From positions 62,001-126,000 of the forward strand of contig JAPSLB010000006.1 of assembly GCA_031181145.1 (NCBI GenBank): a DNA stretch of 64,000 nt. The letters run 5' to 3'. The stretch comes from Microvirga sp. GTDB taxonomy: Bacteria; Pseudomonadota; Alphaproteobacteria; Rhizobiales; Beijerinckiaceae. The position numbers were made by a program, and so were the translations under genes. A model generated the notes under the pieces. It made no database searches. It saw nothing but the letters and a program-made list of their open reading frames with translations, and had not been told where the DNA came from. Numbering within the stretch: position 1 is the first letter of the stretch; the number at the start of each line of letters is the position of its first letter. Shown piece by piece: positions 1-64,000 of the stretch.

Positions 1-815
1 AGATGCTGCAGGAGCCCCTAGGCGGCCAGTGGGGCGAAATCAGCGTCATGATGACGTATCTCTTCCAAGGCTGGAATTGCCGCGGTCCGCAGAAGTACAA
101 GGATATGATCATGGACATCGGGACCGAGGAAATCGGTCATGTGGAAATGCTCGCCACCATGATCGCACGCCTGCTCGAAACCTCACCCGTCGAGCAGCAG
201 GAAGACATGGCGAAGAACTCCATCGTGGGAGCCGTAATGGGGGGCGCACGGGTGGAGGATGCCATCGTGGCAGGCATGAATCCGCAGCACATGATCGTTT
301 CAGGCCTTGGTTCGCGGGCCGCCGACAGCATCGGAAATCCCTGGACGGCGAATTACATGATCGCAAGCGGAAACCTGCTCGCGGACTTCCGCTTCAATGT
401 GACGGCGGAAAGCCAGGGCAGGCTCCAGGTGAGCCGCCTTTACAACATGACGAACGACACGGGTGTGCGCGACATGCTCTCCTACCTCATCGCGCGCGAC
501 ACCATGCACCAGAATCAGTGGCTCGCAGCCATCAAGGAGCTGGAAGAAGACGGACTCGAGACGACCCCGGTGCCCTCGAGCTTCCCGCAGAGTCTCGAGA
601 AGAGCGAAGTGGCCTATCAGTTCCTCAATCATTCTGAAGGCATGGAAAGTCAGGATGGACGCTGGGCGAGGGGGCCATCACCCGATGGAAAGGGCGAGTT
701 CACCTATGTGGATCGTCCTCCGGCCTTTACCGAGGACGAAGGGCAGCTCAGCCAGGTCGATCCGCGCGTCTACGGCACGCCCGCCATGCCGGTCCCGCCG
801 GCCGCTGCGGAGTAG
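1..815 (+). CDS. Manganese catalase (5' end cut by window)
   Basis: Non-haem catalase that disproportionates hydrogen peroxide with a dinuclear manganese site, normally cytoplasmic. The visible 270 residues hold the family landmarks: the LGGQWGEISVMMTYLFQGWN helix, the metal-ligand helix EEIGHVEM (Glu-Glu-x-x-His), and the later NLLADFRFNVTAE and ARDTMHQNQW (His) helices, followed by the usual Pro-rich tail. The family normally begins about 25-30 residues earlier, so the first Met seen here is probably internal and the true start lies upstream of the window. No partner gene is visible. The product family is clear; only the start is missing. Confidence 0.93.
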   Translation, partial: MLQEPLGGQWGEISVMMTYLFQGWNCRGPQKYKDMIMDIGTEEIGHVEMLATMIARLLETSPVEQQEDMAKNSIVGAVMGGARVEDAIVAGMNPQHMIVSGLGSRAADSIGNPWTANYMIASGNLLADFRFNVTAESQGRLQVSRLYNMTNDTGVRDMLSYLIARDTMHQNQWLAAIKELEEDGLETTPVPSSFPQSLEKSEVAYQFLNHSEGMESQDGRWARGPSPDGKGEFTYVDRPPAFTEDEGQLSQVDPRVYGTPAMPVPPAAAE

Positions 816-850
816 CCGGTCGTACCGGGGACATATTGTCTTCTCCCGTC

Positions 851-873
851 ATGCCCGGGCTTGTCCCGGGCAT
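851..873. repeat. Palindromic REP-like element, copy 1
   Basis: Perfect 9-bp inverted repeat ATGCCCGGG / CCCGGGCAT around the loop CTTGT, preceded by CGTC. A variant with the same CGTCAT...CCCGGGCT(T/C)GTCCCGGG core lies at 38934-38954 after leuA. It sits between the 3' ends of the convergent catalase and helicase genes and may also serve as a two-way terminator, although no T tract follows it. Confidence 0.6.
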
Positions 874-953
874 CCACGCCTTTGCACCGTCGCGGTTCTC
901 ATGACAGGGGGCGCCGCAACAGGTGCGCCATGACGAGGTGCTTGGTCCAGACG

Positions 954-3356
954 CTATCTCAGAGCTTCCACGAAGCTGTCGAGCACCATCTTGCGCCCCG
1001 CCTTATCAAATTCGACGGTGAGCTTGTTTCCGTCCACGGCTTCAACGGTGCCTGGGCCGAATTTCGAATGAAGCACGCGCCCGCCCACTGCAAAGCCTGA
1101 ACTCCCGGTCGACTTCGCCACCAGTTCTCCCTCGATCATCAGCGGTCCGCGTCTGTCGCCTGAGCGGCGCGCGGAGTAGCCGCCATCGTCAGTGCCTGCG
1201 CGATGTGCCTGCGCGCGCTGCCAGCCGGGGGTCTGGTAGGACGAGCCGCTGAAAGGCTGCATCCGGTCGAAGCGCGAGCCGCCGCCATATCCGCCATAGG
1301 AGAAGTTAGCGGGCGCCTCCACGATCTCCACGTTCGCCTCCGGCAGGTCGTCGATGAAGCGGCTCGGCACGGTCGAGTTCCACAGACCGTGGATGCGCCG
1401 GTTCGAGGCGAAGTAGATCTTCGCACGCCGTCGCGCCCGGGTGAGGCCGACATGGGCCAAGCGACGCTCTTCCTCCAGGCCTGCGCGGCCGCTCTCGTCG
1501 AGCGCACGCTGATTTGGGAAGAGGCCTTCCTCCCAGCCCGGTAGAAAGACCGTGTCGAATTCGAGGCCCTTTGCTGCATGGAGCGTCATCAGGCTCACGC
1601 GCTCGGAGGTGTCACTCTCGTTCGCCTCCATCACGAGGGAGACATGTTCCAGGAAGCTCTGGAGGTCTGGGAACTCCTCCATGGAGCGCACCAGTTCCTT
1701 CAGGTTTTCAAGACGCCCTGCGGCATCGGCGGATTTCTCCTTCTGCCACATGTCGGTGTAGCCGGACTCCTCCAGTACCGTCTGCGCAACCTCCGACTGC
1801 GACAGGGTTTCGGAGAGCTTCGACCATCGCGAGAAGGAGATGAGAAGGTCGCGCAGGGTCGCGCGCGGCTTCGGCTTCAGCTCGTCGGTCTCAACGAGAA
1901 ATCGCGCAGCTTCCATGAGCGGCACGCGCGCGGCGCGCGCGTGGTTGTGCAGCACCTGGATCGTCGCGTCGCCCAGGCCACGCTTCGGAACATTGACGAT
2001 ACGCTCGAACGCAAGATCGTCGGCCGGCTGGTTCACGACGCGCAGATAGGCGAGAGCATCCCGTATTTCCGCACGCTCATAGAAGCGCGGACCGCCGATG
2101 ACGCGATAGGGGACGCCCAGCTGCACCAGCCGATCTTCGATCTCGCGCATCTGCGCCGAGATGCGCACGAGGATCGCGATTTCCGATAGCGAATGCCTCC
2201 CGGCGTGGAGCGTTTCGATCTCCTCGCCGATGAGACGCGCCTCGTCCTCGGAATCCCATGCTCCGGTGATCGTCACCTTCTCGCCCGGCTCATCTTCGGT
2301 GCGCAGGGTCTTGCCGAGACGTCCCTGGTTCTTGGCGATCAACACGGAAGCCGCGGAGAGGATATGGCCGGTGGAGCGATAGTTGCGCTCGAGCCGGATC
2401 ACGGTCGCCCCCGGAAAGTCGTGCTCGAAGCGCAGGATGTTGTCCACTTCCGCGCCGCGCCAGCCATAGATCGACTGGTCGTCGTCGCCGACACAGCACA
2501 GGTTCTTGCGCTTTTGCGCGAGCAGGCGCAGCCACAGATATTGTGCGACGTTCGTGTCCTGGTACTCGTCCACCAGCATGTAGCGGAAGCGTTCCTGGTA
2601 CTGTTCGAGAATATCGGGGTGCTCCCGCCACAGGCGCAGGCATTCGAGCAGGAGGTCGCCGAAATCGACGGCGTTGAGCACCTTCAGCCGGTCCTGATAG
2701 GCGCGGTAGAGCCGTCCGCCTCTGCCGTTCGCGAATGCGCCTGCTTCGCCGGCGGCGACCTGGTCGGGACCGAGGCCGCGATTCTTCCAGCTGTCGATGA
2801 GCCCCGCGAGCTGGCGGGCGGGCCATCGCTTCTCGTCGATGCCCTCGGCCTCGATCACCTGCTTCATCAGACGGAGCTGATCGTCGGTTCCGAGAATGGT
2901 GAAGTCGGAGCGCAGGCCCACGAGTTCCGCGTGGCGGCGCAGGATCTTTGTGCCGATGGAATGGAAAGTGCCGAGCCACTGCATGCCCTCGGCCACATCG
3001 CCAATGGTGCGGCCGATGCGCTCGCGCATCTCACGGGCAGCCTTGTTGGTGAAGGTGACTGCCAGGATCTGGGAGGGCCAGGCTTTGCCGGTGGCGATCA
3101 GGTGGGCGATTCGGGTGGTGAGAACGCGGGTCTTGCCCGTGCCGGCCCCAGCGAGCACGAGGACCGGGCCCTCGGTGGCCTCAACAGCGGCGCGTTGCTC
3201 CAGGTTCAGGCCGTTCAGATAGGCGAGCTGCGGCGCAACCGCCGCGCGGGCGCGGGCGCTCAAGGAGCTGGAGGACGGCTGGTGCGCCAGATCGTCCGGG
3301 ATCGGACCATCATGAGGATCGGGGCTGTTATCAGTCTGATTCATCGGCGCGACCAT
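954..3356 (-). CDS. uvrD: UvrD/PcrA-family ATP-dependent DNA helicase
   Basis: Superfamily 1A 3'-5' DNA helicase for nucleotide excision and mismatch repair and for removing proteins from DNA. The 800 residues show Walker A AGAGTGKT near residue 70, AVTFTNKAAREM (motif Ia), VDEYQDTN (Walker B), GDDDQSIYGWRGA (motif III) and LERNYRS (motif IV), with the variable C-terminal tail of UvrD/PcrA proteins. The first 35 residues are Pro/Ser/Asp-rich and not conserved; a second ATG four codons downstream is an equally possible start. The gene converges on the catalase gene. UvrD and PcrA are not easily told apart by sequence alone, so the symbol is given with caution. Confidence 0.93.
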   Translation of the reverse strand: MVAPMNQTDNSPDPHDGPIPDDLAHQPSSSSLSARARAAVAPQLAYLNGLNLEQRAAVEATEGPVLVLAGAGTGKTRVLTTRIAHLIATGKAWPSQILAVTFTNKAAREMRERIGRTIGDVAEGMQWLGTFHSIGTKILRRHAELVGLRSDFTILGTDDQLRLMKQVIEAEGIDEKRWPARQLAGLIDSWKNRGLGPDQVAAGEAGAFANGRGGRLYRAYQDRLKVLNAVDFGDLLLECLRLWREHPDILEQYQERFRYMLVDEYQDTNVAQYLWLRLLAQKRKNLCCVGDDDQSIYGWRGAEVDNILRFEHDFPGATVIRLERNYRSTGHILSAASVLIAKNQGRLGKTLRTEDEPGEKVTITGAWDSEDEARLIGEEIETLHAGRHSLSEIAILVRISAQMREIEDRLVQLGVPYRVIGGPRFYERAEIRDALAYLRVVNQPADDLAFERIVNVPKRGLGDATIQVLHNHARAARVPLMEAARFLVETDELKPKPRATLRDLLISFSRWSKLSETLSQSEVAQTVLEESGYTDMWQKEKSADAAGRLENLKELVRSMEEFPDLQSFLEHVSLVMEANESDTSERVSLMTLHAAKGLEFDTVFLPGWEEGLFPNQRALDESGRAGLEEERRLAHVGLTRARRRAKIYFASNRRIHGLWNSTVPSRFIDDLPEANVEIVEAPANFSYGGYGGGSRFDRMQPFSGSSYQTPGWQRAQAHRAGTDDGGYSARRSGDRRGPLMIEGELVAKSTGSSGFAVGGRVLHSKFGPGTVEAVDGNKLTVEFDKAGRKMVLDSFVEALR

Positions 3357-3485
3357 GGATCAAAAGGCGAACGGCGTCGAGCCCGTAAATGCCCTTTGGC
3401 TTGAGGCGCCCCAAGGCTCGTCGGCGTTGTCTGAGAAGGATCTCATCGCCATATGGTGATCAAAGCCTTTCAAAGGAATGGGCCC

Positions 3486-3758
3486 ATGCGTTTCTTAGTC
3501 ACGGCCGCAGCTTGTCTCGGCCTCCTTCTCCCCCTGGCCGCCGAGGCGCAGACGGCGCGGTTGCCGCGCAAGAGCGTCAATGAACGCCAGGCAGAAGAGA
3601 TCAACCGTAACATCCAGCAGGAGCAGCGTCTGAAAAGCCTGGAGCAACAGATCCAGGTCGAGCAGAATCTGATGAGGCAGAATATCGACCGGCAGAGGCT
3701 GTTTTCCACCACGCCTTCGCCCTTCCGCAACTGCCCCGTCGGGGCTGCCGGCTGCTAA
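3486..3758 (+). CDS. Small secreted protein with coiled-coil stretch, function unknown
   Basis: Encodes 90 residues. The start at MRFLVTAA is preferred over an ATG eleven codons upstream because it directly opens a signal peptide (hydrophobic core LVTAAACLGLLLPLA, cleavage near AEAQ) and has AAGGA about ten bases before it. The mature part is charged and Gln/Glu/Arg-rich (around ERQAEEINRNIQQEQRLKSL), which suggests a helical or coiled-coil segment, and ends with two cysteines (NCPVGAAGC) that could form a disulfide in the periplasm. I do not recognise a family. It stands alone, divergent from the helicase gene. Confidence 0.7.
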   Translation: MRFLVTAAACLGLLLPLAAEAQTARLPRKSVNERQAEEINRNIQQEQRLKSLEQQIQVEQNLMRQNIDRQRLFSTTPSPFRNCPVGAAGC

Positions 3759-4103
3759 AGCCGGGTGCTTTGGGTTGGTGGGATCCGGTTAGGGTTGTGG
3801 TAACGCTTCTTTCCAGAGCCAGGATCGTCCCCCCGGGACAGGGCTCCGCCCTGGGCTGGGCCCCGTTCCTTGAGCGAGCGAACCCCACCTCACGCCCCGT
3901 CTTGTCAGACCAAGCTCCGGACTATGCGCAAGACCGGAGAGCGCGGGCGATTTGGCGGAATGTCAAGGCAGCTTCTACATCCAGCTTCTGAGGGTCCGCG
4001 CGGCGCTGGCGGATGCAATCCATCGTGCTCAATTCGACGCGAGCGCCTTTCGAGCCTGCTCGGCTGAAGCTGGCGTGATGGGGAATGAGCCGTGGAGATT
4101 GCC
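3759..4103. other. Intergenic stretch without recognisable gene
   Basis: Lies between the small secreted protein and the convergent thioesterase gene. Short reading frames on both strands have no good start context or recognisable product. A GC-rich dyad (CAGGGCTCCGCCCTG, around 3838-3852) could form a hairpin, but no T tract follows. I see no RNA gene. Confidence 0.4.
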
Positions 4104-4652
4104 TCAGTGCCGGGTGCCCGAGACGACCAAGGCCTCACGCTTCTCGGACTGGGCAGGAATTCCGATGATCCGTCCTAGGGCTTGAGGTCTCGCAAGCCGC
4201 GCATGGGCCGCCCTCATCACGGCGAGATTGGCGGCAATGTCGTCCGGAAAGGGGGAGACCTTGCGGGTGGCCATGTCCACGTGGAGGGACAATGTCTCCA
4301 GGCTGGCGGCTGCCCAACCTTCCTCCGCATGGCGGATTTCCATGTAGGAGTGGATACGCTTCTCGTCGTAATCGACCAATTGGAGGGTCACCCGGACCCG
4401 ATCGCGGGCGGTCAGTTCACGCCTGTAGAGGGTATGGGTCTCGGCGACAAAGAAGGAGGCTTTGCGCTCCTCAATGTAGTCGCGGCCCAGACCCACGAGC
4501 CCAAAACCCTCGTCCAAGGCGCGGTCGAACAGGACGTGATAATAAGCCATGTTCATATGCCCGTTATAGTCGATCCAAGCCGGATCGACCTGCATCGTGG
4601 ACGAGACGAAGGGGGCGAAGAAGAACACGGGAGTCTTCCTCTCCATGGTCAA
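4104..4652 (-). CDS. Hotdog-fold thioesterase, 4HBT family
   Basis: Predicted acyl-CoA thioesterase. The 182 residues contain the 4HBT active-site loop as IDYNGHMNMAYY, where the Asp/Asn-Gly-His-Met region forms the CoA thioester pocket, followed by the pattern ETHTLYRRELTARDRVRV seen in 4-hydroxybenzoyl-CoA thioesterase relatives. Similar proteins occur near carnitine metabolism genes, but no such neighbours are present, so the substrate is open. Another ATG two codons downstream is possible. It is divergent from the FAD-linked oxidase gene, with about 180 bp between them that must hold both promoters. Confidence 0.82.
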   Translation of the reverse strand: MTMERKTPVFFFAPFVSSTMQVDPAWIDYNGHMNMAYYHVLFDRALDEGFGLVGLGRDYIEERKASFFVAETHTLYRRELTARDRVRVTLQLVDYDEKRIHSYMEIRHAEEGWAAASLETLSLHVDMATRKVSPFPDDIAANLAVMRAAHARLARPQALGRIIGIPAQSEKREALVVSGTRH

Positions 4653-4828
4653 ATCTCTCCCTCAACGCCGGTCACGACCGCTACCCTACTAAGAACGATT
4701 GGGAATGTTAGCATGTATCTCGAAGCCATGCATGGGCTTTTTGGCCCGTCTGCCCTTCAGAGTATTGCGTTAAGGCAGGTTTTGTTAGGTATGGATAACC
4801 AGCACCGCAACCGGAACTCGCAAGTACA

Positions 4829-6244
4829 ATGAACGCTCCCCTTTCCCCCATCCGCCCCAAGCCCACGGAAGCCGTCATTTCCTCCCTGGCGGCAGAGCTA
4901 TCCGGCCGCTTCGGCGAGCGTGTCGTGACCTCCGCCGCCGTGCGCGAGCAGCATGGGCATACGCTCACCTGGGTGAAGAACCAGCCGCCGGACATCGTGG
5001 TCTATGCCCACACGACGGAAGAAGTGTCCGAGATCGTGAAGCTCTGCTCGGCGAAGGGTGTCCCGATCATTCCGTTCGGCACGGGCACGTCGCTCGAGGG
5101 GCACATCAACGCGCCCGATGGAGGCGTCTGCATCGATCTGAGCCTTATGAAGCGTATCATCGCCGTCCATGAGGAGGACCTGGACTGCGTGGTGGAGGCC
5201 GGCGTGACCCGCAAGGCTCTCAATGAGTTCCTCCGGGACAAGGGCCTGTTCTTCCCCATCGATCCAGGTGCCGATGCGTCCATTGGGGGAATGGTGGCCA
5301 CCCGCGCTTCCGGGACCAATGCCGTCCGTTACGGCACGATGAAGGACGTGGTGCTCGCGCTCACGGTTGTGCTGCCGAACGGCGAGATCGTGAAGACTGC
5401 GAGCCGCGCCAAGAAAAGCTCGGCAGGCTACGATCTCACGCGCCTGATGATCGGCTCGGAAGGGACGCTCGGCATCATCACCGAGATTACTCTCAAGCTT
5501 CACGGCATTCCGGAGGCCATCTCGGCCGGCATCTGTCCTTTCCCTACGGTGAAGGCCGCCTGCGACGCGGTGATCATGACGATTCAGTCCGGCATACCGG
5601 TGGCGCGCATCGAGCTGCTCGACGAGGTGCAGGTGAGGGCGGTGAACCTCCACTCCAAGCTGGTCCTGCCGGAGAGCCCCTTGCTGCTGCTGGAATTTCA
5701 CGGAACCGATGCCGGGGTGCAGGAGCAGGCCGAGCGCTTCGGCGAAATCGCTGCGGAGTTCACGGACCAGCCTTTCGAGTGGGCTACGAAGCCGGAGGAG
5801 CGCTCGCGCCTCTGGCAGGCGCGCCATGACGCGTATTGGGCCGCGCGCGGCTTGCGCCCCGGTGCGCAATCGGTGGCGACCGACGTGTGCGTGCCGATCT
5901 CCCGTCTGGCCGAATGCGTGGACGAGACGAAGCACGACATCCTGGAAAGCGGCATGATCGCTCCTATCGTCGGCCATGTGGGTGACGGCAATTTCCATGT
6001 GCAGCCGCTGGTGAATATGGATGACCCTGCGGAAGTCGCCGCCTGCGAGGCTTTTGTGGATCGTTTGGTGAAGCGGGCGGTTGCCATGGAGGGGACCTGC
6101 ACCGGTGAGCACGGAGTGGGGCAGAAAAAGATGAAATATTTGGAAATTGAGCATGGAGAAGCGGTGCTCGACCTCATGCGCGTCTTGAAACGGGCCATAG
6201 ACCCGCACAACATCATGAATCCGGGTAAGATCGTTGCGCTTTGA
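4829..6244 (+). CDS. FAD-linked oxidase, GlcD/D-lactate dehydrogenase family
   Basis: Flavoprotein of the VAO/PCMH family that oxidises a 2-hydroxy acid such as D-lactate or glycolate. In the 471 residues the FAD-binding part shows PFGTGTSLEGH and GGMVATRASGTNAVRYGTMKDVV with the GSEGTLGIITEITLKL segment. The C-terminal cap has GHVGDGNFH and TCTGEHGVGQKKMKYLEIEHG, which carry the metal and substrate residues of this group, and the typical end DPHNIMNPGKIV. No glcE or glcF partner follows, so a single-subunit D-lactate dehydrogenase (cytochrome) is more likely than glycolate oxidase. No strong ribosome-binding site is seen before the ATG. Confidence 0.88.
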   Translation: MNAPLSPIRPKPTEAVISSLAAELSGRFGERVVTSAAVREQHGHTLTWVKNQPPDIVVYAHTTEEVSEIVKLCSAKGVPIIPFGTGTSLEGHINAPDGGVCIDLSLMKRIIAVHEEDLDCVVEAGVTRKALNEFLRDKGLFFPIDPGADASIGGMVATRASGTNAVRYGTMKDVVLALTVVLPNGEIVKTASRAKKSSAGYDLTRLMIGSEGTLGIITEITLKLHGIPEAISAGICPFPTVKAACDAVIMTIQSGIPVARIELLDEVQVRAVNLHSKLVLPESPLLLLEFHGTDAGVQEQAERFGEIAAEFTDQPFEWATKPEERSRLWQARHDAYWAARGLRPGAQSVATDVCVPISRLAECVDETKHDILESGMIAPIVGHVGDGNFHVQPLVNMDDPAEVAACEAFVDRLVKRAVAMEGTCTGEHGVGQKKMKYLEIEHGEAVLDLMRVLKRAIDPHNIMNPGKIVAL

Positions 6245-6326
6245 CGGTGGATGGAGCGTCCGGTGCGCTCCCGATCTCATGGTCGGTAGGTTAGAGAGCT
6301 AGAGTGAAACGGAGAAAACAACCCTC

Positions 6327-9300
6327 TTGCGCGATATCCTGACGATCATCGCTGCCATCCTGATCCTGATCCTGGCGGTTGCCGTCGCGGCCCCTCCTTT
6401 CATCGACTGGAAGGACTACCGCGAGACGATCGACGGGATGATCTCGCGCGCGTCGGGTACGGAAGCCAGAACCGAAGGGGAGATTTCCATTCGGCTGTTG
6501 CCCGAGCCGAGGATTATCCTCGATCGCCTTCGGCTTGGCGGGAAGACACCGGATTCGCCCACCCTGACGGCCAATGATGTCCTGGCTGAAATCGCCCTTA
6601 CGCCGCTTCTGCGGAGCGAAGTGCGGTTCACCGAAACGAGGATCGGCCGGGCGGATATCCGTGTCCCGGTCTCCGGTAAAGGAGACTGGCGCTTGCCGCC
6701 CGATCTCGTTTCCGGCAGTGCGCGCGGCCGTGAGTGGGCCATCGACAGCCTCAATATCGGCCAGCTCCTGGTCACCACTCAGGCGGTCGCCACGGGTCAT
6801 ACGAACCAAGCCTTCGCGGAAAACGTCCAAATCGAGGGCCAGAAGCTCATCGGCCCCTGGCGGGTCGAGGGCACCACGGCAGGCATTCCCTTCCGGTTGG
6901 TCACGGGCGAGCTCGCCGAGGACAAGACCGTTCAGGTCAAGCTCGCAGGCGGTGGCGATATCTATCCGCGCTTCGACATCGAGGCCCGTCTTGCCCTGGA
7001 CGATACCTCGGCCGGAACCACTATTCCGGACGTTGCGGGCAAGGCCAGGGTGCTGTTCGGGCCTCCGGCGCAGATCGCGGCCGCCGGCATTCCCATTCCG
7101 ATCATGGTCGAATCCGACTTCAAGACGGCGGATGGCGCGGTGGCCTTGGAAGGCGTCACACTGGAAGCGGGCGAGGGAGGCGCAAGCCTGCGGATGACGG
7201 GCGCCGGGAGCATCGGTATCGCCGATCCCCGCATTGCCTTGAAGCTCGAGGGGCGGCGGCTCGATGCGGACAGCTTCATCCTGTCCTCCAACGGCCAGGA
7301 TTTCGCCTCGCGCCTCAAGCAATGGTCTCTGCCTCCCATCGCTATCCCAATCGATCTCGACCTCAAGATCGACAGTATCGGTTTGGGGCAGGAGGATCTG
7401 ACGAACGCCAATCTCCGCCTGTCGCTCGAACGCGGAAGGGCGCGTGTCGATCGCGTCGAGCTCAATGCACCAGGCGAGACGCGCGTCGCGCTCGAAGGCC
7501 AGTTCGGCTTGACGACTCAGGGCGGCATCGAAGGCAAAGTGGCTTTGACCTCGAACGCCTCGGACCGGCTGGCGCGCTATCTCAACCGCATCAAGATCCG
7601 CTCGCCGTTTCTCGACATGCTCGACGGGCGCCCCATCGAGGCGTCTTCCGATGTGGTTTTCAGCAATCCCGTCCTGTCGCTCAACCGGATGCGTGTGAAG
7701 GTCGGGGATGCGGTTACCACCGGTAATCTTCGCTATACCGCGCCTGAAGCCGACGAGCGCGGCAAGCTCGAAGCACAGCTTGCGATCCAGAATCTCAATC
7801 TCGACCAGTTGCCGCAGGTCTCCAGCGTATTCGACGCGACCCAGAACGTCGACGTCGGGTTCATCCTGGAAGCGCGCGGCGTCAGCGCAGGCAAGAGTCC
7901 CGCGACCGGCCGCATCACGGCGCGCATTCTCTCCGACGGGCCGGCGCTGCTCGTCGAGAATCTCGATATCGTGGATCTAGCGGGTGCCAACGCCCGGGTG
8001 AGCGGGCGCATTGCGCCTGACGGCTCCGGCCGCATTAACGGCAAGGTTACGGCGCAACGCGCCGCTCCCCTGATCGATCTGATCGGAAGCGTATGGATCG
8101 GCGGCGTTTCCAAGCTGGTGCCGCATTTCCTGCGTGAGGGCCCGCTCGACGTGCAGGTCGGAACGGAGCGTGTGGCTCCGCCTGCCGGATCGACGGACCT
8201 GCGCCTGCGCACGACCATGAAGGGCATGGCCGCCGGCGGTACAATCGACGGCAGCGTGGACGCTGTCGATGGGCGCACGGAGAGCCTGAACGTCACGCTA
8301 GCCACCAACAATACCGGCCATTGGGTGAACCGCAGCACCATGGCAAGTCTCGCTCGGCCATCCAGGATCGACCTGCGCGGAACCCGTGTCGGGTCCGGTC
8401 AGTTCAATGTCACCATCGCCGGCGACGTTGCGGGCGCGCAGATCGCGACCCTGAGGCCCTTCGCCTTGAGCGAGAACGACGACGTCGTGGATAGCGGCGA
8501 GGCGGAAGTCGTAACGGCGGATATCACACCGTTCATGCTGCTCCTGGGCGACGGTGCTGGTGTGAGGCCGCCCGTGCCGGTCAAGGCGAGAGTCACGCTG
8601 GGGCGCGTGCGGGATGCAAGCCATCTCGATATCACCGGGCAGGTTGCGGGCAACGCGGTGCAAGCGAGCCTCGATGTTCGCTCGCGCTCGGAGATCGGAG
8701 GAGAGGTCTCTCTCGACAGGCTTTCCCTGCCGTGGCTGACGGCGACGCTCGCGCTGAACGTGCCCGGCGATCCGCACGCCACGGCGATCTGGTCGAACGC
8801 CACCTTCGGGCAGAGCGGCCGTCTCGTGACCGGTGGGCGGGTGACGTTCCGGGTCGGCACGCTCGACCTGGGGCGCGGCATCCAGGGCACGCGCGCGAGC
8901 TTCACGCTCGAGGCGCAACCGGACGGCATCTCGATCCGCAATCTCGATGCCAATATCGGCACCGGCCGGCTGACAGGCTTCACGACCATCACGCGCCAAG
9001 GCGCTACGGCCACGGTGGTCGGGGAGGGCGCGCTCGACAGCGTACCGCTCTGGGCTCTGGTCGGGACGACGCCGATCGAGGCGGTCCTGTCGGGCAATTT
9101 GAAGTTTGGCACGGCCGGCGAGAGCATGTCGCGGCTCGTTTCCGCCCTCGGGGGGGCGGGCGACTGGAAGATCACGCGGTTGCGTGTTCCATCCGCCGAC
9201 CCTGCCGTGTTCGACCGTGCGCTCAAGCGCGCCCTGGCCGAGAACGAGCCTCTCGTAGAAGGCAGGGCTGAAGCCGTCATCAACGCGGAGCTGGGGCGTT

Positions 9301-9893
9301 CCGCGCTCCTTGCGCAAACGGTCACCACATCGGCCGCGCTCGTGGGCGGATCGTTGCGGCTTTCGCCTTTCGTGATTGAGAGCGGGCCGTCGACCTGGCA
9401 AGGGGCGGTGACGTTCGACCTCAACACGCTCGAGCTCGACGCGCGGGGTTCGCTCATCGCAAGAACGTCGCCTGCAGGCTGGGCCGGTGCTCCACCCTCC
9501 ATCGGGCTGGCCTGGCGCGGCTCGCTGGTCAATCCGGTTCGTGAGGTCGACGCGGGTCCATTCCGCAACGGGCTCGCGGCCATCGTGCTCAAGCGGGAAC
9601 TCGAAAAGATCGAGGCCTTCGAGCGTGCCGCCGCAGAGCGCCAGCGCCAAGTCCAGGCGCAACAGGAAGCGGAGCGCCAGCGTGCGAAGGCCGCCGCCGA
9701 AGAGGCGGCGCGCCAAGCCAAGGCGCAGGCCGAGGCCGAAAGGGCGCGTCGTGAGGCGGAGCGCCTGCAATCGGAACAGCAGCGACAACCAGACCCGCAG
9801 GAGCCGGCGCCTTCGCAGACATCGCTGCCACCGCTGAATCCTCCGGTAGAGCTGAGCGCCCCGCCGGGCATCTACCGCAGTCCTGAACGATAA
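6327..9893 (+). CDS. AsmA-family inner-membrane/periplasmic protein
   Basis: Large AsmA-like protein of 1188 residues, a group linked to phospholipid transport between membranes and outer-membrane assembly. An N-terminal membrane segment (about residues 6-22, TIIAAILILILAVAVAAPPF) is followed by the AsmA motif (FIDWKDYRETIDGMISRASG) and long beta-rich repeats of the bridge-like lipid-transfer type. Near the C-terminus lies an Ala/Glu/Arg/Gln-rich helical stretch and then a Pro-rich tail. The start is a TTG with GGAGA at a spacing of about ten; an upstream GTG is out of frame. It stands alone downstream of the FAD oxidase. The exact cargo cannot be told. Confidence 0.85.
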   Translation: MRDILTIIAAILILILAVAVAAPPFIDWKDYRETIDGMISRASGTEARTEGEISIRLLPEPRIILDRLRLGGKTPDSPTLTANDVLAEIALTPLLRSEVRFTETRIGRADIRVPVSGKGDWRLPPDLVSGSARGREWAIDSLNIGQLLVTTQAVATGHTNQAFAENVQIEGQKLIGPWRVEGTTAGIPFRLVTGELAEDKTVQVKLAGGGDIYPRFDIEARLALDDTSAGTTIPDVAGKARVLFGPPAQIAAAGIPIPIMVESDFKTADGAVALEGVTLEAGEGGASLRMTGAGSIGIADPRIALKLEGRRLDADSFILSSNGQDFASRLKQWSLPPIAIPIDLDLKIDSIGLGQEDLTNANLRLSLERGRARVDRVELNAPGETRVALEGQFGLTTQGGIEGKVALTSNASDRLARYLNRIKIRSPFLDMLDGRPIEASSDVVFSNPVLSLNRMRVKVGDAVTTGNLRYTAPEADERGKLEAQLAIQNLNLDQLPQVSSVFDATQNVDVGFILEARGVSAGKSPATGRITARILSDGPALLVENLDIVDLAGANARVSGRIAPDGSGRINGKVTAQRAAPLIDLIGSVWIGGVSKLVPHFLREGPLDVQVGTERVAPPAGSTDLRLRTTMKGMAAGGTIDGSVDAVDGRTESLNVTLATNNTGHWVNRSTMASLARPSRIDLRGTRVGSGQFNVTIAGDVAGAQIATLRPFALSENDDVVDSGEAEVVTADITPFMLLLGDGAGVRPPVPVKARVTLGRVRDASHLDITGQVAGNAVQASLDVRSRSEIGGEVSLDRLSLPWLTATLALNVPGDPHATAIWSNATFGQSGRLVTGGRVTFRVGTLDLGRGIQGTRASFTLEAQPDGISIRNLDANIGTGRLTGFTTITRQGATATVVGEGALDSVPLWALVGTTPIEAVLSGNLKFGTAGESMSRLVSALGGAGDWKITRLRVPSADPAVFDRALKRALAENEPLVEGRAEAVINAELGRSALLAQTVTTSAALVGGSLRLSPFVIESGPSTWQGAVTFDLNTLELDARGSLIARTSPAGWAGAPPSIGLAWRGSLVNPVREVDAGPFRNGLAAIVLKRELEKIEAFERAAAERQRQVQAQQEAERQRAKAAAEEAARQAKAQAEAERARREAERLQSEQQRQPDPQEPAPSQTSLPPLNPPVELSAPPGIYRSPER

Positions 9894-9940
9894 ATCCGTT
9901 TCTCCGTCTGGAGGAAACGCTCCGCGACGGCCGTCAGCAT

Positions 9941-9981
9941 TAGACCCAAAAGCGGACCGACTTCTGGGATCCAATCCGATG
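9941..9981. repeat. Probable dispersed intergenic repeat with imperfect dyad
   Basis: The stretch TAGACCCAAAAGCGGACCG followed by CTTCTGGGATCCAATCCGAT has imperfect inverted symmetry (GACCCAAAAG against CTTCTGGGATC). It resembles the short intergenic repeats that are common between genes in Hyphomicrobiales. It lies between the AsmA gene and the convergent ribbon-helix-helix gene. No second copy is obvious in this window. Confidence 0.35.
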
Positions 9982-10067
9982 CCTCACTTTTTGAAGAGCG
10001 CATCGTCTCGAGCTGAAGCCCGGAGCCACTTCTCGCTGGCGCGGCCCCTCTGGGGCCGCACGACGCG

Positions 10068-10283
10068 CTAGCGGCTGCGCAGATCCATCAGCACGAACAC
10101 GCGAATGGCGGAGGAGAGGTTCTGCTCTCCGCGCTCGGCGTCGATACGTCCGATGAGGGCCTGAATGGAGATGTTCTCGCGCTCGGCGATCTCGCGGAGG
10201 ATCTGCCAGAACGGCTCTTCGAGGGAGATGCTCGTCCGGTGACCGGCAATCGAGACGGAACGCTTGAGGATGCCCGCACCCAT
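10068..10283 (-). CDS. Ribbon-helix-helix domain protein
   Basis: Small 71-residue protein with a ribbon-helix-helix DNA-binding pattern: a beta strand (ILKRSVSIAGHRTSISLE) and two helices (EPFWQILREIAERENISIQALIGRID). Members of this family (RHH_4 type) are usually found beside fumC and DUF4169 in Hyphomicrobiales, as here. The ATG follows immediately on the stop codon of the DUF4169 gene (TGA then ATG), which indicates translational coupling in a fumC - DUF4169 - RHH operon. It may be a local regulator; its target is unknown. Confidence 0.8.
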   Translation of the reverse strand: MGAGILKRSVSIAGHRTSISLEEPFWQILREIAERENISIQALIGRIDAERGEQNLSSAIRVFVLMDLRSR

Positions 10284-10472
10284 TCAAGGTTGCTCGTCGT
10301 CGTCACGCTTGTGCGCGTCGATGCGGCGCTGCGCCAGTTCCCGTTCGGCCCTGGTCAAGTCCTTCTCCGCCTTGGTGCGGCCGAAGGCGATCCGGTTCTG
10401 CTCGGCGCGGGCCTCTTTCTCGGCCCGCGCCTTCTGCTTGCGCGCCTGGCGCAGATTGATGATCTCAGCCAT
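10284..10472 (-). CDS. DUF4169 family protein
   Basis: A 62-residue, strongly basic, helical protein that starts MAEIINLRQARKQKARAEKE, the typical opening of DUF4169. Nearly every residue is charged or Ala, so it is likely one long helix; there is no known function. The stop of fumC is 17 bases upstream and the ribbon-helix-helix gene follows without a gap, so all three are probably one transcript. Confidence 0.85.
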   Translation of the reverse strand: MAEIINLRQARKQKARAEKEARAEQNRIAFGRTKAEKDLTRAERELAQRRIDAHKRDDDEQP

Positions 10473-10489
10473 GGCGCAACCTTATCAGA

Positions 10490-11881
10490 TTAGCCCGGCT
10501 GGAGCATCGTCTCGGGACGAACGACCGCGTCGAAGTCCGCTTCGGAGACGCCCGCCTTGAGAGCCTCTTCCTTCAGCGTCGTGCCGTTCTTGTGGGCGGC
10601 CTTCGCAATTGCGGCGGCCTTGTCGTAGCCGATGGTCGGCGCCAGAGCGGTTACGAGCATCAGGGAGCGTTCCATCAGTTCCTTGAGGCGCTCCTTGTTC
10701 GGCTCGATGCCGACGACGCAATTGTCCGTGAAGCTGATCGCGCCGTCCGCCAGCAGGCGGATCGACTGCAGAACGGCGTTCACGATCACCGGCTTGAACA
10801 CGTTGAGCTCGAAATGGCCCTGGCTGCCGGCGAAGGTCACCGTCGTCTGGTTGCCTGCAACCTGGCAGCACAACATCGTCATGGCCTCGGCCTGGGTGGG
10901 GTTCACCTTGCCGGGCATGATCGACGAGCCGGGCTCGTTCTCGGGAAGCGAGATTTCGCCGATGCCCGAGCGGGGGCCGGAGCCCATGAGGCGGATGTCG
11001 TTGGCGATCTTGAACAGGCCGGCCGCGAGGCTCGCCAGCGCGCCGTGCGTGTAGACGAGCGCGTCGTTGGAGGCGAGCGCCTCGAACTTGTTGGTCGCCG
11101 AGGTGAAGGGCAGGGCGGTCAGTTCCACCACCTTCGCGGCGAACCGGTCGGCGAATTCCGGATGGGCGTTGAGGCCCGTACCGACGGCGGTGCCGCCCTG
11201 GGCCAGCGCGTAGATGCCGGGCAGGGTCTGCTCGATCCGGGCGATGCCGAGGCGCACCTGCGTCGCGTAGCCGGAGAATTCCTGGCCGAGGGTGACGGGC
11301 GTCGCATCCTGCAGGTGCGTGCGGCCGATCTTCACGAGGTCCTTGAAGGCCTCGGACTTGGCTTCGAGAGCCTTGAGCAGGTGCTTGAGGGCCGGAAGGA
11401 GACGGTCGTTGATCTCGCGCGCCACGGCGATGTGCATGGCCGTGGGGAACGAGTCATTGGACGACTGACCCATGTTCACGTGGTCGTTGGGGTGAACGGG
11501 CTTCTTGCTGCCGCGCTCGCCGCCGAGGCGCTCGATGGCGAGGTTCGAGAGCACCTCGTTCATGTTCATGTTGGACTGGGTGCCCGAGCCGGTCTGATAG
11601 ACCACGAGCGGGAATTCGTCATCGTACTTGCCCTGCACCACGTCGGCGGCCGCCGAGGCGATCGCGTCGGCGAGACGGGGATCGAGCTTGCCGAGATCCT
11701 TGTTCACGAGAGCGGCCGCCTGCTTCACGATGGCCAGCGCGTGGACGAGAGGCAGCGGCATCCGATCGGTGCCAATGCGAAAGTTCTGGAGCGAACGCTG
11801 CGTCTGAGCGCCCCACAGCTTGTCGGCGGGAACTTCGATGGGGCCGAAGGTATCTGTTTCGATGCGGGTTGACGGCGACAT
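10490..11881 (-). CDS. fumC: Class II fumarate hydratase
   Basis: Iron-independent fumarase that interconverts fumarate and L-malate in the citric acid cycle, a cytoplasmic homotetramer. The 463 residues fit the usual length. Visible landmarks are [35 protein letters not shown], the [21 protein letters not shown] segment and the superfamily signature [13 protein letters not shown] with the catalytic serine loop. The start has GAGGTC a few bases upstream. It heads a small minus-strand operon with DUF4169 and RHH genes and is divergent from the P450 gene, 88 bases away. Confidence 0.97.
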
Positions 11882-11969
11882 CCTGACCTCTTTCGATGGA
11901 GTTGGGTGTTCTTATCTCAAACTTGGCCTCCCGCAACAGCCAACGCGCATAACGGGCTTGTAAATTCTG

Positions 11970-13364
11970 ATGACCGACACCCTCGACGCCCCTCTCTTCC
12001 GGCCTCCGGCCCCCAAGCCGCTCCAGGAGCCTCTGGGCTTGCTGTCGTTCCTGTGGGCTCTTCGCCGGAACCCGCTGACCACCTGGACCGAGCGGCACTT
12101 CGAGGAGCGGATCATCTCCGGCAGCGGGGCTCTCGGCCGGATCACGGTGGTGAACGACCCAGCGGTCATCCGCTACGTTCTCGTTGATAACGTGGCCAAT
12201 TACCGGAAGGACGACCTGCAGCTGCGGGTTCTGGCTCCCGGTCTGGGGCGGGGCCTGCTGACGGCCGAGGGGGAGGAGTGGAAGCTCCAGCGCCGCACCA
12301 TCGCCCCCCTGTTCCCGCCGCGCGTCGTGACCGGATTCTTCCCAGCCATGGTCGAGTCGGCGGAGCGTCTCGTGCGCCGCTGGCAGCGCCGGCCTGAGGG
12401 AAGGGAGGTGGATATCTCCCTCGAAATGACCCGGGTGACCCTCGACGTGCTGGAGAGGACGATCTTCTCGAAGGGCGTGGCCCGCGACCCGGACGCCCTG
12501 GGACGCGCCATCACCCGCTATTTCGAGGGGCTCGGCCGCATCGATCCGGTGGACATCTTCGGCTTGCCGGACTGGGTGCCCCGCATCGGACGCTGGCGGG
12601 CGCGGCCCGCCATCCGCTTCTTCGAGGAACTGGTGAACGAACTCATCCAGGACCGGAAGGCCCTTCTTGCTCGGGGGGAACCCGCCCCTCGCGATCTCCT
12701 GACCCTGCTCCTCGAGGCCGCCGACCCGGAAACCGGCAAGGGTCTCAGTGACCTGGAGGTGAGCGCCAACATCGTGACCTTCATCGGGGCGGGCCACGAA
12801 ACCACGGCCAATGCCCTGTCCTGGTCGATCTACCTGATCTCGCAGGACGAGCGCGCCCGCAGGCGGATCGAGCAGGAGGTCGACGAGGTTTTGGGCAATG
12901 GCCCGCTCGAGCCCCAGCATCTGGACCGGCTCGTCTATACGCGCGCCGTGCTCGACGAGGCCATGCGCCTCTATCCGCCCGCGCCTTTCCTGAGCCGGGC
13001 GGCCATCGAGGACGACCAGTTCGGAGACATCACGGTTCCCGCCGGAACCGTGGTGACGATCGCTCCTTACGTGCTTCACCGCCACCGCACCCTCTGGGAC
13101 GAGCCCGATGCCTTCAGGCCTGAGCGCTTCCTGCCTGAGGAGAAGGCCAAGATCGACCGCTTCGCCTACCTGCCCTTCGGGGCAGGTCCCCGGGTCTGCA
13201 TCGGCGCGACCTTCGCCTTGCAGGAAGCCGTGATCGTTCTCGCCACCATCGTGCGGGCCGTTCGGCTCGATCTGAGGGAAGGACACCGGGTCACGCCGTT
13301 GCACCGCATCACACTCAGGCCGCACGAGGGACTGCCGATGCGGCTGACATATCGCTCGCCTTGA
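11970..13364 (+). CDS. Cytochrome P450
   Basis: Haem-thiolate monooxygenase of 464 residues. The I-helix motif GAGHETTAN supplies the oxygen-activating Thr, the K-helix ExxR appears as DEAMRLYPP, and the haem loop is FGAGPRVCIGATFA with the proximal Cys. PDAFRPERFLPE is the usual meander region. No transmembrane anchor is present, so it is soluble and depends on separate redox partners, none of which is encoded nearby. The length and the AFRPERF/ETTAN pattern fit the CYP family of bacterial fatty-acid or terpenoid hydroxylases, but the substrate cannot be assigned. The ribosome-binding site is not evident. Confidence 0.92.
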   Translation: MTDTLDAPLFRPPAPKPLQEPLGLLSFLWALRRNPLTTWTERHFEERIISGSGALGRITVVNDPAVIRYVLVDNVANYRKDDLQLRVLAPGLGRGLLTAEGEEWKLQRRTIAPLFPPRVVTGFFPAMVESAERLVRRWQRRPEGREVDISLEMTRVTLDVLERTIFSKGVARDPDALGRAITRYFEGLGRIDPVDIFGLPDWVPRIGRWRARPAIRFFEELVNELIQDRKALLARGEPAPRDLLTLLLEAADPETGKGLSDLEVSANIVTFIGAGHETTANALSWSIYLISQDERARRRIEQEVDEVLGNGPLEPQHLDRLVYTRAVLDEAMRLYPPAPFLSRAAIEDDQFGDITVPAGTVVTIAPYVLHRHRTLWDEPDAFRPERFLPEEKAKIDRFAYLPFGAGPRVCIGATFALQEAVIVLATIVRAVRLDLREGHRVTPLHRITLRPHEGLPMRLTYRSP

Positions 13365-13440
13365 GCGGCATCAGCGAGCCGGTCTCGTCCCCGGCCAAGG
13401 CCGCGGATCGCCAGACGGGAGGGATCGTATCGAAAGAGGA

Positions 13441-14049
13441 TCAGTTTTTCTTGCGGAAGGCGTCGAGGCTCACGACCTCGGCGCTGCCGGACGAGCCGGC
13501 CTCGGCCGTATCCGGGACAGGGGCCGTTTCGCTCGGTTTCCGCTCGGCCTTGGCCGGAGCTTTCTCGGGCGTGGGCTTCTTCTCCGCGGCCGGAAGAGGC
13601 TTGCGGGGCTGCTTCAGCTCCACGGGCTCGGAATTGCGCAGAGGCTGTGGGGCTGGCGGGGTCTCGGCAATTTCTTCCTCCTCGTCTTCGTCCTGACTGT
13701 CGAACTTGAGGCCGAACTGAACGGAGGGGTCGAAGAAGCCGGTGAGAGCATCGAAGGGAATGAGCAGGCGCTCGGGAACGCCGGAGAAGGACAGCCCCAC
13801 CTCGAAGGTGTGCTCCGTGACGTTCAGGTCCCAGAACTGATGCTGGAGGACGATGGTCATCTCCTGGGGGTATTTCTCGCGCAGGCGGTTCGAGAGGCGA
13901 ACGCCGGGATAATCCGTCTGGAAGGAGATGTAGAAATGATGCTCGCCCGGAAGGCCGTCCCTGCCGGCGTCGATCAGCACTTTGCGCACGACGCCCTTCA
14001 GCGCGTCCTGCACCAGAAGATCGTAGCGGATCAGGTCTTTACCGGCCAT
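13441..14049 (-). CDS. sspB: SspB-family ClpXP adaptor (alphaproteobacterial type)
   Basis: Adaptor that binds the ssrA tag on stalled-ribosome products and hands them to the ClpXP protease. The first about 130 residues form the SspB fold (RYDLLVQDALKGVVRKVL, HHFYISFQTDYPGVRLS, EMTIVLQHQFWDL). A long Pro/Glu/Ala/Lys-rich linker follows, ending in a short conserved tail (VVSLDAFRKKN) that in SspB proteins docks on ClpX. The 202 residues match the alphaproteobacterial form. The ssrA tmRNA gene lies just upstream on the same strand, so tag RNA and tag adaptor are neighbours. Confidence 0.9.
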   Translation of the reverse strand: MAGKDLIRYDLLVQDALKGVVRKVLIDAGRDGLPGEHHFYISFQTDYPGVRLSNRLREKYPQEMTIVLQHQFWDLNVTEHTFEVGLSFSGVPERLLIPFDALTGFFDPSVQFGLKFDSQDEDEEEEIAETPPAPQPLRNSEPVELKQPRKPLPAAEKKPTPEKAPAKAERKPSETAPVPDTAEAGSSGSAEVVSLDAFRKKN

Positions 14050-14072
14050 AGGCGATCCCTATTGAGACATAA

Positions 14073-14395
14073 AAGTGGAGGCTTCTGTTGCCAGGTGCCT
14101 CCGAACCCCGCCTAACGGTGCTACCCGCTAGGACTTTGAGTCGGCTTTGGGGACTGCTTACGCAGCCACCGCAACCGGAGCATAGTTGTCGTTGGCAACT
14201 ATTGAATCGGCCCGATAACGGCGGAACCATGCCGAGCGAAAGTCTATCCTTTACGCCCTCGTCGATCCTATTTCGCCCCCGCCGAAACCCAGGATCTGCC
14301 TGGGTTTTGGTGGAGGCGCCGGGTACCGCCCCCGGGTCCGATGGGTTTATTCCGATAGCCGTTTATCGCCATAGCCGATCCTGCGACCGGCAGAC
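14073..14395 (-). ncRNA. ssrA: tmRNA (permuted two-piece ssrA)
   Basis: Trans-translation RNA that rescues stalled ribosomes. On the minus strand the tag frame reads ANDNYAPVAVAA then TAA (14196 down to 14158). The gene is circularly permuted, as known for alphaproteobacteria: the acceptor piece comes first and ends CGCCTCCACCA with CCA at 14308; after a short intervening hairpin the coding piece starts GGGGGCG at 14280. GGGGGCG pairs with CGCCTCC over 7 bp, including the G3-U70 wobble that alanyl-tRNA synthetase reads. The last hairpin (GGAGGC / GCCTCC then ACTTTT, about 14073-14102) is the likely terminator. The outer ends are approximate. Short reading frames across this region are not genes. 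Confidence 0.95.
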
Positions 14396-14507
14396 CCAAT
14401 ATAGGTGGCGGAAATCGAATTTGAAAGAGCGGGGATAACCCAAAGAACGGTTAAATGTGACTCGGAACGGCAGGGGGGCTGTCCTATGATGAGTGGAGGA
14501 GCACCTC

Positions 14508-15302
14508 ATGCAAGCCTATCACGACCTTCTCCGCCGCATCATGGACGAGGGCGTCCGCAAGGACGACCGGACAGGGACCGGGACGATTTCCGTGTTCGGT
14601 CATCAGATGCGTTTCGATCTCGCCCAAGGCTTCCCTCTCGTCACGACGAAGAAGCTGCACCTGCGCTCGATCGTTCACGAGCTCCTCTGGTTCCTGAAGG
14701 GCGACACCAATATCCGCTATCTGCGGGAGAACGGCGTCACCATCTGGGACGAGTGGGCCGACGAGAACGGCGATCTCGGGCCTGTCTACGGCAAGCAATG
14801 GCGCTCCTGGGCGAAGCCCGACGGCGGAACCGTCGATCAGATCAGGTGGGTGCTCGACGAGATCCGCCGCAATCCCGATTCGCGCCGCCTGATCGTGTCC
14901 GCATGGAATCCGGCCGACCTCGACAAGATGGCGCTCGCACCCTGCCACTGCCTCTTCCAGTTCTACGTGGCGGAGGGGAGGCTGTCCTGCCAGCTTTACC
15001 AGCGTTCGGCGGATGTATTCCTCGGCGTACCGTTCAACATCGCATCCTATGCGCTGCTCACGCATATGATGGCGCAGGCGACGGGGCTGCAGCCGGGCGA
15101 TTTCGTGCATTCCTTCGGCGATGCGCATCTTTACCTGAACCATCTGGAACAGGCGCGCCTTCAGCTCTCGCGGGAACCCCGCGCCCTGCCGAATCTGCGG
15201 CTCAACCCGGCCGTGCGGTCTCTGTTCGACTTCACGTTCGACGACATTGCCATCGAGGGCTACGATCCCCATCCCGCCATCAAGGCGCCCGTTGCGGTCT
15301 GA
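14508..15302 (+). CDS. thyA: Thymidylate synthase
   Basis: Converts dUMP to dTMP with 5,10-methylene-tetrahydrofolate and yields dihydrofolate, which the folA product downstream reduces again. The 264 residues equal the usual ThyA length. Visible are the dUMP-phosphate loop [20 protein letters not shown], the catalytic Cys in [13 protein letters not shown], and [21 protein letters not shown]. Start choice: MQAYHDLL is the family N-terminus, with a strong GGAGG nine bases upstream; an ATG five codons earlier lies inside that ribosome-binding site. It is the first gene of a long co-directional run to degP. Confidence 0.97.
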
Positions 15303-15613
15303 TGCTCATGAACAGGCGCGAGGCTGTCGAGAGCGCCGTCCGGGTTCTGGCTCCGCGGATCCCGAAGCATGAATTCGAGGCCGTCACCGATCACGCCCTC
15401 GGCAGCCGCGGCCTTCATACGGCTTCTCCGGAGACCGCGGCCTGGCTCTCCATTACGTCCTATATCCGCCACCGACTGACGGATTACGACAACCTGCTCG
15501 AAGAGGGTTACGACCTGGAAAGCGCTCGCTTCTTCGTGCTCGACGACATGAACGCCGTCCTCGAGGAATGGGGCTCGCCGCGCCGCGTCCAGGTCGAGGA
15601 CGAGGCGGATTGA
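15302..15613 (+). CDS. Small conserved protein, DUF2293-like
   Basis: A 103-residue protein; its ATG shares one base with the thyA stop (TGATG), so it is translationally coupled. A second in-frame ATG two codons later is possible. The pattern RIPKHEFEAVTDHALGSRGL, PETAAWLSITSYIRHRLTDYDNLLEEGYD and SARFFVLDDMNAVLEEWG suggests the DUF2293 family, which has no known role. Several conserved His and Asp residues are visible, but no known active site. The family name is from memory of the pattern and should be checked with an HMM. Confidence 0.75.
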   Translation: MLMNRREAVESAVRVLAPRIPKHEFEAVTDHALGSRGLHTASPETAAWLSITSYIRHRLTDYDNLLEEGYDLESARFFVLDDMNAVLEEWGSPRRVQVEDEAD

Positions 15614-15644
15614 AAGCAAGGCGTTTTCGAGTTTCAGTGCAAAG

Positions 15645-16124
15645 ATGACTCTGACCATCCGCAAAGCCGAGGAGCGCGACACGGCGCTCGTTTTTTCCTT
15701 CATTCGCGAACTCGCGGAGTACGAGCGTCTCGCTCATGAGGTCGACGCGACCGAAGCCGATCTCGCGAAGGCGCTCTTCGGGGTGAATCCGCGCGTTTTC
15801 GCCGATATCGCCGAGTGGGACGGCAAACCGGCGGGCTTCGCCCTGTGGTTCTACAATTTCTCCACGTTTCGGGGGCGCCACGGCATCTATCTCGAGGATC
15901 TCTTCGTGCGGCCGGAATTCCGCTCCAAGGGTATCGGCAGGGCGTTGCTTGGGCATCTCGCCCGTCGCTGCCGGGCGGAGGGTCTGGCGCGCCTCGAATG
16001 GTGGGTGCTCGACTGGAGCGAGCCTGCCTTGAAGTTCTACCGCTCCATTGGGGCCGTTCCGATGGACGAGTGGACCGTACAGCGTGTTACCGGCGAGGCC
16101 CTTGTTAAGCTGGCGGAGGCCTGA
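15645..16124 (+). CDS. GNAT acetyltransferase, diamine-acetyltransferase-like
   Basis: Acetyl-CoA-dependent N-acetyltransferase of 159 residues. The acetyl-CoA loop is VRPEFRSKGIGRALLGHLA (Q/RxxGxG/A). The strand motif GIYLEDLFV and the block RLEWWVLDWSEPALKFYRSIGA are characteristic of the spermidine/spermine-acetyltransferase-like branch, so a polyamine or thialysine-type amine is a fair guess for the substrate. Its stop overlaps the folA start (TGATG), which places it in the thyA-folA operon. No strong ribosome-binding site is visible before the ATG. Confidence 0.88.
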   Translation: MTLTIRKAEERDTALVFSFIRELAEYERLAHEVDATEADLAKALFGVNPRVFADIAEWDGKPAGFALWFYNFSTFRGRHGIYLEDLFVRPEFRSKGIGRALLGHLARRCRAEGLARLEWWVLDWSEPALKFYRSIGAVPMDEWTVQRVTGEALVKLAEA

Positions 16125-16636
16125 TGGCGATCTCTCTCATCCTTGTAGTCGCTGCGGCCGAGAACGGGGTGATCGGGCGCGACAACCGGCTCCTCTGGCG
16201 GCTCAGAACGGATCTCAAGCGCTTCCGCGAACTCACCTTGGGCAAGCCCATGATCATGGGGCGCAAGACCTACGAATCCATCGGCAAGCCTCTGCCGGGG
16301 CGGGAGACCATCGTGCTCACGCGCGACGGGGGCTTTTCGCCGCCGGGCGTTCATGTTGTCCACAGCTGGAACGAGGCCGTGGCGAAGGGAGAGGGGCTTG
16401 CACAAGCCATGGGGGCCGATGCTGTCGCGGTTGTCGGCGGCGCCGAGATCTACCGGATCGCCCTGCCTCATGTGCGGAAGATTTACCTTACGGAGGTCGC
16501 CGTCGCTCCGGAAGGAGATGCCTTCTTCCCGCCCGTCGATCTTACACGCTTTCGTGAACTGGCGCGGGTCGCACACTCCGAAAGCCCCGATGACGAGTAT
16601 CCGTTTACCTTTATTGACTTCGAAAGACGTTACTGA
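16124..16636 (+). CDS. folA: Dihydrofolate reductase
   Basis: NADPH-dependent reduction of dihydrofolate to tetrahydrofolate, closing the cycle with thymidylate synthase encoded 0.8 kb upstream. The 170 residues begin ISLILVVAAAENGVIGRDNRLLWRL (typical folate-binding N-terminus), followed by MIMGRKTYESIGKPLPGRETIVLTRD (NADPH-binding Arg/Ser region) and VVGGAEIYRIALP. The start overlaps the preceding GNAT stop by one base. A possible weak hairpin (CGGCT/AGCCG with TCTTTT, near 16732-16753) lies before hflK and might end part of the transcripts. Confidence 0.96.
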   Translation: MAISLILVVAAAENGVIGRDNRLLWRLRTDLKRFRELTLGKPMIMGRKTYESIGKPLPGRETIVLTRDGGFSPPGVHVVHSWNEAVAKGEGLAQAMGADAVAVVGGAEIYRIALPHVRKIYLTEVAVAPEGDAFFPPVDLTRFRELARVAHSESPDDEYPFTFIDFERRY

Positions 16637-16774
16637 GCGACGCCAAGGTTGACTAACGGCTCTCGAATCCCCAATTCGCAGGCTTGACAGGCGGAAGAGG
16701 TACAACCCAAAAACCGTCTCAAGTTTCCCATCGGCTTTCCGAGCCGGTCTTTTCAGAGTGAGGAAAGGCGTCCT

Positions 16775-17923
16775 ATGCCTTGGAGTAACCAAAGCGGCGG
16801 CGGCGGCCCCTGGGGGCAACGTGGCGGATCCGGCGGCGGCAAGAGCCCTTGGGGCTCTGGCGGCCCGCCAGGGAATGGCAATCCCCCGGATCTTGAGGAT
16901 ATCCTGCGTCGGAGCCAGGATCGCCTCAAGGATTTGATCCCCGGCGGCTCCATGGGCGGCAAGGGCCTCGTCCTGCTCGTTCTCGGTGTCCTCGCCATCT
17001 GGCTCTTGACCGGCTTCTACACGGTGCGGCCCAATGAGGTCGGCATCAACATGATCTTCGGGAGGTACAGCAGTACCAGCGGCGAGGGTCTGCGGTACAA
17101 TTATCCCTATCCGATCGGCCGGGTCATCAAGCCCAACGTGACGGCGCAGCAGCGCATCGAGGTCGGCTACCGCTCCACGGCGACCGGCCAGGGCCGTCCC
17201 CGCGACGTAATCGAGGAAAGCCTGATGCTGACCGCCGACGAGAACATCGTCGACATCGATTTCGATGCGGTCTGGCAGATCAACCCGGCGCGTCCGCAGG
17301 ATTACGTGTTCAACCTGCAGAACCCCGACGGCACCATCAAGTCGGTGGCCGAGAGCGCCATGCGCGAGGTGATCGGCCGCCGCAACATTCAGGCCATCCT
17401 CACCACCGAGCAGGCGAGCATCGCCCAGGAGGTTCGCCAGATCATGCAGGAGGCGCTCGATGCCTATGGCGCCGGCGTGCTCATCAACGTGGTTCAGCTT
17501 CAGGCTGCGCGTCCGCCGTCCGAGGTCCAGCAGGCCTTCTTCGACGTCAACGCGGCTCAGCAGGATGCCGTGCGCGTGCAGAACGAGGCCTCGGCCTATG
17601 CCAGCCGCATCGTTCCCGAGGCTCGAGGCGAGGCAGCCCGCACAGTCCAGCAGGCGGAAGCCTATCGTGAGCAATCCGTGGCCGATGCTACCGGTCAGGC
17701 TGCGCGCTTCCGTCAGGTCTACGAGGAATACCGCAGGGCTCCCGACGTGAGCCGCGAGCGCATTTTCCTTGAGACGATGGAGCGTGTCTTCGGCAGTGTA
17801 GACAAGATCATCGTGGATCAGAACGGGCAGGGGGTCGTGCCTTTCCTGCCGCTCACCCAGATGCCGCAATCCCAGAACCCCCCGACCCAGAACCCCCCGA
17901 ACAATCAAGGGACCACGCGATGA
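16775..17923 (+). CDS. hflK: FtsH protease regulator HflK
   Basis: SPFH-domain membrane protein that forms the large HflKC cage around the FtsH protease and modulates its access to membrane substrates. The 382 residues have a Gly/Trp/Pro-rich cytoplasmic N-terminus (PWSNQSGGGGPWGQRG), one membrane segment at about residues 68-86 (GLVLLVLGVLAIWLLTGFY), then the SPFH domain (VRPNEVGINMIFGRY) and a long helical stalk. The C-terminus is Gln/Pro/Asn-rich with repeated QNPPTQNPPN. AGGAAAGG lies upstream of the ATG. The gene overlaps hflC by four bases (ATGA). Confidence 0.95.
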   Translation: MPWSNQSGGGGPWGQRGGSGGGKSPWGSGGPPGNGNPPDLEDILRRSQDRLKDLIPGGSMGGKGLVLLVLGVLAIWLLTGFYTVRPNEVGINMIFGRYSSTSGEGLRYNYPYPIGRVIKPNVTAQQRIEVGYRSTATGQGRPRDVIEESLMLTADENIVDIDFDAVWQINPARPQDYVFNLQNPDGTIKSVAESAMREVIGRRNIQAILTTEQASIAQEVRQIMQEALDAYGAGVLINVVQLQAARPPSEVQQAFFDVNAAQQDAVRVQNEASAYASRIVPEARGEAARTVQQAEAYREQSVADATGQAARFRQVYEEYRRAPDVSRERIFLETMERVFGSVDKIIVDQNGQGVVPFLPLTQMPQSQNPPTQNPPNNQGTTR

Positions 17924-18840
17924 ATAATTCCGTCCTTCGCACAGGCCTCCTGATCGTCCTGGCTCTGGCTGCCATCGTCCTCTACAGCTCGGTCTTCATC
18001 GTCCAGCAGACGCAATACGCGCTCGTGCTGCGCTTCGGCGCGGTGCAGTCCGCGATCTCGGAGCCGGGCCTGAAGTTCAAGCTGCCGCTGGTCGACAACG
18101 TCACCTACTTCGAGAAGCGGGTGCTCGATCTCGATCTCCCGGTGCAGACCCTGCTGTCCGCTGACCGGCAGAACCTCGAGGTCGACGCCTTCACCCGCTA
18201 TCGCATCGTCGATCCGCTGCGCTTCTATCAGGCGGTGGGCACCATTGCTCTCGCCAACCAGCGCCTGCAGAGCTTCACCAACTCCGTTATGCGCAACACC
18301 CTCGCCAGCGCCTCGCGCGACGCCATCGTGCGCACCGAGCGCGCACAGCTGATGGAGCGCATTCAGGAGGAGGTGAACCGGCAGGCCAACAGCCTCGGCA
18401 TCGAGATGATCGATGTCCGCCTGACGCGCGTCGATCTGCCCAATGCCAACAGTCAGGCGGTCTATCAGCGCATGCGCACGGAACGTGAGCGCGAGGCGGC
18501 CGATCTCCGTGCGAACGGCAATCAGCAGGCGCAGATGATCCGCGCCCGCGCCGAGCGCGAGGCCACGATCATTCGTGCGGAAGCGAACCAGCGGGCCGAG
18601 GAGCTGCGCGGCCAAGGTGACGCCGATCGTAACCGCATCCTGGCCGAGGCCTTCGGCCAGGATCCCGAATTCTTCACTTTCTACCGCTCCATGCAGGCTT
18701 ATGAGGCGAGCCTGAAAGGAAGCGGTACCCGATTGGTTCTGAGCCCCGATTCGGAGTTCTTCCGCTACTTCAACGGATCCGTTCGGTCCAATGGTGGCGC
18801 TCCCGCAACCCCGGCTCCGCAGCCGGCTCCCGCACAGTAA
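17920..18840 (+). CDS. hflC: FtsH protease regulator HflC
   Basis: Partner of HflK in the periplasm-exposed SPFH complex. The 306 residues have an N-terminal membrane segment (about residues 7-24, TGLLIVLALAAIVLYSSVF), the SPFH start IVQQTQYALVLRFG, and the conserved stalk MRTEREREAADLRANGNQQAQMIRARAERE. The end region EFFTFYRSMQAYEASLK precedes a low-complexity Pro/Ala/Gln tail. The 4-base overlap with hflK indicates coupled translation. DUF2065 and degP follow in the same direction, a common order in alphaproteobacteria. Confidence 0.95.
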   Translation: MNNSVLRTGLLIVLALAAIVLYSSVFIVQQTQYALVLRFGAVQSAISEPGLKFKLPLVDNVTYFEKRVLDLDLPVQTLLSADRQNLEVDAFTRYRIVDPLRFYQAVGTIALANQRLQSFTNSVMRNTLASASRDAIVRTERAQLMERIQEEVNRQANSLGIEMIDVRLTRVDLPNANSQAVYQRMRTEREREAADLRANGNQQAQMIRARAEREATIIRAEANQRAEELRGQGDADRNRILAEAFGQDPEFFTFYRSMQAYEASLKGSGTRLVLSPDSEFFRYFNGSVRSNGGAPATPAPQPAPAQ

Positions 18841-18846
18841 GAACTG

Positions 18847-19038
18847 ATGTTGGACTTGATTGCAGCCCTCGGCCTCGCTCTCGCGGTCGAGGGCATTCTG
18901 TTTGCTGCGTTCCCCGACGGAATGCGGCGTGCCATGTACGAAGCGGCGCACAGCCCGAGTGATCGAATGCGCCTCGTGGGCATCGTTTCTGCCTTCATTG
19001 GCCTGGGCATCATCTGGCTGGTGCGGTGGTTCGGGTGA
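18847..19038 (+). CDS. DUF2065 family small membrane protein
   Basis: 63 residues with two hydrophobic helices (LIAALGLALAVEGILFAAFP and VGIVSAFIGLGIIWLVRW) joined by a short charged loop. This is the YjeT-type DUF2065 protein that normally accompanies hflC. It starts six bases after the hflC stop, so it is most likely in the same transcript. The role is unknown; its position suggests a link with the HflKC-FtsH complex or membrane protein quality control. Confidence 0.88.
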   Translation: MLDLIAALGLALAVEGILFAAFPDGMRRAMYEAAHSPSDRMRLVGIVSAFIGLGIIWLVRWFG

Positions 19039-19126
19039 GCCGGCGGCCCAGCTTCCGCCGCATTCGCCGCTTGAATGGCGAGCAGGAGCGACAATCTATA
19101 TCTCATTCTCCAAGAGAGGGTTCTCG

Positions 19127-20635
19127 ATGACTCAAGCCACGAATGCGCTGGCGCTCTCCGCAACGGCGCCGTCCCGGCGCCCCCTGCGCCGACTGGCCGC
19201 ATCCTTCTTCGCGGTCGTGACGTTTGTCGCGGCAGCCATGCCGCTTCCTGCCTCAGCCCGCTCGGCTCCCGAATCCTTCGCCGATCTGGCCGAGGAAGTC
19301 ACTGGCGCCGTAGTGAACATCTCGGCTTCGACCACCGTCGAGACCCGGAACCGCACCTTGCCCCAACTGCCGCCCGGGACTCCGTTCGAGGATCTCTTCG
19401 AGGAGTTCTTCAACCGGCGCGGCCAGGGCAATGGCGACAGCGCGCCCTCCCGGCCGCGCAGCTCGAACTCGCTCGGTTCCGGCTTCGTCATCGATCCGTC
19501 GGGTATCGTGGTCACCAACAATCACGTGATCGGCGACGCCAATGACATCAGCGTGATCTTCTCGGACGGCACCCGTCTCAAGGCCGAGATCGTGGGCAAG
19601 GATTCCAAGGTGGATCTCGCGGTCCTGCGCGTGAAGCCCGACAAGCCACTCAAGGCCGTGAAGTTCGGCGATTCCGAAGCCATACGCCCCGGCGATTGGG
19701 TGATGGCCATCGGCAACCCGTTCGGGCTCGGCGGATCGGTGACCGCCGGCATCGTGTCAGCCCGCGGCCGCAACATCGAGTCCGGTCCCTACGACAACTA
19801 CATCCAGACGGATGCCTCCATCAACAAAGGCAATTCCGGCGGCCCTCTCTTCAACATGAACGGCGAGGTGATCGGCATCAATACGGCCATTCTCTCGCCC
19901 ACGGGGGGATCGGTCGGCATCGGCTTCGCCGTTCCCGCCTCGACGGCCGTGCCCGTGATCGAGCAACTGCGCGAGTTCGGTGAAACCCGCCGCGGTTGGC
20001 TCGGCGTGCGCATCCAGAGCGTGGACGATGCCACGGCCGAGGCCCTGAGCCTTGGAACCGCCCGCGGCGCACTGATCGCCGGCATCGACGAGAAGGGCCC
20101 TGCCAAGCCGGCCGGTCTTGAAGTCGGCGACGTCATCGTCAAGTTCGACGGCAGGGACGTCAAGGATTCCCGCGACCTGCCGCGCATCGTCGCCGCCACG
20201 CCCGTGGGCAAGGAGGTTGACGTAACCATCGTCCGCAAGGGGCAGGAGTTGACCAAGAAGGTGACCCTGGGCCGCCTTGAGGATGGTGAGAAGCAGGCCG
20301 GCCTGCAGCAGCCTTCCGGGGATGCTCCCGCCGTCACCCGTCAGGCGCTCGGCCTCAGCATGTCCGGCATCACGGACGAGTTGCGCCGCCGTTACAGCCT
20401 GAAGGACGACATGAAGGGCGTGGTGATCACCCGGGTGGATCCCAATTCCTCGGCTTCCGACAAGCGGATCCAGGCCGGCGAGGTGATCGTGGAGGTCAAC
20501 CAGGAGCCGGTGACGAACCCTGCGGACGTGACCAAGAAGATCGACGATCTCAAGTCGCAGGGGCGCAAATCCGCGCTGCTGCTGGTCTCCAACGCGCAGG
20601 GCGAGGTCCGCTTCGTTGCCCTGTCGATCGAATGA
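19127..20635 (+). CDS. degP: Periplasmic Do-family serine protease DegP/HtrA
   Basis: Periplasmic serine endoprotease and chaperone for misfolded envelope proteins. The start is placed at MTQATNAL, which gives 502 residues and an N-terminal signal region (RRLAASFFAVVTFVAAAMPL, cleavage near ASARSA); the reading frame is open further upstream but only by overlapping the preceding gene. The catalytic triad is His133 (TNNHVIGDA), Asp163 (KVDLAVLRV) and Ser237 (KGNSGGPL). Two PDZ domains follow (around GWLGVRIQSV and VVITRVDPNSSASDKRIQAGE). Co-localisation with hflKC links cytoplasmic-membrane and periplasmic quality control. A strong terminator follows. Confidence 0.96.
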   Translation: MTQATNALALSATAPSRRPLRRLAASFFAVVTFVAAAMPLPASARSAPESFADLAEEVTGAVVNISASTTVETRNRTLPQLPPGTPFEDLFEEFFNRRGQGNGDSAPSRPRSSNSLGSGFVIDPSGIVVTNNHVIGDANDISVIFSDGTRLKAEIVGKDSKVDLAVLRVKPDKPLKAVKFGDSEAIRPGDWVMAIGNPFGLGGSVTAGIVSARGRNIESGPYDNYIQTDASINKGNSGGPLFNMNGEVIGINTAILSPTGGSVGIGFAVPASTAVPVIEQLREFGETRRGWLGVRIQSVDDATAEALSLGTARGALIAGIDEKGPAKPAGLEVGDVIVKFDGRDVKDSRDLPRIVAATPVGKEVDVTIVRKGQELTKKVTLGRLEDGEKQAGLQQPSGDAPAVTRQALGLSMSGITDELRRRYSLKDDMKGVVITRVDPNSSASDKRIQAGEVIVEVNQEPVTNPADVTKKIDDLKSQGRKSALLLVSNAQGEVRFVALSIE

Positions 20636-20655
20636 ATTATTGAAAATTGAAGGAA

Positions 20656-20678
20656 AAGGCGGCTTCGGCCGCCTTTTT
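20656..20678 (+). terminator. Rho-independent terminator after degP
   Basis: Stem AAGGCGGC / GCCGCCTT with TTCG loop, followed by a run of five T. It marks the end of the thyA-to-degP run. Confidence 0.9.
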
Positions 20679-20803
20679 CATGGGTTGCCTGTTCTTAATA
20701 AAGAACGTTTTGGTTGACATGGCGTCCTCGACGGAGGCATCTGGCACCGTTGCTTCCCATCGCGAGCCATGAAGGCGGCTCGCGAATTCAATGACGAATT
20801 CCG

Positions 20804-22771
20804 ATGAGCCAGAACGTTTTTTCCGTCCCCTCCACCCTGCAGGCATCAGCGCATGTGGATGCGCATACCTACGAGCGGCTCTATCGCCAATCCCTCGACG
20901 ATCCGGAAGGCTTCTGGCGCGAGCAGGCGAGGATTCTGGACTGGGCGAAGCCGTTCACGCAGGTCAAGAATACGCGCTACTCGCCCGATGACGTCACCAT
21001 CGAATGGTTCGCCGACGGAGAGCTGAGCGCTTCGTACAACTGCCTGGACCGCCACGCCGCCGCTCGGGGAAACACGGCGGCGATCCTGTGGGAGGGCGAC
21101 ACGCCCGGCGATACGAAGCGGATCACATGGGGTGAATTGCACAGCGAGGTGTCCCGGCTCGCCAATGCGCTGAAGAAGCTTGGCGTGAAGAAGGGCGATT
21201 TCGTCAGCGTCTATCTGCCGGTCATCCATCAATCGATCGCCGCCATGCTTGCCTGCGCGCGGATCGGTGCGATTCACTCCGTCGTGTTCAGCGGCTTCTC
21301 GCCGGAGGCGCTCGCGGGGCGCATCGAGGATTGCCGCTCACGGGTTCTGATCACCGCCGATGAAGGCATGCGCGGCGGCAAATTCGTGCCCTTGAAGAAG
21401 AACGCGGACGCGGCCCTGGAGAATCTGCCCTTCGTCGAGCATGTGCTCGTGGTTCGCCGGACAGGTCGCGACGTTCCGATGACGGCCGGGCGCGACCGCT
21501 GGTACGACGAGGCCCTGGCCGAGGTGCCGGATGTCTGCGAGCCAGTGGCGGTCGGAGCGGAGGATCCCCTCTTCGTGCTCTACACCTCTGGCTCCACGGG
21601 CAAGCCGAAGGGCATGCTGCACACGACGGGCGGCTATCTCGTCCATGCGGCCGCGAGCTTCAAGACGATGTTCGACTACCATCCTGGGGATATCCACTTC
21701 TGCACGGCGGACGTGGGCTGGGTGACCGCGCACACCTACCTGATCTACGGGCCTCTCGCGAACGGCGCGACCATCGTGCTGTTCGAGGGCGTGCCGACAT
21801 GGCCCGATGCATCGCGCTGGTGGCAGATTATCGAGCAGTACAAGGTCAATATCTTCTACACCGCGCCGACGGCGATCCGATCGCTGATGCGCGAGGGCGA
21901 AGGGCCGGTGCGCAAGCACGATCTCTCGTCGCTGAAGATCCTGGGCTCAGTGGGCGAGCCCATCAATCCCGAGGCGTGGCTCTGGTATCGTGAGGTCGTA
22001 GGCGGCGGCCGCTGCCCGATCGTCGATACCTACTGGCAGACGGAGACGGGCGCGGTGCTCCTTTGTCCGTTGCCGGGAGCTATGGCGCTGAAGCCGGGTT
22101 CCGCGGCCAGGCCGTTCTTCGGCGTCCGCCCTGCATTGCTCGGCAGCGAAGGAAAGATTGTCGAGGGTGAGGGGTCCGGCAGCCTGTGCTTTGCGGATTC
22201 GTGGCCGGGGCAGGCGCGCACGATCCTCGGCGACCGCGAGCGGTTCCTCGAAACCTATTTCAGTGCCTATCCGGGCTTCTACTTCACCGGTGACGGGGCA
22301 CGTCGAGATGCGGATGGCTATTACTGGATCACGGGACGCCTGGACGATGTCATCAATGTTTCCGGCCATCGTCTCGGCACGGTCGAGGTGGAGGCGGCGC
22401 TGGCCTCTCACCCATCCGTGGCCGAGGCCGCCGTCGTCGGCATCCCGCACGACATCAAGGGGCAGGGCATCTTCGCGTTCGTGACGCTGAAGGAAGGCGT
22501 TGCCGAAAGCGCGGATCTGCAGCGCGACCTCATCCAGGTGGTGCGCTCCCGGATCGGCCCCATCGCCACCCCGGACCGTATCGAATGGGCGCCCCAGCTG
22601 CCCAAGAACCGTTCGGGAAAGATCCTGCGGCGCATCCTCACGCGCATCGCAGCAGGCGATTTCGAGAACCACGGGGACACGACCACCGTGGCGGATCCCA
22701 CCGTGGTCGCGGAGATCGTCAGGCGCATGCAGGCGCAGGCTCAAGCCTCCACGATCTCGTCCGACCGGTAA
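20804..22771 (+). CDS. acsA: Acetyl-CoA synthetase
   Basis: AMP-forming acetate-CoA ligase of 655 residues, the standard length. Motifs: the P-loop [28 protein letters not shown] (A5), [34 protein letters not shown] (A7-A8), and [13 protein letters not shown] with the regulatory Lys that Pat-type acetyltransferases acetylate. The N-terminus ([21 protein letters not shown]) is the ACS-specific domain. It is monocistronic between two terminator-like regions, and its 3' end overlaps the convergent serB gene by 31 bases. Confidence 0.96.
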
Positions 22772-23649
22772 CCCTGCGCGTAGAGCAGCGCCGTCAGATC
22801 CGCGTGGTCGATCCGGGCATGGGCGGCAGAGGCGACCGCCGGCTTCGCCCGGAAGGCGACGCCGAGACCCGCTTCCTCCAGCATGGCAAGATCGTTCGCC
22901 CCATCGCCCACGGCCATGGTCTCGTGGTGCGCGAGATTGAAGCGGGAGCGCAGCTCGATGAGCGTCGCGAGCTTCGCCTCGCGGCCCAGGATCGGCTCCT
23001 CGACGAGACCCGCGAGCTTCTCGCCGTCGACGATCAGGTGGTTGGAGCGGTGCTCATCGAAGCCGATCTTCGCGCCGATGGGACCGGTGAACAGGGTGAA
23101 ACCGCCGGATACGAGGCAGGTATAGCCGCTGTTGGCGCGAATGGTCCGGACCAGCGCCGGCCCCCCGGGGGTCAGGGTGATGCGCTTCCCGATGATCTCG
23201 TCCACCACCTCGACCGGCAGGTTCTTGAGCAGGGCGACACGCTCGCGCAACGCGGGCTCGAAGGCGATCTCGCCGCGCATGGCGCGCTCCGTGATCTCCG
23301 AAACCTCCGCCTTGAGACCCACGTAATCCGCCAGCTCGTCGATGCATTCCTGGGCGATCATCGTGGAGTCCATATCGGCCAGGAACAGCCGCTTGCGGCG
23401 GGTGGCGAAGGGTTGCACCACGACGTCGACGGGCTGGCCCTCCAGGGCCGCGCGCAGGGAGGTCTCGATCGCCTCTGCCTCGGCGGGGGCGGTCAGAACC
23501 AGGTCGGCCGCGATTCCCCTTGCCAGAACCGTGCGTTCCGTCTCATGTCCCAGCGCGCGCGCCGCTTTCGCCACGAGATCGTCCGTGACGGCGGGCTGGG
23601 ATGGACTGGCGATCAGGGTCGCGACGAGGGTTGCTTGAGAAGACGCCAT
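22741..23649 (-). CDS. serB: Phosphoserine phosphatase
   Basis: HAD-family phosphatase for the last step of L-serine synthesis. The 302 residues consist of an N-terminal regulatory half (about 90 residues, ACT-like) and the HAD core: [18 protein letters not shown] (DxDST nucleophile motif), [14 protein letters not shown] (motif II Ser) and [17 protein letters not shown] (motif IV). Its start lies only 14 bases from the divergent miaA start, so the two genes must share a compact promoter region; its 3' end overlaps acsA. Confidence 0.95.
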
Positions 23650-23663
23650 GGGGAGACCGGGCC

Positions 23664-24617
23664 GTGAGTGAGGTTGGGATCGGAGCGGTTCTCATTGCAG
23701 GACCGACCGCATCAGGCAAGTCCGCCTTGGGCATCAAACTGGCTCAACGGCTCGGCGGAGTGGTGATCAATGCCGATTCCATGCAGGTCTATCGCGATCT
23801 GCGGGTGATCACGGCCCGGCCGACGCCCGAGGAGGAGACCGAGACGCCTCATCGTCTCTACGGCCATGTGGATGCCGCCGTGAACTTCTCCGTCGGGCGC
23901 TACGTGGCCGATGCCGTGCAGGTCATGCGAGACTTCGACGGGCGTAAACTGCCGATCGTCGTGGGCGGGACAGGGCTCTACTTCAAGGCGCTCACGGAAG
24001 GACTTTCGGATATTCCGCCGGTGCCGGAAGAGATCCGCGACGAGGTGCGTCGGGAAAGCGAAGGCCTGGAAACGCCCGAGCTTCACCGGCTTCTATCCGA
24101 ACGCGATCCCGAGACGGCCCGGACCTTGCGTCCCTCCGACAGGCTCAGAGTGCAGCGCGCCTTGGAGATTTTCGCGGCCACCGGCCAGCCGCTGGTGTCG
24201 TTTCACGGGGCCCGCCAGCCGGGTCCGCTGAGCCATGTGCCCGTCGTCAAGCTCTTCCTGGCTCCCGACCGGGAGGAGCTGCGCAGGCGCATCGACCAGC
24301 GGTTCCTCGCCATGATGGAGCAGGGTGCGCTCGATGAGGTGAAGGCCCTTGGCGAACGTGGCCTCGATCCGATGCTGCCCGCCATGCGGGCGCACGGCGT
24401 TCCCGGCCTCCTGGCGTATCTGCGCGGCGAGATGTCCCTCGACGAGGCCATCGCCAAGGGACAGGGCGACACGCGCCGCTACGCCAAGCGCCAGTTCACC
24501 TGGTTCCGCCACCAGCTGCCGGACTGGCAATGGGTGGAGCCGGAGAAGGGATTTGAGGCGGTGACGGAAACCATCAATGCCCGCCGAGATAGCCTACGGC
24601 CATCTGATAGAAGGTGA
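23664..24617 (+). CDS. miaA: tRNA dimethylallyltransferase
   Basis: Transfers a dimethylallyl group to A37 of tRNAs that read UNN codons. The start is the GTG of [23 protein letters not shown], with GGGGAGA upstream; the reading frame is open before that only across serB. The 317 residues carry the P-loop GPTASGKS, the [20 protein letters not shown] segment, [12 protein letters not shown] and the C-terminal [11 protein letters not shown]. The gene converges with the DUF155 gene and overlaps its 3' end by 44 bases. Confidence 0.95.
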
Positions 24618-25410
24618 TGAAGATCTCGAACACGATCAGAAGCACGATGATCAGTTCGAGGCGAAGAGACCGCTCCGTGTCGATAAGATCCGTCAGCGCC
24701 TGGGCCGTATCGCCGATCACTTCGAGTTTGCGGTGGAGCGCCGTGGCGCGCTCCTTCAACTCGTATTCGTCCTCGAGGCGGGCATAGAGGCGCTCCAGAT
24801 CCGGACGGTCCCAGAGCACGTCCGGCTTTTCTTCCACCGCGACGCGGCCGGAGACGCGTTGGCGAACGAGAAGGGCGTGCCCCACATGCTTGAGAATTTC
24901 CCGGCGTCCAGGTGGGCGACGGCCCTTCTCGGCGAGGTGTCGTGCCGCCGGCTCCATGAGGTCGAAGACGGCTGCTGCTTCCCGTTCGTCCCGAGCCAGC
25001 GCCGCGCTTTTGGAAAGGGCGTCGGCGATCACGACGAGCCGTTCCGTGGAGAGCTTCTTGATATAGATTGGGCCGCCCGGCGGGATCTGGTCATCCCGGT
25101 CGGGCGAGATCTCGATAATCGCAGTCTCCTCTTCGTGCCGCGAGAATTCTCCCTGAATGCGCTGGCGCAGGCCTCGGATGATCTCGTCTTCTTCCAGGGG
25201 GGTTAGGCCGACGAGAACGGCCACGCCGTATCGGAACAGGGCCACGAAGCCGTCCTGACCGGCCCGGAAGGCGAGGGGGGTCGTGGACAGGACGTCGCTG
25301 CGTTCGAGGCCCGTCACGTCGAGGCGGTCCCCCAGGAGAAGGGCCCGGGCGGTCAGGCGTTGATTCTGCATGGGAACGCCGGTGGAGGAGATCGGATCGG
25401 TCATGGTCAT
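24574..25410 (-). CDS. RMD1/DUF155 family protein with C-terminal membrane anchor
   Basis: 278-residue relative of the yeast RMD1/Sif2 and bacterial YagE proteins (DUF155). Recognised from [26 protein letters not shown] and from [44 protein letters not shown] near the end, which passes into a single membrane segment ([20 protein letters not shown]). Mitochondrial relatives take part in organelle organisation; the bacterial role is unknown. The frame is open to a start 7 codons upstream of nothing better, so the first ATG is kept, though the second (MTD) is equally possible. Confidence 0.82.
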
Positions 25411-25529
25411 TCGACTAAGATAGGACAGAAAGAATAAAAGCTAAGCCGTGCCGTGCCAATGCGAGCCGCTTGACCGGGTGAAACGGATCGTTTAGCGTCT
25501 GCGCAACTTTTGAACCGAGAGCTGCCCAA

Positions 25530-25580
25530 ATGCGCAAGCTTATTCTCGTAGTACGAGCGCCATCGACGGAGCGGGATTGA
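25530..25580 (+). CDS. ilvI leader peptide (attenuator peptide)
   Basis: A 16-codon frame reading MRKLILVVRAPSTERD. Codons 4-8 are a Leu-Ile-Leu-Val-Val run (CTT ATT CTC GTA GTA), the three amino acids made by the downstream pathway; several of these codons are A/T-ending and look uncommon next to the codons of the neighbouring genes, which makes ribosome stalling more sensitive. The stop lies inside the loop of the first leader hairpin. It is followed by a terminator hairpin before ilvI, the classical layout of ilv attenuators. Confidence 0.88.
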   Translation: MRKLILVVRAPSTERD

Positions 25581-25604
25581 TCCCCGCAGGTCCGGCGATG
25601 GCGC
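25557..25604 (+). promoter_or_regulatory. ilvI leader: pause/anti-terminator hairpin
   Basis: A perfect 9-bp pairing GCGCCATCG (25557-25565) with CGATGGCGC (25596-25604) encloses an inner GCGGG/CCCGC stem. Its 5' arm begins just behind the Val codons of the leader peptide, so a ribosome stalled there would prevent this pairing and change the fold of the downstream terminator. Confidence 0.7.
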
Positions 25605-25606
25605 AC

Positions 25607-25629
25607 AGGCCCCCTCAGGGGCCTTTTTT
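25607..25629 (+). terminator. ilvI attenuator terminator
   Basis: Stem AGGCCCC / GGGGCCT with loop CTCA and a T tract directly behind. It lies between the leader peptide and the ilvI start, not at the end of any plus-strand gene, so it acts as an attenuator. Confidence 0.88.
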
Positions 25630-25691
25630 ATTGCCCGAAACACCAGAACAACGCAGACAAGCACTCAAGACACCCGACGGAGCTAAGTACC

Positions 25692-27464
25692 ATGAGCGAG
25701 ACGATGACCGGAGCCGAAATGGTGATCCGAGCCCTGCAGGACCAGGGGGTCGAGCACGTCTTCGGCTATCCGGGCGGTGCTGTCCTTCCCATCTACGACG
25801 CGCTCTTCCACCAGGAGAGGGTGCGCCACGTCCTCGTCCGGCACGAACAGGGAGCGGTGCACGCTGCGGAAGGCTATGCCCGCGCCTCGGGCAAGCCGGG
25901 CGTGGTGCTGGTGACCTCGGGCCCCGGCGCGACCAATGCCATCACAGGCCTGGCGGACGCCATGATGGACTCGATCCCGCTCGTCTGCATCACCGGCCAG
26001 GTGCCCACCCATCTCATCGGCTCCGACGCGTTCCAGGAATGCGACACGGTCGGCATCACGCGCCATTGCACGAAGCACAATTACCTTGTCAAATCCATCG
26101 AGGACCTGCCGCGCATTCTGCACGAAGCCTTCTACGTGGCGCAGAACGGGCGTCCCGGCCCGGTGGTCGTGGACCTGCCGAAAGACATCCAGTTCAAGGC
26201 GGGCAGCTACGTGCGCCCCCTGAGCAACCAGCACAAGACCTATCGCCCGACCGTGAAGGGCGACATGGATCACATCCGCGCCGCCGTCGAGCTGATGGCG
26301 AACGCCAAGCGGCCCGTGTTCTATACGGGGGGCGGCGTCATCAATTCCGGCCGCCAGGCCGCCGCGCTGCTGCGCGAGCTCGTGCAGCTCACGGGCTTCC
26401 CCATCACCTCGACGCTGATGGGTCTCGGCGCCTATCCGGCTTCCGACAAGCAGTGGCTCGGCATGCTTGGCATGCACGGCACCTACGAGGCCAACCTCGC
26501 GATGCATGAATGCGACGTGATGATCAACATTGGCGCGCGCTTCGACGACCGCATCACGGGGCGCCTCGATGCCTTCTCGCCGTTCTCCAAGCGCATCCAC
26601 GTCGACATCGACCCGTCTTCCATCAACAAGACCGTGAAGGTGGACATTCCGATCGTGGGCGATTGCGCGCATGTTCTGGAGGACATGCTGCGCCTGTGGC
26701 GCCAGGGCGCGAAGCAGGCCGACAAGATCGAGCTGCAGAAATGGTGGAGCAAGATCGAAGGCTGGCGCGCCCGCAACTGCCTCGCCTTCAAGAATTCCAA
26801 GGAAACCATCAAGCCGCAATACGCGGTTCAGCGTCTCTACGAGCTCACCAAGGATCGTTCGCCCTATATCACGACCGAGGTCGGCCAGCACCAGATGTGG
26901 GCGGCCCAGTACTTCAAGTTCGAGGATCCGAACCACTGGATGACCTCCGGCGGGCACGGCACCATGGGCTATGGCCTGCCCGCAGCCGTCGGAGCGCAGC
27001 TCGCCCATCCTGACGCCCTCGTGATCGACATCGCGGGCGAGGCGTCGATCCAAATGATGCTGCAGGAGATGTCCACGGCGCTGCAGTACAACCTTCCCGT
27101 CAAGGTCTTCATCCTGAACAACGAGTACATGGGCATGGTGCGCCAGTGGCAGGAGTTGCTGCACGGCGGGCGCTACTCGCAGAGCTACTCGGAATCGCTG
27201 CCCGATTTCGTGAAACTCGCCGAGGCTTATGGCGCCGTGGGCATCCGCTGCGACAATCCCGACGACCTCGATGCGAAGATCATGGAGATGATCAGCGTCA
27301 ACCGTCCGGTGATCTTCGACTGCATCGTCGACAAGACCGAGAACTGCTTCCCGATGATCCCGTCGGGCAAGGCGCATAACGAGATGCTGCTCAACGACTA
27401 TCTCGGCGAGACAGGGGCCGATATCGGCTCCGTGATCGACGAGAAGGGCAAGATGCTGGTGTGA
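25692..27464 (+). CDS. ilvI: Acetolactate synthase large (catalytic) subunit
   Basis: Thiamine-diphosphate enzyme that makes acetolactate or acetohydroxybutyrate, the first common step to Val, Leu and Ile. The 590 residues show the start TGAEMVIRALQDQGVEHVFGYPGGAVLPIYDAL, the catalytic Glu in RHEQGAVHAAEGYARA (residue 52), and the ThDP region DIAGEASIQMMLQEMSTALQYNLPVKVFILNNEYMGMVRQWQ. A GGAG precedes the ATG by about nine bases. It is controlled by the leader peptide and terminator just upstream. The small subunit gene follows after an inserted glutathione transferase gene. Confidence 0.96.
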   Translation: MSETMTGAEMVIRALQDQGVEHVFGYPGGAVLPIYDALFHQERVRHVLVRHEQGAVHAAEGYARASGKPGVVLVTSGPGATNAITGLADAMMDSIPLVCITGQVPTHLIGSDAFQECDTVGITRHCTKHNYLVKSIEDLPRILHEAFYVAQNGRPGPVVVDLPKDIQFKAGSYVRPLSNQHKTYRPTVKGDMDHIRAAVELMANAKRPVFYTGGGVINSGRQAAALLRELVQLTGFPITSTLMGLGAYPASDKQWLGMLGMHGTYEANLAMHECDVMINIGARFDDRITGRLDAFSPFSKRIHVDIDPSSINKTVKVDIPIVGDCAHVLEDMLRLWRQGAKQADKIELQKWWSKIEGWRARNCLAFKNSKETIKPQYAVQRLYELTKDRSPYITTEVGQHQMWAAQYFKFEDPNHWMTSGGHGTMGYGLPAAVGAQLAHPDALVIDIAGEASIQMMLQEMSTALQYNLPVKVFILNNEYMGMVRQWQELLHGGRYSQSYSESLPDFVKLAEAYGAVGIRCDNPDDLDAKIMEMISVNRPVIFDCIVDKTENCFPMIPSGKAHNEMLLNDYLGETGADIGSVIDEKGKMLV

Positions 27465-27481
27465 TAGGAAAGACTGAAGCC

Positions 27482-28162
27482 ATGCCGACCCTCGTCATTG
27501 CCAACAAATGCTACTCGTCCTGGTCCCTGCGTCCCTGGCTGCTCATGAAGCAGCTGGGCGTCGCCTTCGACGAGATCGTCATTCCGCTCGATCTGCCGGA
27601 CACGAAGGAGCGTGTGCTGAAGCATTCGCCCGCGGGGAAGGTGCCGATCCTGATCGATGGCGATGTCACCGTATGGGAGAGCATCGCGATCATGGAATAT
27701 GTGGGCGAGGCCTATCATGCCCCCGTATGGCCCGAGGATCGCGAGGCCCGCGCCATGGCGCGCTCTGTCGCGGCCGAAATGCACGCGGGATTCGCCGCCC
27801 TGCGCAGCGCCTGCCCGATGAATCTCGGCAGGAGATATGCGCAGAGAGATCGCGGCGAGGCCGTGGCCCGAGACGTCGCGCGATTTTCCGAGATCGTTCG
27901 CCAGGCGCGTGAGCGCTTCGGCGCGGGCGGGGCGTTCCTCTTCGGCGCCTTCACGGCGGCGGACGCCATGTATGCGCCGCTCGTGACGCGCCTCGACACC
28001 TATTCCTTCGCCCTCGATGCGGGGACGCGCTCTTATGTCGATGCGATCCTCTCGCTTCCCGCCTTCCAGGAATGGCGTTCCGCCGCGCTGAAGGAGAGCT
28101 GGATCGTCGATGCCGACGAGGTCGACGAAGAGCCGATCGAGAATTTCCGCAAGGCAGCCTGA
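27482..28162 (+). CDS. Glutathione S-transferase family protein
   Basis: 226-residue GST. The thioredoxin-like N-terminal domain begins PTLVIANKCYSSWSLRPWLLMKQLG and contains the Ser/Cys of the active-site turn and the cis-Pro region (SPAGKVPILIDGDVTVWESIAIMEYV). The C-terminal helical domain ends with FQEWRSAALKESW. The start at MPTLVIAN is preferred because it is the fold's first strand and has AGGAAAG upstream. It lies between ilvI and ilvH in the same direction with 17- and 28-base gaps, so it is probably co-transcribed; a role in branched-chain synthesis is not obvious. Confidence 0.9.
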   Translation: MPTLVIANKCYSSWSLRPWLLMKQLGVAFDEIVIPLDLPDTKERVLKHSPAGKVPILIDGDVTVWESIAIMEYVGEAYHAPVWPEDREARAMARSVAAEMHAGFAALRSACPMNLGRRYAQRDRGEAVARDVARFSEIVRQARERFGAGGAFLFGAFTAADAMYAPLVTRLDTYSFALDAGTRSYVDAILSLPAFQEWRSAALKESWIVDADEVDEEPIENFRKAA

Positions 28163-28190
28163 AGCCAGACACCAACGCCGGACAACGCAA

Positions 28191-28736
28191 ATGCTCCAGA
28201 TGAAAACTCACTACCCCGATGCGCACCGCGTCGAGCCCGTCAACCGGCATACCCTTGCGGTGGTCGTCGACAACGAGCCAGGCGTCCTCGCCCGCATCGC
28301 CGGTCTCTTCTCGGGCCGCGGCTACAACATCGAAAGCCTGACGGTTACCGAGACGGAGCACGAGGCGCATATCTCGCGCATCACCATCGTCACCACGGGC
28401 ACGGACAGCATCATCCAGCAGATCAAGAGCCAGCTCGAGCGTCTGGTGCCGGTGCACCGGGTGGTTGATCTCACGCTCACCGGAGAAACGGTGGAGCGCG
28501 AACTCTGCCTCGTGAAGGTGGTGGGCAAGGGCGATCACCGCGTGGAAGCCATGCGGTTGGCTTCGGCCTTCGGGGCGCGCACGCTCGATGCGACGCTCAC
28601 CTCCTTCGTCTACGAGCTGACCGGCACGACAGACGAGGTCGAACGCTTCATCAAGCTCATGACGGCGGTCGGACTCGTGGAGGTGTCCCGCACCGGCGTC
28701 GCCGCGATGTCCCGGGGCGCGGAAGGGATCATGTGA
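28191..28736 (+). CDS. ilvH: Acetolactate synthase small (regulatory) subunit
   Basis: Regulatory subunit that activates the IlvI subunit and mediates valine feedback. The 181 residues start with a short extension and the ACT domain RHTLAVVVDNEPGVLARIAGLFSGRGYNIESLTV, then ISRITIVTTG and the C-terminal ACT-like half (RELCLVKVVGKGDHRVEAMRLASAFGARTLDATL). Start chosen at MLQMKTHY; the second Met three codons on is also possible. It ends five bases before the convergent DUF924 gene. Confidence 0.95.
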   Translation: MLQMKTHYPDAHRVEPVNRHTLAVVVDNEPGVLARIAGLFSGRGYNIESLTVTETEHEAHISRITIVTTGTDSIIQQIKSQLERLVPVHRVVDLTLTGETVERELCLVKVVGKGDHRVEAMRLASAFGARTLDATLTSFVYELTGTTDEVERFIKLMTAVGLVEVSRTGVAAMSRGAEGIM

Positions 28737-28740
28737 GAGT

Positions 28741-29289
28741 TCAGCCCCTGAAGCCGTCTTCCTGCAGGAAGGCTTCCTCCTCCGGCGTCGTCTCCCGTTC
28801 GAGAATGGCGTTGCGATGGGGGAAGCGGCCGAAACGGGCGACCACGTCGTGATGGTGGCGCGCCCACTTGATGGAATCTTCGTCGCCGAGGGCTTCGTTC
28901 AGGGCCACCGAGCGCTCCTGGTGCCGCAAGGACTCGGAGTGCATGAAGGGCAGGTAGAAGAAACGGCGGAGCTCCGGCTCCACCTTGTGGTCGAACCCTC
29001 TCTCGATGGCGCGGTCGGCGACCATCAGGGCGACCGGGTCGGTCTTGTAGGTCTCGCGCCGTCCCCGGAACATGTTGCGCGGGAACTGATCGAGAAGGAG
29101 AACGACGGCGAGCGCGCCCTCCGGGGTGAGCTCCCACTCGTTGAGGTCGCCCCTCGCGGCGGCCTCGTAGGTCGGCATGAAACGGTCCCGGCAGGTCTGG
29201 TCGAAGGCTTCGTCCTTCGAAAACCATTTCTCGGGTCCGGCTTCACGCCAGAAGGCAAGAACTTCATCGGGGGTGGCAAGGCGTTGCAT
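28741..29289 (-). CDS. DUF924 family protein
   Basis: 182-residue helical protein of the DUF924 (YbaN/TPR-like) family, recognised by EVLAFWREAGPEKWFSKDEAFDQTCRDRF, LLLDQFPRNMFRGRRETYKTD, RFFYLPFMHSESL and ARHHHDVVARFGRFPHRNAIL. The start is at MQRLATPDEVLAFW; the frame is open for 90 codons upstream, but that part is not like the family and overlaps the ilvC leader region. No biochemical role is established. It is convergent with ilvH and divergent from ilvC. Confidence 0.88.
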   Translation of the reverse strand: MQRLATPDEVLAFWREAGPEKWFSKDEAFDQTCRDRFMPTYEAAARGDLNEWELTPEGALAVVLLLDQFPRNMFRGRRETYKTDPVALMVADRAIERGFDHKVEPELRRFFYLPFMHSESLRHQERSVALNEALGDEDSIKWARHHHDVVARFGRFPHRNAILERETTPEEEAFLQEDGFRG

Positions 29290-29353
29290 GCGGCTTGTCC
29301 TTCTGAAAGGAGGGTTGCTGCGAGCCAATCTAGAGCATGCGGGAGGCGTTTGA

Positions 29354-30577
<1,224 letters not shown>

Positions 30578-30595
30578 TCTCTCGGGAACAGGGCG

Positions 30596-30622
30596 AAAGG
30601 GGCGGATCTTCCGCCCCTTTTT
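30596..30622 (+). terminator. Rho-independent terminator after ilvC
   Basis: Ten-bp stem AAAGGGGCGG / CCGCCCCTTT with loop ATCTT and a T run. Confidence 0.92.
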
Positions 30623-30623
30623 C

Positions 30624-30993
30624 GTTCTGTAAGCGTGTCGGGACGTGTGACCCAGCATGTCCGCCGCCGCGGCCTGCATGCTAGGGACTTTCTTGTCACG
30701 CGCCGGAAGGGGGACTGCGGTCAGCGCCTCGATGTGCCAGAGCGCGGCAGGCAGAACGACCCCGATCTTCCACTCGCAATGACGCCAATGCTCCGACCGG
30801 CCATGCCGGGTTCGTTCGGCAGCCATTCGTTCCGCGGGTCGTCATCGTCCCGTCAGGCGTGGGAGCCTTTCGGGAAGGATCCCATGGCAAAGCCCCTCCG
30901 CAATGTCATCTATATGCTGCAACGTTGCGGAAGGGCTTTGTCAGCTCCGGAAATGAGGGGGCTCCACCTGTTCAGAGGTAGAGCAAGCCCCGT
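30624..30993. other. Intergenic stretch with a long hairpin
   Basis: No credible gene on either strand. The main structure is the inverted repeat listed at 30888-30940. The remainder is GC-rich without clear promoter signals. Confidence 0.45.
30888..30940. repeat. Near-perfect 16-bp inverted repeat
   Basis: CAAAGCCCCTCCGCAA (30888-30903) pairs with TTGCGGAAGGGCTTTG (30925-30940) with one mismatch across a 21-base loop. It lies just downstream of the 3' end of the minus-strand 51-residue gene and could act as its terminator or as an RNA-stabilising stem, though no clear T tract follows. Confidence 0.6.
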
Positions 30994-31149
30994 TTACTGC
31001 TGGTTGCTCTTGGTGTTCTGAGCCTTGTTGTTGTCCTGCTTGCCGGGATCGAGGCGCTTCTTGGTCGTTCCGCCGGAGCCGCGGATGTGATCGCCGGGAT
31101 GCTTCTTGCTCTCGGCGGAGTTGTCGCCGTTCATCTTGCCTTTGCCCAT
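30994..31149 (-). CDS. Small basic hydrophilic protein, 51 residues
   Basis: A short gene with an unusually good ribosome-binding site: AAGGAGGT seven bases before the ATG. The product starts MGKGKMNGDNSAESKKHPGD and is rich in Lys, Asn, Gly, Asp and Gln with no hydrophobic segment, ending KSNQQ. Such composition suggests an intrinsically disordered cytoplasmic protein like small stress-related (hydrophilin-type) proteins of soil bacteria, but I do not recognise a family. It precedes nothing on its strand; the DedA gene lies upstream on the same strand, 68 bases away. Confidence 0.72.
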   Translation of the reverse strand: MGKGKMNGDNSAESKKHPGDHIRGSGGTTKKRLDPGKQDNNKAQNTKSNQQ

Positions 31150-31217
31150 GGGGAAACCTCCTTCGGGTGTAGGAGGTTAATGAGCCCTCCGGAGCCTGGT
31201 TCCCTCGAAAAATCGAT

Positions 31218-31739
31218 CTACCAGAGCAGGTAATGGGCGAGTCCTGCCCCCGGCGCGAGGAGGGCGAAGGCCCAGACCGAGGCGGAAGCCATGTTGGCCG
31301 CCTGGAAGAGCACCCGGGGCATCAGGAAGATGCCGGCGATCAGCGGAAGGACCGCGCGCGTGGGGCCGAAGAACCGGCCCAGGAACATGGCCCAGGGACC
31401 GAAGCGCTGGAAGAACCGTTCCCCTCTGTCGATGAGGTCCGGCCTCCTGGAAAGGGGCCAGATCCCGTAGGCGCGCTTCTTCACCTTGTGGCCGATTTCG
31501 TATGAGATCCAGGCGCTCAGGAAGGCGCCGGCGGCCGCGCCCAGCCAGACGTGCCAGAACGTGATGTCCGCTGCCGCCAGCGCGAAACCCACGGCCACGA
31601 GAATGGTCACCATCGGCAGGATGAGAGAGATGAACGCAAAGGATTCCCCGAACGTCATGAGCCCCACGATCAGGGGAGCATAGGCTTGGTTGTCCCGGAT
31701 GAATCCGAGAATGGTGGTGGTGAACGTCTCCAGATCCAC
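31218..31739 (-). CDS. DedA/SNARE-associated family membrane protein
   Basis: Integral membrane protein of the DedA/VTT superfamily, whose members flip or carry phospholipid and undecaprenyl-phosphate carriers. I place the start at a GTG (VDLETFTTTILG) because GAGGAGA lies eight bases upstream; an ATG 28 codons earlier would add a charged, non-family extension. The resulting 173 residues contain LIVGLMTFGESFAFISLILPMVTILVAVG, the conserved GAAAGAFLSAWISYEIGHKV, and FGPWAMFLGRFFGPTRAVLPLIAGIFLMP with the family FxGRxxxxxR pattern. Several membrane segments are visible. Confidence 0.85.
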   Translation of the reverse strand: MDLETFTTTILGFIRDNQAYAPLIVGLMTFGESFAFISLILPMVTILVAVGFALAAADITFWHVWLGAAAGAFLSAWISYEIGHKVKKRAYGIWPLSRRPDLIDRGERFFQRFGPWAMFLGRFFGPTRAVLPLIAGIFLMPRVLFQAANMASASVWAFALLAPGAGLAHYLLW

Positions 31740-31885
31740 GCGCGGCGTCTCCTCATGGCTTTCCCGTGTCGAACGCACGAACCTCATGTCACGGTCCGCC
31801 ATTCCCGTGATGAAAAGGATCACATCACGTCATTTGAAGCCAACTGGGTAATGCGGTAACCGAAAGAGAGAAGGGGGCTATAGCC

Positions 31886-32734
31886 ATGAATGTTCTCTCG
31901 ATCCAATCACATGTTGCCTATGGTCATGTGGGCAATGCATCCGCCGTCTTTCCGATGCAGCGTCTCGGCGTCGAAGTGTGGCCCATTCATACGGTGCAAT
32001 TCTCCAATCATACGGGCTACGGCTCCTGGAAGGGCCGCGTCTTCGACGGGCCTGCCATCGAGGAACTCGTGGAGGGCATTGCCGAGCGCGGCGTGCTCGA
32101 AAAATGCGACGGCGTGCTCTCGGGCTATATGGGTTCGGCCGACATAGGCAACGCGATCCTCTCCGCCGTCGCGCGGGTGCGGGCGCTCAATCCCCAGGCC
32201 CTCTATTGCTGCGATCCGGTGATCGGCGATGTCGGTCGCGGCGTTTTCGTGCGGCCCGGCATTCCGGAATTCATGCGCGAGAAGGCGATTCCCGCGGCCG
32301 ACATCATCACGCCGAACCAGTTCGAACTGAACTATCTCTCCGGCCTGGCGACCGAAACCCTGGGCGATGTGAAGCAGGCCGTCGCGATGGTGCAGGAACT
32401 CGGCCCCAGGGCCGTGCTCGTGACCTCCGTCGAGACGCGGGAGACGCCTTCCGACGCCATCGATCTCGTGGCCGGTGAGGGCGGCCGCTTCTGGCGCGTG
32501 CGCACCCCCAAGCTCTCGCTGAACGTCAACGGGGCAGGGGACGCGATCGCGGCGCTGTTCTTCGTCCATTACGCGCGCTCCCGTTCCGCCGCGACGGCCC
32601 TTGCCGAAGCCTCCGCCTCTGTCTACGGCTTGCTCAAGCGCACGGAGGAGGCGGGATCCCGTGAGGTCCTCACCATCGCGGCGCAGGACGAGTTCGTCTC
32701 GCCCACCCACCGTTTCATCGCCGAAGAGGTCTGA
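31886..32734 (+). CDS. pdxY: Pyridoxal kinase PdxY
   Basis: Salvage kinase that phosphorylates pyridoxal to pyridoxal phosphate. The 282 residues open with the typical [31 protein letters not shown] and include the [16 protein letters not shown] substrate loop, [16 protein letters not shown] and [13 protein letters not shown]. The ribokinase-fold anion hole appears as [17 protein letters not shown]; the usual Gly-Thr-Gly-Asp is Gly-Ala-Gly-Asp here, with the catalytic Asp kept. It starts a three-gene set with phzF-like and NUDIX-like genes (5-base gap, then one-base overlap). Confidence 0.94.
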
Positions 32735-32739
32735 TCCGC

Positions 32740-33645
32740 ATGGCCCGCCGTTTCATCACCCTCGATGTCTTCACGTCTGAGCGCTTCACCGGAAATCCCC
32801 TTGCGGTCGTGCTGGATGCGGAGGGGCTCGACGACGGGCAGATGCAGACGATCGCGAAGGAGTTCAACCTCTCCGAGACGGTCTTCGTGTTTCCTCCGGC
32901 CCATCCGCATCAGCGCGCCGACATCCGCATCTTCACGCCGGGACGGGAGTTGCCCTTCGCCGGGCATCCGACCGTGGGGACGGCGGTGCTGCTTGCGCTG
33001 CAGGACCGGAACGGCGAGCCCGGTGCCGTCGCCTTCGGCCTGAAGGAGAAGGTCGGCATCGTTCCGTGCGCGGTGGTGGTCAAGGATACGGTGAGCGGCG
33101 AAGCGCGCTTCCGTCTGCCGCGCCTGCCTTTCTCCTGGGGCGAGGGAAAGGACAGCTCCACCTGCGCCTGGGCGCTGGGCCTTGATCCGACCGAGATCGG
33201 CTTCGAGCGCCATGTGCCGAGCCGCCACTCGGCGGGGGTGGCTTACGATCTCGTGCCCGTCGCGACCCTCGATGCTCTGGCCCGCGCCTGGCCGAAGGGG
33301 GAGGCTTTCGACAAGGCCTTTGCCGACAGCGACCACCCTTCGGCGTACGTCTATACGCGTGTGCCGCAGGCTGACGGATTGCGCTTTCGCGCCCGCATGT
33401 TCGGTCCGGGCATGGGCATCGTCGAAGATCCCGCCACCGGTTCCGCCGCGGCCGCCTTCGCGGGCGCGCTCATGCAATGCGAGCCCCTGGGCGACGGCGA
33501 GCACAACATCGTCATCGAGCAAGGCGTCGAGATGGGCCGGCCGAGCGCGATCGCCCTTCAGATGACGATCAAGAGCGGCGGGCTGATCGCCGCCGAGATC
33601 GGGGGCTCCGCCGTCATGGTGAGCCGCGGCGAGATCATCACGTGA
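32740..33645 (+). CDS. PhzF-family isomerase/epimerase-like protein
   Basis: 301-residue protein of the PhzF/diaminopimelate-epimerase fold. Landmarks: RRFITLDVFTSERFTGNPLAVVLDAEGL, FNLSETVFVFPP (Glu of the active site), FTPGRELPFAGHPTVGTAVLL and MGIVEDPATGSAAAAFAGAL, each typical of the two mirror-related halves. Family members isomerise small acids; the name comes from phenazine biosynthesis but no phenazine gene is nearby, so the substrate is open. The gene is tightly spaced after pdxY and overlaps the next start by one base. Confidence 0.92.
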   Translation: MARRFITLDVFTSERFTGNPLAVVLDAEGLDDGQMQTIAKEFNLSETVFVFPPAHPHQRADIRIFTPGRELPFAGHPTVGTAVLLALQDRNGEPGAVAFGLKEKVGIVPCAVVVKDTVSGEARFRLPRLPFSWGEGKDSSTCAWALGLDPTEIGFERHVPSRHSAGVAYDLVPVATLDALARAWPKGEAFDKAFADSDHPSAYVYTRVPQADGLRFRARMFGPGMGIVEDPATGSAAAAFAGALMQCEPLGDGEHNIVIEQGVEMGRPSAIALQMTIKSGGLIAAEIGGSAVMVSRGEIIT

Positions 33646-34355
33646 TGTCGGACGTCGTGATCAGGCGCGTCTCGCGCGTCGAGGCGAGATGCGCGCCCAT
33701 GGAATGGGCCTGGGCCGCGCAGAACCGGGAACTCATCGAGGCGAACTGGAAGCGGCGCACGGCTCGGACGCCGAAGATGTTCAACGGCCGGGTTCTGCTG
33801 CTCAGCAAGCTGGAATTCGAGCAGGATCTGTGCCGCAACACCTATTTCGAGACGAACTATGCGGAGTTCGTCGCCTGGATCGACAGCGGCTATCCGGACA
33901 GGAGCATCGCCAACGGCTTCGCCATGGGAGCCCTGCGCGGGTCGGATGGCGCCTATATCTGCGGTGTTATGAGCGCTCATACGGCGAATGCAGGTCGGGT
34001 CTATTTCGCGGGCGGCACGCCCGATCTGTCCGATCTCAGGCCCGACGGCACCGTCGATCTGGCAACGAGTCTGACCCGCGAGCTGACCGAGGAAACGGGT
34101 CTTCGCGAATCCGACTACCACGTTGATGACGAATGGATCATCGTCCGGCGCTGGCCGACGATTGCTCTGATCCGGACGGTTACCCTGCCCATGACGGCGG
34201 AGGAGGGCGCGGCCGTGATCCGCGCCAACATCGCCAGGGAACACGAACCCGAACTGGAGGACGTGCGGATCGTCCGCAGCACGGAGGACATCGACCGGGA
34301 GGCGATGCCCCTGTTCCAGCAATCCTTCTTCGAGTGGGTCTTCGCTCACGCGTAA
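33645..34355 (+). CDS. NUDIX-like hydrolase with incomplete NUDIX box
   Basis: 236 residues, start overlapping the phzF stop (TGATG). The segment LATSLTRELTEETGLRESDY carries the core RELxEExGL of the NUDIX box, but the upstream glycine and glutamate do not fall at the canonical spacing, so the box is only partial. The N-terminal part (MEWAWAAQNRELIEANWKRR, FNGRVLLLSKLEF) resembles the longer fungal/bacterial NUDIX proteins that lack an annotated substrate. As third gene of the pdxY set it may handle a nucleotide or cofactor by-product; that is inference from position. Confidence 0.72.
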   Translation: MSDVVIRRVSRVEARCAPMEWAWAAQNRELIEANWKRRTARTPKMFNGRVLLLSKLEFEQDLCRNTYFETNYAEFVAWIDSGYPDRSIANGFAMGALRGSDGAYICGVMSAHTANAGRVYFAGGTPDLSDLRPDGTVDLATSLTRELTEETGLRESDYHVDDEWIIVRRWPTIALIRTVTLPMTAEEGAAVIRANIAREHEPELEDVRIVRSTEDIDREAMPLFQQSFFEWVFAHA

Positions 34356-34473
34356 CCGTGGCTGGTCTTGGTGGCGCGGATCGACCCGGCATTCGGTAGC
34401 AGAGACCGCCAGATGCCCTGCAAGAGACTGGGTGAGGGAGATTTTCTGTCAGTTCGGCACGGGAGCGTTCAGC

Positions 34474-35442
34474 CTAAGAGGCATAGTCCCATTCGGTAGG
34501 AACGAACCGATAGCCTGCCCCCTCACGAGCCACATGGCCGAAGCCCGGGAACGGCAGGTGCATCCCGGCAACCAGCATCCGGTCGCCGGACGCGCGCTCG
34601 AGCGTCCGCCTGCGGGTGGCGGCAGCCATGTGGGGATCGGTGTCGAAGGCAAGGCCCCACTCCGGCCGGGCAAGCTGATACGCGGCGATATGGACAACGT
34701 CGGCCCAGATGAACAGGCCCTCACCTTCAGACTCCAGGATGAAGCCCGCATGCCCCGGCGTGTGCCCCGGCAGCGGTACCGAACGGATCGCACCGATGAT
34801 GTCGCTCTCGCCCGAGAACCTCCGCAGGCGGTTCGCATACACCTCGGCGACTTTGCGAGCCCCCAGAAAGAACGGCTTCATCCCTTCCGGGGCACGGTTC
34901 AGGTTGGCATCGTCGTGCCAGAACACGTAGTCGGTGTCCGGGACGATGAGTTCGGCGTTCGGAAACACCGCCCGACCCTCGGGTGTCAGAGCACCGTTGA
35001 TGTGGTCCGGATGCATGTGGGTGATGAGCACCGCATCCACCTGGTCCGGTGTAACGCCGGCGGCCTCCAGCCCCACCGGAAGGCGCCCGAGGGTTGTTCC
35101 CATGCCGCTCGACGCGCCCGTGTCGATGAGAACCAGCCGACCGCCGAATCTGACAAGGTAAGCATTGACCGGAATTCGGCGCTGTCCTGGTGCCTGGAAC
35201 GCAACCGCAGCCAGGTTCGCCGCATCCTCCGGATCGGCCCCTAGGACCTGATCCAGCGGTACGTCGATGTAGCCGTCAAGCAGCGGAGTGATCGTGAGCG
35301 AGCCGATCCTGCGGCTCGGTAGGCCATATCCCCGCAATCCCGCAGGCGAGGCACGAACGGGGGTTGAGCCCGATGCGCCAAGGATTGCGGCTGTGCTGGC
35401 GAGACCAGATGCACCGATGAGGGAACGACGTGAAAGAGCCAT
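34474..35442 (-). CDS. Exported metallo-beta-lactamase-fold hydrolase
   Basis: 322 residues from MALSRRSLIG. The start is chosen because it opens an export signal with a twin Arg (SRRSLIGASGLASTAAILGASG), probably Tat. The metal motif is ITHMHPDHING (HxHxDH), with further ligands in LPGHTPGH and IWADVVH. The fold resembles N-acyl homoserine lactonase/AttM-like and other periplasmic MBL hydrolases, but the substrate is not evident. It is divergent from a LysR gene, its likely regulator. An in-frame region of 54 codons upstream lacks family similarity. Confidence 0.87.
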   Translation of the reverse strand: MALSRRSLIGASGLASTAAILGASGSTPVRASPAGLRGYGLPSRRIGSLTITPLLDGYIDVPLDQVLGADPEDAANLAAVAFQAPGQRRIPVNAYLVRFGGRLVLIDTGASSGMGTTLGRLPVGLEAAGVTPDQVDAVLITHMHPDHINGALTPEGRAVFPNAELIVPDTDYVFWHDDANLNRAPEGMKPFFLGARKVAEVYANRLRRFSGESDIIGAIRSVPLPGHTPGHAGFILESEGEGLFIWADVVHIAAYQLARPEWGLAFDTDPHMAAATRRRTLERASGDRMLVAGMHLPFPGFGHVAREGAGYRFVPTEWDYAS

Positions 35443-35544
35443 GGAAGTACCTCGAGTTGTCGGCCGCAGGGTTCTGCCTGCGACCGACCCGGATCCTCCC
35501 CTATAGATCGTGTCTTTGGTAGGTGCTTTAATCTTATGGCAATG

Positions 35545-35559
35545 ATAGTTTATGCCTAT
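35545..35559. promoter_or_regulatory. Candidate LysR box between metallo-hydrolase and lysR genes
   Basis: ATAGTTTATGCCTAT has dyad ends ATAG/CTAT and fits the T-N11-A rule of LysR-type operators. It lies 26 bases before the GTG start of the LysR gene and about 100 bases before the divergent hydrolase gene. Confidence 0.5.
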
Positions 35560-35585
35560 TAATCGACTCAGACAGGGAGGGATGC

Positions 35586-36515
35586 GTGGATCGCCTGACG
35601 GCAATGGCCAGCTTTGTCCGGATTTGCGAACTTGGAAGTTTCTCGGCCGCTGCTCAGGATTTCGGCATCAGTCAACCATCGATCAGCCAGCAGATCCGGG
35701 GATTGGAGGCTCACCTCGGCGTGCGGCTGTTCAATAGGACGACCCGGCACGTCACCCTTACGGACGCGGGCGCAAGTTATCTGGAGCGCGCTCGGGACAT
35801 CCTCGAACGCCTGGACGAAGCCGATCGCACGGTCGGTGGGCTAGATCAAGCCATGTCCGGGCGACTGGCCGTCAGTGCCCCGGTCGGCCTTGGGGGCACG
35901 GTGCTGGCGAACTTCTTCATAGAGTTCAAGCGGGCTTATCCGGACCTGGTGCTAGACATCTCGTTGAGCGACAGCTTCGTCGACGTCGTCGCGGAGCGGA
36001 TTGATGTTGCGATCAGGCTGGGGGCGATCTCTGACGACCGCCTGGTCGTGCGGCGGCTTGGCACGGTGGAGCGCTGCCTCGCCGCTGCACCGGCGTACTT
36101 GGCGCGCAATGGGAAGCCTCAACATCCGTCAGATCTGGCGGATCACGAGTACGTCATCCATTCCCAGCAAGTCGCTGGCGGAACGCTTCCGCTCATTGGG
36201 CCGAAGGGTGAGCGTGTGGAAGTTCCCGTTCGCTCGACCTTTCGCACCGACAACGCACTTCTGATGCGCGAAGCCCTCGTCGCTGGCCTTGGGATCGGGC
36301 TCATGCACAGGAAGCTGTTCGATCCCCTGCTGGCCGACCAGAGGCTCGAATATGTGCTCCCGGGGTGGCACTACCCGCCTCATCAGGTTCATGCGGTCTA
36401 TCCTTCAAACCGCTACATTCCTTTGAAGGTCCGGCGATTTGTGGAAGAGCTATCCACGTACCTTCGAACTGTCGGAGCCTTCGGCCGCCCCAACCAGGAA
36501 CCTCAATCGGCGTAA
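35586..36515 (+). CDS. LysR-family transcriptional regulator
   Basis: 309 residues; GTG start with AGGGAGGG upstream. The N-terminal winged helix-turn-helix is typical (MASFVRICELGSFSAAAQDFGISQPSISQQIRGLEAHLGVRLFNRTTRHVTLTDAG), followed by the effector domain of the periplasmic-binding type (GRLAVSAPVGLGGTVLANFFIEF, YPDLVLDISLSDSFVDVVAERIDVAIRLG). This is the CrgA-like branch that often controls a divergent oxidoreductase or hydrolase, which fits the neighbouring MBL gene and the LysR-box-like site between them. Confidence 0.93.
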   Translation: MDRLTAMASFVRICELGSFSAAAQDFGISQPSISQQIRGLEAHLGVRLFNRTTRHVTLTDAGASYLERARDILERLDEADRTVGGLDQAMSGRLAVSAPVGLGGTVLANFFIEFKRAYPDLVLDISLSDSFVDVVAERIDVAIRLGAISDDRLVVRRLGTVERCLAAAPAYLARNGKPQHPSDLADHEYVIHSQQVAGGTLPLIGPKGERVEVPVRSTFRTDNALLMREALVAGLGIGLMHRKLFDPLLADQRLEYVLPGWHYPPHQVHAVYPSNRYIPLKVRRFVEELSTYLRTVGAFGRPNQEPQSA

Positions 36516-37139
36516 GTGAATCCTGCGCGACCGTCGCGTTATTCCTTCTCCCCGCGGCAAGGGCAGCTTTGGAAGAGATCAAACCTTGCCTGAGCAATTA
36601 CTTGCCCAGCATCTGGTGGTCTTTGCTACCGAATGCCGGATCAACCGCTGCGCTTCCGGTCGCGCCCGGCGGCGCAGGCGGCTTCGGCCTGCCCGATCTC
36701 CCGATCGATGCGGTTGTAGACGGACTGGTTCACGTGCCCCATGGCGAGGTCGTTGCTCATCACGGCTCGGTAGCGGGCGATCTCGCCTTGCAGCCGGAAC
36801 CCGCAGGCATGTGGGGGCTAGAGGGGCGCCGGGGCAGGGCCCGAAGCTGTCTGATTACTGGCAGCGAGCGGCGGTGCGACGAGGCCGCTGAGCTACGAGC
36901 CACGGATCGTGTTGTTCATCCAAGTCACCTCATGTTCGGATGGGACGGCCTGAGTCCAAGCCGAGCCTGCGGTGATCTAGGGCGTTTCGCCATGCGTTCA
37001 GGGAGCGGGGGACATTTCCCATACGCTCGTCGAGCTGCGGCTTTTCGTTTGTTTCAACCACTTGCCATTCCGGATCCTGCCCGTTACAAACATGCCGTTC
37101 TTCGCGGCAGTGCCGCGGTCTTTGGAGGATTGGGCAGCG
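36516..37139. other. Sparse stretch between lysR and the leuA leader
   Basis: About 620 bases with no recognised gene. Plus-strand frames have poor starts and no family resemblance. A short minus-strand frame at 36641-36760 is the only stretch with protein-like composition and is listed separately as doubtful. Confidence 0.4.
36641..36760 (-). CDS. Doubtful small ORF or gene remnant, 39 residues
   Basis: Reads MSNDLAMGHVNQSVYNRIDR then an Ala/Glu-rich and basic end. The same frame is open upstream for some 17 codons with compatible sequence (RLQGEIARYRAV) but has no further ATG before a stop, so this could be the tail of a decayed gene. No good ribosome-binding site is present. Confidence 0.25.
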   Translation of the reverse strand: MSNDLAMGHVNQSVYNRIDREIGQAEAACAAGRDRKRSG

Positions 37140-37235
37140 ATGGCAATCGGCTCCCACAGCGCAGTTAAGAACGGCACCGCCCCGGCGGCCGGCCGCGCGC
37201 TCCTCCTCGGCCTCCTTCTCCTTAGCTGCCCCTGA
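37140..37235 (+). CDS. leuA leader peptide (Leu-rich attenuator peptide)
   Basis: 31 codons, ATG with GGAGG eleven bases upstream. The C-terminal part reads ALLLGLLLLSCP: seven leucine codons within eight (CTC CTC CTC GGC CTC CTT CTC CTT). It sits about 120 bases before leuA, and its stop codon falls in the 5' arm of a hairpin. This is the expected architecture of ribosome-mediated attenuation by leucyl-tRNA supply. Confidence 0.85.
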   Translation: MAIGSHSAVKNGTAPAAGRALLLGLLLLSCP

Positions 37236-37271
37236 GGGTCGGCTGGGCGTTGCCGCCTGGGCTCTCAGGGG
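37229..37271 (+). promoter_or_regulatory. leuA leader hairpin
   Basis: CCCCTGAG (37229-37236) pairs perfectly with CTCAGGGG (37264-37271); the stop codon of the leader peptide is inside the 5' arm, so a ribosome there blocks the stem. No strong T tract follows. A further pairing GAGCGC/GCGCTC closer to the leuA ribosome-binding site suggests that translation initiation could also be masked. Confidence 0.6.
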
Positions 37272-37353
37272 TTCTGGAAAGACCAAGAACAACCGCGAGC
37301 GCCTGGCTTCACGCCCCCTGGATCGCGCTCCTCCTCCGAGAAGGACTGACACG

Positions 37354-38916
<1,563 letters not shown>

Positions 38917-38933
38917 GACGAACACCCCGTCAT

Positions 38934-38954
38934 CCCCCGGGCTCGTCCCGGGGG
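38934..38954. repeat. Palindromic REP-like element, copy 2
   Basis: CCCCCGGG / CCCGGGGG around loop CTCGT, preceded by CGTCAT, related to the copy at 851-873. It lies shortly behind the leuA stop and before the convergent Lrp gene. Confidence 0.6.
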
Positions 38955-39033
38955 CCGTCTTTAGCGGCCAGCGGTTCTCACGGCCTGGATGGCCGCAACA
39001 CGGGTGCGGCCATGGCGCACCGAGCGGCTCCAC

Positions 39034-39504
39034 TTAATCCGGCACGGGAAACGGGCTCTGCGGCTTGATTGTCGAGAGCACGAAGCTTGAGCGGACATCC
39101 GCCACGCCGGGCAGGGTGAGCAGGCGGTTCATGGTGAATTCGCCGAAGCTCTCGATGTCCCGGGCGACCGCATGAACGATGATGTCCACCTCCCCGGCAA
39201 GGGCGTGACAGGCGATCACCTCCTCGTAGCCTTTCAGCCGGTCCACGAGCCGGGTGCGCCAGCCAGGCTCCGATTGCTCCAGCTTGATGAACACGAAGGC
39301 CTCCACCTCGAAGCCGAGTGCCTTGCGGTCGACCATGGCGCGATATCCCTGAATGATTCCGTCCTCCTCCAGCGCCTTCAGACGCCTCAGGCAGGGGGAG
39401 GCGGCGAGCCCCACCTTCTCGGCCAGGGTGGAGTTGGGAATGCGCCCATCCCCTTGAATGGCGCGCAGGATCCGGCGGTCGGAGGGGGAGAGATGACGCT
39501 TCAT
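39034..39504 (-). CDS. Lrp/AsnC-family transcriptional regulator
   Basis: 156-residue feast/famine regulator. N-terminal helix-turn-helix: LSPSDRRILRAIQGDGRIPNSTLAEKVGLAASPCLRRLKALEEDGIIQGY. C-terminal RAM (ligand) domain: EAFVFIKLEQSEPGWRTRLVDRLKGYEEVIACHALAGEVDIIVHAVARD. It is divergent from phhA, so an aromatic amino acid such as phenylalanine or tyrosine is a reasonable guess for the effector, and phhA the likely target. Confidence 0.93.
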   Translation of the reverse strand: MKRHLSPSDRRILRAIQGDGRIPNSTLAEKVGLAASPCLRRLKALEEDGIIQGYRAMVDRKALGFEVEAFVFIKLEQSEPGWRTRLVDRLKGYEEVIACHALAGEVDIIVHAVARDIESFGEFTMNRLLTLPGVADVRSSFVLSTIKPQSPFPVPD

Positions 39505-39531
39505 CGAAAGCTCACGGATTGAGGCCTTTTA

Positions 39532-39544
39532 GTCATTTTATGAC
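39532..39544. promoter_or_regulatory. Candidate Lrp operator between lrp and phhA genes
   Basis: GTCATTTTATGAC is a perfect dyad (GTCAT-TTT-ATGAC), 27 bases from the Lrp start. Another AAAATGACC occurs about 40 bases further towards phhA. Confidence 0.45.
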
Positions 39545-39633
39545 CGTTCGGCTGTCAATCCAGGCCATGTTCGGCGGAAAATGACCTGATGCGAGTGCTA
39601 TCCTCGGGACATAAGAACGACAGAGGACGCGCC

Positions 39634-40491
39634 ATGAACACAGCCACCGGCAGCGACGATCCGCGCGACCACATGCGCGATCAGGGCTTCGAGAATTATA
39701 CCGAGACCGATCATGACACCTGGAGAATCCTGGCCAAGCGCCAGCGGGAGCTTCTCAAAGGCCGCATCGTCGAGCAGTTCCTGGACGGTCTCGACCGTCT
39801 CGGCATCGGCGAGGAGGGCATTCCCGATTTCCGCGTCATGAACCAGCGCCTCAAGGCGGCGACGGGCTGGGAGGTCGTGGCGGTGCCCGGATTGATCCCC
39901 GATCTCGCCTTCTTCCGCATGCTGGCGAACCGCCAGTTTCCGGCAGGCTTCTGGATCCGCAGACCGGAGCAGCTCGACTATATCGAAGAGCCGGACATCT
40001 TCCACGACGTGTTCGGCCATGTGCCGCTGATCATGCAGCCGGTCTACGCGGATTATCTCGAAGCCTATGGCAAGGCCGGGCTGGTGGCCGCCGAGCATGG
40101 GGCCCTGAGATATCTGGCGCGGCTCTACTGGTACACGGTGGAATTCGGCCTCGCCCAGACGCCGGAGGGGCTGCGCATCGTCGGCGCCGGCATCGCCTCG
40201 TCGCCCGGAGAGACGATCTTCGCGCTCGAGAGCCCGTCGCCAAACCGGGTCGCCTTCGACCTGGGCCGCGTCATGCGCACCCTCTACCGGATCGACGATT
40301 ACCAGGAGACCTATTTCGTGCTCGACGGTATCGAATCATGGCCGAGCCTCGACCCCGACCGGCTGATCCCGTTGTGGAAGGAACTGGCCGGACAGGAAGA
40401 GATCGAGCCCGGTCGGATCCAGCCGGAGGATCCGGTTTTGACACCGGGTGACGGTACCTATCACCGCGCCAAATCAAAATCCGCAGCTTGA
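39634..40491 (+). CDS. phhA: Phenylalanine 4-monooxygenase
   Basis: Pterin- and iron-dependent hydroxylase that converts phenylalanine to tyrosine. The 285 residues from MNTATGSDD match the bacterial monodomain form; AGAGGA lies upstream, while an ATG 15 codons earlier lacks one. Iron ligands are the two His of EPDIFHDVFGHVPLI and the Glu of LARLYWYTVEFGL. The pterin region is VPGLIPDLAFFRMLANRQFPAGFWIRR. No pterin carbinolamine dehydratase gene (phhB) is next to it. Probably controlled by the divergent Lrp-type regulator. Confidence 0.95.
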   Translation: MNTATGSDDPRDHMRDQGFENYTETDHDTWRILAKRQRELLKGRIVEQFLDGLDRLGIGEEGIPDFRVMNQRLKAATGWEVVAVPGLIPDLAFFRMLANRQFPAGFWIRRPEQLDYIEEPDIFHDVFGHVPLIMQPVYADYLEAYGKAGLVAAEHGALRYLARLYWYTVEFGLAQTPEGLRIVGAGIASSPGETIFALESPSPNRVAFDLGRVMRTLYRIDDYQETYFVLDGIESWPSLDPDRLIPLWKELAGQEEIEPGRIQPEDPVLTPGDGTYHRAKSKSAA

Positions 40492-40589
40492 GGAAAAAAC
40501 CTCTCCAAATGGGGTAGACAGGGGCCGTACGGTTTGTTACACGCACGGCCTCTTCAGCGGAAACGCACCGCTGAATTCGCTTCGGCGAC

Positions 40590-40665
<76 letters not shown>

Positions 40666-40742
40666 TTCCTTCCGCTAGAAAATCAGCGACTTAGTTTAAC
40701 GGATGCAGGTTCGAACGTGGACCGGCATGTGCCGTTTTACAC

Positions 40743-41009
40743 TCATTTTACAGACTTCGTTCGCTTTTCCTTCCTTTCGCGCTTGCGCATTGCGGCCTCT
40801 GCTAGCTTCACGTCACGCCCCAGATAATGGGTCTGCAGGATGTCTTCGGCGTCCTTTAGAGAGTGGCCTGTAAGTGAGGCGATTTCGGGAACGCTCGCCC
40901 CTGCCAGCGCCAGGCGCGTGACCGCGGATCCGCGGATGCCATCGCAGGTCACATCATCGATCCGGCCCGGACGCATGCCTTCCAAAAGGTGCGCGAGGAC
41001 TGCATCCAA
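40743..41009 (-). pseudogene. Tyrosine recombinase/integrase, C-terminal fragment
   Basis: Only the catalytic C-terminal end of a phage or island integrase is left, about 88 residues. GIRGSAVTRLALAG matches the HxLRGTAVTRLA helix with the second active-site Arg (the preceding His is Asp here), SLTGHSLKDAEDIL has the third-motif His, and THYLGRD the Tyr nucleophile. The N-terminal two thirds are missing; the frame is open only some 25 codons further upstream (KDARAGLDPDGIIV) before a stop. A TTG is the only near-start, so I treat it as a relic. It points toward tRNA-Lys 77 bases away. Confidence 0.8.
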
Positions 41010-41029
41010 GACGATGATGCCGTCAGGGT

Positions 41030-41395
41030 CTAGGCCGGCCCTTGCATCTTTTTGGCGAAGGGAATGGCCGTGTGTTTCGGCCTGGGGCGCTCAATCTCGA
41101 CAGCCTCGCGGCTCGTGAGTCTTACCTCCTCGTAGAGATGCTTGATTTCTTGGAGGGTGCGGATCGGCGTACCTGAGCCTCTCACAATCACTGCGCTGAG
41201 TTGCCGGAACTTGTCATTCTGCCAACCCTCGATGACCGTTGTCACGGCTTCCCGTAGTGGCATCGTGGCTCGCTTGAACCCGCCGAACTCTCTACTCTGG
41301 ATCTGCAATCGAATGTCTACCAATTCGACGATCTCGTTTAAATCATAGGTTTTGGGCACTGCTTCCCCATGATGGTAAGAATCAGATCCCCTCAA
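41030..41395 (-). CDS. Hypothetical island protein, up to 121 residues
   Basis: Protein-like composition with a middle part LNEIVELVDIRLQIQSREFGG and IVRGSGTPIRTLQEIKHLYEEVRLTSREAVEIERP, mostly helical; no family recognised. The start is uncertain: the longest frame uses a TTG, and a GTG (VPKTYDL) lies 12 codons on with GGGGAAG closely upstream. It lies just upstream of the integrase fragment on the same strand but in a different frame and may overlap its lost N-terminal part. Confidence 0.45.
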   Translation of the reverse strand: MRGSDSYHHGEAVPKTYDLNEIVELVDIRLQIQSREFGGFKRATMPLREAVTTVIEGWQNDKFRQLSAVIVRGSGTPIRTLQEIKHLYEEVRLTSREAVEIERPRPKHTAIPFAKKMQGPA

Positions 41396-41488
41396 AGGCC
41401 ACTCGAATGTGGCAAACGAATGCTCAAGTTCGCCTGAAGGGGCATGGAACAGCGCATGGTTGAGAGGCTGCGGGGTCGTTACGGGAGG

Positions 41489-41701
41489 TCAAGGTGCGGG
41501 GATGACCGCCACCTTGCGATCTCTTTCCCAGAGTTCAACGGTATGCTCATCTGAGAGGCGGCTGGCTTCCTTGATTGCCTCCTCATCGTTCCGGCAGAGG
41601 AGCTCGGTCACGTTTATAAAGTGGCCCTGATCATTACGCAGGTAAGCGCGATAGACACGGCAAGCGTCTCCTTCATGAAATTCTGAATGTCGTTCGATCA
41701 T
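41489..41701 (-). CDS. Small conserved hypothetical protein, 70 residues
   Basis: Starts with GAGAGG upstream. The pattern YRAYLRNDQGHFINVTELLC, NDEEAIKEASRL and TVELWERDRKVAVI resembles a small protein family common in Hyphomicrobiales (a beta sheet, a helix, and the closing VELW...R.VA). The function is unknown. It is a stand-alone gene within the island-like region. Confidence 0.65.
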   Translation of the reverse strand: MIERHSEFHEGDACRVYRAYLRNDQGHFINVTELLCRNDEEAIKEASRLSDEHTVELWERDRKVAVIPAP

Positions 41702-41860
41702 GATCGCCTCTCGTGCTGTCTGCGCCGTCCTCCCTCAAGGAACGTCGAGGTAGCATCCATTCCTATCGCAGTAAGTCCATTAGACCGAAAGGTCTATTCA
41801 GCATGAGCGAACGACGCTCAGCGGTTGTGTCGCATGGCTGATGCATTGGCGCCGACGAGA

Positions 41861-41881
41861 AAGGGCTCCGAAGAGCCCCTT
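41861..41881 (-). terminator. Terminator of the small secreted Arg-rich protein gene
   Basis: Read on the minus strand: AGGGGCTC-TTCG-GAGCCCTTT, a compact stem with only a short T run. Confidence 0.6.
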
Positions 41882-41892
41882 CAACTCAAAGA

Positions 41893-42150
41893 CTAACGGC
41901 GCACAATCCTGCATCTCTGAACGCGTTCTCTGACAATCCTGCCCCGGACCCGCTTGGTCTCGGTTTCCCATCGGCAGATCCGACGTGGAGGAGCTACTCG
42001 GCGGGCAGGGCGATATTGAGCTTGGGCAATGCCATACTGGTGCGGGGCGTCTGGAATACGCACGAGGGGTTGAGCCTGCGGGGCAGGCCCGCTCAGGCTG
42101 ACAAATCCCGCCAGGGCGACAGCAGCGAGAGCGAATTTTCCAAAAGTCAT
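41893..42150 (-). CDS. Small secreted Arg-rich protein, 85 residues
   Basis: AGGATCA lies six bases before the ATG. A clear signal peptide (FGKFALAAVALAGFVSLSG, cleavage about PAPQAQ) precedes a basic mature part with many Arg and two Cys (RRICRWETET..., RCRIVRR). Small periplasmic or surface proteins of this style are common in Methylobacteriaceae. No family is assigned. It is followed by a terminator hairpin. Confidence 0.68.
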   Translation of the reverse strand: MTFGKFALAAVALAGFVSLSGPAPQAQPLVRIPDAPHQYGIAQAQYRPARRVAPPRRICRWETETKRVRGRIVRERVQRCRIVRR

Positions 42151-42290
42151 AGGTGATCCTTGTCTTGTCTAGCCCCCGGCTGCGCAAAGACATCCTATGG
42201 AATTAACAACGAGTTAAGCGCCAAAGATGGTGCGCTACGGTTTTCTTGCCCCGACACTCAGGGAAGACATGATCGAGTTTCAACGCTCCA

Positions 42291-42701
42291 TTAGGGCAAC
42301 GTCGATCTGTCCTTCGATGACGAGAGCACGAGGTTCTTGCGCGAGACACACCACAGAGGGGACAAGCAGAGAACAGAGAGAAAGGGTTCAGTGCGTTGGC
42401 GAGGATGGATAGCCGCTGCAGCGGCCGCCGATCTTGAGAAGGTCGTGGCTTGTCGGATGACCTTCAGCATGGCCGGATCTATATCGCTCTCTCCATCGAG
42501 GTAATAATGGCGCCGTGACCGGCACAGGCCGTCTAGTGGCAAATCATGCGCAACTCCCCAAGCCGGCTGAAAGCCGTTCCGGAAACCGTGGGGACGTCCG
42601 TCCTGCTTGTGCTGACGGCGCTGTACGACGGTCGCAGCAGAGAGGGGGAAGGCGAATGCCTTGCTCGCAATCGGCCAGTGGTCCTTCTCCTCCGCCGTCA
42701 T
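42291..42701 (-). CDS. Possible hypothetical protein, 136 residues
   Basis: The frame from MTAEEKDHWPIASKAFAFP has AGGA six bases upstream. The first two thirds look protein-like (PHGFRNGFQPAWGVAHDLPL, RRHYYLDGESDIDPAMLKVI), while the C-terminal part (after an Ala run) looks random. It might be a frameshifted relic. The rest of the stretch from 42151 to 42842 holds no other candidate gene. Confidence 0.35.
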   Translation of the reverse strand: MTAEEKDHWPIASKAFAFPLSAATVVQRRQHKQDGRPHGFRNGFQPAWGVAHDLPLDGLCRSRRHYYLDGESDIDPAMLKVIRQATTFSRSAAAAAAIHPRQRTEPFLSVLCLSPLWCVSRKNLVLSSSKDRSTLP

Positions 42702-42842
42702 CGGGATCCTGCAATCGCATGAGGAGCGGCAGCATAGGGGGTACATTACGAAAGATTAATGCCATCATTCAGTTGGCATTCACCAGATCAAAGCCACTTT
42801 ATGTGCAGGCAAAAAAGTTAGTGAGTGCCTTCGGAGTTAGAA

Positions 42843-43370
42843 ATGAAGAAGATTGTTTCAGGCCTATGCGCTGCTTCTATGGTGATTGGCATCGTAGGGG
42901 CAGCTGTTTCATCTGCGCAAGCTGCGCCGATGCCTCTCATGAAGCCTGAGGCATCTGCAAGGCACGTTCAGGAAGTGCAGTTCCGGCGTGACAACGACAG
43001 AGACCGCTTCGAGCGACGCCGTGATGATCGCCATAGGGTGGAGCGCCGGGTCGTTCGCCCGCGCTTCGAGCATCGAGGCAGGTACGGCTACTACAATGGA
43101 CACCGCGGATACCGTGAGTACCGCCGTGGCTATCGGCACTACAATGGTTGGTGGTTCCCGCCGGCAGCATTCGTTGCCGGAGCTATCATTGGCGGTGCAA
43201 TTGCCAATCAGCCGGCCGTAGCTGCTCCTCCGGTTTACGCTCCAGCCCGCCTGAGCCCGGAGCATGTCAACTGGTGCACGAACCGGTGGAAATCCTATCG
43301 CGTTTCGGACAACACCTACCAGCCATACAACGGTCCGCGGCAGGCCTGCGTTTCGCCCTATGGCGGCTAA
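42843..43370 (+). CDS. BA14K-family secreted protein
   Basis: 175 residues starting [19 protein letters not shown], a signal peptide with cleavage near AQAAP. The mature part is Arg/Asp/Tyr-rich ([20 protein letters not shown]), followed by a hydrophobic Gly/Ala segment ([19 protein letters not shown]) and the BA14K signature [20 protein letters not shown] ending in [12 protein letters not shown]14K was described in Brucella as an immunoreactive lectin-like protein, and relatives occur through the Hyphomicrobiales. A terminator follows 27 bases downstream. Confidence 0.85.
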
Positions 43371-43396
43371 ACACCGGCACGAAGCGCATCCTTGTG

Positions 43397-43422
43397 AGGC
43401 GGCTCTTCTGAGCCGCCTTTTT
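43397..43422 (+). terminator. Rho-independent terminator after BA14K gene
   Basis: Stem AGGCGGCT / AGCCGCCT with loop CTTCTG and a T tract. Confidence 0.88.
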
Positions 43423-43580
43423 CTGTGGGGCGTCAACCTTACGGGTAGCGGCGAGCCCGTCGCCCACGCCGAGAACGTCCTTAGGGCGAGGGAAGCTGGA
43501 CCAGTCCTTTCCCTAGGGGAGAGACAACCTCGGCAGTTGCTGCTAGGTAGGGGGGAGTGCGTTTCGCTCGCGGGGGATAG

Positions 43581-43997
43581 ATGTTCAGCCGGTCGTTACT
43601 TCTCGTTGCCGCATTCGCCATGTCACTCGCGGCATGCGCATCGCCTTCATCAGTAGGTGCATTGTCTGATTACTGGGGCGTGAGCTATACGAATGTAAGC
43701 ACCCGGTGTGGCGGTGGGTACCAAGTATATCGCAAGCCTGGAGAGTCGAGGATTCTCGTAAGGGCGTACGAGCTCTCGGAGGCCCGCCAGTCTTTCTGCG
43801 AAAGATACAATGGGATCCAGCCTGACATCGGTATCACCGGTGTTAGGCACGAGGAGGCCGTGCTGGAATATATCTCCGGGAGAGCAGACCTTCGATCCTG
43901 TACGCTCGTGAGCGGAACAGAGATCAGCTCTCTGCACTCTGAGTTCGTGATCGCATGCCCTGTCGCTCCCGGGACCGCAATCAGGGCTAAGGGCTAA
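43581..43997 (+). CDS. Putative lipoprotein, 138 residues
   Basis: Signal peptide MFSRSLLLVAAFAMSLAAC with lipobox LAAC, so the mature chain begins at a lipidated Cys19; GGGGGA lies upstream of the ATG. The mature part (YWGVSYTNVSTRCGGGYQVY, FCERYNGIQPDIGI) holds four further cysteines that may form disulfides. No family recognised. It is alone between the BA14K gene and the response regulator. Confidence 0.7.
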   Translation: MFSRSLLLVAAFAMSLAACASPSSVGALSDYWGVSYTNVSTRCGGGYQVYRKPGESRILVRAYELSEARQSFCERYNGIQPDIGITGVRHEEAVLEYISGRADLRSCTLVSGTEISSLHSEFVIACPVAPGTAIRAKG

Positions 43998-44139
43998 TAT
44001 CCCGTCTTGCCGACGAGCGGCTCGACTCTATGTCGTTCATTCCCCAGGAGATGCGGCACATCGCTTGGCGAGCGACGGCCCCGCTGGCTCAGGCTGGCGG
44101 GGCTTTCGTCTTCAGCTTGGACGGGTCTGATTCTTGTGA

Positions 44140-44529
44140 TCAAGTGCGCGAGCCGATCATCTCGCCGATCAACCGGGCAACGTGAACCATTCTGTAGGGT
44201 TTCAGAATGAAGAGGGCCTTGGGGGCGTCCTCGCCGCTCGCATCCGGCAGTCGGCCTGAGGCAATGATCACGGCAGCTTCGGGGTGGCTCGTGTTGACGG
44301 CACGTGCAAGATCAATGCCATCGAGGGTGCCGGGCAGGCTTATATCGGTAAAGACGGCGCTGATGTTGTCTCTCTCTTGAAGGATCGTAGCAGCGTGATC
44401 CGCCGTCGAAGCTTCAATGACCGTGAAGCCTTCGTCTTCGAGTGCCTCTACGGCGATCTCGCGCACGAACGGCTCATCCTCGACAACAAGGACAACAGGT
44501 GGGGAATTGTGGCTGTCGGAAGGTGTCAC
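44140..44529 (-). CDS. Single-domain response regulator (CheY-like)
   Basis: 129 residues, receiver domain only. The acidic pair is in VVEDEPFVREIA, the phospho-acceptor is Asp62 (FTDISLPG), and the conserved Lys is Lys110 (ILKPY); the usual Thr/Ser lies in IIASGR. There is no output domain. No histidine kinase is encoded nearby, so it is an orphan receiver, a form that is common in Hyphomicrobiales. Confidence 0.9.
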   Translation of the reverse strand: MTPSDSHNSPPVVLVVEDEPFVREIAVEALEDEGFTVIEASTADHAATILQERDNISAVFTDISLPGTLDGIDLARAVNTSHPEAAVIIASGRLPDASGEDAPKALFILKPYRMVHVARLIGEMIGSRT

Positions 44530-44824
44530 GGGAGAGATCTCCGGTCATGACGGCATATGGGGCGTGCAACGGGAGCGCTTTTGGGAATATCCACAGAATC
44601 AGCTTTATAGCATTCTGTGAGAATCGCTATCCTTTCCGCGGTTTCCCTTGCAGGTTCCTATCAGTGCGGTTGACAGCCCAAAGGCGAGGCAGATAGGCAT
44701 GATGCCGTCAGGATAAGGAGATTAATGCGCAGCGACTTCAGCACGGAATGACCCCGAGGGGCGAGCGGCCGCGAGGTCGAGTGATGAGTCATGCGCATAC
44801 GCGCCAACCTGACGGAAACTCTCC

Positions 44825-45265
44825 ATGAGTATTGATCTTCAGATCCGGCCCTATAGGGCGGACGACAAATCGCGCCTGCTCCTAATCTGGCGAGCGGCGT
44901 CGGAAGTCGGCCATCCATTCTTCAGTAAAGATCAACTCGACGAGCAACAGCGGCTCGTCGGCGAGGTCTACCTTTCAAAAGCAGAAACTTGGGTCGCGCA
45001 GGATGACGGCGAACCGGTTGGGTTCATAGGGCTGTTGGACAGTTTCATCGGTGGTCTCTTCGTGTCCCCTGAAGCCCACGGACGAGGCATCGGGCGCGCC
45101 CTTATTGCCCATGCTCTTGAGCGGAAGCATTCCCTTGAACTGGAGGTCTATGCCCGGAATGAGAATGCCGTCGGCTTCTATCGACGGCTGGGGTTCTTCG
45201 AGGTCGATCGGAGGCCAACTGACGACAACAGCCTACCATTCGAGGTGATTAGACTGAGGCGCTAA
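44825..45265 (+). CDS. GNAT-family N-acetyltransferase
   Basis: 146 residues with the acetyl-CoA loop VSPEAHGRGIGRALIAHAL and the later LEVYARNENAVGFYRRLGFFEV. The N-terminus RPYRADDKSRLLLIWRAAS is typical of the RimI/YjaB-like branch. The substrate is unknown. It is monocistronic; GGAA precedes the ATG. Confidence 0.87.
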   Translation: MSIDLQIRPYRADDKSRLLLIWRAASEVGHPFFSKDQLDEQQRLVGEVYLSKAETWVAQDDGEPVGFIGLLDSFIGGLFVSPEAHGRGIGRALIAHALERKHSLELEVYARNENAVGFYRRLGFFEVDRRPTDDNSLPFEVIRLRR

Positions 45266-45426
45266 GCCCGTGAAATCTGTTGGCCGGCCTCGTAAGGGCG
45301 GGGCCGGGTTCAGTCGCGGGTCACAGGCTGGAAAGGTCGGTGAATGAGCTTAGGCGCCAGCGCGGACATGGCGGCGCGGCCTGGACGTGCCGTGGAGGAG
45401 TGAAGAGACGGTGCTCTCCCGCGGGC

Positions 45427-45534
45427 TCAGTCTTTGAAAGATATGCCATACCTGCGGCACAGAGCTTCTGCACGTCGCTTTTGAGCTTCCATTAGGGCAT
45501 TACGTATTAGGCGCAGGACATTGATGATGATCAT
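45427..45534 (-). CDS. Very small protein, 35 residues
   Basis: GAGGAG lies six bases before the ATG, a good ribosome-binding site. The sequence MIIINVLRLIRNALMEAQKR continues with RAEALCRRYGISFKD: an amphipathic helix followed by a basic stretch, the composition of tiny conserved helical proteins of Hyphomicrobiales. No function known. Confidence 0.55.
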   Translation of the reverse strand: MIIINVLRLIRNALMEAQKRRAEALCRRYGISFKD

Positions 45535-45679
45535 GATGGCTCCTCGATCTGAACTCTCATCATAGCCTTCATGTTGCGCTGCAGTAGATAGGTAAGCACA
45601 GGTGACCTATTCCTGTAGAGCATAGACTAAAGTAGGGGAGGGGTGCCCCCCTCCGATGGAGAGGAGGGGAGTGTCCTAA

Positions 45680-46192
45680 CTAGCGGAGCGACTTCATCAT
45701 CACACAGCGTCGCCCAAGATCATGGCCCGCTTTGGCTTCGGCATGCAGCTGCGCGACATGGCCGGAACCCGCCTCCGCAGCGTCAATCTCCACAAACCCT
45801 AGTTTGGAGTAGAAGGGGGCATTCCAAGACAAATCCCGGTAGGTCGTCAGGGTGACGGCGGAAAATCGCTTGGTCCGGGCAAACTCAATCGCTGTTGCCA
45901 CCAATGCAGCGCCAATCCCTTGGCGTTGGGAGGACCGGGCGACGGATACCTCTGCAATATAGAACATAGAATCAAGTTGGCGGCCTGCGAGAAACCCAAC
46001 GGGCTCATCTGCATCGTCGGCTGCTATCCAGAGTGTGCCGGCCCGGCACATCGTAAGCAGGTCGGCGGCATCCATCGTTTCGCCGTCCGCGAGCCAAGCG
46101 AGACCGACATCCCGGAACAAGGATGCCGCCGACTGCTCGACCAAGGCGAGCTTTTCGAATTCATGACAACGGGCTGTGCGAATGCGAGGCAT
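45680..46192 (-). CDS. GNAT-family N-acetyltransferase
   Basis: 170 residues with VSVARSSQRQGIGAALVATAIEF (acetyl-CoA loop QxxGIG) and TYRDLSWNAPFYSKLGFVEI. The opening RIRTARCHEFEKLALVEQSAASLFRDVG is typical of a family of putative amino-acid or small-amine acetyltransferases. The substrate is unknown. The ribosome-binding site is weak, and no neighbour suggests a pathway. Confidence 0.85.
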   Translation of the reverse strand: MPRIRTARCHEFEKLALVEQSAASLFRDVGLAWLADGETMDAADLLTMCRAGTLWIAADDADEPVGFLAGRQLDSMFYIAEVSVARSSQRQGIGAALVATAIEFARTKRFSAVTLTTYRDLSWNAPFYSKLGFVEIDAAEAGSGHVAQLHAEAKAGHDLGRRCVMMKSLR

Positions 46193-46787
46193 AGGAAGAT
46201 CTCAGCAGCAGATCGTTCTCCGTTCAAGAGCCCACGCCTCATTCGGGAAGGAAACGTTTGTCAGTAGATCCGAGAAGGCTCCGTCGAGGACCTTTCCCCC
46301 TTTCATCCCGAGCGGGACAAGCCGCCAGCTCTCACCCATCCAGGCGGCCTGTGATCATGCAGGACGTAGCTGCTAAGCCGATCATCGTGCTGGGAGCGGC
46401 CCTGCCTGATGGACGGGAGGCTCAACGAAAATGGACCCGAGATGCCAGGGGTAGGAGAAGCATCTCAGGTCCCGTGTGCTGTTGACTGCTGACTCAACGG
46501 CCGCCGATAAGAAAGGTTTCACCTTGGTCTCAGGTCACGGATGTGGCGTGGGTGTGACGGCGCGTGCCGCTAGTCTGCCTCTTAGGCATTAAGTCAGCAG
46601 AGGATGTCCTGGTAACCATCTGCATCGGCAGCCATGCGGTGGGGTACTTCACAATAGCTCAGCCGAGAAGGGTGCAAATCAGAAGAAATCGATCATATAG
46701 TTTTCAGGACGGCTGATCATGAATGTGTCAACGCGCAGTAAGTGCAGTAGCCGAGTGGCCTTCTCGTCGAAGATGCCACTCGCAAGT
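46193..46787. other. Gene-poor stretch before the unusual tRNA
   Basis: No convincing complete gene. A plus-strand frame from 46357 starts MQDVAAKPIIVLGAALPDG, which recalls the beginning of DUF218 (SanA/YdcF) proteins but ends after some 40 residues, so it may be a decayed gene. The base composition is lower in GC than the housekeeping part. Confidence 0.35.
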
Positions 46788-46872
46788 TCCCAGATGGCGG
46801 AATTGGAAGACGCAGCGTGCTGTTGACACGCCGCCGATAGGCGTGGGGGTTCGAGGCCCTCTCTGGGAGCCA
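46788..46872 (+). tRNA. Class II tRNA with Asn anticodon GTT
   Basis: 85-base cloverleaf: acceptor TCCCAGA/TCTGGGA (7 perfect pairs), D-arm GCG-GAATTGGAAGA-CGC of the tRNA-Leu style, anticodon arm GCGTG-CTGTTGA-CACGC (5 pairs, anticodon GTT), variable arm CGCC-GATA-GGCG plus T, T-arm GGGGG-TTCGAGG-CCCTC, discriminator G, encoded CCA. Class II variable arms are normal only for Leu, Ser and bacterial Tyr tRNAs. The acceptor end (T1-A72, G73) and anticodon agree with tRNA-Asn, while the body is Leu-like. All stems are intact, so it does not look decayed. Which amino acid it carries is open. Confidence 0.85.
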
Positions 46873-48638
46873 ATCTCTTCGTGAGCTCCGCTTAAACGTG
46901 AGCTCGCCGCATGATCTGAAGAACAATGTCATCGAGCCGGATTGCCGGCTTCCTTGAGTTCGCTCAGAGCTGCGGTCCGGACCGTCGTGTCAATCTTCGA
47001 GATAGTCTGGTATGGCGCCAAGCGCTCTCCGAGGGGCACTTTTTCCGCCCTCATCACCCACCGGATGCATATTTCATAAAGAGGGGTATCGGAGCTGCGT
47101 GGTCGCGCGAAGGGCAGGTCAGACAGGGCTTGAGCGCCCAACCTTTGCGTAAGGAACCCCATTGCTCGACAGGAGAGTTGCTTCCTTGCCGCGAGGAAAG
47201 GCAGGGACGGAGATATGGAGCGGGTGGGACGGTGCTGCCCCGCCGCCAAACGAGGTGGTTCCTCGAATGTCGCCTGCTTCACCCGCACTGGATCCAGTTT
47301 AGCCGTGAGCTCTCACAATGCTAGTCTCCTTTCAGGGGTACTTCAGTCGGCTGGTGCAGTTGCCGTCCGGGTTTTCTAAACGGCCTTTCTGCGAAATTTT
47401 GCCTGTGGGTCCAGAATGCCGCTTGCAGGCGCCTCCCGAGAGCCAACCGAACGTCTGGACCTGCGAAGCGAGGCGGCCTCTACACGATCAGGCTTCTGAT
47501 TGGCTCTGGTGCAACGGGCTTCTGTTCGAGAGTCTCCCGAACAGGGCCGATGATACGGCAGATCTTCCAAATTGCTGTACCTCACCTCAACGCCACCGTT
47601 GGCCCGCAAGCCGAGATTCGTCCCGCCGCGGCAGATGTCGGAGAAGCTGATGTTGATCAATAGGGAAATCGTCTGGCCTAGGGCAGCGTCGACGAAGTCC
47701 GTCACCAGCCTGTGAGCCATAGAGAGATTCAGGAACTCTTCCGCGATGCAGGGATCGAGCGCCTTAATCTCTTTCCGGAAAGCCTCGAGCAATTCGCGCC
47801 TTGCGGAATGCAGGCGACGCGGATGATCTTAGACCGTTTAGGCGATCGTTCTGCGGCATGTGTGCTCGATCGTGTCGTTCATGAGCAGACCCCGATCCTT
47901 CCGTCCAAAGTTCTCGAAGCGGTGGAGCCAAAACAGCTCCTTCTGCCGAAATTGGAGAGGTCGCGCAGATGGCCCGGCGGAACACACACGCCCCGACCAG
48001 TCGGATAGCCTGCAGGAATTCATCCTTCAGCAATCGAATTTCGCCGTACTTCCTGCCGGCGCACAGTGTACCAAGCGCGAGGACGACCGATGGTTCTCAG
48101 CACGATCCCGTACGCCATCCGCAATGGCCTGGAGCGGAAGGATGGCCCAAGGAGGACGGGCCTCGCGAGACGTTCTAGCGCCAGTGCCACAAGATCGAGA
48201 GCATGTCCGCGAACTCACCGCGTGGCGCCGGAACGCCACCTGCTGCGGCCGTTGCGTTCACATTTCTTCGGCGATCTGCATCGCGACTGCGTCCCCTTCT
48301 GCCGTGCAGCCCGTCATAGTAGCGCAAGGAGCGGGGCGCCTTCATCCTGGCGTTCGGGAGGGCCCTTGTTTCGATCCCGGGCTGAACTCTACAGATTCAA
48401 CGTTACAGCGGGTGGTTCAGAAAAATGACGTATCCGCATACGATTCTGCTAGTATCTTTCGATGTACAGCATATCCTTTCGGTATAGATCATGCATACGT
48501 CAAAATATCCAACTCCCGTTACTTGCTTCGGGGTTATGTTGAATGTTTCATTGGGGCGCTTCGCATGAATGGCGGTGCCGTCCACTAGAGCGAATTGCAT
48601 TTGCGAATGGCGCATCCCCTAGTAAATGGGACACATCT
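46873..48638. other. 1.8-kb stretch without recognisable genes
   Basis: Between the unusual tRNA and the phosphopantetheinyl transferase gene. Several frames of 60-240 codons exist on both strands, but none has a recognised family, a good start or consistent composition. A minus-strand frame around 47764-48060 (GRKYGEIRLLKDEFLQAIRL) looks most protein-like and may be a relic. The last 200 bases (48430-48640) are clearly AT-richer and may hold the promoter of the biosynthetic cluster. Confidence 0.4.
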
Positions 48639-49283
48639 ATGCCTTCTCTTGACCCTGAGGCCGGGATCGTGATGCCGGTCTTCGAGAATGACGGTTTAGA
48701 GGTGCTTGCCTGCATGCTCGATGTGAGGCTTGATCTCATCCGCGAGTTGGGCTCATGCCTGACCGAGGACGAATGCCGGCGTGCCGGCGGCCTGACGCGG
48801 GAGCGGGATCGTCGCCGGTTCATCGTTACCAGGGGTCAACTGCGTCATTCCCTTGGCTCCAAGCTGGGGCTTCCGCCGTCCGATGTTGAACTGGAGTACG
48901 GTCCCCAGGGCAAGCCCCGCCTCTCACGCCGCATGCCAATGCGGGAGTTGCATTTCTGCGTTTCGCGGTCTGGCGATTTAGCCGTCATCGCCTTCTCGCA
49001 TGAGCGCGAGGTCGGAGTGGATGTCGAGGAGGTGCGCCCTTTTGCGGAAGCTGATGACATCGCGGCGCTCTGCTTTTCTGTTTCCGATTATGAGTCCTAT
49101 CGCACCCTTCCTCCGGAGGAGCAGCTGGAAGGGTTTTTGCGGCGTTGGACCCGGCTGGAAGCCATATCCAAAGCCTTCGGATGCGGCTTGGGAGGAGCGA
49201 TCCCATCGGATGTTCAAGATTGGGCACTGCATACTTTCGTGCCGAAAGTGGGATACATCGGCACCCTGGCCGCCCAGAATTGA
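48639..49283 (+). CDS. 4'-phosphopantetheinyl transferase (Sfp type)
   Basis: Activates carrier proteins by attaching the CoA-derived phosphopantetheine arm to their Ser. The 214 residues show GVDVEEVRPF (Mg ligands Asp128 and Glu130) and FLRRWTRLEAISKAFGCGL (Glu174, Lys178), the two Sfp-family motifs; in the second the usual Lys before Glu is Leu. The N-terminal half (CRRAGGLTRERDRRRFIVTRGQLR) fits the pseudo-dimeric Sfp size. An upstream frame is open but lacks family similarity. It begins the plus-strand cluster and most likely modifies the carrier domain of the NRPS protein downstream. Confidence 0.88.
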   Translation: MPSLDPEAGIVMPVFENDGLEVLACMLDVRLDLIRELGSCLTEDECRRAGGLTRERDRRRFIVTRGQLRHSLGSKLGLPPSDVELEYGPQGKPRLSRRMPMRELHFCVSRSGDLAVIAFSHEREVGVDVEEVRPFAEADDIAALCFSVSDYESYRTLPPEEQLEGFLRRWTRLEAISKAFGCGLGGAIPSDVQDWALHTFVPKVGYIGTLAAQN

Positions 49284-49568
49284 GGTGCCTGCAATGCCTT
49301 CCTGCGCTTACACAACGACATGGATGAGAAAGGGCGCAAGCTCATCAAGACTGCTTGCACCCTTCATTACTCGCGGTGAAACGCGCAGGACCAGCCGATC
49401 GCTGCACACGACTCGCGACCTGACGATACGTGACTCGTCCTTTCCGATCTGCCTCATGAGTGCGGGGCGACGGGAGTCTCGCTCCCAAAGCTGTCCCGCT
49501 AGGGGAAAATGGCGCCGGAGTTTGCTGTGTTTCCGTCGTCAGTCATGAAAAGTGATTGGAGATCTCCT

Positions 49569-50597
49569 ATGAAGACGGACCTCATGAAGATCCCTGACCT
49601 TCTCGCGGATCTCGCGGGCAGGGACATCACGGTGTGGGTTGATGGCGACCGTCTGCGATGCAACGCGCCCGCAGGTGCGCTCACGCCGGAGTTCCGCGAC
49701 CAACTGCGGGATCGGAAGAGCGAGATCATCGGCTTTCTGAACATGGCCGCTGCGGCGGTCCGGCAGCAACCCGCCATCGTGCCGCTCCAGCCGCACGGGG
49801 CGCAGATGCCCATCTACGCCGTGCCCGGACACAACGGAGCCGTCTTTTCGTTCTCCGAACTCTCGAAGCATCTGGGCGACGATCAGCCTTTCTTTGCGCT
49901 CGAGCCGCCGGGCCTCGACGAGCGGACCGAGCCCATGGAGCGCGTAGAAGATATCGCGGCGTATTTTGCTGAGCAGATCCTTGAATTCCAGCCGACCGGT
50001 CCGTGCGTTATTGCCGGCTACTGCTCCGGCGCTGCGACCGCTTACGAGCTGGCGAGACTCCTGGTTCAGCGAGGAGCGGATGTTCGATGCTTGGCTCTTT
50101 TCGGGCCCCTCCACCCCAGTACGTATCAGGTACGATCCCGTCTGCTGTTCTTCTATGCCAAACGTCAGGCCGGCGCTGTCGCCATGCACCTGCGGAAGCT
50201 GGCGAAGCTTCCGTCGCTCGAGGCGCGGCTCCAGTATCTCACCGATCGCCTTCGAAAACGCAGCGAAGGAGGCCGAGCGCTTCTGGCCCATATTCGCGCC
50301 GACAAGGAAACGGAAAAAACCGACACGGTATTGGAGCGCAGAGCCCGACTCAAATCCACGGCCATCACGGCGCTGCGGCGGTATACACCCGTTCCTTACA
50401 GGGGTCGCGTGTGCGTATTCCTTCCGAACAAGGCTTGGGAGCGGTCCGGGGCGGCGCCTCTCCGATGGCTTCGGGTGGCACCCCAGGCCGAGCTCTATTA
50501 CGGACCCAAGCAATGCTACGGCCCCCTTATGCTCGAGGAACCGGACGCACCGGCCATCGCCGAGTTGTATCGCCAGTCGGTCCGAAGCTCCGAATAA
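49569..50597 (+). CDS. Thioesterase-fold protein with TubC-like docking domain, atypical active site
   Basis: 342 residues. GGAG at good spacing selects MKTDLMKIPDLL as start. Residues about 10-57 (LLADLAGRDITVWVDGDRLR, then GALTPEFRDQLRDRKSEIIGFL) match the TubC N-terminal docking domain of NRPS proteins. The alpha/beta-hydrolase part follows (IYAVPGHNGAVFSFSELSKHL, FFALEPPGLDERTEPMERVEDIAAYF), with the nucleophile elbow GYCSG: Cys152 instead of Ser. The C-terminal segment where a His is expected (YYGPKQCYGPLMLEEPDAPA) has none. So this is either a Cys-dependent acyl transferase/cyclase or a non-hydrolytic partner. It precedes the NRPS gene by 43 bases. Confidence 0.85.
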   Translation: MKTDLMKIPDLLADLAGRDITVWVDGDRLRCNAPAGALTPEFRDQLRDRKSEIIGFLNMAAAAVRQQPAIVPLQPHGAQMPIYAVPGHNGAVFSFSELSKHLGDDQPFFALEPPGLDERTEPMERVEDIAAYFAEQILEFQPTGPCVIAGYCSGAATAYELARLLVQRGADVRCLALFGPLHPSTYQVRSRLLFFYAKRQAGAVAMHLRKLAKLPSLEARLQYLTDRLRKRSEGGRALLAHIRADKETEKTDTVLERRARLKSTAITALRRYTPVPYRGRVCVFLPNKAWERSGAAPLRWLRVAPQAELYYGPKQCYGPLMLEEPDAPAIAELYRQSVRSSE

Positions 50598-50640
50598 GTT
50601 TGATGAGTTGATCCCCCTTCCGTGATGGAGAGAAAATCCC

Positions 50641-53622
50641 ATGAGTGAACTCGAACTCCTGCCTTCCGCAACGGAGAGCGTGACGCTCCCTCTCCTGACC
50701 GACCGTGATCATCGAGCACTCGTCGTCGAGTACAACGCCACAGCGGCGCCCTATCCATCGGACCAGACTGTCGTCGATCTCTTTCGCGCGCAGGTGGCGC
50801 GTACCCCGGACGTCGAGGCGATCCGCTTCGGAACTGAAAGTCTGACGTATCGGCAGCTGAATGAGCGCTCCAATCAGATGGCCGCTCAGTTGACCTCGAT
50901 CGGCGTAGAGCCCGGGCAGATCGTCGTCGTGTTCATGGAACATTCCCTCGAGGTCCTCGTCGCAATCCTGGGCATTCTGAAGTCCGGGGCAGCCTATGTG
51001 CCTTTGGATGCGGCGACGCCAAAGGGGCGCCTCACTACGATCTTGAAAGACATTGCCGCGGGGACGGACAGGCAAATTCCGGTCGCGGTCACGCAGGCAC
51101 GCCTGCGGTCGATCATTCCCCCCGACTTGGCCAGGGTGGTTGTCCTCGACGCCGATTTCCGGTCGATTTCGGAGGAGTCTGGAGTGGACAAGCCCTCTGC
51201 AGCCACTCCGGACCACCTCGCCTACATCATCTTCACCTCCGGATCGACCGGTGTGCCCAAGGGCGTCATGATCGGGCACCGAAACCTGGTGAACTACATC
51301 TGGTGGGCCGCTCGGGTGTATAGTCCCGGCGAACGCCTCGCATGGCCCCTGTTCTCGTCCCTGGCCTTCGACCTGACCGTCACGACCCTCTTCACGCCTC
51401 TTACCACCGGCGGCCGCATTGTGGTGTACAGCGGCGATCCCGGGGTTCAGAGCCTCGTCGTGCTCAAGGTCATCGACGACAATGCCGTCGACATCGTAAA
51501 GCTGACGCCGGCGCATCTCGCGTTGCTCCGCGACCGTGATCTCAGCGCCACGCGGCTGCGCAAGTTCATCGTGGGCGGCGAGGACTTCAAGACCGAGCTG
51601 GCTCGTGCCATCACGAAAGCCATTCCTCATCCGGTCGAGATCTACAACGAGTACGGTCCCACCGAAGCCACGGTGGGCTGCATGATTCACCGGTTCGACA
51701 TCGATCGGGACCACTCCCCTTCGGTGCCGATCGGTGTTCCGGCGGCTAATGCCGGGATCTATGTCCTCGACCATCGGCATCGGCCGGTTCCCCCCGGCAT
51801 TGTCGGCGAGATGTTCATTTCCGGGGACGGCCTCGCGAAAGGCTATTTCAATCAACCTGATCTGACCGGCCAGCGGTTTCTCACGACTGACGATCCTCGA
51901 AATCCGGCCTCGAAGCTGCGGCTGTACAAGACCGGGGACCTCGCCCGCTGGAATTCGGAGGGGCGGTTGGATTTTCTCGGCCGCGCAGATCACCAGGTGC
52001 AGATCGGCGGTACCCGCGTGGAGCTGGGCGAGATCGAGGCCCAACTCCTGAAGCATCCCGGCATCCAGGAATGCGCGGTCGCCACGATCACCGCATCGAC
52101 GAGAAGACTCAGTACACAACTGCGCTATTGCGAGCGGTGCGGCATCTCATCCGACATGCCCGACACGACATTTGACGCGGCCGGTGTCTGCAATCTGTGC
52201 CGGGCGTTCGACACGTATGTCGACAAAGCGCAGAGCTACTTCAAGTCACCGGAAGACCTTGAGTTCCTCATCAGGGAAATGCAGGAGAACAGGAGGGGTC
52301 CTTACGACTGCATCGTTTTGCTGAGCGGCGGAAAGGACAGCAGTTTCATGCTGGCCAAGCTCTGCGCGATGGGTGTGAAGCCGCTCGTCTTCACTCTCGA
52401 CAACGGCTTCATCTCGGAGGAGGCCAAAACGAACATCAGGCGGCTCGTGAACACGCTCGGCGTGGATCTCCACTGGGGGAGCACGCCGCACATGAACGAG
52501 ATCTTCGTCGATAGCCTGAAGCGGTTCTCGAACGTTTGCAACGGCTGCTTCAAGACAATCTATACCCTTGCCACCAATCTCGCCCGCGAAAAGGGAATCC
52601 GGTACATCGTGACCGGGTTGTCGCGAGGCCAGTTCTTCGAGACGCGTCTGACCGAGGAAGTCTTCAAGCGGGATGACTACGATCCGGAACGTCTGGACGC
52701 CCTCGTCGTCGAGGCGCGCAAGGAATATCATCGCCGCGAGGACGCGGTGTCACGCTATCTCGACGTGGACATCTTCCGGAACGACTCCCTGTTCGAGGAA
52801 GTGAAGTTCATCGATTTCTATCGCTACTGGAGCGTCCCGCTGGAAGATATGCTCGAGTTCCTGAAGACGCAGGTAGGGTGGAACCGTCCGTCGGACACGG
52901 GACGTTCGACGAACTGCCTCATCAACGACCTCGGCATCTACATCCATAAGAAGCAGCGCGGATACCACAACTACGCTCTGCCCTACAGCTGGGACGTACG
53001 GCTGGGCCAGAAGACCCGCGAAGAGGCCATCGACGAGCTGAACGACGAGATAGACGTGCATCGCGTCAGGGACATCATGGCTGAGATCGGCTACACCGAG
53101 CCGGCCGATACCGAGGACGGCATCGCCCAACTCGTGGCCTACTACGTCTCGCCGATGCACGTGGACGTGGCAGGCCTGCGCGCCCATCTCGCCGAACATC
53201 TGCCGGAGGCTATGATGCCGACCCACTTCGTCCGCCTGGAGCGGATGCCGCTCACGCCAAACGGCAAGATCGACAGGGCTGCGCTTCCCGAACCGACAGC
53301 GGAGAATATCCAATCCGCGCAGGATTTCATTGCTCCGGCGACGGAGACAGAAAAGACGCTGGCTGCCTTGTGGTGCGATCTCCTGAAGGTCGATTCAATC
53401 GGCCGCAACGACAACTTCTTCAATCTTGGAGGACATTCGTTGCTGGTGATGCGTGCGGTGTCGCGTCTGAGGCAGACCTTCGGCGTGGACGTGCAGCTCC
53501 GTAACCTCTTCGAACGCCCGACGGTGGCCGAACTGGCGGAAGTCATCGACGGCATGCTCTGGATGTCGGAGGCGAGGGCTCCCTCGGTGTCCGATGGACC
53601 GAGGGAGGAAATCGAGCTCTAG
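50641..53622 (+). CDS. NRPS: Asn-type adenylation domain interrupted by a zinc-finger PP-loop ATPase, plus carrier domain
   Basis: 993 residues, no condensation domain. A core 1-487: YIIFTSGSTGVPKGV (A3), NEYGPTE (A5), YKTGDLARW (A7), GRADHQVQIGGTRVELGEIE (A8). By motif alignment with GrsA the pocket residues read D244 L245 T248 K287 I310 G312 E337 V345 G346, with A10 Lys876: DLTKIGEVG-K, an asparagine-type code. Residues about 488-822 are an insertion: zinc finger C497/C500/C517/C520, PP-loop SGGKDSS (562-568), CNGC (633-636) and C759. The A domain resumes at about 823 (LVAYYVS, A10 NGKIDR). The carrier domain has NLGGHSLL with Ser933. The insert resembles WbpG-type sugar amidotransferases and sulfur-transferring PP-loop enzymes. 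Confidence 0.92.
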   Translation: MSELELLPSATESVTLPLLTDRDHRALVVEYNATAAPYPSDQTVVDLFRAQVARTPDVEAIRFGTESLTYRQLNERSNQMAAQLTSIGVEPGQIVVVFMEHSLEVLVAILGILKSGAAYVPLDAATPKGRLTTILKDIAAGTDRQIPVAVTQARLRSIIPPDLARVVVLDADFRSISEESGVDKPSAATPDHLAYIIFTSGSTGVPKGVMIGHRNLVNYIWWAARVYSPGERLAWPLFSSLAFDLTVTTLFTPLTTGGRIVVYSGDPGVQSLVVLKVIDDNAVDIVKLTPAHLALLRDRDLSATRLRKFIVGGEDFKTELARAITKAIPHPVEIYNEYGPTEATVGCMIHRFDIDRDHSPSVPIGVPAANAGIYVLDHRHRPVPPGIVGEMFISGDGLAKGYFNQPDLTGQRFLTTDDPRNPASKLRLYKTGDLARWNSEGRLDFLGRADHQVQIGGTRVELGEIEAQLLKHPGIQECAVATITASTRRLSTQLRYCERCGISSDMPDTTFDAAGVCNLCRAFDTYVDKAQSYFKSPEDLEFLIREMQENRRGPYDCIVLLSGGKDSSFMLAKLCAMGVKPLVFTLDNGFISEEAKTNIRRLVNTLGVDLHWGSTPHMNEIFVDSLKRFSNVCNGCFKTIYTLATNLAREKGIRYIVTGLSRGQFFETRLTEEVFKRDDYDPERLDALVVEARKEYHRREDAVSRYLDVDIFRNDSLFEEVKFIDFYRYWSVPLEDMLEFLKTQVGWNRPSDTGRSTNCLINDLGIYIHKKQRGYHNYALPYSWDVRLGQKTREEAIDELNDEIDVHRVRDIMAEIGYTEPADTEDGIAQLVAYYVSPMHVDVAGLRAHLAEHLPEAMMPTHFVRLERMPLTPNGKIDRAALPEPTAENIQSAQDFIAPATETEKTLAALWCDLLKVDSIGRNDNFFNLGGHSLLVMRAVSRLRQTFGVDVQLRNLFERPTVAELAEVIDGMLWMSEARAPSVSDGPREEIEL

Positions 53623-53662
53623 AGCATTCTTCGGCGAAGCGGATCCGGTCCGCCGCCGACAA
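53622..53662. repeat. Probable dispersed intergenic repeat
   Basis: Sequence AGAGCATTCTTCGGCGAAGC followed by GGATCCGGTCCGCC directly behind the NRPS stop has the look of a short intergenic repeat frequent in Hyphomicrobiales, with an inner dyad (CTTCGGCGAAG). It does not contain a T tract, so reading through to the next gene is possible. Confidence 0.4.
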
Positions 53663-53762
53663 TGCGGCGGATATGGACGAGGGGCGGTTTCGCGCGAGTG
53701 AACGAAGCCCGAATTCACCGGGGATGGTGCGAGCGCCCTGGTCACACCAGGTGAGGGAGAGC

Positions 53763-54932
53763 ATGGAGAGAGCTGGAGGCGAGGCACGAGGGCTGAAGCT
53801 GCCGTGGACAGCGGGGGAGTACGAGCTCCTGCGCGATCAGGTGCGCCGCTTCGTCGAGGAGGAGATCAAGCCTCGAGCGGACCGCTGGGAGGAAGATGGG
53901 TTCATACCCCGTTCGGTCCTGCGCCGAATGGGGGAGCTCGGCTTCTTCGGTATCCGCTATCCGGCCGAGTACGGTGGCGCCGATATGGACGCGGTTGCGT
54001 CTGCGATTTTCGCCGAGGAACTCGGACGCTCGACCTACGGCGGCGTGGGCATCGCGACGCTGGTACACACCGACATGGCTTCCGTCCACGTCTTCCACGA
54101 TGGGACCAGGGCGCAGCGGGCGCGGTGGATGCCGGGCATCATCTCGGGAGAGGTGATCACAGCGGTTGCCATCACCGAACCGGATGCAGGCTCGGACGTG
54201 AAAAGCATCCGTACCCGTGCCCGCCGGGATGGCGACTCCTATGTCATCGACGGCACGAAGGTCTACATTACGAACGGGGTCTATGCGGATCTCTTCTGTG
54301 TTGCGGCCAAGACAGATCCGTCGGCCGGAAGCCACGGGATCACGATGTTCCTCGTCGAGAAGGGTACGCCTGGATTCAGGGTTGCCCGGGCACTCGACAA
54401 GCACGGCTGGCGCTCCTCCGACACGGCGGAGCTCGTCTTCGATGGCTGCCGTGTCCCCGCCGAAAACGTGCTCGGCATGGAGGGACAAGGTTTCTACTCG
54501 ATCATGCGTAACTTCCAGAACGAGCGCCTCGTGCTCAGTGCCATGGCAATGGGAGCGGCCCTGGCGGCGATCGAAATGACGCTCGCCTGGGTAAAAACCC
54601 GCAGCGTGTTCGGAGGCGTTCTGTGGGATATGCAAGCGGTCCGCCAGCGTCTTGCTATGCTTGCCGCAAAGGTGGAGGCAGGACGCCAGTTCGTCTATGC
54701 CACTGCATGCCGCATGGCCGCGGATGAAGACTGCATGCGCGAGATCTCGATGGTGAAAGCCATTTGCGGAGAACTTGTCAACGAAGTCATGTATACTTGC
54801 GTGCAGTTCCATGGCGGCATGGGCTTCATGCGCGAGAGCCCGATCGAACGCATGGCCCGCGATGCCCGCATCCTCTCGATCGGCGGCGGCGCAACGGAGG
54901 TGATGCTGGAGGTGGTCGCGTCCATGTCCTGA
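53763..54932 (+). CDS. Acyl-CoA dehydrogenase family protein (putative carrier-bound substrate oxidase)
   Basis: FAD enzyme that introduces a C=C bond next to a thioester. 389 residues from MERAGGEARG, with GAGGGAG close upstream. Motifs: AVAITEPDAGSDVKSIRTRA (FAD/substrate loop), YVIDGTKVYITNGVYADLF, RMLAMLAAKVEAGR-like helix and VQFHGGMGFMRESPIERMARDARILSIGGGATEVML. At the usual catalytic YEGT position the sequence is IGGGAT, so the base must sit elsewhere, as in isovaleryl-CoA-dehydrogenase-like members. It lies 140 bases behind the NRPS gene in the same direction. Relatives in NRPS clusters oxidise amino acids bound to carrier domains; here that would be asparagine or its modified form. 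Confidence 0.85.
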   Translation: MERAGGEARGLKLPWTAGEYELLRDQVRRFVEEEIKPRADRWEEDGFIPRSVLRRMGELGFFGIRYPAEYGGADMDAVASAIFAEELGRSTYGGVGIATLVHTDMASVHVFHDGTRAQRARWMPGIISGEVITAVAITEPDAGSDVKSIRTRARRDGDSYVIDGTKVYITNGVYADLFCVAAKTDPSAGSHGITMFLVEKGTPGFRVARALDKHGWRSSDTAELVFDGCRVPAENVLGMEGQGFYSIMRNFQNERLVLSAMAMGAALAAIEMTLAWVKTRSVFGGVLWDMQAVRQRLAMLAAKVEAGRQFVYATACRMAADEDCMREISMVKAICGELVNEVMYTCVQFHGGMGFMRESPIERMARDARILSIGGGATEVMLEVVASMS

Positions 54933-55135
54933 CCTCCATCGAGAGGGCAGTGATGACGGTGCCGACTACCTCTTGGTGGACGAACATTGCGCTGACTCGG
55001 TGCTCCGGGCAGTTGAGGAATGCGCCTGGTTCCACTCCGGCGACACGCATGCACCTTCAAACCCCGGGTTCAAGCACTTCGAGGTCCGTACAACCGTCAT
55101 CGTTCCAACGAGAGAAGCAGGTTTCGAGTGCCCTT

Positions 55136-55195
55136 GAGAAGGAGGAACTTCTCAAGCGCATGGCGAAACGCCTTCATTGGAACGTCCTCCTTCTC
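55136..55195. repeat. Inverted repeat between convergent genes
   Basis: GAGAAGGAGGA (55136-55146) and TCCTCCTTCTC (55185-55195) are perfect complements; outer arms CGTTCCAA (55101) and TTGGAACG (55177) add a second overlapping pairing. It lies between the ends of the acyl-CoA dehydrogenase and GMC genes and may work as a two-way terminator. Confidence 0.5.
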
Positions 55196-55211
55196 TGCCT
55201 TTGCCGTCTCC

Positions 55212-56900
55212 TCAATTCAGGACCGCAACGCTCATGTCTCCCTGCTCGGACAAACGTGGGCCGAATTGCGAAATGCTGACGGTGGAGCGGCCCGTGATCA
55301 GTTCGGCGCAGCGGCTTCCGATCATCATGGCAGGCGCGTTCGTATTGCCCGCATTGATGTTCGGCATGGCGGAGAGATCGCAGACGCGCAGGTTCTCGAT
55401 GCCGCGAACCCTGAGCCTGGAATCGAGCACCGTCATAGGATCGCTGGCCTTGCCCATCCGGCACGTGCCGGCCGGATGGTAATTGGTCTTCACGAACCGG
55501 CGACAATGCTTCATGAGCGCCTCGTCGCTCAGATCCCCCGGATCGGGGATCGCGATGCGCTCGATCCGCTCGGCAAGGGGGGTCGTCTGAAACGCTCTCA
55601 GGAAATAGCGCTGGCCGTCGATCATCGCGCGAGCGTCTGCGGGATGCTTCAGGAGGTTGGGTGAGACCAGGGGCATGTCGTCCGGATCGGCGGAGCGCAG
55701 ACGGACGAATCCGCGCGACTTCGGCTTCACCACGACCGTGGTGATCGTCAGCCCGTAAGTATCCGGAACGAGGTTGAGCGTATCCCGGTCGAGGTAGACG
55801 ATCGGGACACAGAAAGCCTGTATCGTCGGCTCGCCATCGGGCTCCGTCGGGTTGACGAAGGCCCCGGCCTCGACGCCGGCGGAGAGAATCGGGCCGCTTC
55901 CGAAAAGCCTGAAATGGATGCCGTTGAGCAGCATCCGCCAACCGACGCCCTGCTTGTAATAGCCGTAGGGTCCGTTCGCCATCGCGATCATCGGAACCTC
56001 GGGATGATCGATCAGGTTCTCGCCAACCCCGGGCAGATCCGCGATGCAGGTGATCCCATGCTCCTTCAGCTGACCGGCCGGACCGATGCCGGACAGCATG
56101 AGCAGCTGGGGAGTGACGAGCGAGCCCGCGGCCACGATGATCTCGCCATCCGCATGGACCCGATGATCCACGCCTCTGTCGTCGCGATAGGTTACCCCGA
56201 CGGCGCGGCCGTTCTCGATCTCGATCCTGCGCACCCGCGATTGCAGGCGGATGACCAGGTTCGGATTGTCGGCGAGCGGCGCGAGAAACGCATAGGCGGC
56301 ACTACTGCGTTTGCCGCGTCGATTCATGAATTGATAGAAGCCGACCCCTCGCTGTTGCGGCCCGTTGAAATCGGGATTGAACGGCTCGCCCAAGGCCTGC
56401 ACGGCCTGCACGAACCAACGCGACATGTCGTTGATATGCCCGGGATCGGAAACAAGCAGCGGACCATCGGCGCCGTGCAGGTCGTTGTAGAACCTGTTGT
56501 TGCCTTCCATGGTGCGGAAATGCGGCAGGACGTCGGCCCAGCTCCAGCCCGGGTAATCGTTCTCGCCGCGCAACAGCTCGTGCCATTCGTCGTAATCGGA
56601 CGGCCTGCCGCGCATGTAGACCTGGGCGTTCACCGACGAGCCGCCACCGAGAACGTTGGCCTGCGGAATGTCGTGCACGCGCCCCTCGAGGTGTTCTTGC
56701 GGCACCGTGTGATGGTAGCGCATGTACTTGCTGCCGTTGATCATCTTGAAGATGCCGGGCGGCATGTCCAGAAGCGGATGGCGATGGGAATAGCCTCCTT
56801 CCAGCAACAGCACGCGCGCGCCTTCGTTGACGAGCCTCGCGGCTACGACCGAGCCTGAAGAGCCTCCGCCGACGACGATATGGTCGAAACGCTCTTTCAT
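55212..56900 (-). CDS. GMC-family FAD oxidoreductase
   Basis: Glucose-methanol-choline family alcohol dehydrogenase of 562 residues. ADP-binding motif HIVVGGGSSGSVVAARLVNEG, first GMC signature around LGGGSSVNAQVYMRGRPSDY, second around GSLVTPQLLMLSGIGPA, and the C-terminal active-site His region YHPAGTCRMG with the end NINAGNTNAPAMMIGSRCAELI. The start at MKERFDHIVV has AGGA directly upstream. It ends the minus-strand sugar operon; a role in oxidising the sugar or an alcohol intermediate is likely, but the substrate cannot be read from the sequence. Confidence 0.92.
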   Translation of the reverse strand: MKERFDHIVVGGGSSGSVVAARLVNEGARVLLLEGGYSHRHPLLDMPPGIFKMINGSKYMRYHHTVPQEHLEGRVHDIPQANVLGGGSSVNAQVYMRGRPSDYDEWHELLRGENDYPGWSWADVLPHFRTMEGNNRFYNDLHGADGPLLVSDPGHINDMSRWFVQAVQALGEPFNPDFNGPQQRGVGFYQFMNRRGKRSSAAYAFLAPLADNPNLVIRLQSRVRRIEIENGRAVGVTYRDDRGVDHRVHADGEIIVAAGSLVTPQLLMLSGIGPAGQLKEHGITCIADLPGVGENLIDHPEVPMIAMANGPYGYYKQGVGWRMLLNGIHFRLFGSGPILSAGVEAGAFVNPTEPDGEPTIQAFCVPIVYLDRDTLNLVPDTYGLTITTVVVKPKSRGFVRLRSADPDDMPLVSPNLLKHPADARAMIDGQRYFLRAFQTTPLAERIERIAIPDPGDLSDEALMKHCRRFVKTNYHPAGTCRMGKASDPMTVLDSRLRVRGIENLRVCDLSAMPNINAGNTNAPAMMIGSRCAELITGRSTVSISQFGPRLSEQGDMSVAVLN

Positions 56901-57065
56901 TCCTGATCCCTTCCTGCCGATCTCTGCTCCATTACGCTCGGCCCGTCCGCCTTGCGCGCATCTCGGCCGTTGCGTGCCCAATCCCTCGATACCGACCTTA
57001 TCGAGGAGGTGGGTTTTTCCTGGCCGCGCGGGCCGTAGCGCAGGAGCTTCATGAAACGTCCCCGA

Positions 57066-57821
57066 TCAGGCGGTCCAGCCGCCGTCGATGATGTGCAGCT
57101 GTCCGGTGGTATAGGCCGAGGCATCGCTGGCGAGATACACCACGAGGGCCGCGATCTCCTCCGGCGTGCCGAGGCGGCCCATGGGCTGGCGGGCGATGAA
57201 GGCGGCGCGCGCCATCTCGTACTCTCCCTGTGCGCGCATGCGATCGTGGAGCGACGGCGTCTCGACCGTACCCGGGCAGATGGCGTTGCAGCGCACACCT
57301 GTCGTCACGTAATCGGCCGCGACCGAGCGGGTGAGGCCCGCGACCGCTGCCTTCGTGGCGCAATAGGCGGCGCGGTTCGCCACACCTTTGACGGCCCCTG
57401 CGACCGAACTCATGTTGATGATCGATCCGCGCCCCTGGTCCGCCATGGCGGGCAGATAGGTGCGGATCATGCGGAACATGGCCGTCACGTTGAGGTCCAT
57501 GGAAAAGGTCCAGGCCGCGTCATCGCACTCGAGCAGAGAGCCCTGGTGCACGGCCCCGGCGCAGTTGAACAGGATGTCGACCGGCCCGGTGCGTTCATGG
57601 ACGGCCTTGATGGAAGCGGGATCGCGCACGTCCAGGCGCAGGGTCGCGATGGCGGGCCTCTCGGCCGAGAGAGACGCCAAGGCCTCCTCGTTGATGTCCG
57701 TCGCGAAGACGGCTGCACCTGCATCGGCCAGCGCCAGGGCGGACGCTCGCCCGATGCCTTGGGCGGCCGCCGTCACGAGTGCGGATTTCCCGGATAGAAG
57801 TGTTCTTGAGAAGGTATGCAT
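57066..57821 (-). CDS. Short-chain dehydrogenase/reductase (sugar-acid type)
   Basis: NAD(P)-dependent SDR of 251 residues. Coenzyme motif SALVTAAAQGIGRASALALADAGA, where the usual TGxxxGIG is TAAAQGIG; acidic residue in ATDINEEAL suggests NAD. Catalytic Ser in IINMSSVAG and Tyr/Lys in RAAYCATKAAV. The form DINEEALASL ... RLDVRDPASI resembles 2-keto-3-deoxy-L-fuconate dehydrogenases. Next to an enolase-type dehydratase this fits the step after sugar-acid dehydration. Confidence 0.88.
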   Translation of the reverse strand: MHTFSRTLLSGKSALVTAAAQGIGRASALALADAGAAVFATDINEEALASLSAERPAIATLRLDVRDPASIKAVHERTGPVDILFNCAGAVHQGSLLECDDAAWTFSMDLNVTAMFRMIRTYLPAMADQGRGSIINMSSVAGAVKGVANRAAYCATKAAVAGLTRSVAADYVTTGVRCNAICPGTVETPSLHDRMRAQGEYEMARAAFIARQPMGRLGTPEEIAALVVYLASDASAYTTGQLHIIDGGWTA

Positions 57822-57849
57822 CGTAGCCTTTTGCTCGTGAAGGCGGAAC

Positions 57850-58938
57850 TCAAGCCTTGATTCGTTCGAGGCCCTGCCAATCGAATGCGATGCCGTGACC
57901 GGGGCGATCCGGGGCGAGGGCGAAACCGTCCTGGATCCTGAGCGGCTCGGCGATATACCGCTCGAGCCCGAAACCGTGCGCTTCGAGATAGGAGCGGTTC
58001 GGGCAGGCCGCGAGGAGATGAACTGTCACGTCATGTGCGCCGTGGCTCGTGACCGGCAGGTTGAAGGCTTCCGCCAGATGGGCGATTTTCATGAAGGGCG
58101 TCACGCCGCCGCAATTGGTGACGTCCGGTTCGGGATAGGTCACGGCCCCGTCTGCGATATAGATCTTGAACTCCCAGAGGGTGCGCAGGTTTTCGCCGGC
58201 GGCGATTGGCAATCCGCCCTCGCGGACAATGCGGGCGTGACCTGCCGGGTCGTCGGGAATGGTGGGCTCCTCGAGCCAGGTCAGGTCGAAGGGCTGCAGG
58301 GCACGGGCGGCCCGGATGGCGCCGTCGACGCTCCATTTCATGTTGGCGTCCGCCATGAGAGGAAAACCCTCTCCGAGGTGTTCGCGCATCGCCTTGACGC
58401 GCTCCACATCCTCGAACAGGTTGGCGCGGCCGACCTTCATCTTGATCGCCCGGAAACCTTTGCCGAGATTGTCGTCCGTCTGGCGCAGGAGCTTGTCGAG
58501 CGGGAGTTCGAGATCGATGCCGCCGGCATAGCAAGGCACGCGCGGATCGTAGCCGCCGAGGGCTTTCCAGAGCGGGAGACCGGCGCGCCTCGCTTTCAGG
58601 TCCCACAAGGCCATGTCAAAGGCCGAGATCGCCAGAACCGTCGGTCCGCCTCGGCCTCCGTAGTGGAGTGCCCACCAGGCTTTGTGCCAAAGACGTTCGA
58701 CCTCGTCTGCCTCCTCGCCGTCCATGATCTCGGGGAGTTCGCGGCTGAGGACGGTGTCGATCGCTGCACCGTTGCGGCCCACAGTGAACGTGTAGCCGAC
58801 TCCTTCTGCACCGTCGGCATCGCGAATGCGCACGGTGTTGAGCTCGAAGGCACGCATCTCGCCATGCATGGAGTCGGTCAGGACCGTCGGGAGCGGGATG
58901 CGATAGAAGCCGGGTTCAATGGAGGTGATCCGGGGCAT
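57850..58938 (-). CDS. Enolase-superfamily sugar-acid dehydratase (mandelate racemase group)
   Basis: 362 residues. The MR/MLE fold is visible: capping domain (HGEMRAFELNTVRIRDADG), catalytic KxK as AIKMKVGR, metal ligands Asp in LMADANMKW, Glu in WLEEPT and Glu in IAAGENL, and the His-Asp dyad in TSHGAHDV. These residues fit an acid-sugar dehydratase such as L-fuconate, L-rhamnonate or galactarate dehydratase; the exact one cannot be decided. Neighbouring ABC transporter, SDR and aldehyde dehydrogenase genes support a role in uptake and oxidative breakdown of a sugar. Confidence 0.9.
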   Translation of the reverse strand: MPRITSIEPGFYRIPLPTVLTDSMHGEMRAFELNTVRIRDADGAEGVGYTFTVGRNGAAIDTVLSRELPEIMDGEEADEVERLWHKAWWALHYGGRGGPTVLAISAFDMALWDLKARRAGLPLWKALGGYDPRVPCYAGGIDLELPLDKLLRQTDDNLGKGFRAIKMKVGRANLFEDVERVKAMREHLGEGFPLMADANMKWSVDGAIRAARALQPFDLTWLEEPTIPDDPAGHARIVREGGLPIAAGENLRTLWEFKIYIADGAVTYPEPDVTNCGGVTPFMKIAHLAEAFNLPVTSHGAHDVTVHLLAACPNRSYLEAHGFGLERYIAEPLRIQDGFALAPDRPGHGIAFDWQGLERIKA

Positions 58939-58969
58939 GGGTGTGTCGCTCGCTGTCGTGCGTTTGAGT

Positions 58970-59959
58970 TCAAGCCGTTTCTTCGGTGCGGATGCTCAGG
59001 CGCGCCTGAATGGCGACGACCAGCAGAAGGAACAGGCCGCGGATGACCGACTGCCAATAGGCGGAGAGGCTGATCCAGCCGAGGCCGTTCTCGAAGTTCA
59101 GGATGTTGAAGATCAGTCCCAGGAGCAGAACGCCTGCGAGTGTCGAGCCCACGGATCCGACGCCGCCCGTCAGAAGCGTGCCGCCGACGACGACCGCCGC
59201 GATGGCGAAGAGCTCCCAGCCGACACCTTCGATGGGCTGCCCTGCGCCGAACTGAGCCGCGAGGATCACGCCTGCCAGACCGGCAAGCCCACCGCTCGCA
59301 ACATAGACGAGAGCCTTCACCCGGTTCGCAGGCAATCCCATGAGCCGCGCCGCATCCTCGTTGCCGCCGATGGCGAGAACCGTGCGCCCGAACGATGTGA
59401 GATTCAGTACGAGCGAACCGAGGAGATAGGCGACGAGAGCGATCCAGGCCGGGATGGGGAAACCGAGGAAATCGCCTTGGCCGAGTTCCGTGAAACCCGA
59501 TTCATAGGATACCGAGACAGACTGGTTACCGGCGAGGAGCAGTGCGCAGCCGCTCGCGGCCAGCATCGTCGCGAGCGTCGCGATAAAGGGCAGAATGTTG
59601 AGACGGGCGATGATGAAGGCATTGCAAGCGCCGACGATCAGCCCCGCTCCAAGGCCGGCGAGAAGCCCCGGCACGGCGCCGTAAGGCGAAGCCAGCGCAG
59701 CGACGACGCTGCCGAGCGCTGCCGTCGATCCGACGGAGAGATCGATGCCCCCCGTAATGATGACGAAGCACATCCCCAAGGCGACCAGGGCGAACATGCT
59801 GTTGTAGCGTAGAACGGAGAGCACGTTGTAGGTGCCGAGGAAGTTCTCGTAGCGCAGCCAGCCGAACACGATCAATGCGACGAGAGCGAGAAGCACGCCG
59901 AAGCGTCCGATGGTCTGGAGCGTCTTGAGGGTTGCGGTGCCGTGCATGATGGGTCTCAA
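58970..59959 (-). CDS. ABC sugar transporter permease (RbsC type) 2
   Basis: Integral membrane permease of 329 residues with about eight to ten hydrophobic segments and the ribose-permease signature NSMFALVALGMCFVIITGGIDLSVGS. GLGAGLIVGACNAFIIARLNILPFIATLATM is the next conserved block, and IGGNEDAARLMGLPANRVK contacts the ATPase. Its first four bases overlap the end of the preceding permease gene, so the two are coupled. Confidence 0.92.
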   Translation of the reverse strand: MRPIMHGTATLKTLQTIGRFGVLLALVALIVFGWLRYENFLGTYNVLSVLRYNSMFALVALGMCFVIITGGIDLSVGSTAALGSVVAALASPYGAVPGLLAGLGAGLIVGACNAFIIARLNILPFIATLATMLAASGCALLLAGNQSVSVSYESGFTELGQGDFLGFPIPAWIALVAYLLGSLVLNLTSFGRTVLAIGGNEDAARLMGLPANRVKALVYVASGGLAGLAGVILAAQFGAGQPIEGVGWELFAIAAVVVGGTLLTGGVGSVGSTLAGVLLLGLIFNILNFENGLGWISLSAYWQSVIRGLFLLLVVAIQARLSIRTEETA

Positions 59960-60963
59960 CGCTGTCCCTGCCGCTGGAGCCAGACGGCCATCACGATGAT
60001 GGCCGCTTTCGCCACCAGCGCGGCCGCGTCCGGCACGCCGTTGGCGAGAAGGGTGTATCGGACGAGCTGGATGATGAGTGCGCCGACCAGCGTTCCGACC
60101 ACGGTCGCGCGACCGCCCGTCAGGAGCGTTCCGCCAACGGCCACAGCGGCGATGGCGTCGAGCTCCATGCCGAGGCCGACAAGATTGGCGTCAGCCGCTG
60201 AGTTGCGGGCGATCACGATCAGACCCGCGATGCCGGAGAGAAGGCCGCTGATGAGGTAGACGCGCTGCTTCACGGAAGCCACGGGTATGCCGGCGAGCCG
60301 CGCGGCGCGCTCGTTGCCGCCGATGGCGAGAATTTGCCTGCCGAACACGGTGCGTCTCAGCATCCATGCCGCGGCCGCGACAATGGCGACCATGAGAATG
60401 GCCTGGAAGGGGATGCCGAAAACGCGCCCAAGCCCGATGAACTGGAATTCCGGCAGGTTGAAAACCTGCAGATTGCCGTTGGTGAAGACCTGGGCGATGC
60501 CGCGGCCTGCGATGAACAAAACGAGCGTGGCGATGATCGGCTGAATACGTAGATGCGTGATGAGCCAGCCGTTGCACCAGCCCAAGGCGCCGGCGGCGAG
60601 AACTGGGAGCACGAAAGCGAGCGCGATGCCGATGACCGGATGGGGCAGGGGAAAGAGCTTGCCCAGGAAGATCAGCGGCGCAAGAGCACCGGCGATGGCC
60701 ATAAGCGCGCCGACGGAGAGGTCGATGCCGCCGGTCGCGATCACGAGCGTCATGCCCACGCCGACGATCACGATGGCGCAGACCTGCGTCAGGTTCACGT
60801 TCAGCGTCTGCCAGGTGGCGAAGTTCGGCGTGATCGCGAGGTTGACGAGGATGAGAAGCGTCAGGGCGATCCACGCTCCGTAGCGGGTCAGGAAGGTTCT
60901 GACCTCGAAGCGGGAGGCTTCCCGCGCCGGAGCCGGCGGCAGCGTCGTTGCGGTCTCAGCCAT
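59956..60963 (-). CDS. ABC sugar transporter permease (RbsC type) 1
   Basis: 335 residues, paralogue of the next permease: VCAIVIVGVGMTLVIATGGIDLSVGALMAIAG, LGWCNGWLITHLRIQPIIATLVLFIAGRG and IGGNERAARLAGIPVASVK. Two different permeases suggest a heterodimeric channel. The start overlaps the end of the ATPase gene by eight bases. Confidence 0.92.
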   Translation of the reverse strand: MAETATTLPPAPAREASRFEVRTFLTRYGAWIALTLLILVNLAITPNFATWQTLNVNLTQVCAIVIVGVGMTLVIATGGIDLSVGALMAIAGALAPLIFLGKLFPLPHPVIGIALAFVLPVLAAGALGWCNGWLITHLRIQPIIATLVLFIAGRGIAQVFTNGNLQVFNLPEFQFIGLGRVFGIPFQAILMVAIVAAAAWMLRRTVFGRQILAIGGNERAARLAGIPVASVKQRVYLISGLLSGIAGLIVIARNSAADANLVGLGMELDAIAAVAVGGTLLTGGRATVVGTLVGALIIQLVRYTLLANGVPDAAALVAKAAIIVMAVWLQRQGQR

Positions 60964-62494
60964 GAGCAGTCTCCCGCACCTCCTCCTGCCCGTGAGCCAT
61001 GGCGGCCATGACCGCCTGCTCGTTCACGGCCTCGCCTTCGAGCGCGGCCACGGTGCATCCGTCGCGCAGAACGAAGACCCGGCTCGCCGCCTCGACGATC
61101 TCCTCCAGCTCGGAGGAGATCATCAGGACGCCGAGGCCCTGGCTGGCCAGCTCGCGGATTAGGTTGAGGATCTCCGCCTTGGCTCCGACATCGATGCCGC
61201 GCGTGGGCTCGTCGAGGATGAGAAGCCTCGGGTTCATGCACAACCATCGGGCGAGGAGCACCTTCTGCTGATTGCCGCCCGAAAGCTCGCGTATGCGCTG
61301 CTCCGGCCCCGAGCACCGGATGCCGAGGCGCTTAATGAAGCGGTCGACGATCTCGCGGCTGCGCGTTTCGTCCACGATGCCGCGTTTCGTCAGGTGCGGC
61401 ATGAGGGCAAGCGTCATGTTTTCGCGTACCGACATGTCCGGGATGATGCCTTCGAGCTTGCGGTCCTCGGAGCAGAAACCCATGCCGGCCCGGATGGCAT
61501 CCGCAGGCTGGGAGATCGCATTGTCGGCGCCGGAGAACCGGATCGTTCCCGCGCTGGGCCGGTCCGCGCCGAACACTGCCCGGACGGATTCCGTGCGCCC
61601 GGCGCCGAGCAGTCCCGCGAGACCGACGATCTCGCCGGGGCGGACCTCGAAGTTCACGTCGCGGACCTTCCGCCCGACGGCAAGGTTGCTGACCTTCAGG
61701 ACGGGCTCCGCTGTATCGGCAGCATTACCCGGCTTATGGCCCTCCTGCAGGACCAGGGTGAGCTCGCGCCCGAGCATGGTGGTGACCAGATCCAGCCGGG
61801 ACAGTTCCGCCATGGCGGCGACCTGGACCGTGCGTCCGTCGCGCATGATGGTGACGCGGTCGCACACGGCGTAGAGCTCGTCCAGCTTGTGGCTCACGAA
61901 GATTACGGATACTCCCGCAGCCTTGAGCTGGCGGATCACGCCGAAGAGCACCTCCACCTCGCGCTCGTCGAGGGACGACGTAGGCTCGTCCATGATGACG
62001 AGCCTGGCGTCGAAGCCGATGGCGCGCGCGATGGCCACCATCTGCTGCACGGCCGTCGGATAAGCCATGAGCGGACGACGGACGTCGATGTCGATGTCGA
62101 ATCGAGCCAGAAGCGCGCGGGCTTCCGCGTGCATGGCTCGCCAATCGAGCAAGCCGAAGCGGCGCTTCTCACGGCCGAGACAGATGTTCTCCGTCACCGA
62201 CCGATAGGGCACCAGGTTGATTTCCTGGTAGATCGTGCTGATGCCGGCCCCCTGCGCCTCCTGGGGGGAGGCGAACGCAGCGGGCTTTCCGTCGAACATG
62301 ATCTCGCCGGAATCCCTGGTGTAGTACCCGGTCAGGATTTTGATCAGGGTCGACTTGCCAGCACCGTTCTGGCCGATGAGAGCATGGATCTCACCCTTTT
62401 CCACCGTGAGCTCGGCGGCGCGCAATGCCGGTATTCCGGCAAAGCGCTTGTCGATCCCGTGCATCGAGAGAAGCGGCGCCATTTCCTCCGTCAC
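60956..62494 (-). CDS. ABC sugar transporter ATP-binding protein (two nucleotide-binding domains)
   Basis: About 512 residues, two fused ATPase halves as in RbsA/MglA. First half: LIGQNGAGKSTLIKILTG (Walker A) and VIMDEPTSSLDEREV (Walker B). Second half: degenerate Walker A GLAGLLGAGRTESVRAVFG, signature LSGGNQQKVLLARWL and LLILDEPTRGIDVG. The start is a GTG (VTEEMAPLLS) with AGGA upstream; the ATG four codons on (MAPLL) is possible, but GGAGG would then be only two bases away. It energises sugar import with the two permeases. Confidence 0.92.
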   Translation of the reverse strand: MTEEMAPLLSMHGIDKRFAGIPALRAAELTVEKGEIHALIGQNGAGKSTLIKILTGYYTRDSGEIMFDGKPAAFASPQEAQGAGISTIYQEINLVPYRSVTENICLGREKRRFGLLDWRAMHAEARALLARFDIDIDVRRPLMAYPTAVQQMVAIARAIGFDARLVIMDEPTSSLDEREVEVLFGVIRQLKAAGVSVIFVSHKLDELYAVCDRVTIMRDGRTVQVAAMAELSRLDLVTTMLGRELTLVLQEGHKPGNAADTAEPVLKVSNLAVGRKVRDVNFEVRPGEIVGLAGLLGAGRTESVRAVFGADRPSAGTIRFSGADNAISQPADAIRAGMGFCSEDRKLEGIIPDMSVRENMTLALMPHLTKRGIVDETRSREIVDRFIKRLGIRCSGPEQRIRELSGGNQQKVLLARWLCMNPRLLILDEPTRGIDVGAKAEILNLIRELASQGLGVLMISSELEEIVEAASRVFVLRDGCTVAALEGEAVNEQAVMAAMAHGQEEVRETAHG

Positions 62495-62554
62495 CCATCC
62501 TGTTCCTGAGAAGGGAAAGGCGCTGCCCGCCGCGGGCGGGCAGCGTCGCGGCAA

Positions 62555-63535
62555 TCAATAGGCGTCGGCGATGAGCTGAGCGGCGTTCGACTTGTCGAAG
62601 AAGCGGTCGGTGTTCACCACCCATGGCTCGATCTGTTCGCCTCCCGCGTAGCGGTCGAGGGTTTCGAAGGCCTTCGGGCCGAACTTCGGATTGCACTCGA
62701 CGGTGGCGAGCATCTTGCCGTCGATGATGGCCTGAAGCGCGTCGCGCGTCCCGTCGATGGAGACGACGATCACATCCTGGCCGGGCTTCTTGCCGGCCGC
62801 TTCGAGAGCGGCGATCGCGCCGATCGCCATCTCGTCATTGTGGGCATAGATCGCCGTCGCGTCGGGATGTGCCTGCAGCAGGGTCTCGGCGACCTGGCGG
62901 CCCTTGTCGCGGGCGAAGTCGCCGGATTGCGAGGCGACGATCTGCATGCCCGGATGAGCCTTGATGTAGTCCTCGAAGCCCTTGCGCCGGTCGTTCGCCG
63001 GTGACGATCCGGTTGTGCCTTCGAGCTGGATGATCTTGGCCTTGCCGTCCATTGCCTTGGTCAGAGCCTCGGCCGCGCGCTTCCCTTCCTCCACGAAATC
63101 GGAGCCGATGAAGGTCACGTAGTCGCGCCCTGCCTTGGCGAGACTCTGGTCGACGTTGCGGTCGAGCAGGATGACCGGAATGCCGGCCTTCTTGGCGGCC
63201 ATGACGGCGGGGATCAGCGGCTTCTCCTCGCGCGGCGCGAGGAAGATCAGGTCGACGCCTTGGGCGATCATCGAGTTGACGTCCGCCACCTGCTTGGCGG
63301 CGGAACCGGCCGCGTCCGTGTAGACGAGCTGGTCGCCGCGCTTGGCGGCCTCGGCCTTCATGCTTTCCGTCTGCGCGATACGCCAGGGATTGTTCGATTC
63401 CGTCTGGGCGAAGCCGACCTTGTAACGATCCTTCTTCTGCAGTTTCGGCAGCTCCTGGGCCGATACGCCGCCGAACCCCAGCCCGATTGCCGCCACGCTC
63501 GTTGCGAGCGCAAGGAAAGTCCTTCTGAGCATCAT
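62555..63535 (-). CDS. Periplasmic sugar-binding protein (RbsB type)
   Basis: 326 residues with a signal peptide (MLRRTFLALATSVAAIGLGFGG, cleavage near VSAQE) and the peripla_BP_4 fold: KVGFAQTESNNPWRIAQTESMKAEAAKRGDQLVYTDA, IAQGVDLIFLAPREEKPLIPA, AIYAHNDEMAIGAIAALEAAG and VVSIDGTRDALQAIIDGKMLATVECNPKFGPKAFE. GAGAGGA precedes the start. It captures the sugar for the importer encoded behind it. The AQTESNNPWR opening resembles galactofuranose- and ribose-type binders; the ligand is not certain. Confidence 0.92.
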   Translation of the reverse strand: MMLRRTFLALATSVAAIGLGFGGVSAQELPKLQKKDRYKVGFAQTESNNPWRIAQTESMKAEAAKRGDQLVYTDAAGSAAKQVADVNSMIAQGVDLIFLAPREEKPLIPAVMAAKKAGIPVILLDRNVDQSLAKAGRDYVTFIGSDFVEEGKRAAEALTKAMDGKAKIIQLEGTTGSSPANDRRKGFEDYIKAHPGMQIVASQSGDFARDKGRQVAETLLQAHPDATAIYAHNDEMAIGAIAALEAAGKKPGQDVIVVSIDGTRDALQAIIDGKMLATVECNPKFGPKAFETLDRYAGGEQIEPWVVNTDRFFDKSNAAQLIADAY

Positions 63536-63613
63536 GTTTCCTCTCCATGGATGGTGCCCCGTTCTCGGGGTTCTTTTGAGTGTATTGCCGCAGCCGCTCA
63601 CGGCTGCGGATCG

Positions 63614-64000
63614 TCACCAGCGGACATAGGTCGTCTGCTTCCGCAGGTATCCGTCGAAACCGTATTTGCCGTCTTCTCCCCCGAGGCCGGAATGCTTCCA
63701 GCCCGTGTGGAATCCCTGGACGAGTTCGCCGCACGGGCGGTTCACGTAAAGCTCGCCGAAAGATAGTTCCCGCGACAGGCGCATGACCCGCCGCAGATCG
63801 TTCGTGTAGACATAGGCCGACAGGCCGTAGCTCGTGTCGTTGGCGTAGGTCAGCGCCTGTTCGAAGCTGTCGACGGTCATGACGGGAGCGACGGGCCCGA
63901 AGATCTCCCGCTGCATGACGTTCGCCTGGTTGGTGTCGACCCGGAGGACTGTCGGCTCGAACCAGTGCCCGCGTGCGAATTCGCCGTCATTCAGGCGATG
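63614..64000 (-). CDS. Aldehyde dehydrogenase, C-terminal part (5' end outside window)
   Basis: 128 residues of the C-terminal part: GHWFEPTVLRVDTNQANVM, REIFGPVAPVMTVDSFEQAL, the oligomerisation strand, and the end GFHTGWKHSGLGGEDGKYGFDGYL. The catalytic Cys and Glu lie beyond the window edge. The pattern fits the lactaldehyde/glycolaldehyde or sugar-aldehyde dehydrogenase branch. As the most upstream gene of the minus-strand operon it would oxidise an aldehyde from the sugar pathway. Confidence 0.92.
   Translation of the reverse strand, partial: HRLNDGEFARGHWFEPTVLRVDTNQANVMQREIFGPVAPVMTVDSFEQALTYANDTSYGLSAYVYTNDLRRVMRLSRELSFGELYVNRPCGELVQGFHTGWKHSGLGGEDGKYGFDGYLRKQTTYVRW

What the first reader, a model, noticed from the sequence alone, without database searches (positions are those of the whole stretch)
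50641..53622. Adenylation domain interrupted by a zinc-finger PP-loop ATPase
Seen: residues about 488-822 of the NRPS protein do not belong to the adenylation fold; they carry C497xxC500 and C517xxC520, SGGKDSS at 562-568 and CNGC at 633-636, and the adenylation fold resumes with LVAYYVS and NGKIDR. The insertion site is the A8-A9 loop in which methyltransferase domains are known to sit. Known: interrupted adenylation domains mostly carry methyltransferases; PP-loop enzymes activate C=O groups as adenylates for attack by ammonia or sulfide (WbpG, TtuA, TtcA, CtaC of closthioamide). Inference: this protein activates an amino acid, loads it on its own carrier domain and swaps an oxygen for N or S in one polypeptide. 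I know of no characterised NRPS with this architecture.
Basis: partly seen in the sequence, partly recalled or inferred. Interest (0 to 1): 0.93.

Follow-up and report, generated by a model that had tools for sequence, protein, structure and literature searches.

The report
Asparagine-modifying NRPS cassette in Microvirga
A soil bacterium carries a known but little-understood kind of enzyme that loads the amino acid asparagine and probably alters its side chain on the spot, here inside a compact four-gene set that in several relatives comes with an odd transfer-RNA gene converted to asparagine.

Summary
One ORF (50641-53622, 993 aa) is an Asn-coded adenylation domain with its carrier domain, interrupted between A8 and A9 by a zinc-ribbon PP-loop domain of about 330 residues. 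The claim that no such NRPS is characterised is wrong. This is the AMDH (aminomutase/amide dehydratase) architecture published for CysH (cystobactamid) and AlbIV (albicidin), where loaded Asn becomes beta-cyanoalanine or isoasparagine. A swap of O for N or S is not supported: HisH/HisF ammonia partners were found in 0 of 80 AMDH loci and not in the window.
New here: (1) the 80 best of 248 relatives all have the domain inside an A domain, and all 78 readable codes are Asn-type. (2) The gene belongs to a self-contained cassette (PPTase, docking-thioesterase, interrupted A-T, acyl-CoA dehydrogenase) in Alphaproteobacteria and Gemmatimonadota. (3) A CxxC...C trio, invariant in 81 of 81 rows, resembles the [4Fe-4S] sites of LarE/TtuA and could explain dark brown CysH. 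(4) Six Mesorhizobium cassettes lack the domain, five keeping traces of its end. (5) A tRNA-Leu-bodied tRNA-Asn(GTT) accompanies the cassette in Microvirga and Mesorhizobium, not in the two Bradyrhizobium tested. CysH could not be compared letter by letter.

The parts
50641..53622 (+). NRPS protein, A(Asn)-[AMDH]-A-PCP, 993 aa
   Evidence: ORF; Pfam/NCBIfam domains; AlphaFold2 model
50782..51849 (+). A domain, N-terminal part (Pfam 48-403); specificity residues read D L T K I G E V G (Asn-type code)
   Evidence: code positions and the assignment to Asn are recalled and agree with what PMC7966384 says of AMDH homologues
52123..53106 (+). inserted AMDH (PP-loop) domain, residues about 495-822
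   Evidence: TIGR03573 hit 495-805; model pLDDT 90.7; best fold 8wex Z 21.0
52129..52200 (+). zinc ribbon C497xxC500 ... C517xxC520
   Evidence: 4 Cys in 81 of 81 rows; tetracysteine motif of LpNASAT binds Zn (PMC10607449 passages)
52324..52341 (+). PP-loop SGGKDS (562-567)
   Evidence: S562, K565, D566, S567 in 81 of 81 rows
52537..52548 (+). C633-N-G-C636, the CxxC half of the CxxC...C trio
   Evidence: both Cys in 81 of 81 rows
52915..52917 (+). C759 (STNC), third Cys of the trio; candidate [4Fe-4S] ligand
   Evidence: 81 of 81 rows; LarE precedent PMC9283937 passages
53125..53295 (+). A domain resumes (LVAYYVS, A9, A10 NGKIDR with K876)
53356..53547 (+). carrier (PCP) domain, S933
   Evidence: PF00550 906-969; S933 invariant in 72 rows
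53602..53619 (+). C-terminal tail REEIEL, candidate docking motif for the TubC_N domain of the thioesterase
   Evidence: REE[IF][EA][LI] in the window and 12 of 12 loci; REE[IVL]E[LIF] in 8 more loci
49509..50597 (+). TubC_N docking domain fused to a thioesterase with Cys at the nucleophile elbow (GYCSG)
   Evidence: PF18563, PF00975; elbow Cys in 21 of 21 copies including the window
48543..49283 (+). Sfp-type 4'-phosphopantetheinyl transferase
   Evidence: PF01648, PF22624
53673..54932 (+). acyl-CoA dehydrogenase family protein
   Evidence: PF00441/02771/02770; 82-88% identical in 7 of 7 alphaproteobacterial loci
46788..46872 (+). type-II (tRNA-Leu-bodied) tRNA-Asn(GTT), 85 nt, U1-A72, G73; co-occurs with the cassette
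   Evidence: ARAGORN; not listed by Rfam

Best explanation
The insert is an AMDH domain. The A domain adenylates L-Asn and loads it on its own carrier domain, which the neighbouring PPTase primes. The PP-loop domain then uses a second ATP to activate the side-chain amide oxygen (AMP-imidate) and eliminates it, giving beta-cyano-L-alanyl-S-PCP; alternatively it rearranges Asn to isoasparagine. The acyl-CoA dehydrogenase probably acts next on the carrier-bound amino acid (alpha,beta-desaturation), and the docking-thioesterase is recruited by the REEIEL tail to release or hand on the product. Shown by others for CysH: Asn loading, dehydration and AMDH dependence. Shown here: homology of the insert to PP-loop N-acetyl sugar amidotransferases, an Asn-type code, a modelled intact fold and a conserved cassette. 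Inferred: membership of the CysH family by published descriptors, AMP-imidate chemistry, a [4Fe-4S] cluster on C633/C636/C759, and the roles of dehydrogenase and thioesterase.
For: Published family (PMC7966384: abstract, passages, sections 4 and 8; PMC8949500 passages): a 38 kDa domain inserted in the stand-alone Asn-activating A-T module CysH, SGGKD motif, homologues all in Asn-type A domains, in vitro Asn to beta-cyanoalanine, loss on AMDH deletion. Here: insert of about 330 aa with SGGKDS in a stand-alone A-T; Asn-type code DLTK[IV]GE[VI][GA] in the window and 78 of 80 loci, the other two (L070, L100) lacking that stretch; an A_N part before the domain in 80 of 80 (only about 50 residues in L070 and L100), an A_C part after it in 79 of 80. 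Fold: 8wex Z 21.0, nitrile synthetase ArtA Z 13.3, LarE Z about 12.5. The one relative scanned against Pfam (L040) reaches QueC, a PP-loop family that forms a nitrile, at 23.9 bits against a cut-off of 22; the window's insert does not. For QueC and ArtA-type enzymes an AMP-imidate route to nitriles has been proposed (PMC13060819 passages). HisH/HisF-like genes in 0 of 80 AMDH loci against HisH in 8 of 10 sugar-amidotransferase loci.
Against: No CysH sequence could be obtained, so identity to a characterised AMDH is untested. TIGR03573 scores below its cut-off. Dehydratase and isomerase outcomes cannot be told apart by sequence. Six Mesorhizobium cassettes lack the domain but keep the A-T, thioesterase and dehydrogenase, so the AMDH step is not essential to whatever the cassette makes. 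A His at the xxHML place of the thioesterase is present in only 4 of 21 copies and not in the window, so ordinary hydrolytic release is doubtful. Several fold neighbours are sulfurtransferases, so sulfur chemistry is not excluded by fold. The 0 of 80 for HisH/HisF covers fetched flanks only: 52 of 80 loci have at least 5 kb on both sides.
Confidence: 0.82

Rival explanations
1. Amidine or thioamide synthase: the PP-loop domain activates the Asn side-chain C=O for attack by ammonia or sulfide.
For: Closest family and fold are N-acetyl sugar amidotransferases, which make amidines; fold also close to sulfurtransferases LarE, TtuA, YcfA; CxxC...C trio as in such sulfurtransferases. AsnB-like genes lie near 5 of 80 AMDH loci and beside the split Streptomyces form.
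Against: HisH/HisF in 0 of 80 AMDH loci and not in the window; no AsnB-type glutaminase hit in the window; the characterised family member dehydrates or isomerises.
Confidence: 0.1
2. Isomerase first: the main product is isoAsn, made not by amino migration but by exchange of the two carbonyls through a cyclic aminosuccinimide on or off the carrier.
For: Inference: CysH turns beta-hydroxy-Asn into alpha-hydroxy-isoAsn (PMC7966384 passages). Exchanging thioester and amide explains that OH and NH2 appear swapped; a plain 2,3-aminomutase would not. All C and N atoms are kept, as the paper reports from labelling.
Against: No direct evidence; the paper calls it an aminomutase of unknown mechanism; dehydration is what was seen in vitro without the hydroxylase. 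No CysJ-like hydroxylase was noticed beside the window gene (not searched for).
Confidence: 0.25
3. Relic: the insert is inactive and only the Asn A-T, thioesterase and dehydrogenase matter.
For: Six Mesorhizobium cassettes have no such domain and keep the rest, the PPTase being missing in one and a weak partial match in another.
Against: Zinc-ribbon, PP-loop and trio residues are invariant in 81 of 81 rows including the window; inserts of the alphaproteobacterial copies with the cassette are 84-91% identical to it.
Confidence: 0.07

Closest known systems
CysH of cystobactamid biosynthesis (A-[AMDH]-T), Gross et al. 2021, PMC7966384
   Same: stand-alone A-T module, Asn-type A domain, inserted PP-loop domain of about the same size with SGGKD
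   Different: CysH feeds a multimodular NRPS through the shuttle CysB and works with CysJ and CysQ; the window cassette has no other NRPS but a docking-thioesterase and an acyl-CoA dehydrogenase
AlbIV of albicidin biosynthesis (alpha-ANH-like domain), described in PMC8949500 and PMC7966384
   Same: Asn-preferring A-T with a 342-residue PP-loop extension, proposed to make cyano-L-Ala
   Different: feeds the albicidin PKS/NRPS line; sequence deliberately not fetched (listed plant pathogen)
N-acetyl sugar amidotransferase (WbuX/WbpG; LpNASAT 8wex)
   Same: fold (Z 21.0), tetracysteine Zn motif, PP-loop
   Different: stand-alone, acts on sugars, mostly with HisH/HisF genes nearby; none found in the fetched flanks of 80 AMDH loci
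ATP-dependent nitrile synthetases QueC/ToyM and ArtA/NitB
   Same: ATP-dependent amide-to-nitrile step; fold match to ArtA (Z 13.3)
   Different: not embedded in an A domain; act on other substrates
LarE / TtuA / NcsA [4Fe-4S] PP-loop sulfurtransferases
   Same: SGGxDS plus CxxC...C (LarE, TtuA); fold (Z 11-13)
   Different: transfer sulfur; the AMDH reaction is dehydration or isomerisation; a cluster in AMDH is not shown

Membership tests
AMDH-interrupted NRPS (CysH/AlbIV type) | PP-loop (AANH) domain of about 38 kDa / 340 aa inserted in an A domain | tested here: met
   insert about 495-822, SGGKDS, between A8 and A9
AMDH-interrupted NRPS (CysH/AlbIV type) | host A domain specific for L-Asn | tested here: met
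   code DLTKIGEVG(K) read by alignment to motif anchors; assignment to Asn recalled, no loading assay
AMDH-interrupted NRPS (CysH/AlbIV type) | sequence homology to the CysH AMDH domain | not tested
   no CysH record reachable: one genome-contig scan, best 80 of 248 kept, no title naming a myxobacterium among them
AMDH-interrupted NRPS (CysH/AlbIV type) | dehydration or isomerisation of carrier-bound Asn | not testable with these tools
   needs protein MS
N-acetyl sugar amidotransferase (TIGR03573) | curated score cut-off | tested here: not met
   142.9 against 203.2 bits; 146.4
N-acetyl sugar amidotransferase (TIGR03573) | tetracysteine Zn motif and PP-loop | tested here: met
N-acetyl sugar amidotransferase (TIGR03573) | HisH/HisF-type ammonia partners nearby | tested here: not met
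   0 of 80 loci (fetched flanks) and not in the window
[4Fe-4S] PP-loop enzymes (LarE/TtuA type) | SGGxDS plus CxxC...C | tested here: met
   81 of 81 rows
[4Fe-4S] PP-loop enzymes (LarE/TtuA type) | the three Cys bind a cluster next to ATP | not testable with these tools

The most novel reading that the evidence does not exclude
The cassette makes an asparagine-derived inhibitor that hits tRNA-Asn or its charging, and the tRNA-Leu-bodied tRNA-Asn(GTT) is a resistant second copy of the target: self-immunity carried by a tRNA rather than by a synthetase. A bolder form: the Cys-type thioesterase hands the modified Asn to this tRNA. In either case AMDH, a [4Fe-4S] PP-loop domain, is an optional decoration that six Mesorhizobium lineages have shed.
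Probability: 0.13. Interest if true: 0.87.

Novelty: new variant of a known kind. Interest (0 to 1): 0.58.

Why it matters
AMDH of CysH turns an amide into a nitrile on a carrier protein, and the paper that named it leaves its mechanism and metal open. The comparison gives a concrete, testable cofactor hypothesis (three invariant Cys) and a small, self-contained system for biochemistry. The cassette with and without AMDH is a natural knock-out pair. The co-occurring converted tRNA may be a clue to the product's target.

Tried and rejected
Amidine/thioamide formation was tested through partner genes and not supported. Frameshift joining was rejected. A search of 299 genomes of the phylum with the whole protein at E <= 1e-100 gave only the own genome full length; the two other genomes with hits matched the A part alone at 42-44%. 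A solved AMDH structure was looked for by profile and not found; best hits were 8cnz and 8wex. Finding CysH through kin of L105 did not work: 4 of 297 genomes matched, ORFs 1479-1567 aa, none the size of a stand-alone A-T. The viral-contig scan gave 54 loci at 25-39% identity. Plasmid searches: the thioesterase matched 156 records, all under 60% identity (30 listed, none looked at further); the tRNA matched 4 records at 75-78%. Association of the tRNA with AMDH itself is not strict: by pattern it is absent from 2 of 2 Bradyrhizobium genomes with AMDH among 146 searched and present without AMDH in 6 of 145 Mesorhizobium. The rpoB sign test for Microvirga had too few independent pairs (2 on starred branches, 4 in all) to reach significance. 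Against the tRNA: Rfam's tRNA model listed none of the Microvirga copies tested (window at E <= 0.1; L174, L177, L180 at E <= 10), though it found two Mesorhizobium copies (45.9 and 47.7 bits) and two tRNA-Leu (52 and 53 bits). A type-II model built from three tRNA-Leu and two Mesorhizobium copies matched all eight Microvirga copies full length at 80-94 bits, the lowest in G329, the one without the interrupted gene. In one search, four of thirteen loci (L021, L022, L023, L166) gave no ORF with the motif pattern and dropped out. Literature: ten searches, seen as listings; none of the listed titles or abstracts, nor the passages read, proposes an iron-sulfur cluster for AMDH or describes this cassette. 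PMC7966384 itself does suggest an unknown metal cofactor and compares with the iron of nitrile hydratase. The library holds only open papers, and Lundy et al. 2020 on interrupted A domains was not held.
Full report
Observation. ORF 50641-53622 (+) encodes 993 aa: AMP-binding 48-403, AMP-binding_C 829-876 and PP-binding 906-969. The stretch 495-805 matches N-acetyl sugar amidotransferase TIGR03573 at 142.9 bits, below its cut-off of 203.2. The AlphaFold2 model of the whole protein (72 rows, pLDDT 87.3, pTM 0.68) shows an adenylation fold around the insert (4d4g, 466 residues, rmsd 1.9; 5wmm, a methyltransferase-interrupted A domain, 473 residues, rmsd 2.0). The insert alone models at pLDDT 90.7, pTM 0.90 (81 rows). 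The genus is Microvirga: four same-genus hits (G301, G318, G320, G322) lie on contigs of exactly the lengths of Microvirga records found by name.

It is a known architecture. PMC7966384 (abstract, passages and sections 4 and 8) describes the AMDH domain, a 38 kDa insert in the stand-alone Asn-activating A-T protein CysH, 69% identical to the domain in AlbIV. CysH converts loaded Asn to beta-cyanoalanine in vitro. Deleting AMDH removes products with cyanoalanine or isoasparagine. [quoted passage not shown] PMC8949500 (passages) describes the same domain in AlbIV as alpha-ANH-like. I could not obtain CysH letters; AlbIV was not fetched on purpose. Membership therefore rests on these descriptors: inserted PP-loop domain of that size, Asn-type A domain, stand-alone A-T.

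How general. An alignment of ten inserts drew 248 relatives from genome contigs, of which the best 80 were kept. In 80 of 80 an A_N part lies before the domain (only about 50 residues in L070, after a stop codon, and in L100, cut by the contig start); in 79 of 80 an A_C part and in 78 of 80 a carrier domain follows, the missing ones at contig ends. The specificity residues read DLTK[IV]GE[VI][GA] in the window and 78 of 80, L070 and L100 having no such stretch. The code positions and their meaning (Asn) are recalled and placed on motif anchors. Record titles name Pseudomonadota, Gemmatimonadota, Bacteroidota, Cyanobacteriota, Acidobacteriota, Chloroflexota, Actinomycetota, Verrucomicrobiota, Nitrospirota and others. 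A Streptomyces plasmid has a split version: an uninterrupted A-T with another code (DARHASLMT), then a separate protein with the PP-loop domain, annotated as condensation-domain protein, next to an AsnB gene.

Mechanism. Best fold match is LpNASAT 8wex (Z 21.0, rmsd 4.7, 306 residues); then NAD synthetase, nitrile synthetase ArtA (Z 13.3), LarE, YcfA and NcsA. The one relative scanned with Pfam, L040, passes the QueC cut-off in its AMDH stretch (23.9 against 22 bits); the window's does not. For QueC and ArtA-type enzymes an AMP-imidate route to the nitrile has been proposed (PMC13060819, passages). The simplest reading is ATP-dependent dehydration of the Asn amide. Against amidine formation: HisH/HisF-like genes were found in 0 of 80 AMDH loci (fetched flanks; 52 of 80 have 5 kb or more on both sides) and not in the window, while HisH was found in 8 of 10 loci with sugar amidotransferases (two of the ten, L167 and L168, supplied the queries, and two, L024 and L025, also carry an AMDH NRPS some 15 kb away). 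AsnB-like genes lie in 5 of 80 loci, not in the window.

Metal. Besides the four Cys of the zinc motif (zinc shown for LpNASAT, PMC10607449 passages), three more Cys are invariant in 81 of 81 rows: C633, C636 and C759. SGGxDS with CxxC...C is described for [4Fe-4S] LarE, and three Cys for TtuA (PMC9283937 passages); the profile alignment puts CNGC on a CxxC of MmLarE (8cnz). Of nine other PP-loop sequences aligned, five sugar-amidotransferase-like ones (L167, L170, L108, L111, L112) and two stand-alone AMDH-like ones (L169, L027) also have the trio; L168 and L024 do not. So the trio is probably older than AMDH. A cluster would fit the brown colour of CysH. This is inference: distances in the model could not be measured.

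Isomerisation. CysH turns beta-hydroxy-Asn into alpha-hydroxy-isoAsn. A plain amino migration would not move the hydroxyl; exchange of thioester and amide through an aminosuccinimide would. This is my inference, not a result.

The cassette. In seven of seven alphaproteobacterial loci tested (Microvirga, Bradyrhizobium, Mesorhizobium) the order is PPTase, TubC_N-thioesterase, A-[AMDH]-T, acyl-CoA dehydrogenase; four Gemmatimonadota loci have the same four genes in the order PPTase, dehydrogenase, A-[AMDH]-T, thioesterase, and a fifth (L036) is cut by the contig end. Of the other window ORFs tested, only two had a match in these seven loci, both weak and partial: 47860-48588 in L033 (33%, 74 aa) and 60956-62554 in L030 (30%, 125 aa). 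The NRPS tail REE[IF][EA][LI] is kept in 12 of 12 loci aligned and in the window, and as REE[IVL]E[LIF] in eight more, fitting docking to TubC_N. The thioesterase has Cys in the nucleophile elbow in 21 of 21 copies; a His at the xxHML place is in 4 of 21 (L034, L039, L172, L229) and not in the window. Acyl-CoA dehydrogenase homologues lie within the fetched flanks of 46 of 80 AMDH loci; in L040 one sits beside an ornithine cyclodeaminase and a separate A domain, suggesting oxidation of carrier-bound amino acids (inference).

Natural absence of AMDH. Six Mesorhizobium genomes (genus of G360; L224-L229) have the cassette with an uninterrupted A-T: Asn-type code kept, A part 75-79% identical to the window. 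Against the interrupted Mesorhizobium gene in L032 their DNA matches at 87-95% up to 10000-10009 and again from 10967-10979 in five, inside the C-terminal end of AMDH, and from 11005 in the sixth. The traces point to in-frame loss rather than a primitive empty site. The PPTase was not found in one of the six and only as a partial weak match in another.

The tRNA. At 46788-46872 ARAGORN finds a tRNA with the long variable arm and D arm of tRNA-Leu(CAG) but the anticodon GTT, U1-A72 and G73. In Microvirga it is in 7 of 7 genomes with the interrupted gene and 1 of 30 without (three further hits outside the genus are tRNA-Leu(CAG)). On an rpoB tree of 29 of these 37 genomes (G000 has no rpoB hit) the six others with the gene are not one clade (AU p 1.8e-48), yet independent pairs are too few for significance. 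It is near the cassette in the window and G334 and far away or on another contig in the other five. In Mesorhizobium a related form, 76-81% identical to the Microvirga ones, is in 7 of 146 genomes by pattern, and all 7 have the cassette within 1.2 kb of it, one with and six without AMDH. These seven were found by the tRNA alone, so the link to the cassette is not built in; how many cassettes lack the tRNA is not known there. In Bradyrhizobium the pattern was in 0 of 146, including 2 with the interrupted gene. All 15 copies read have U1, A72, G73 and GTT. Of nine positions fixed between five of these and three tRNA-Leu(CAG), eight are the anticodon, two more of its loop, and 1, 72, 73 (their meaning as Asn identity elements is recalled). 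Rfam's tRNA model finds the two Mesorhizobium copies tested but none of the Microvirga ones tested; a type-II model made here fits all eight Microvirga copies full length at 80-94 bits. Whether it is charged and used is untested; a resistant copy of the product's target is one possibility.

Verdict. Architecture known; the window is a further member in a new, compact setting, with a testable metal hypothesis, a natural series without the domain, and an unexplained partner tRNA.

Noticed in passing
window 46788-46872: tRNA-Leu-bodied tRNA-Asn(GTT) that co-occurs with the cassette in Microvirga and Mesorhizobium but not in two Bradyrhizobium; called by ARAGORN, not by Rfam's tRNA model.
   Followed up: partly
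L224-L229 (genus of G360, Mesorhizobium: G883, G885, G911, G926, G851, G808): Cassette with AMDH missing from the A domain; five of six keep traces of its C-terminal end.
   Followed up: partly
L026 18077-22127 (Streptomyces sp. NBC_01216 plasmid): Split form: uninterrupted A-T followed by a separate PP-loop plus condensation-annotated protein, with AsnB upstream and a different A-domain code.
   Followed up: partly
L025 11777-25466 (Roseovarius pelagicus plasmid): NRPS with AMDH in its first module, beside a separate A domain, carrier protein, acyl-CoA dehydrogenase and methyltransferase; also on a Pseudohalocynthiibacter plasmid.
   Followed up: partly
L040 2369-19683 (Anaerolineae MAG): Uncharacterised cluster with ornithine cyclodeaminase, acyl-CoA dehydrogenase, separate A domain and C-A(AMDH)-T; acyl-CoA dehydrogenase homologues lie near 46 of 80 AMDH loci.
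   Followed up: no
window 49509-50597: Docking-thioesterase with Cys at the nucleophile place (21 of 21 copies) and mostly no His at the xxHML place (4 of 21 have it); may be an acyl shuttle or cyclase rather than a hydrolase.
   Followed up: no
L169 715-3774 (Bradyrhizobium jicamae): Stand-alone 427-aa PP-loop protein with AMDH-like STNC motif beside an AsnB-like gene.
   Followed up: no
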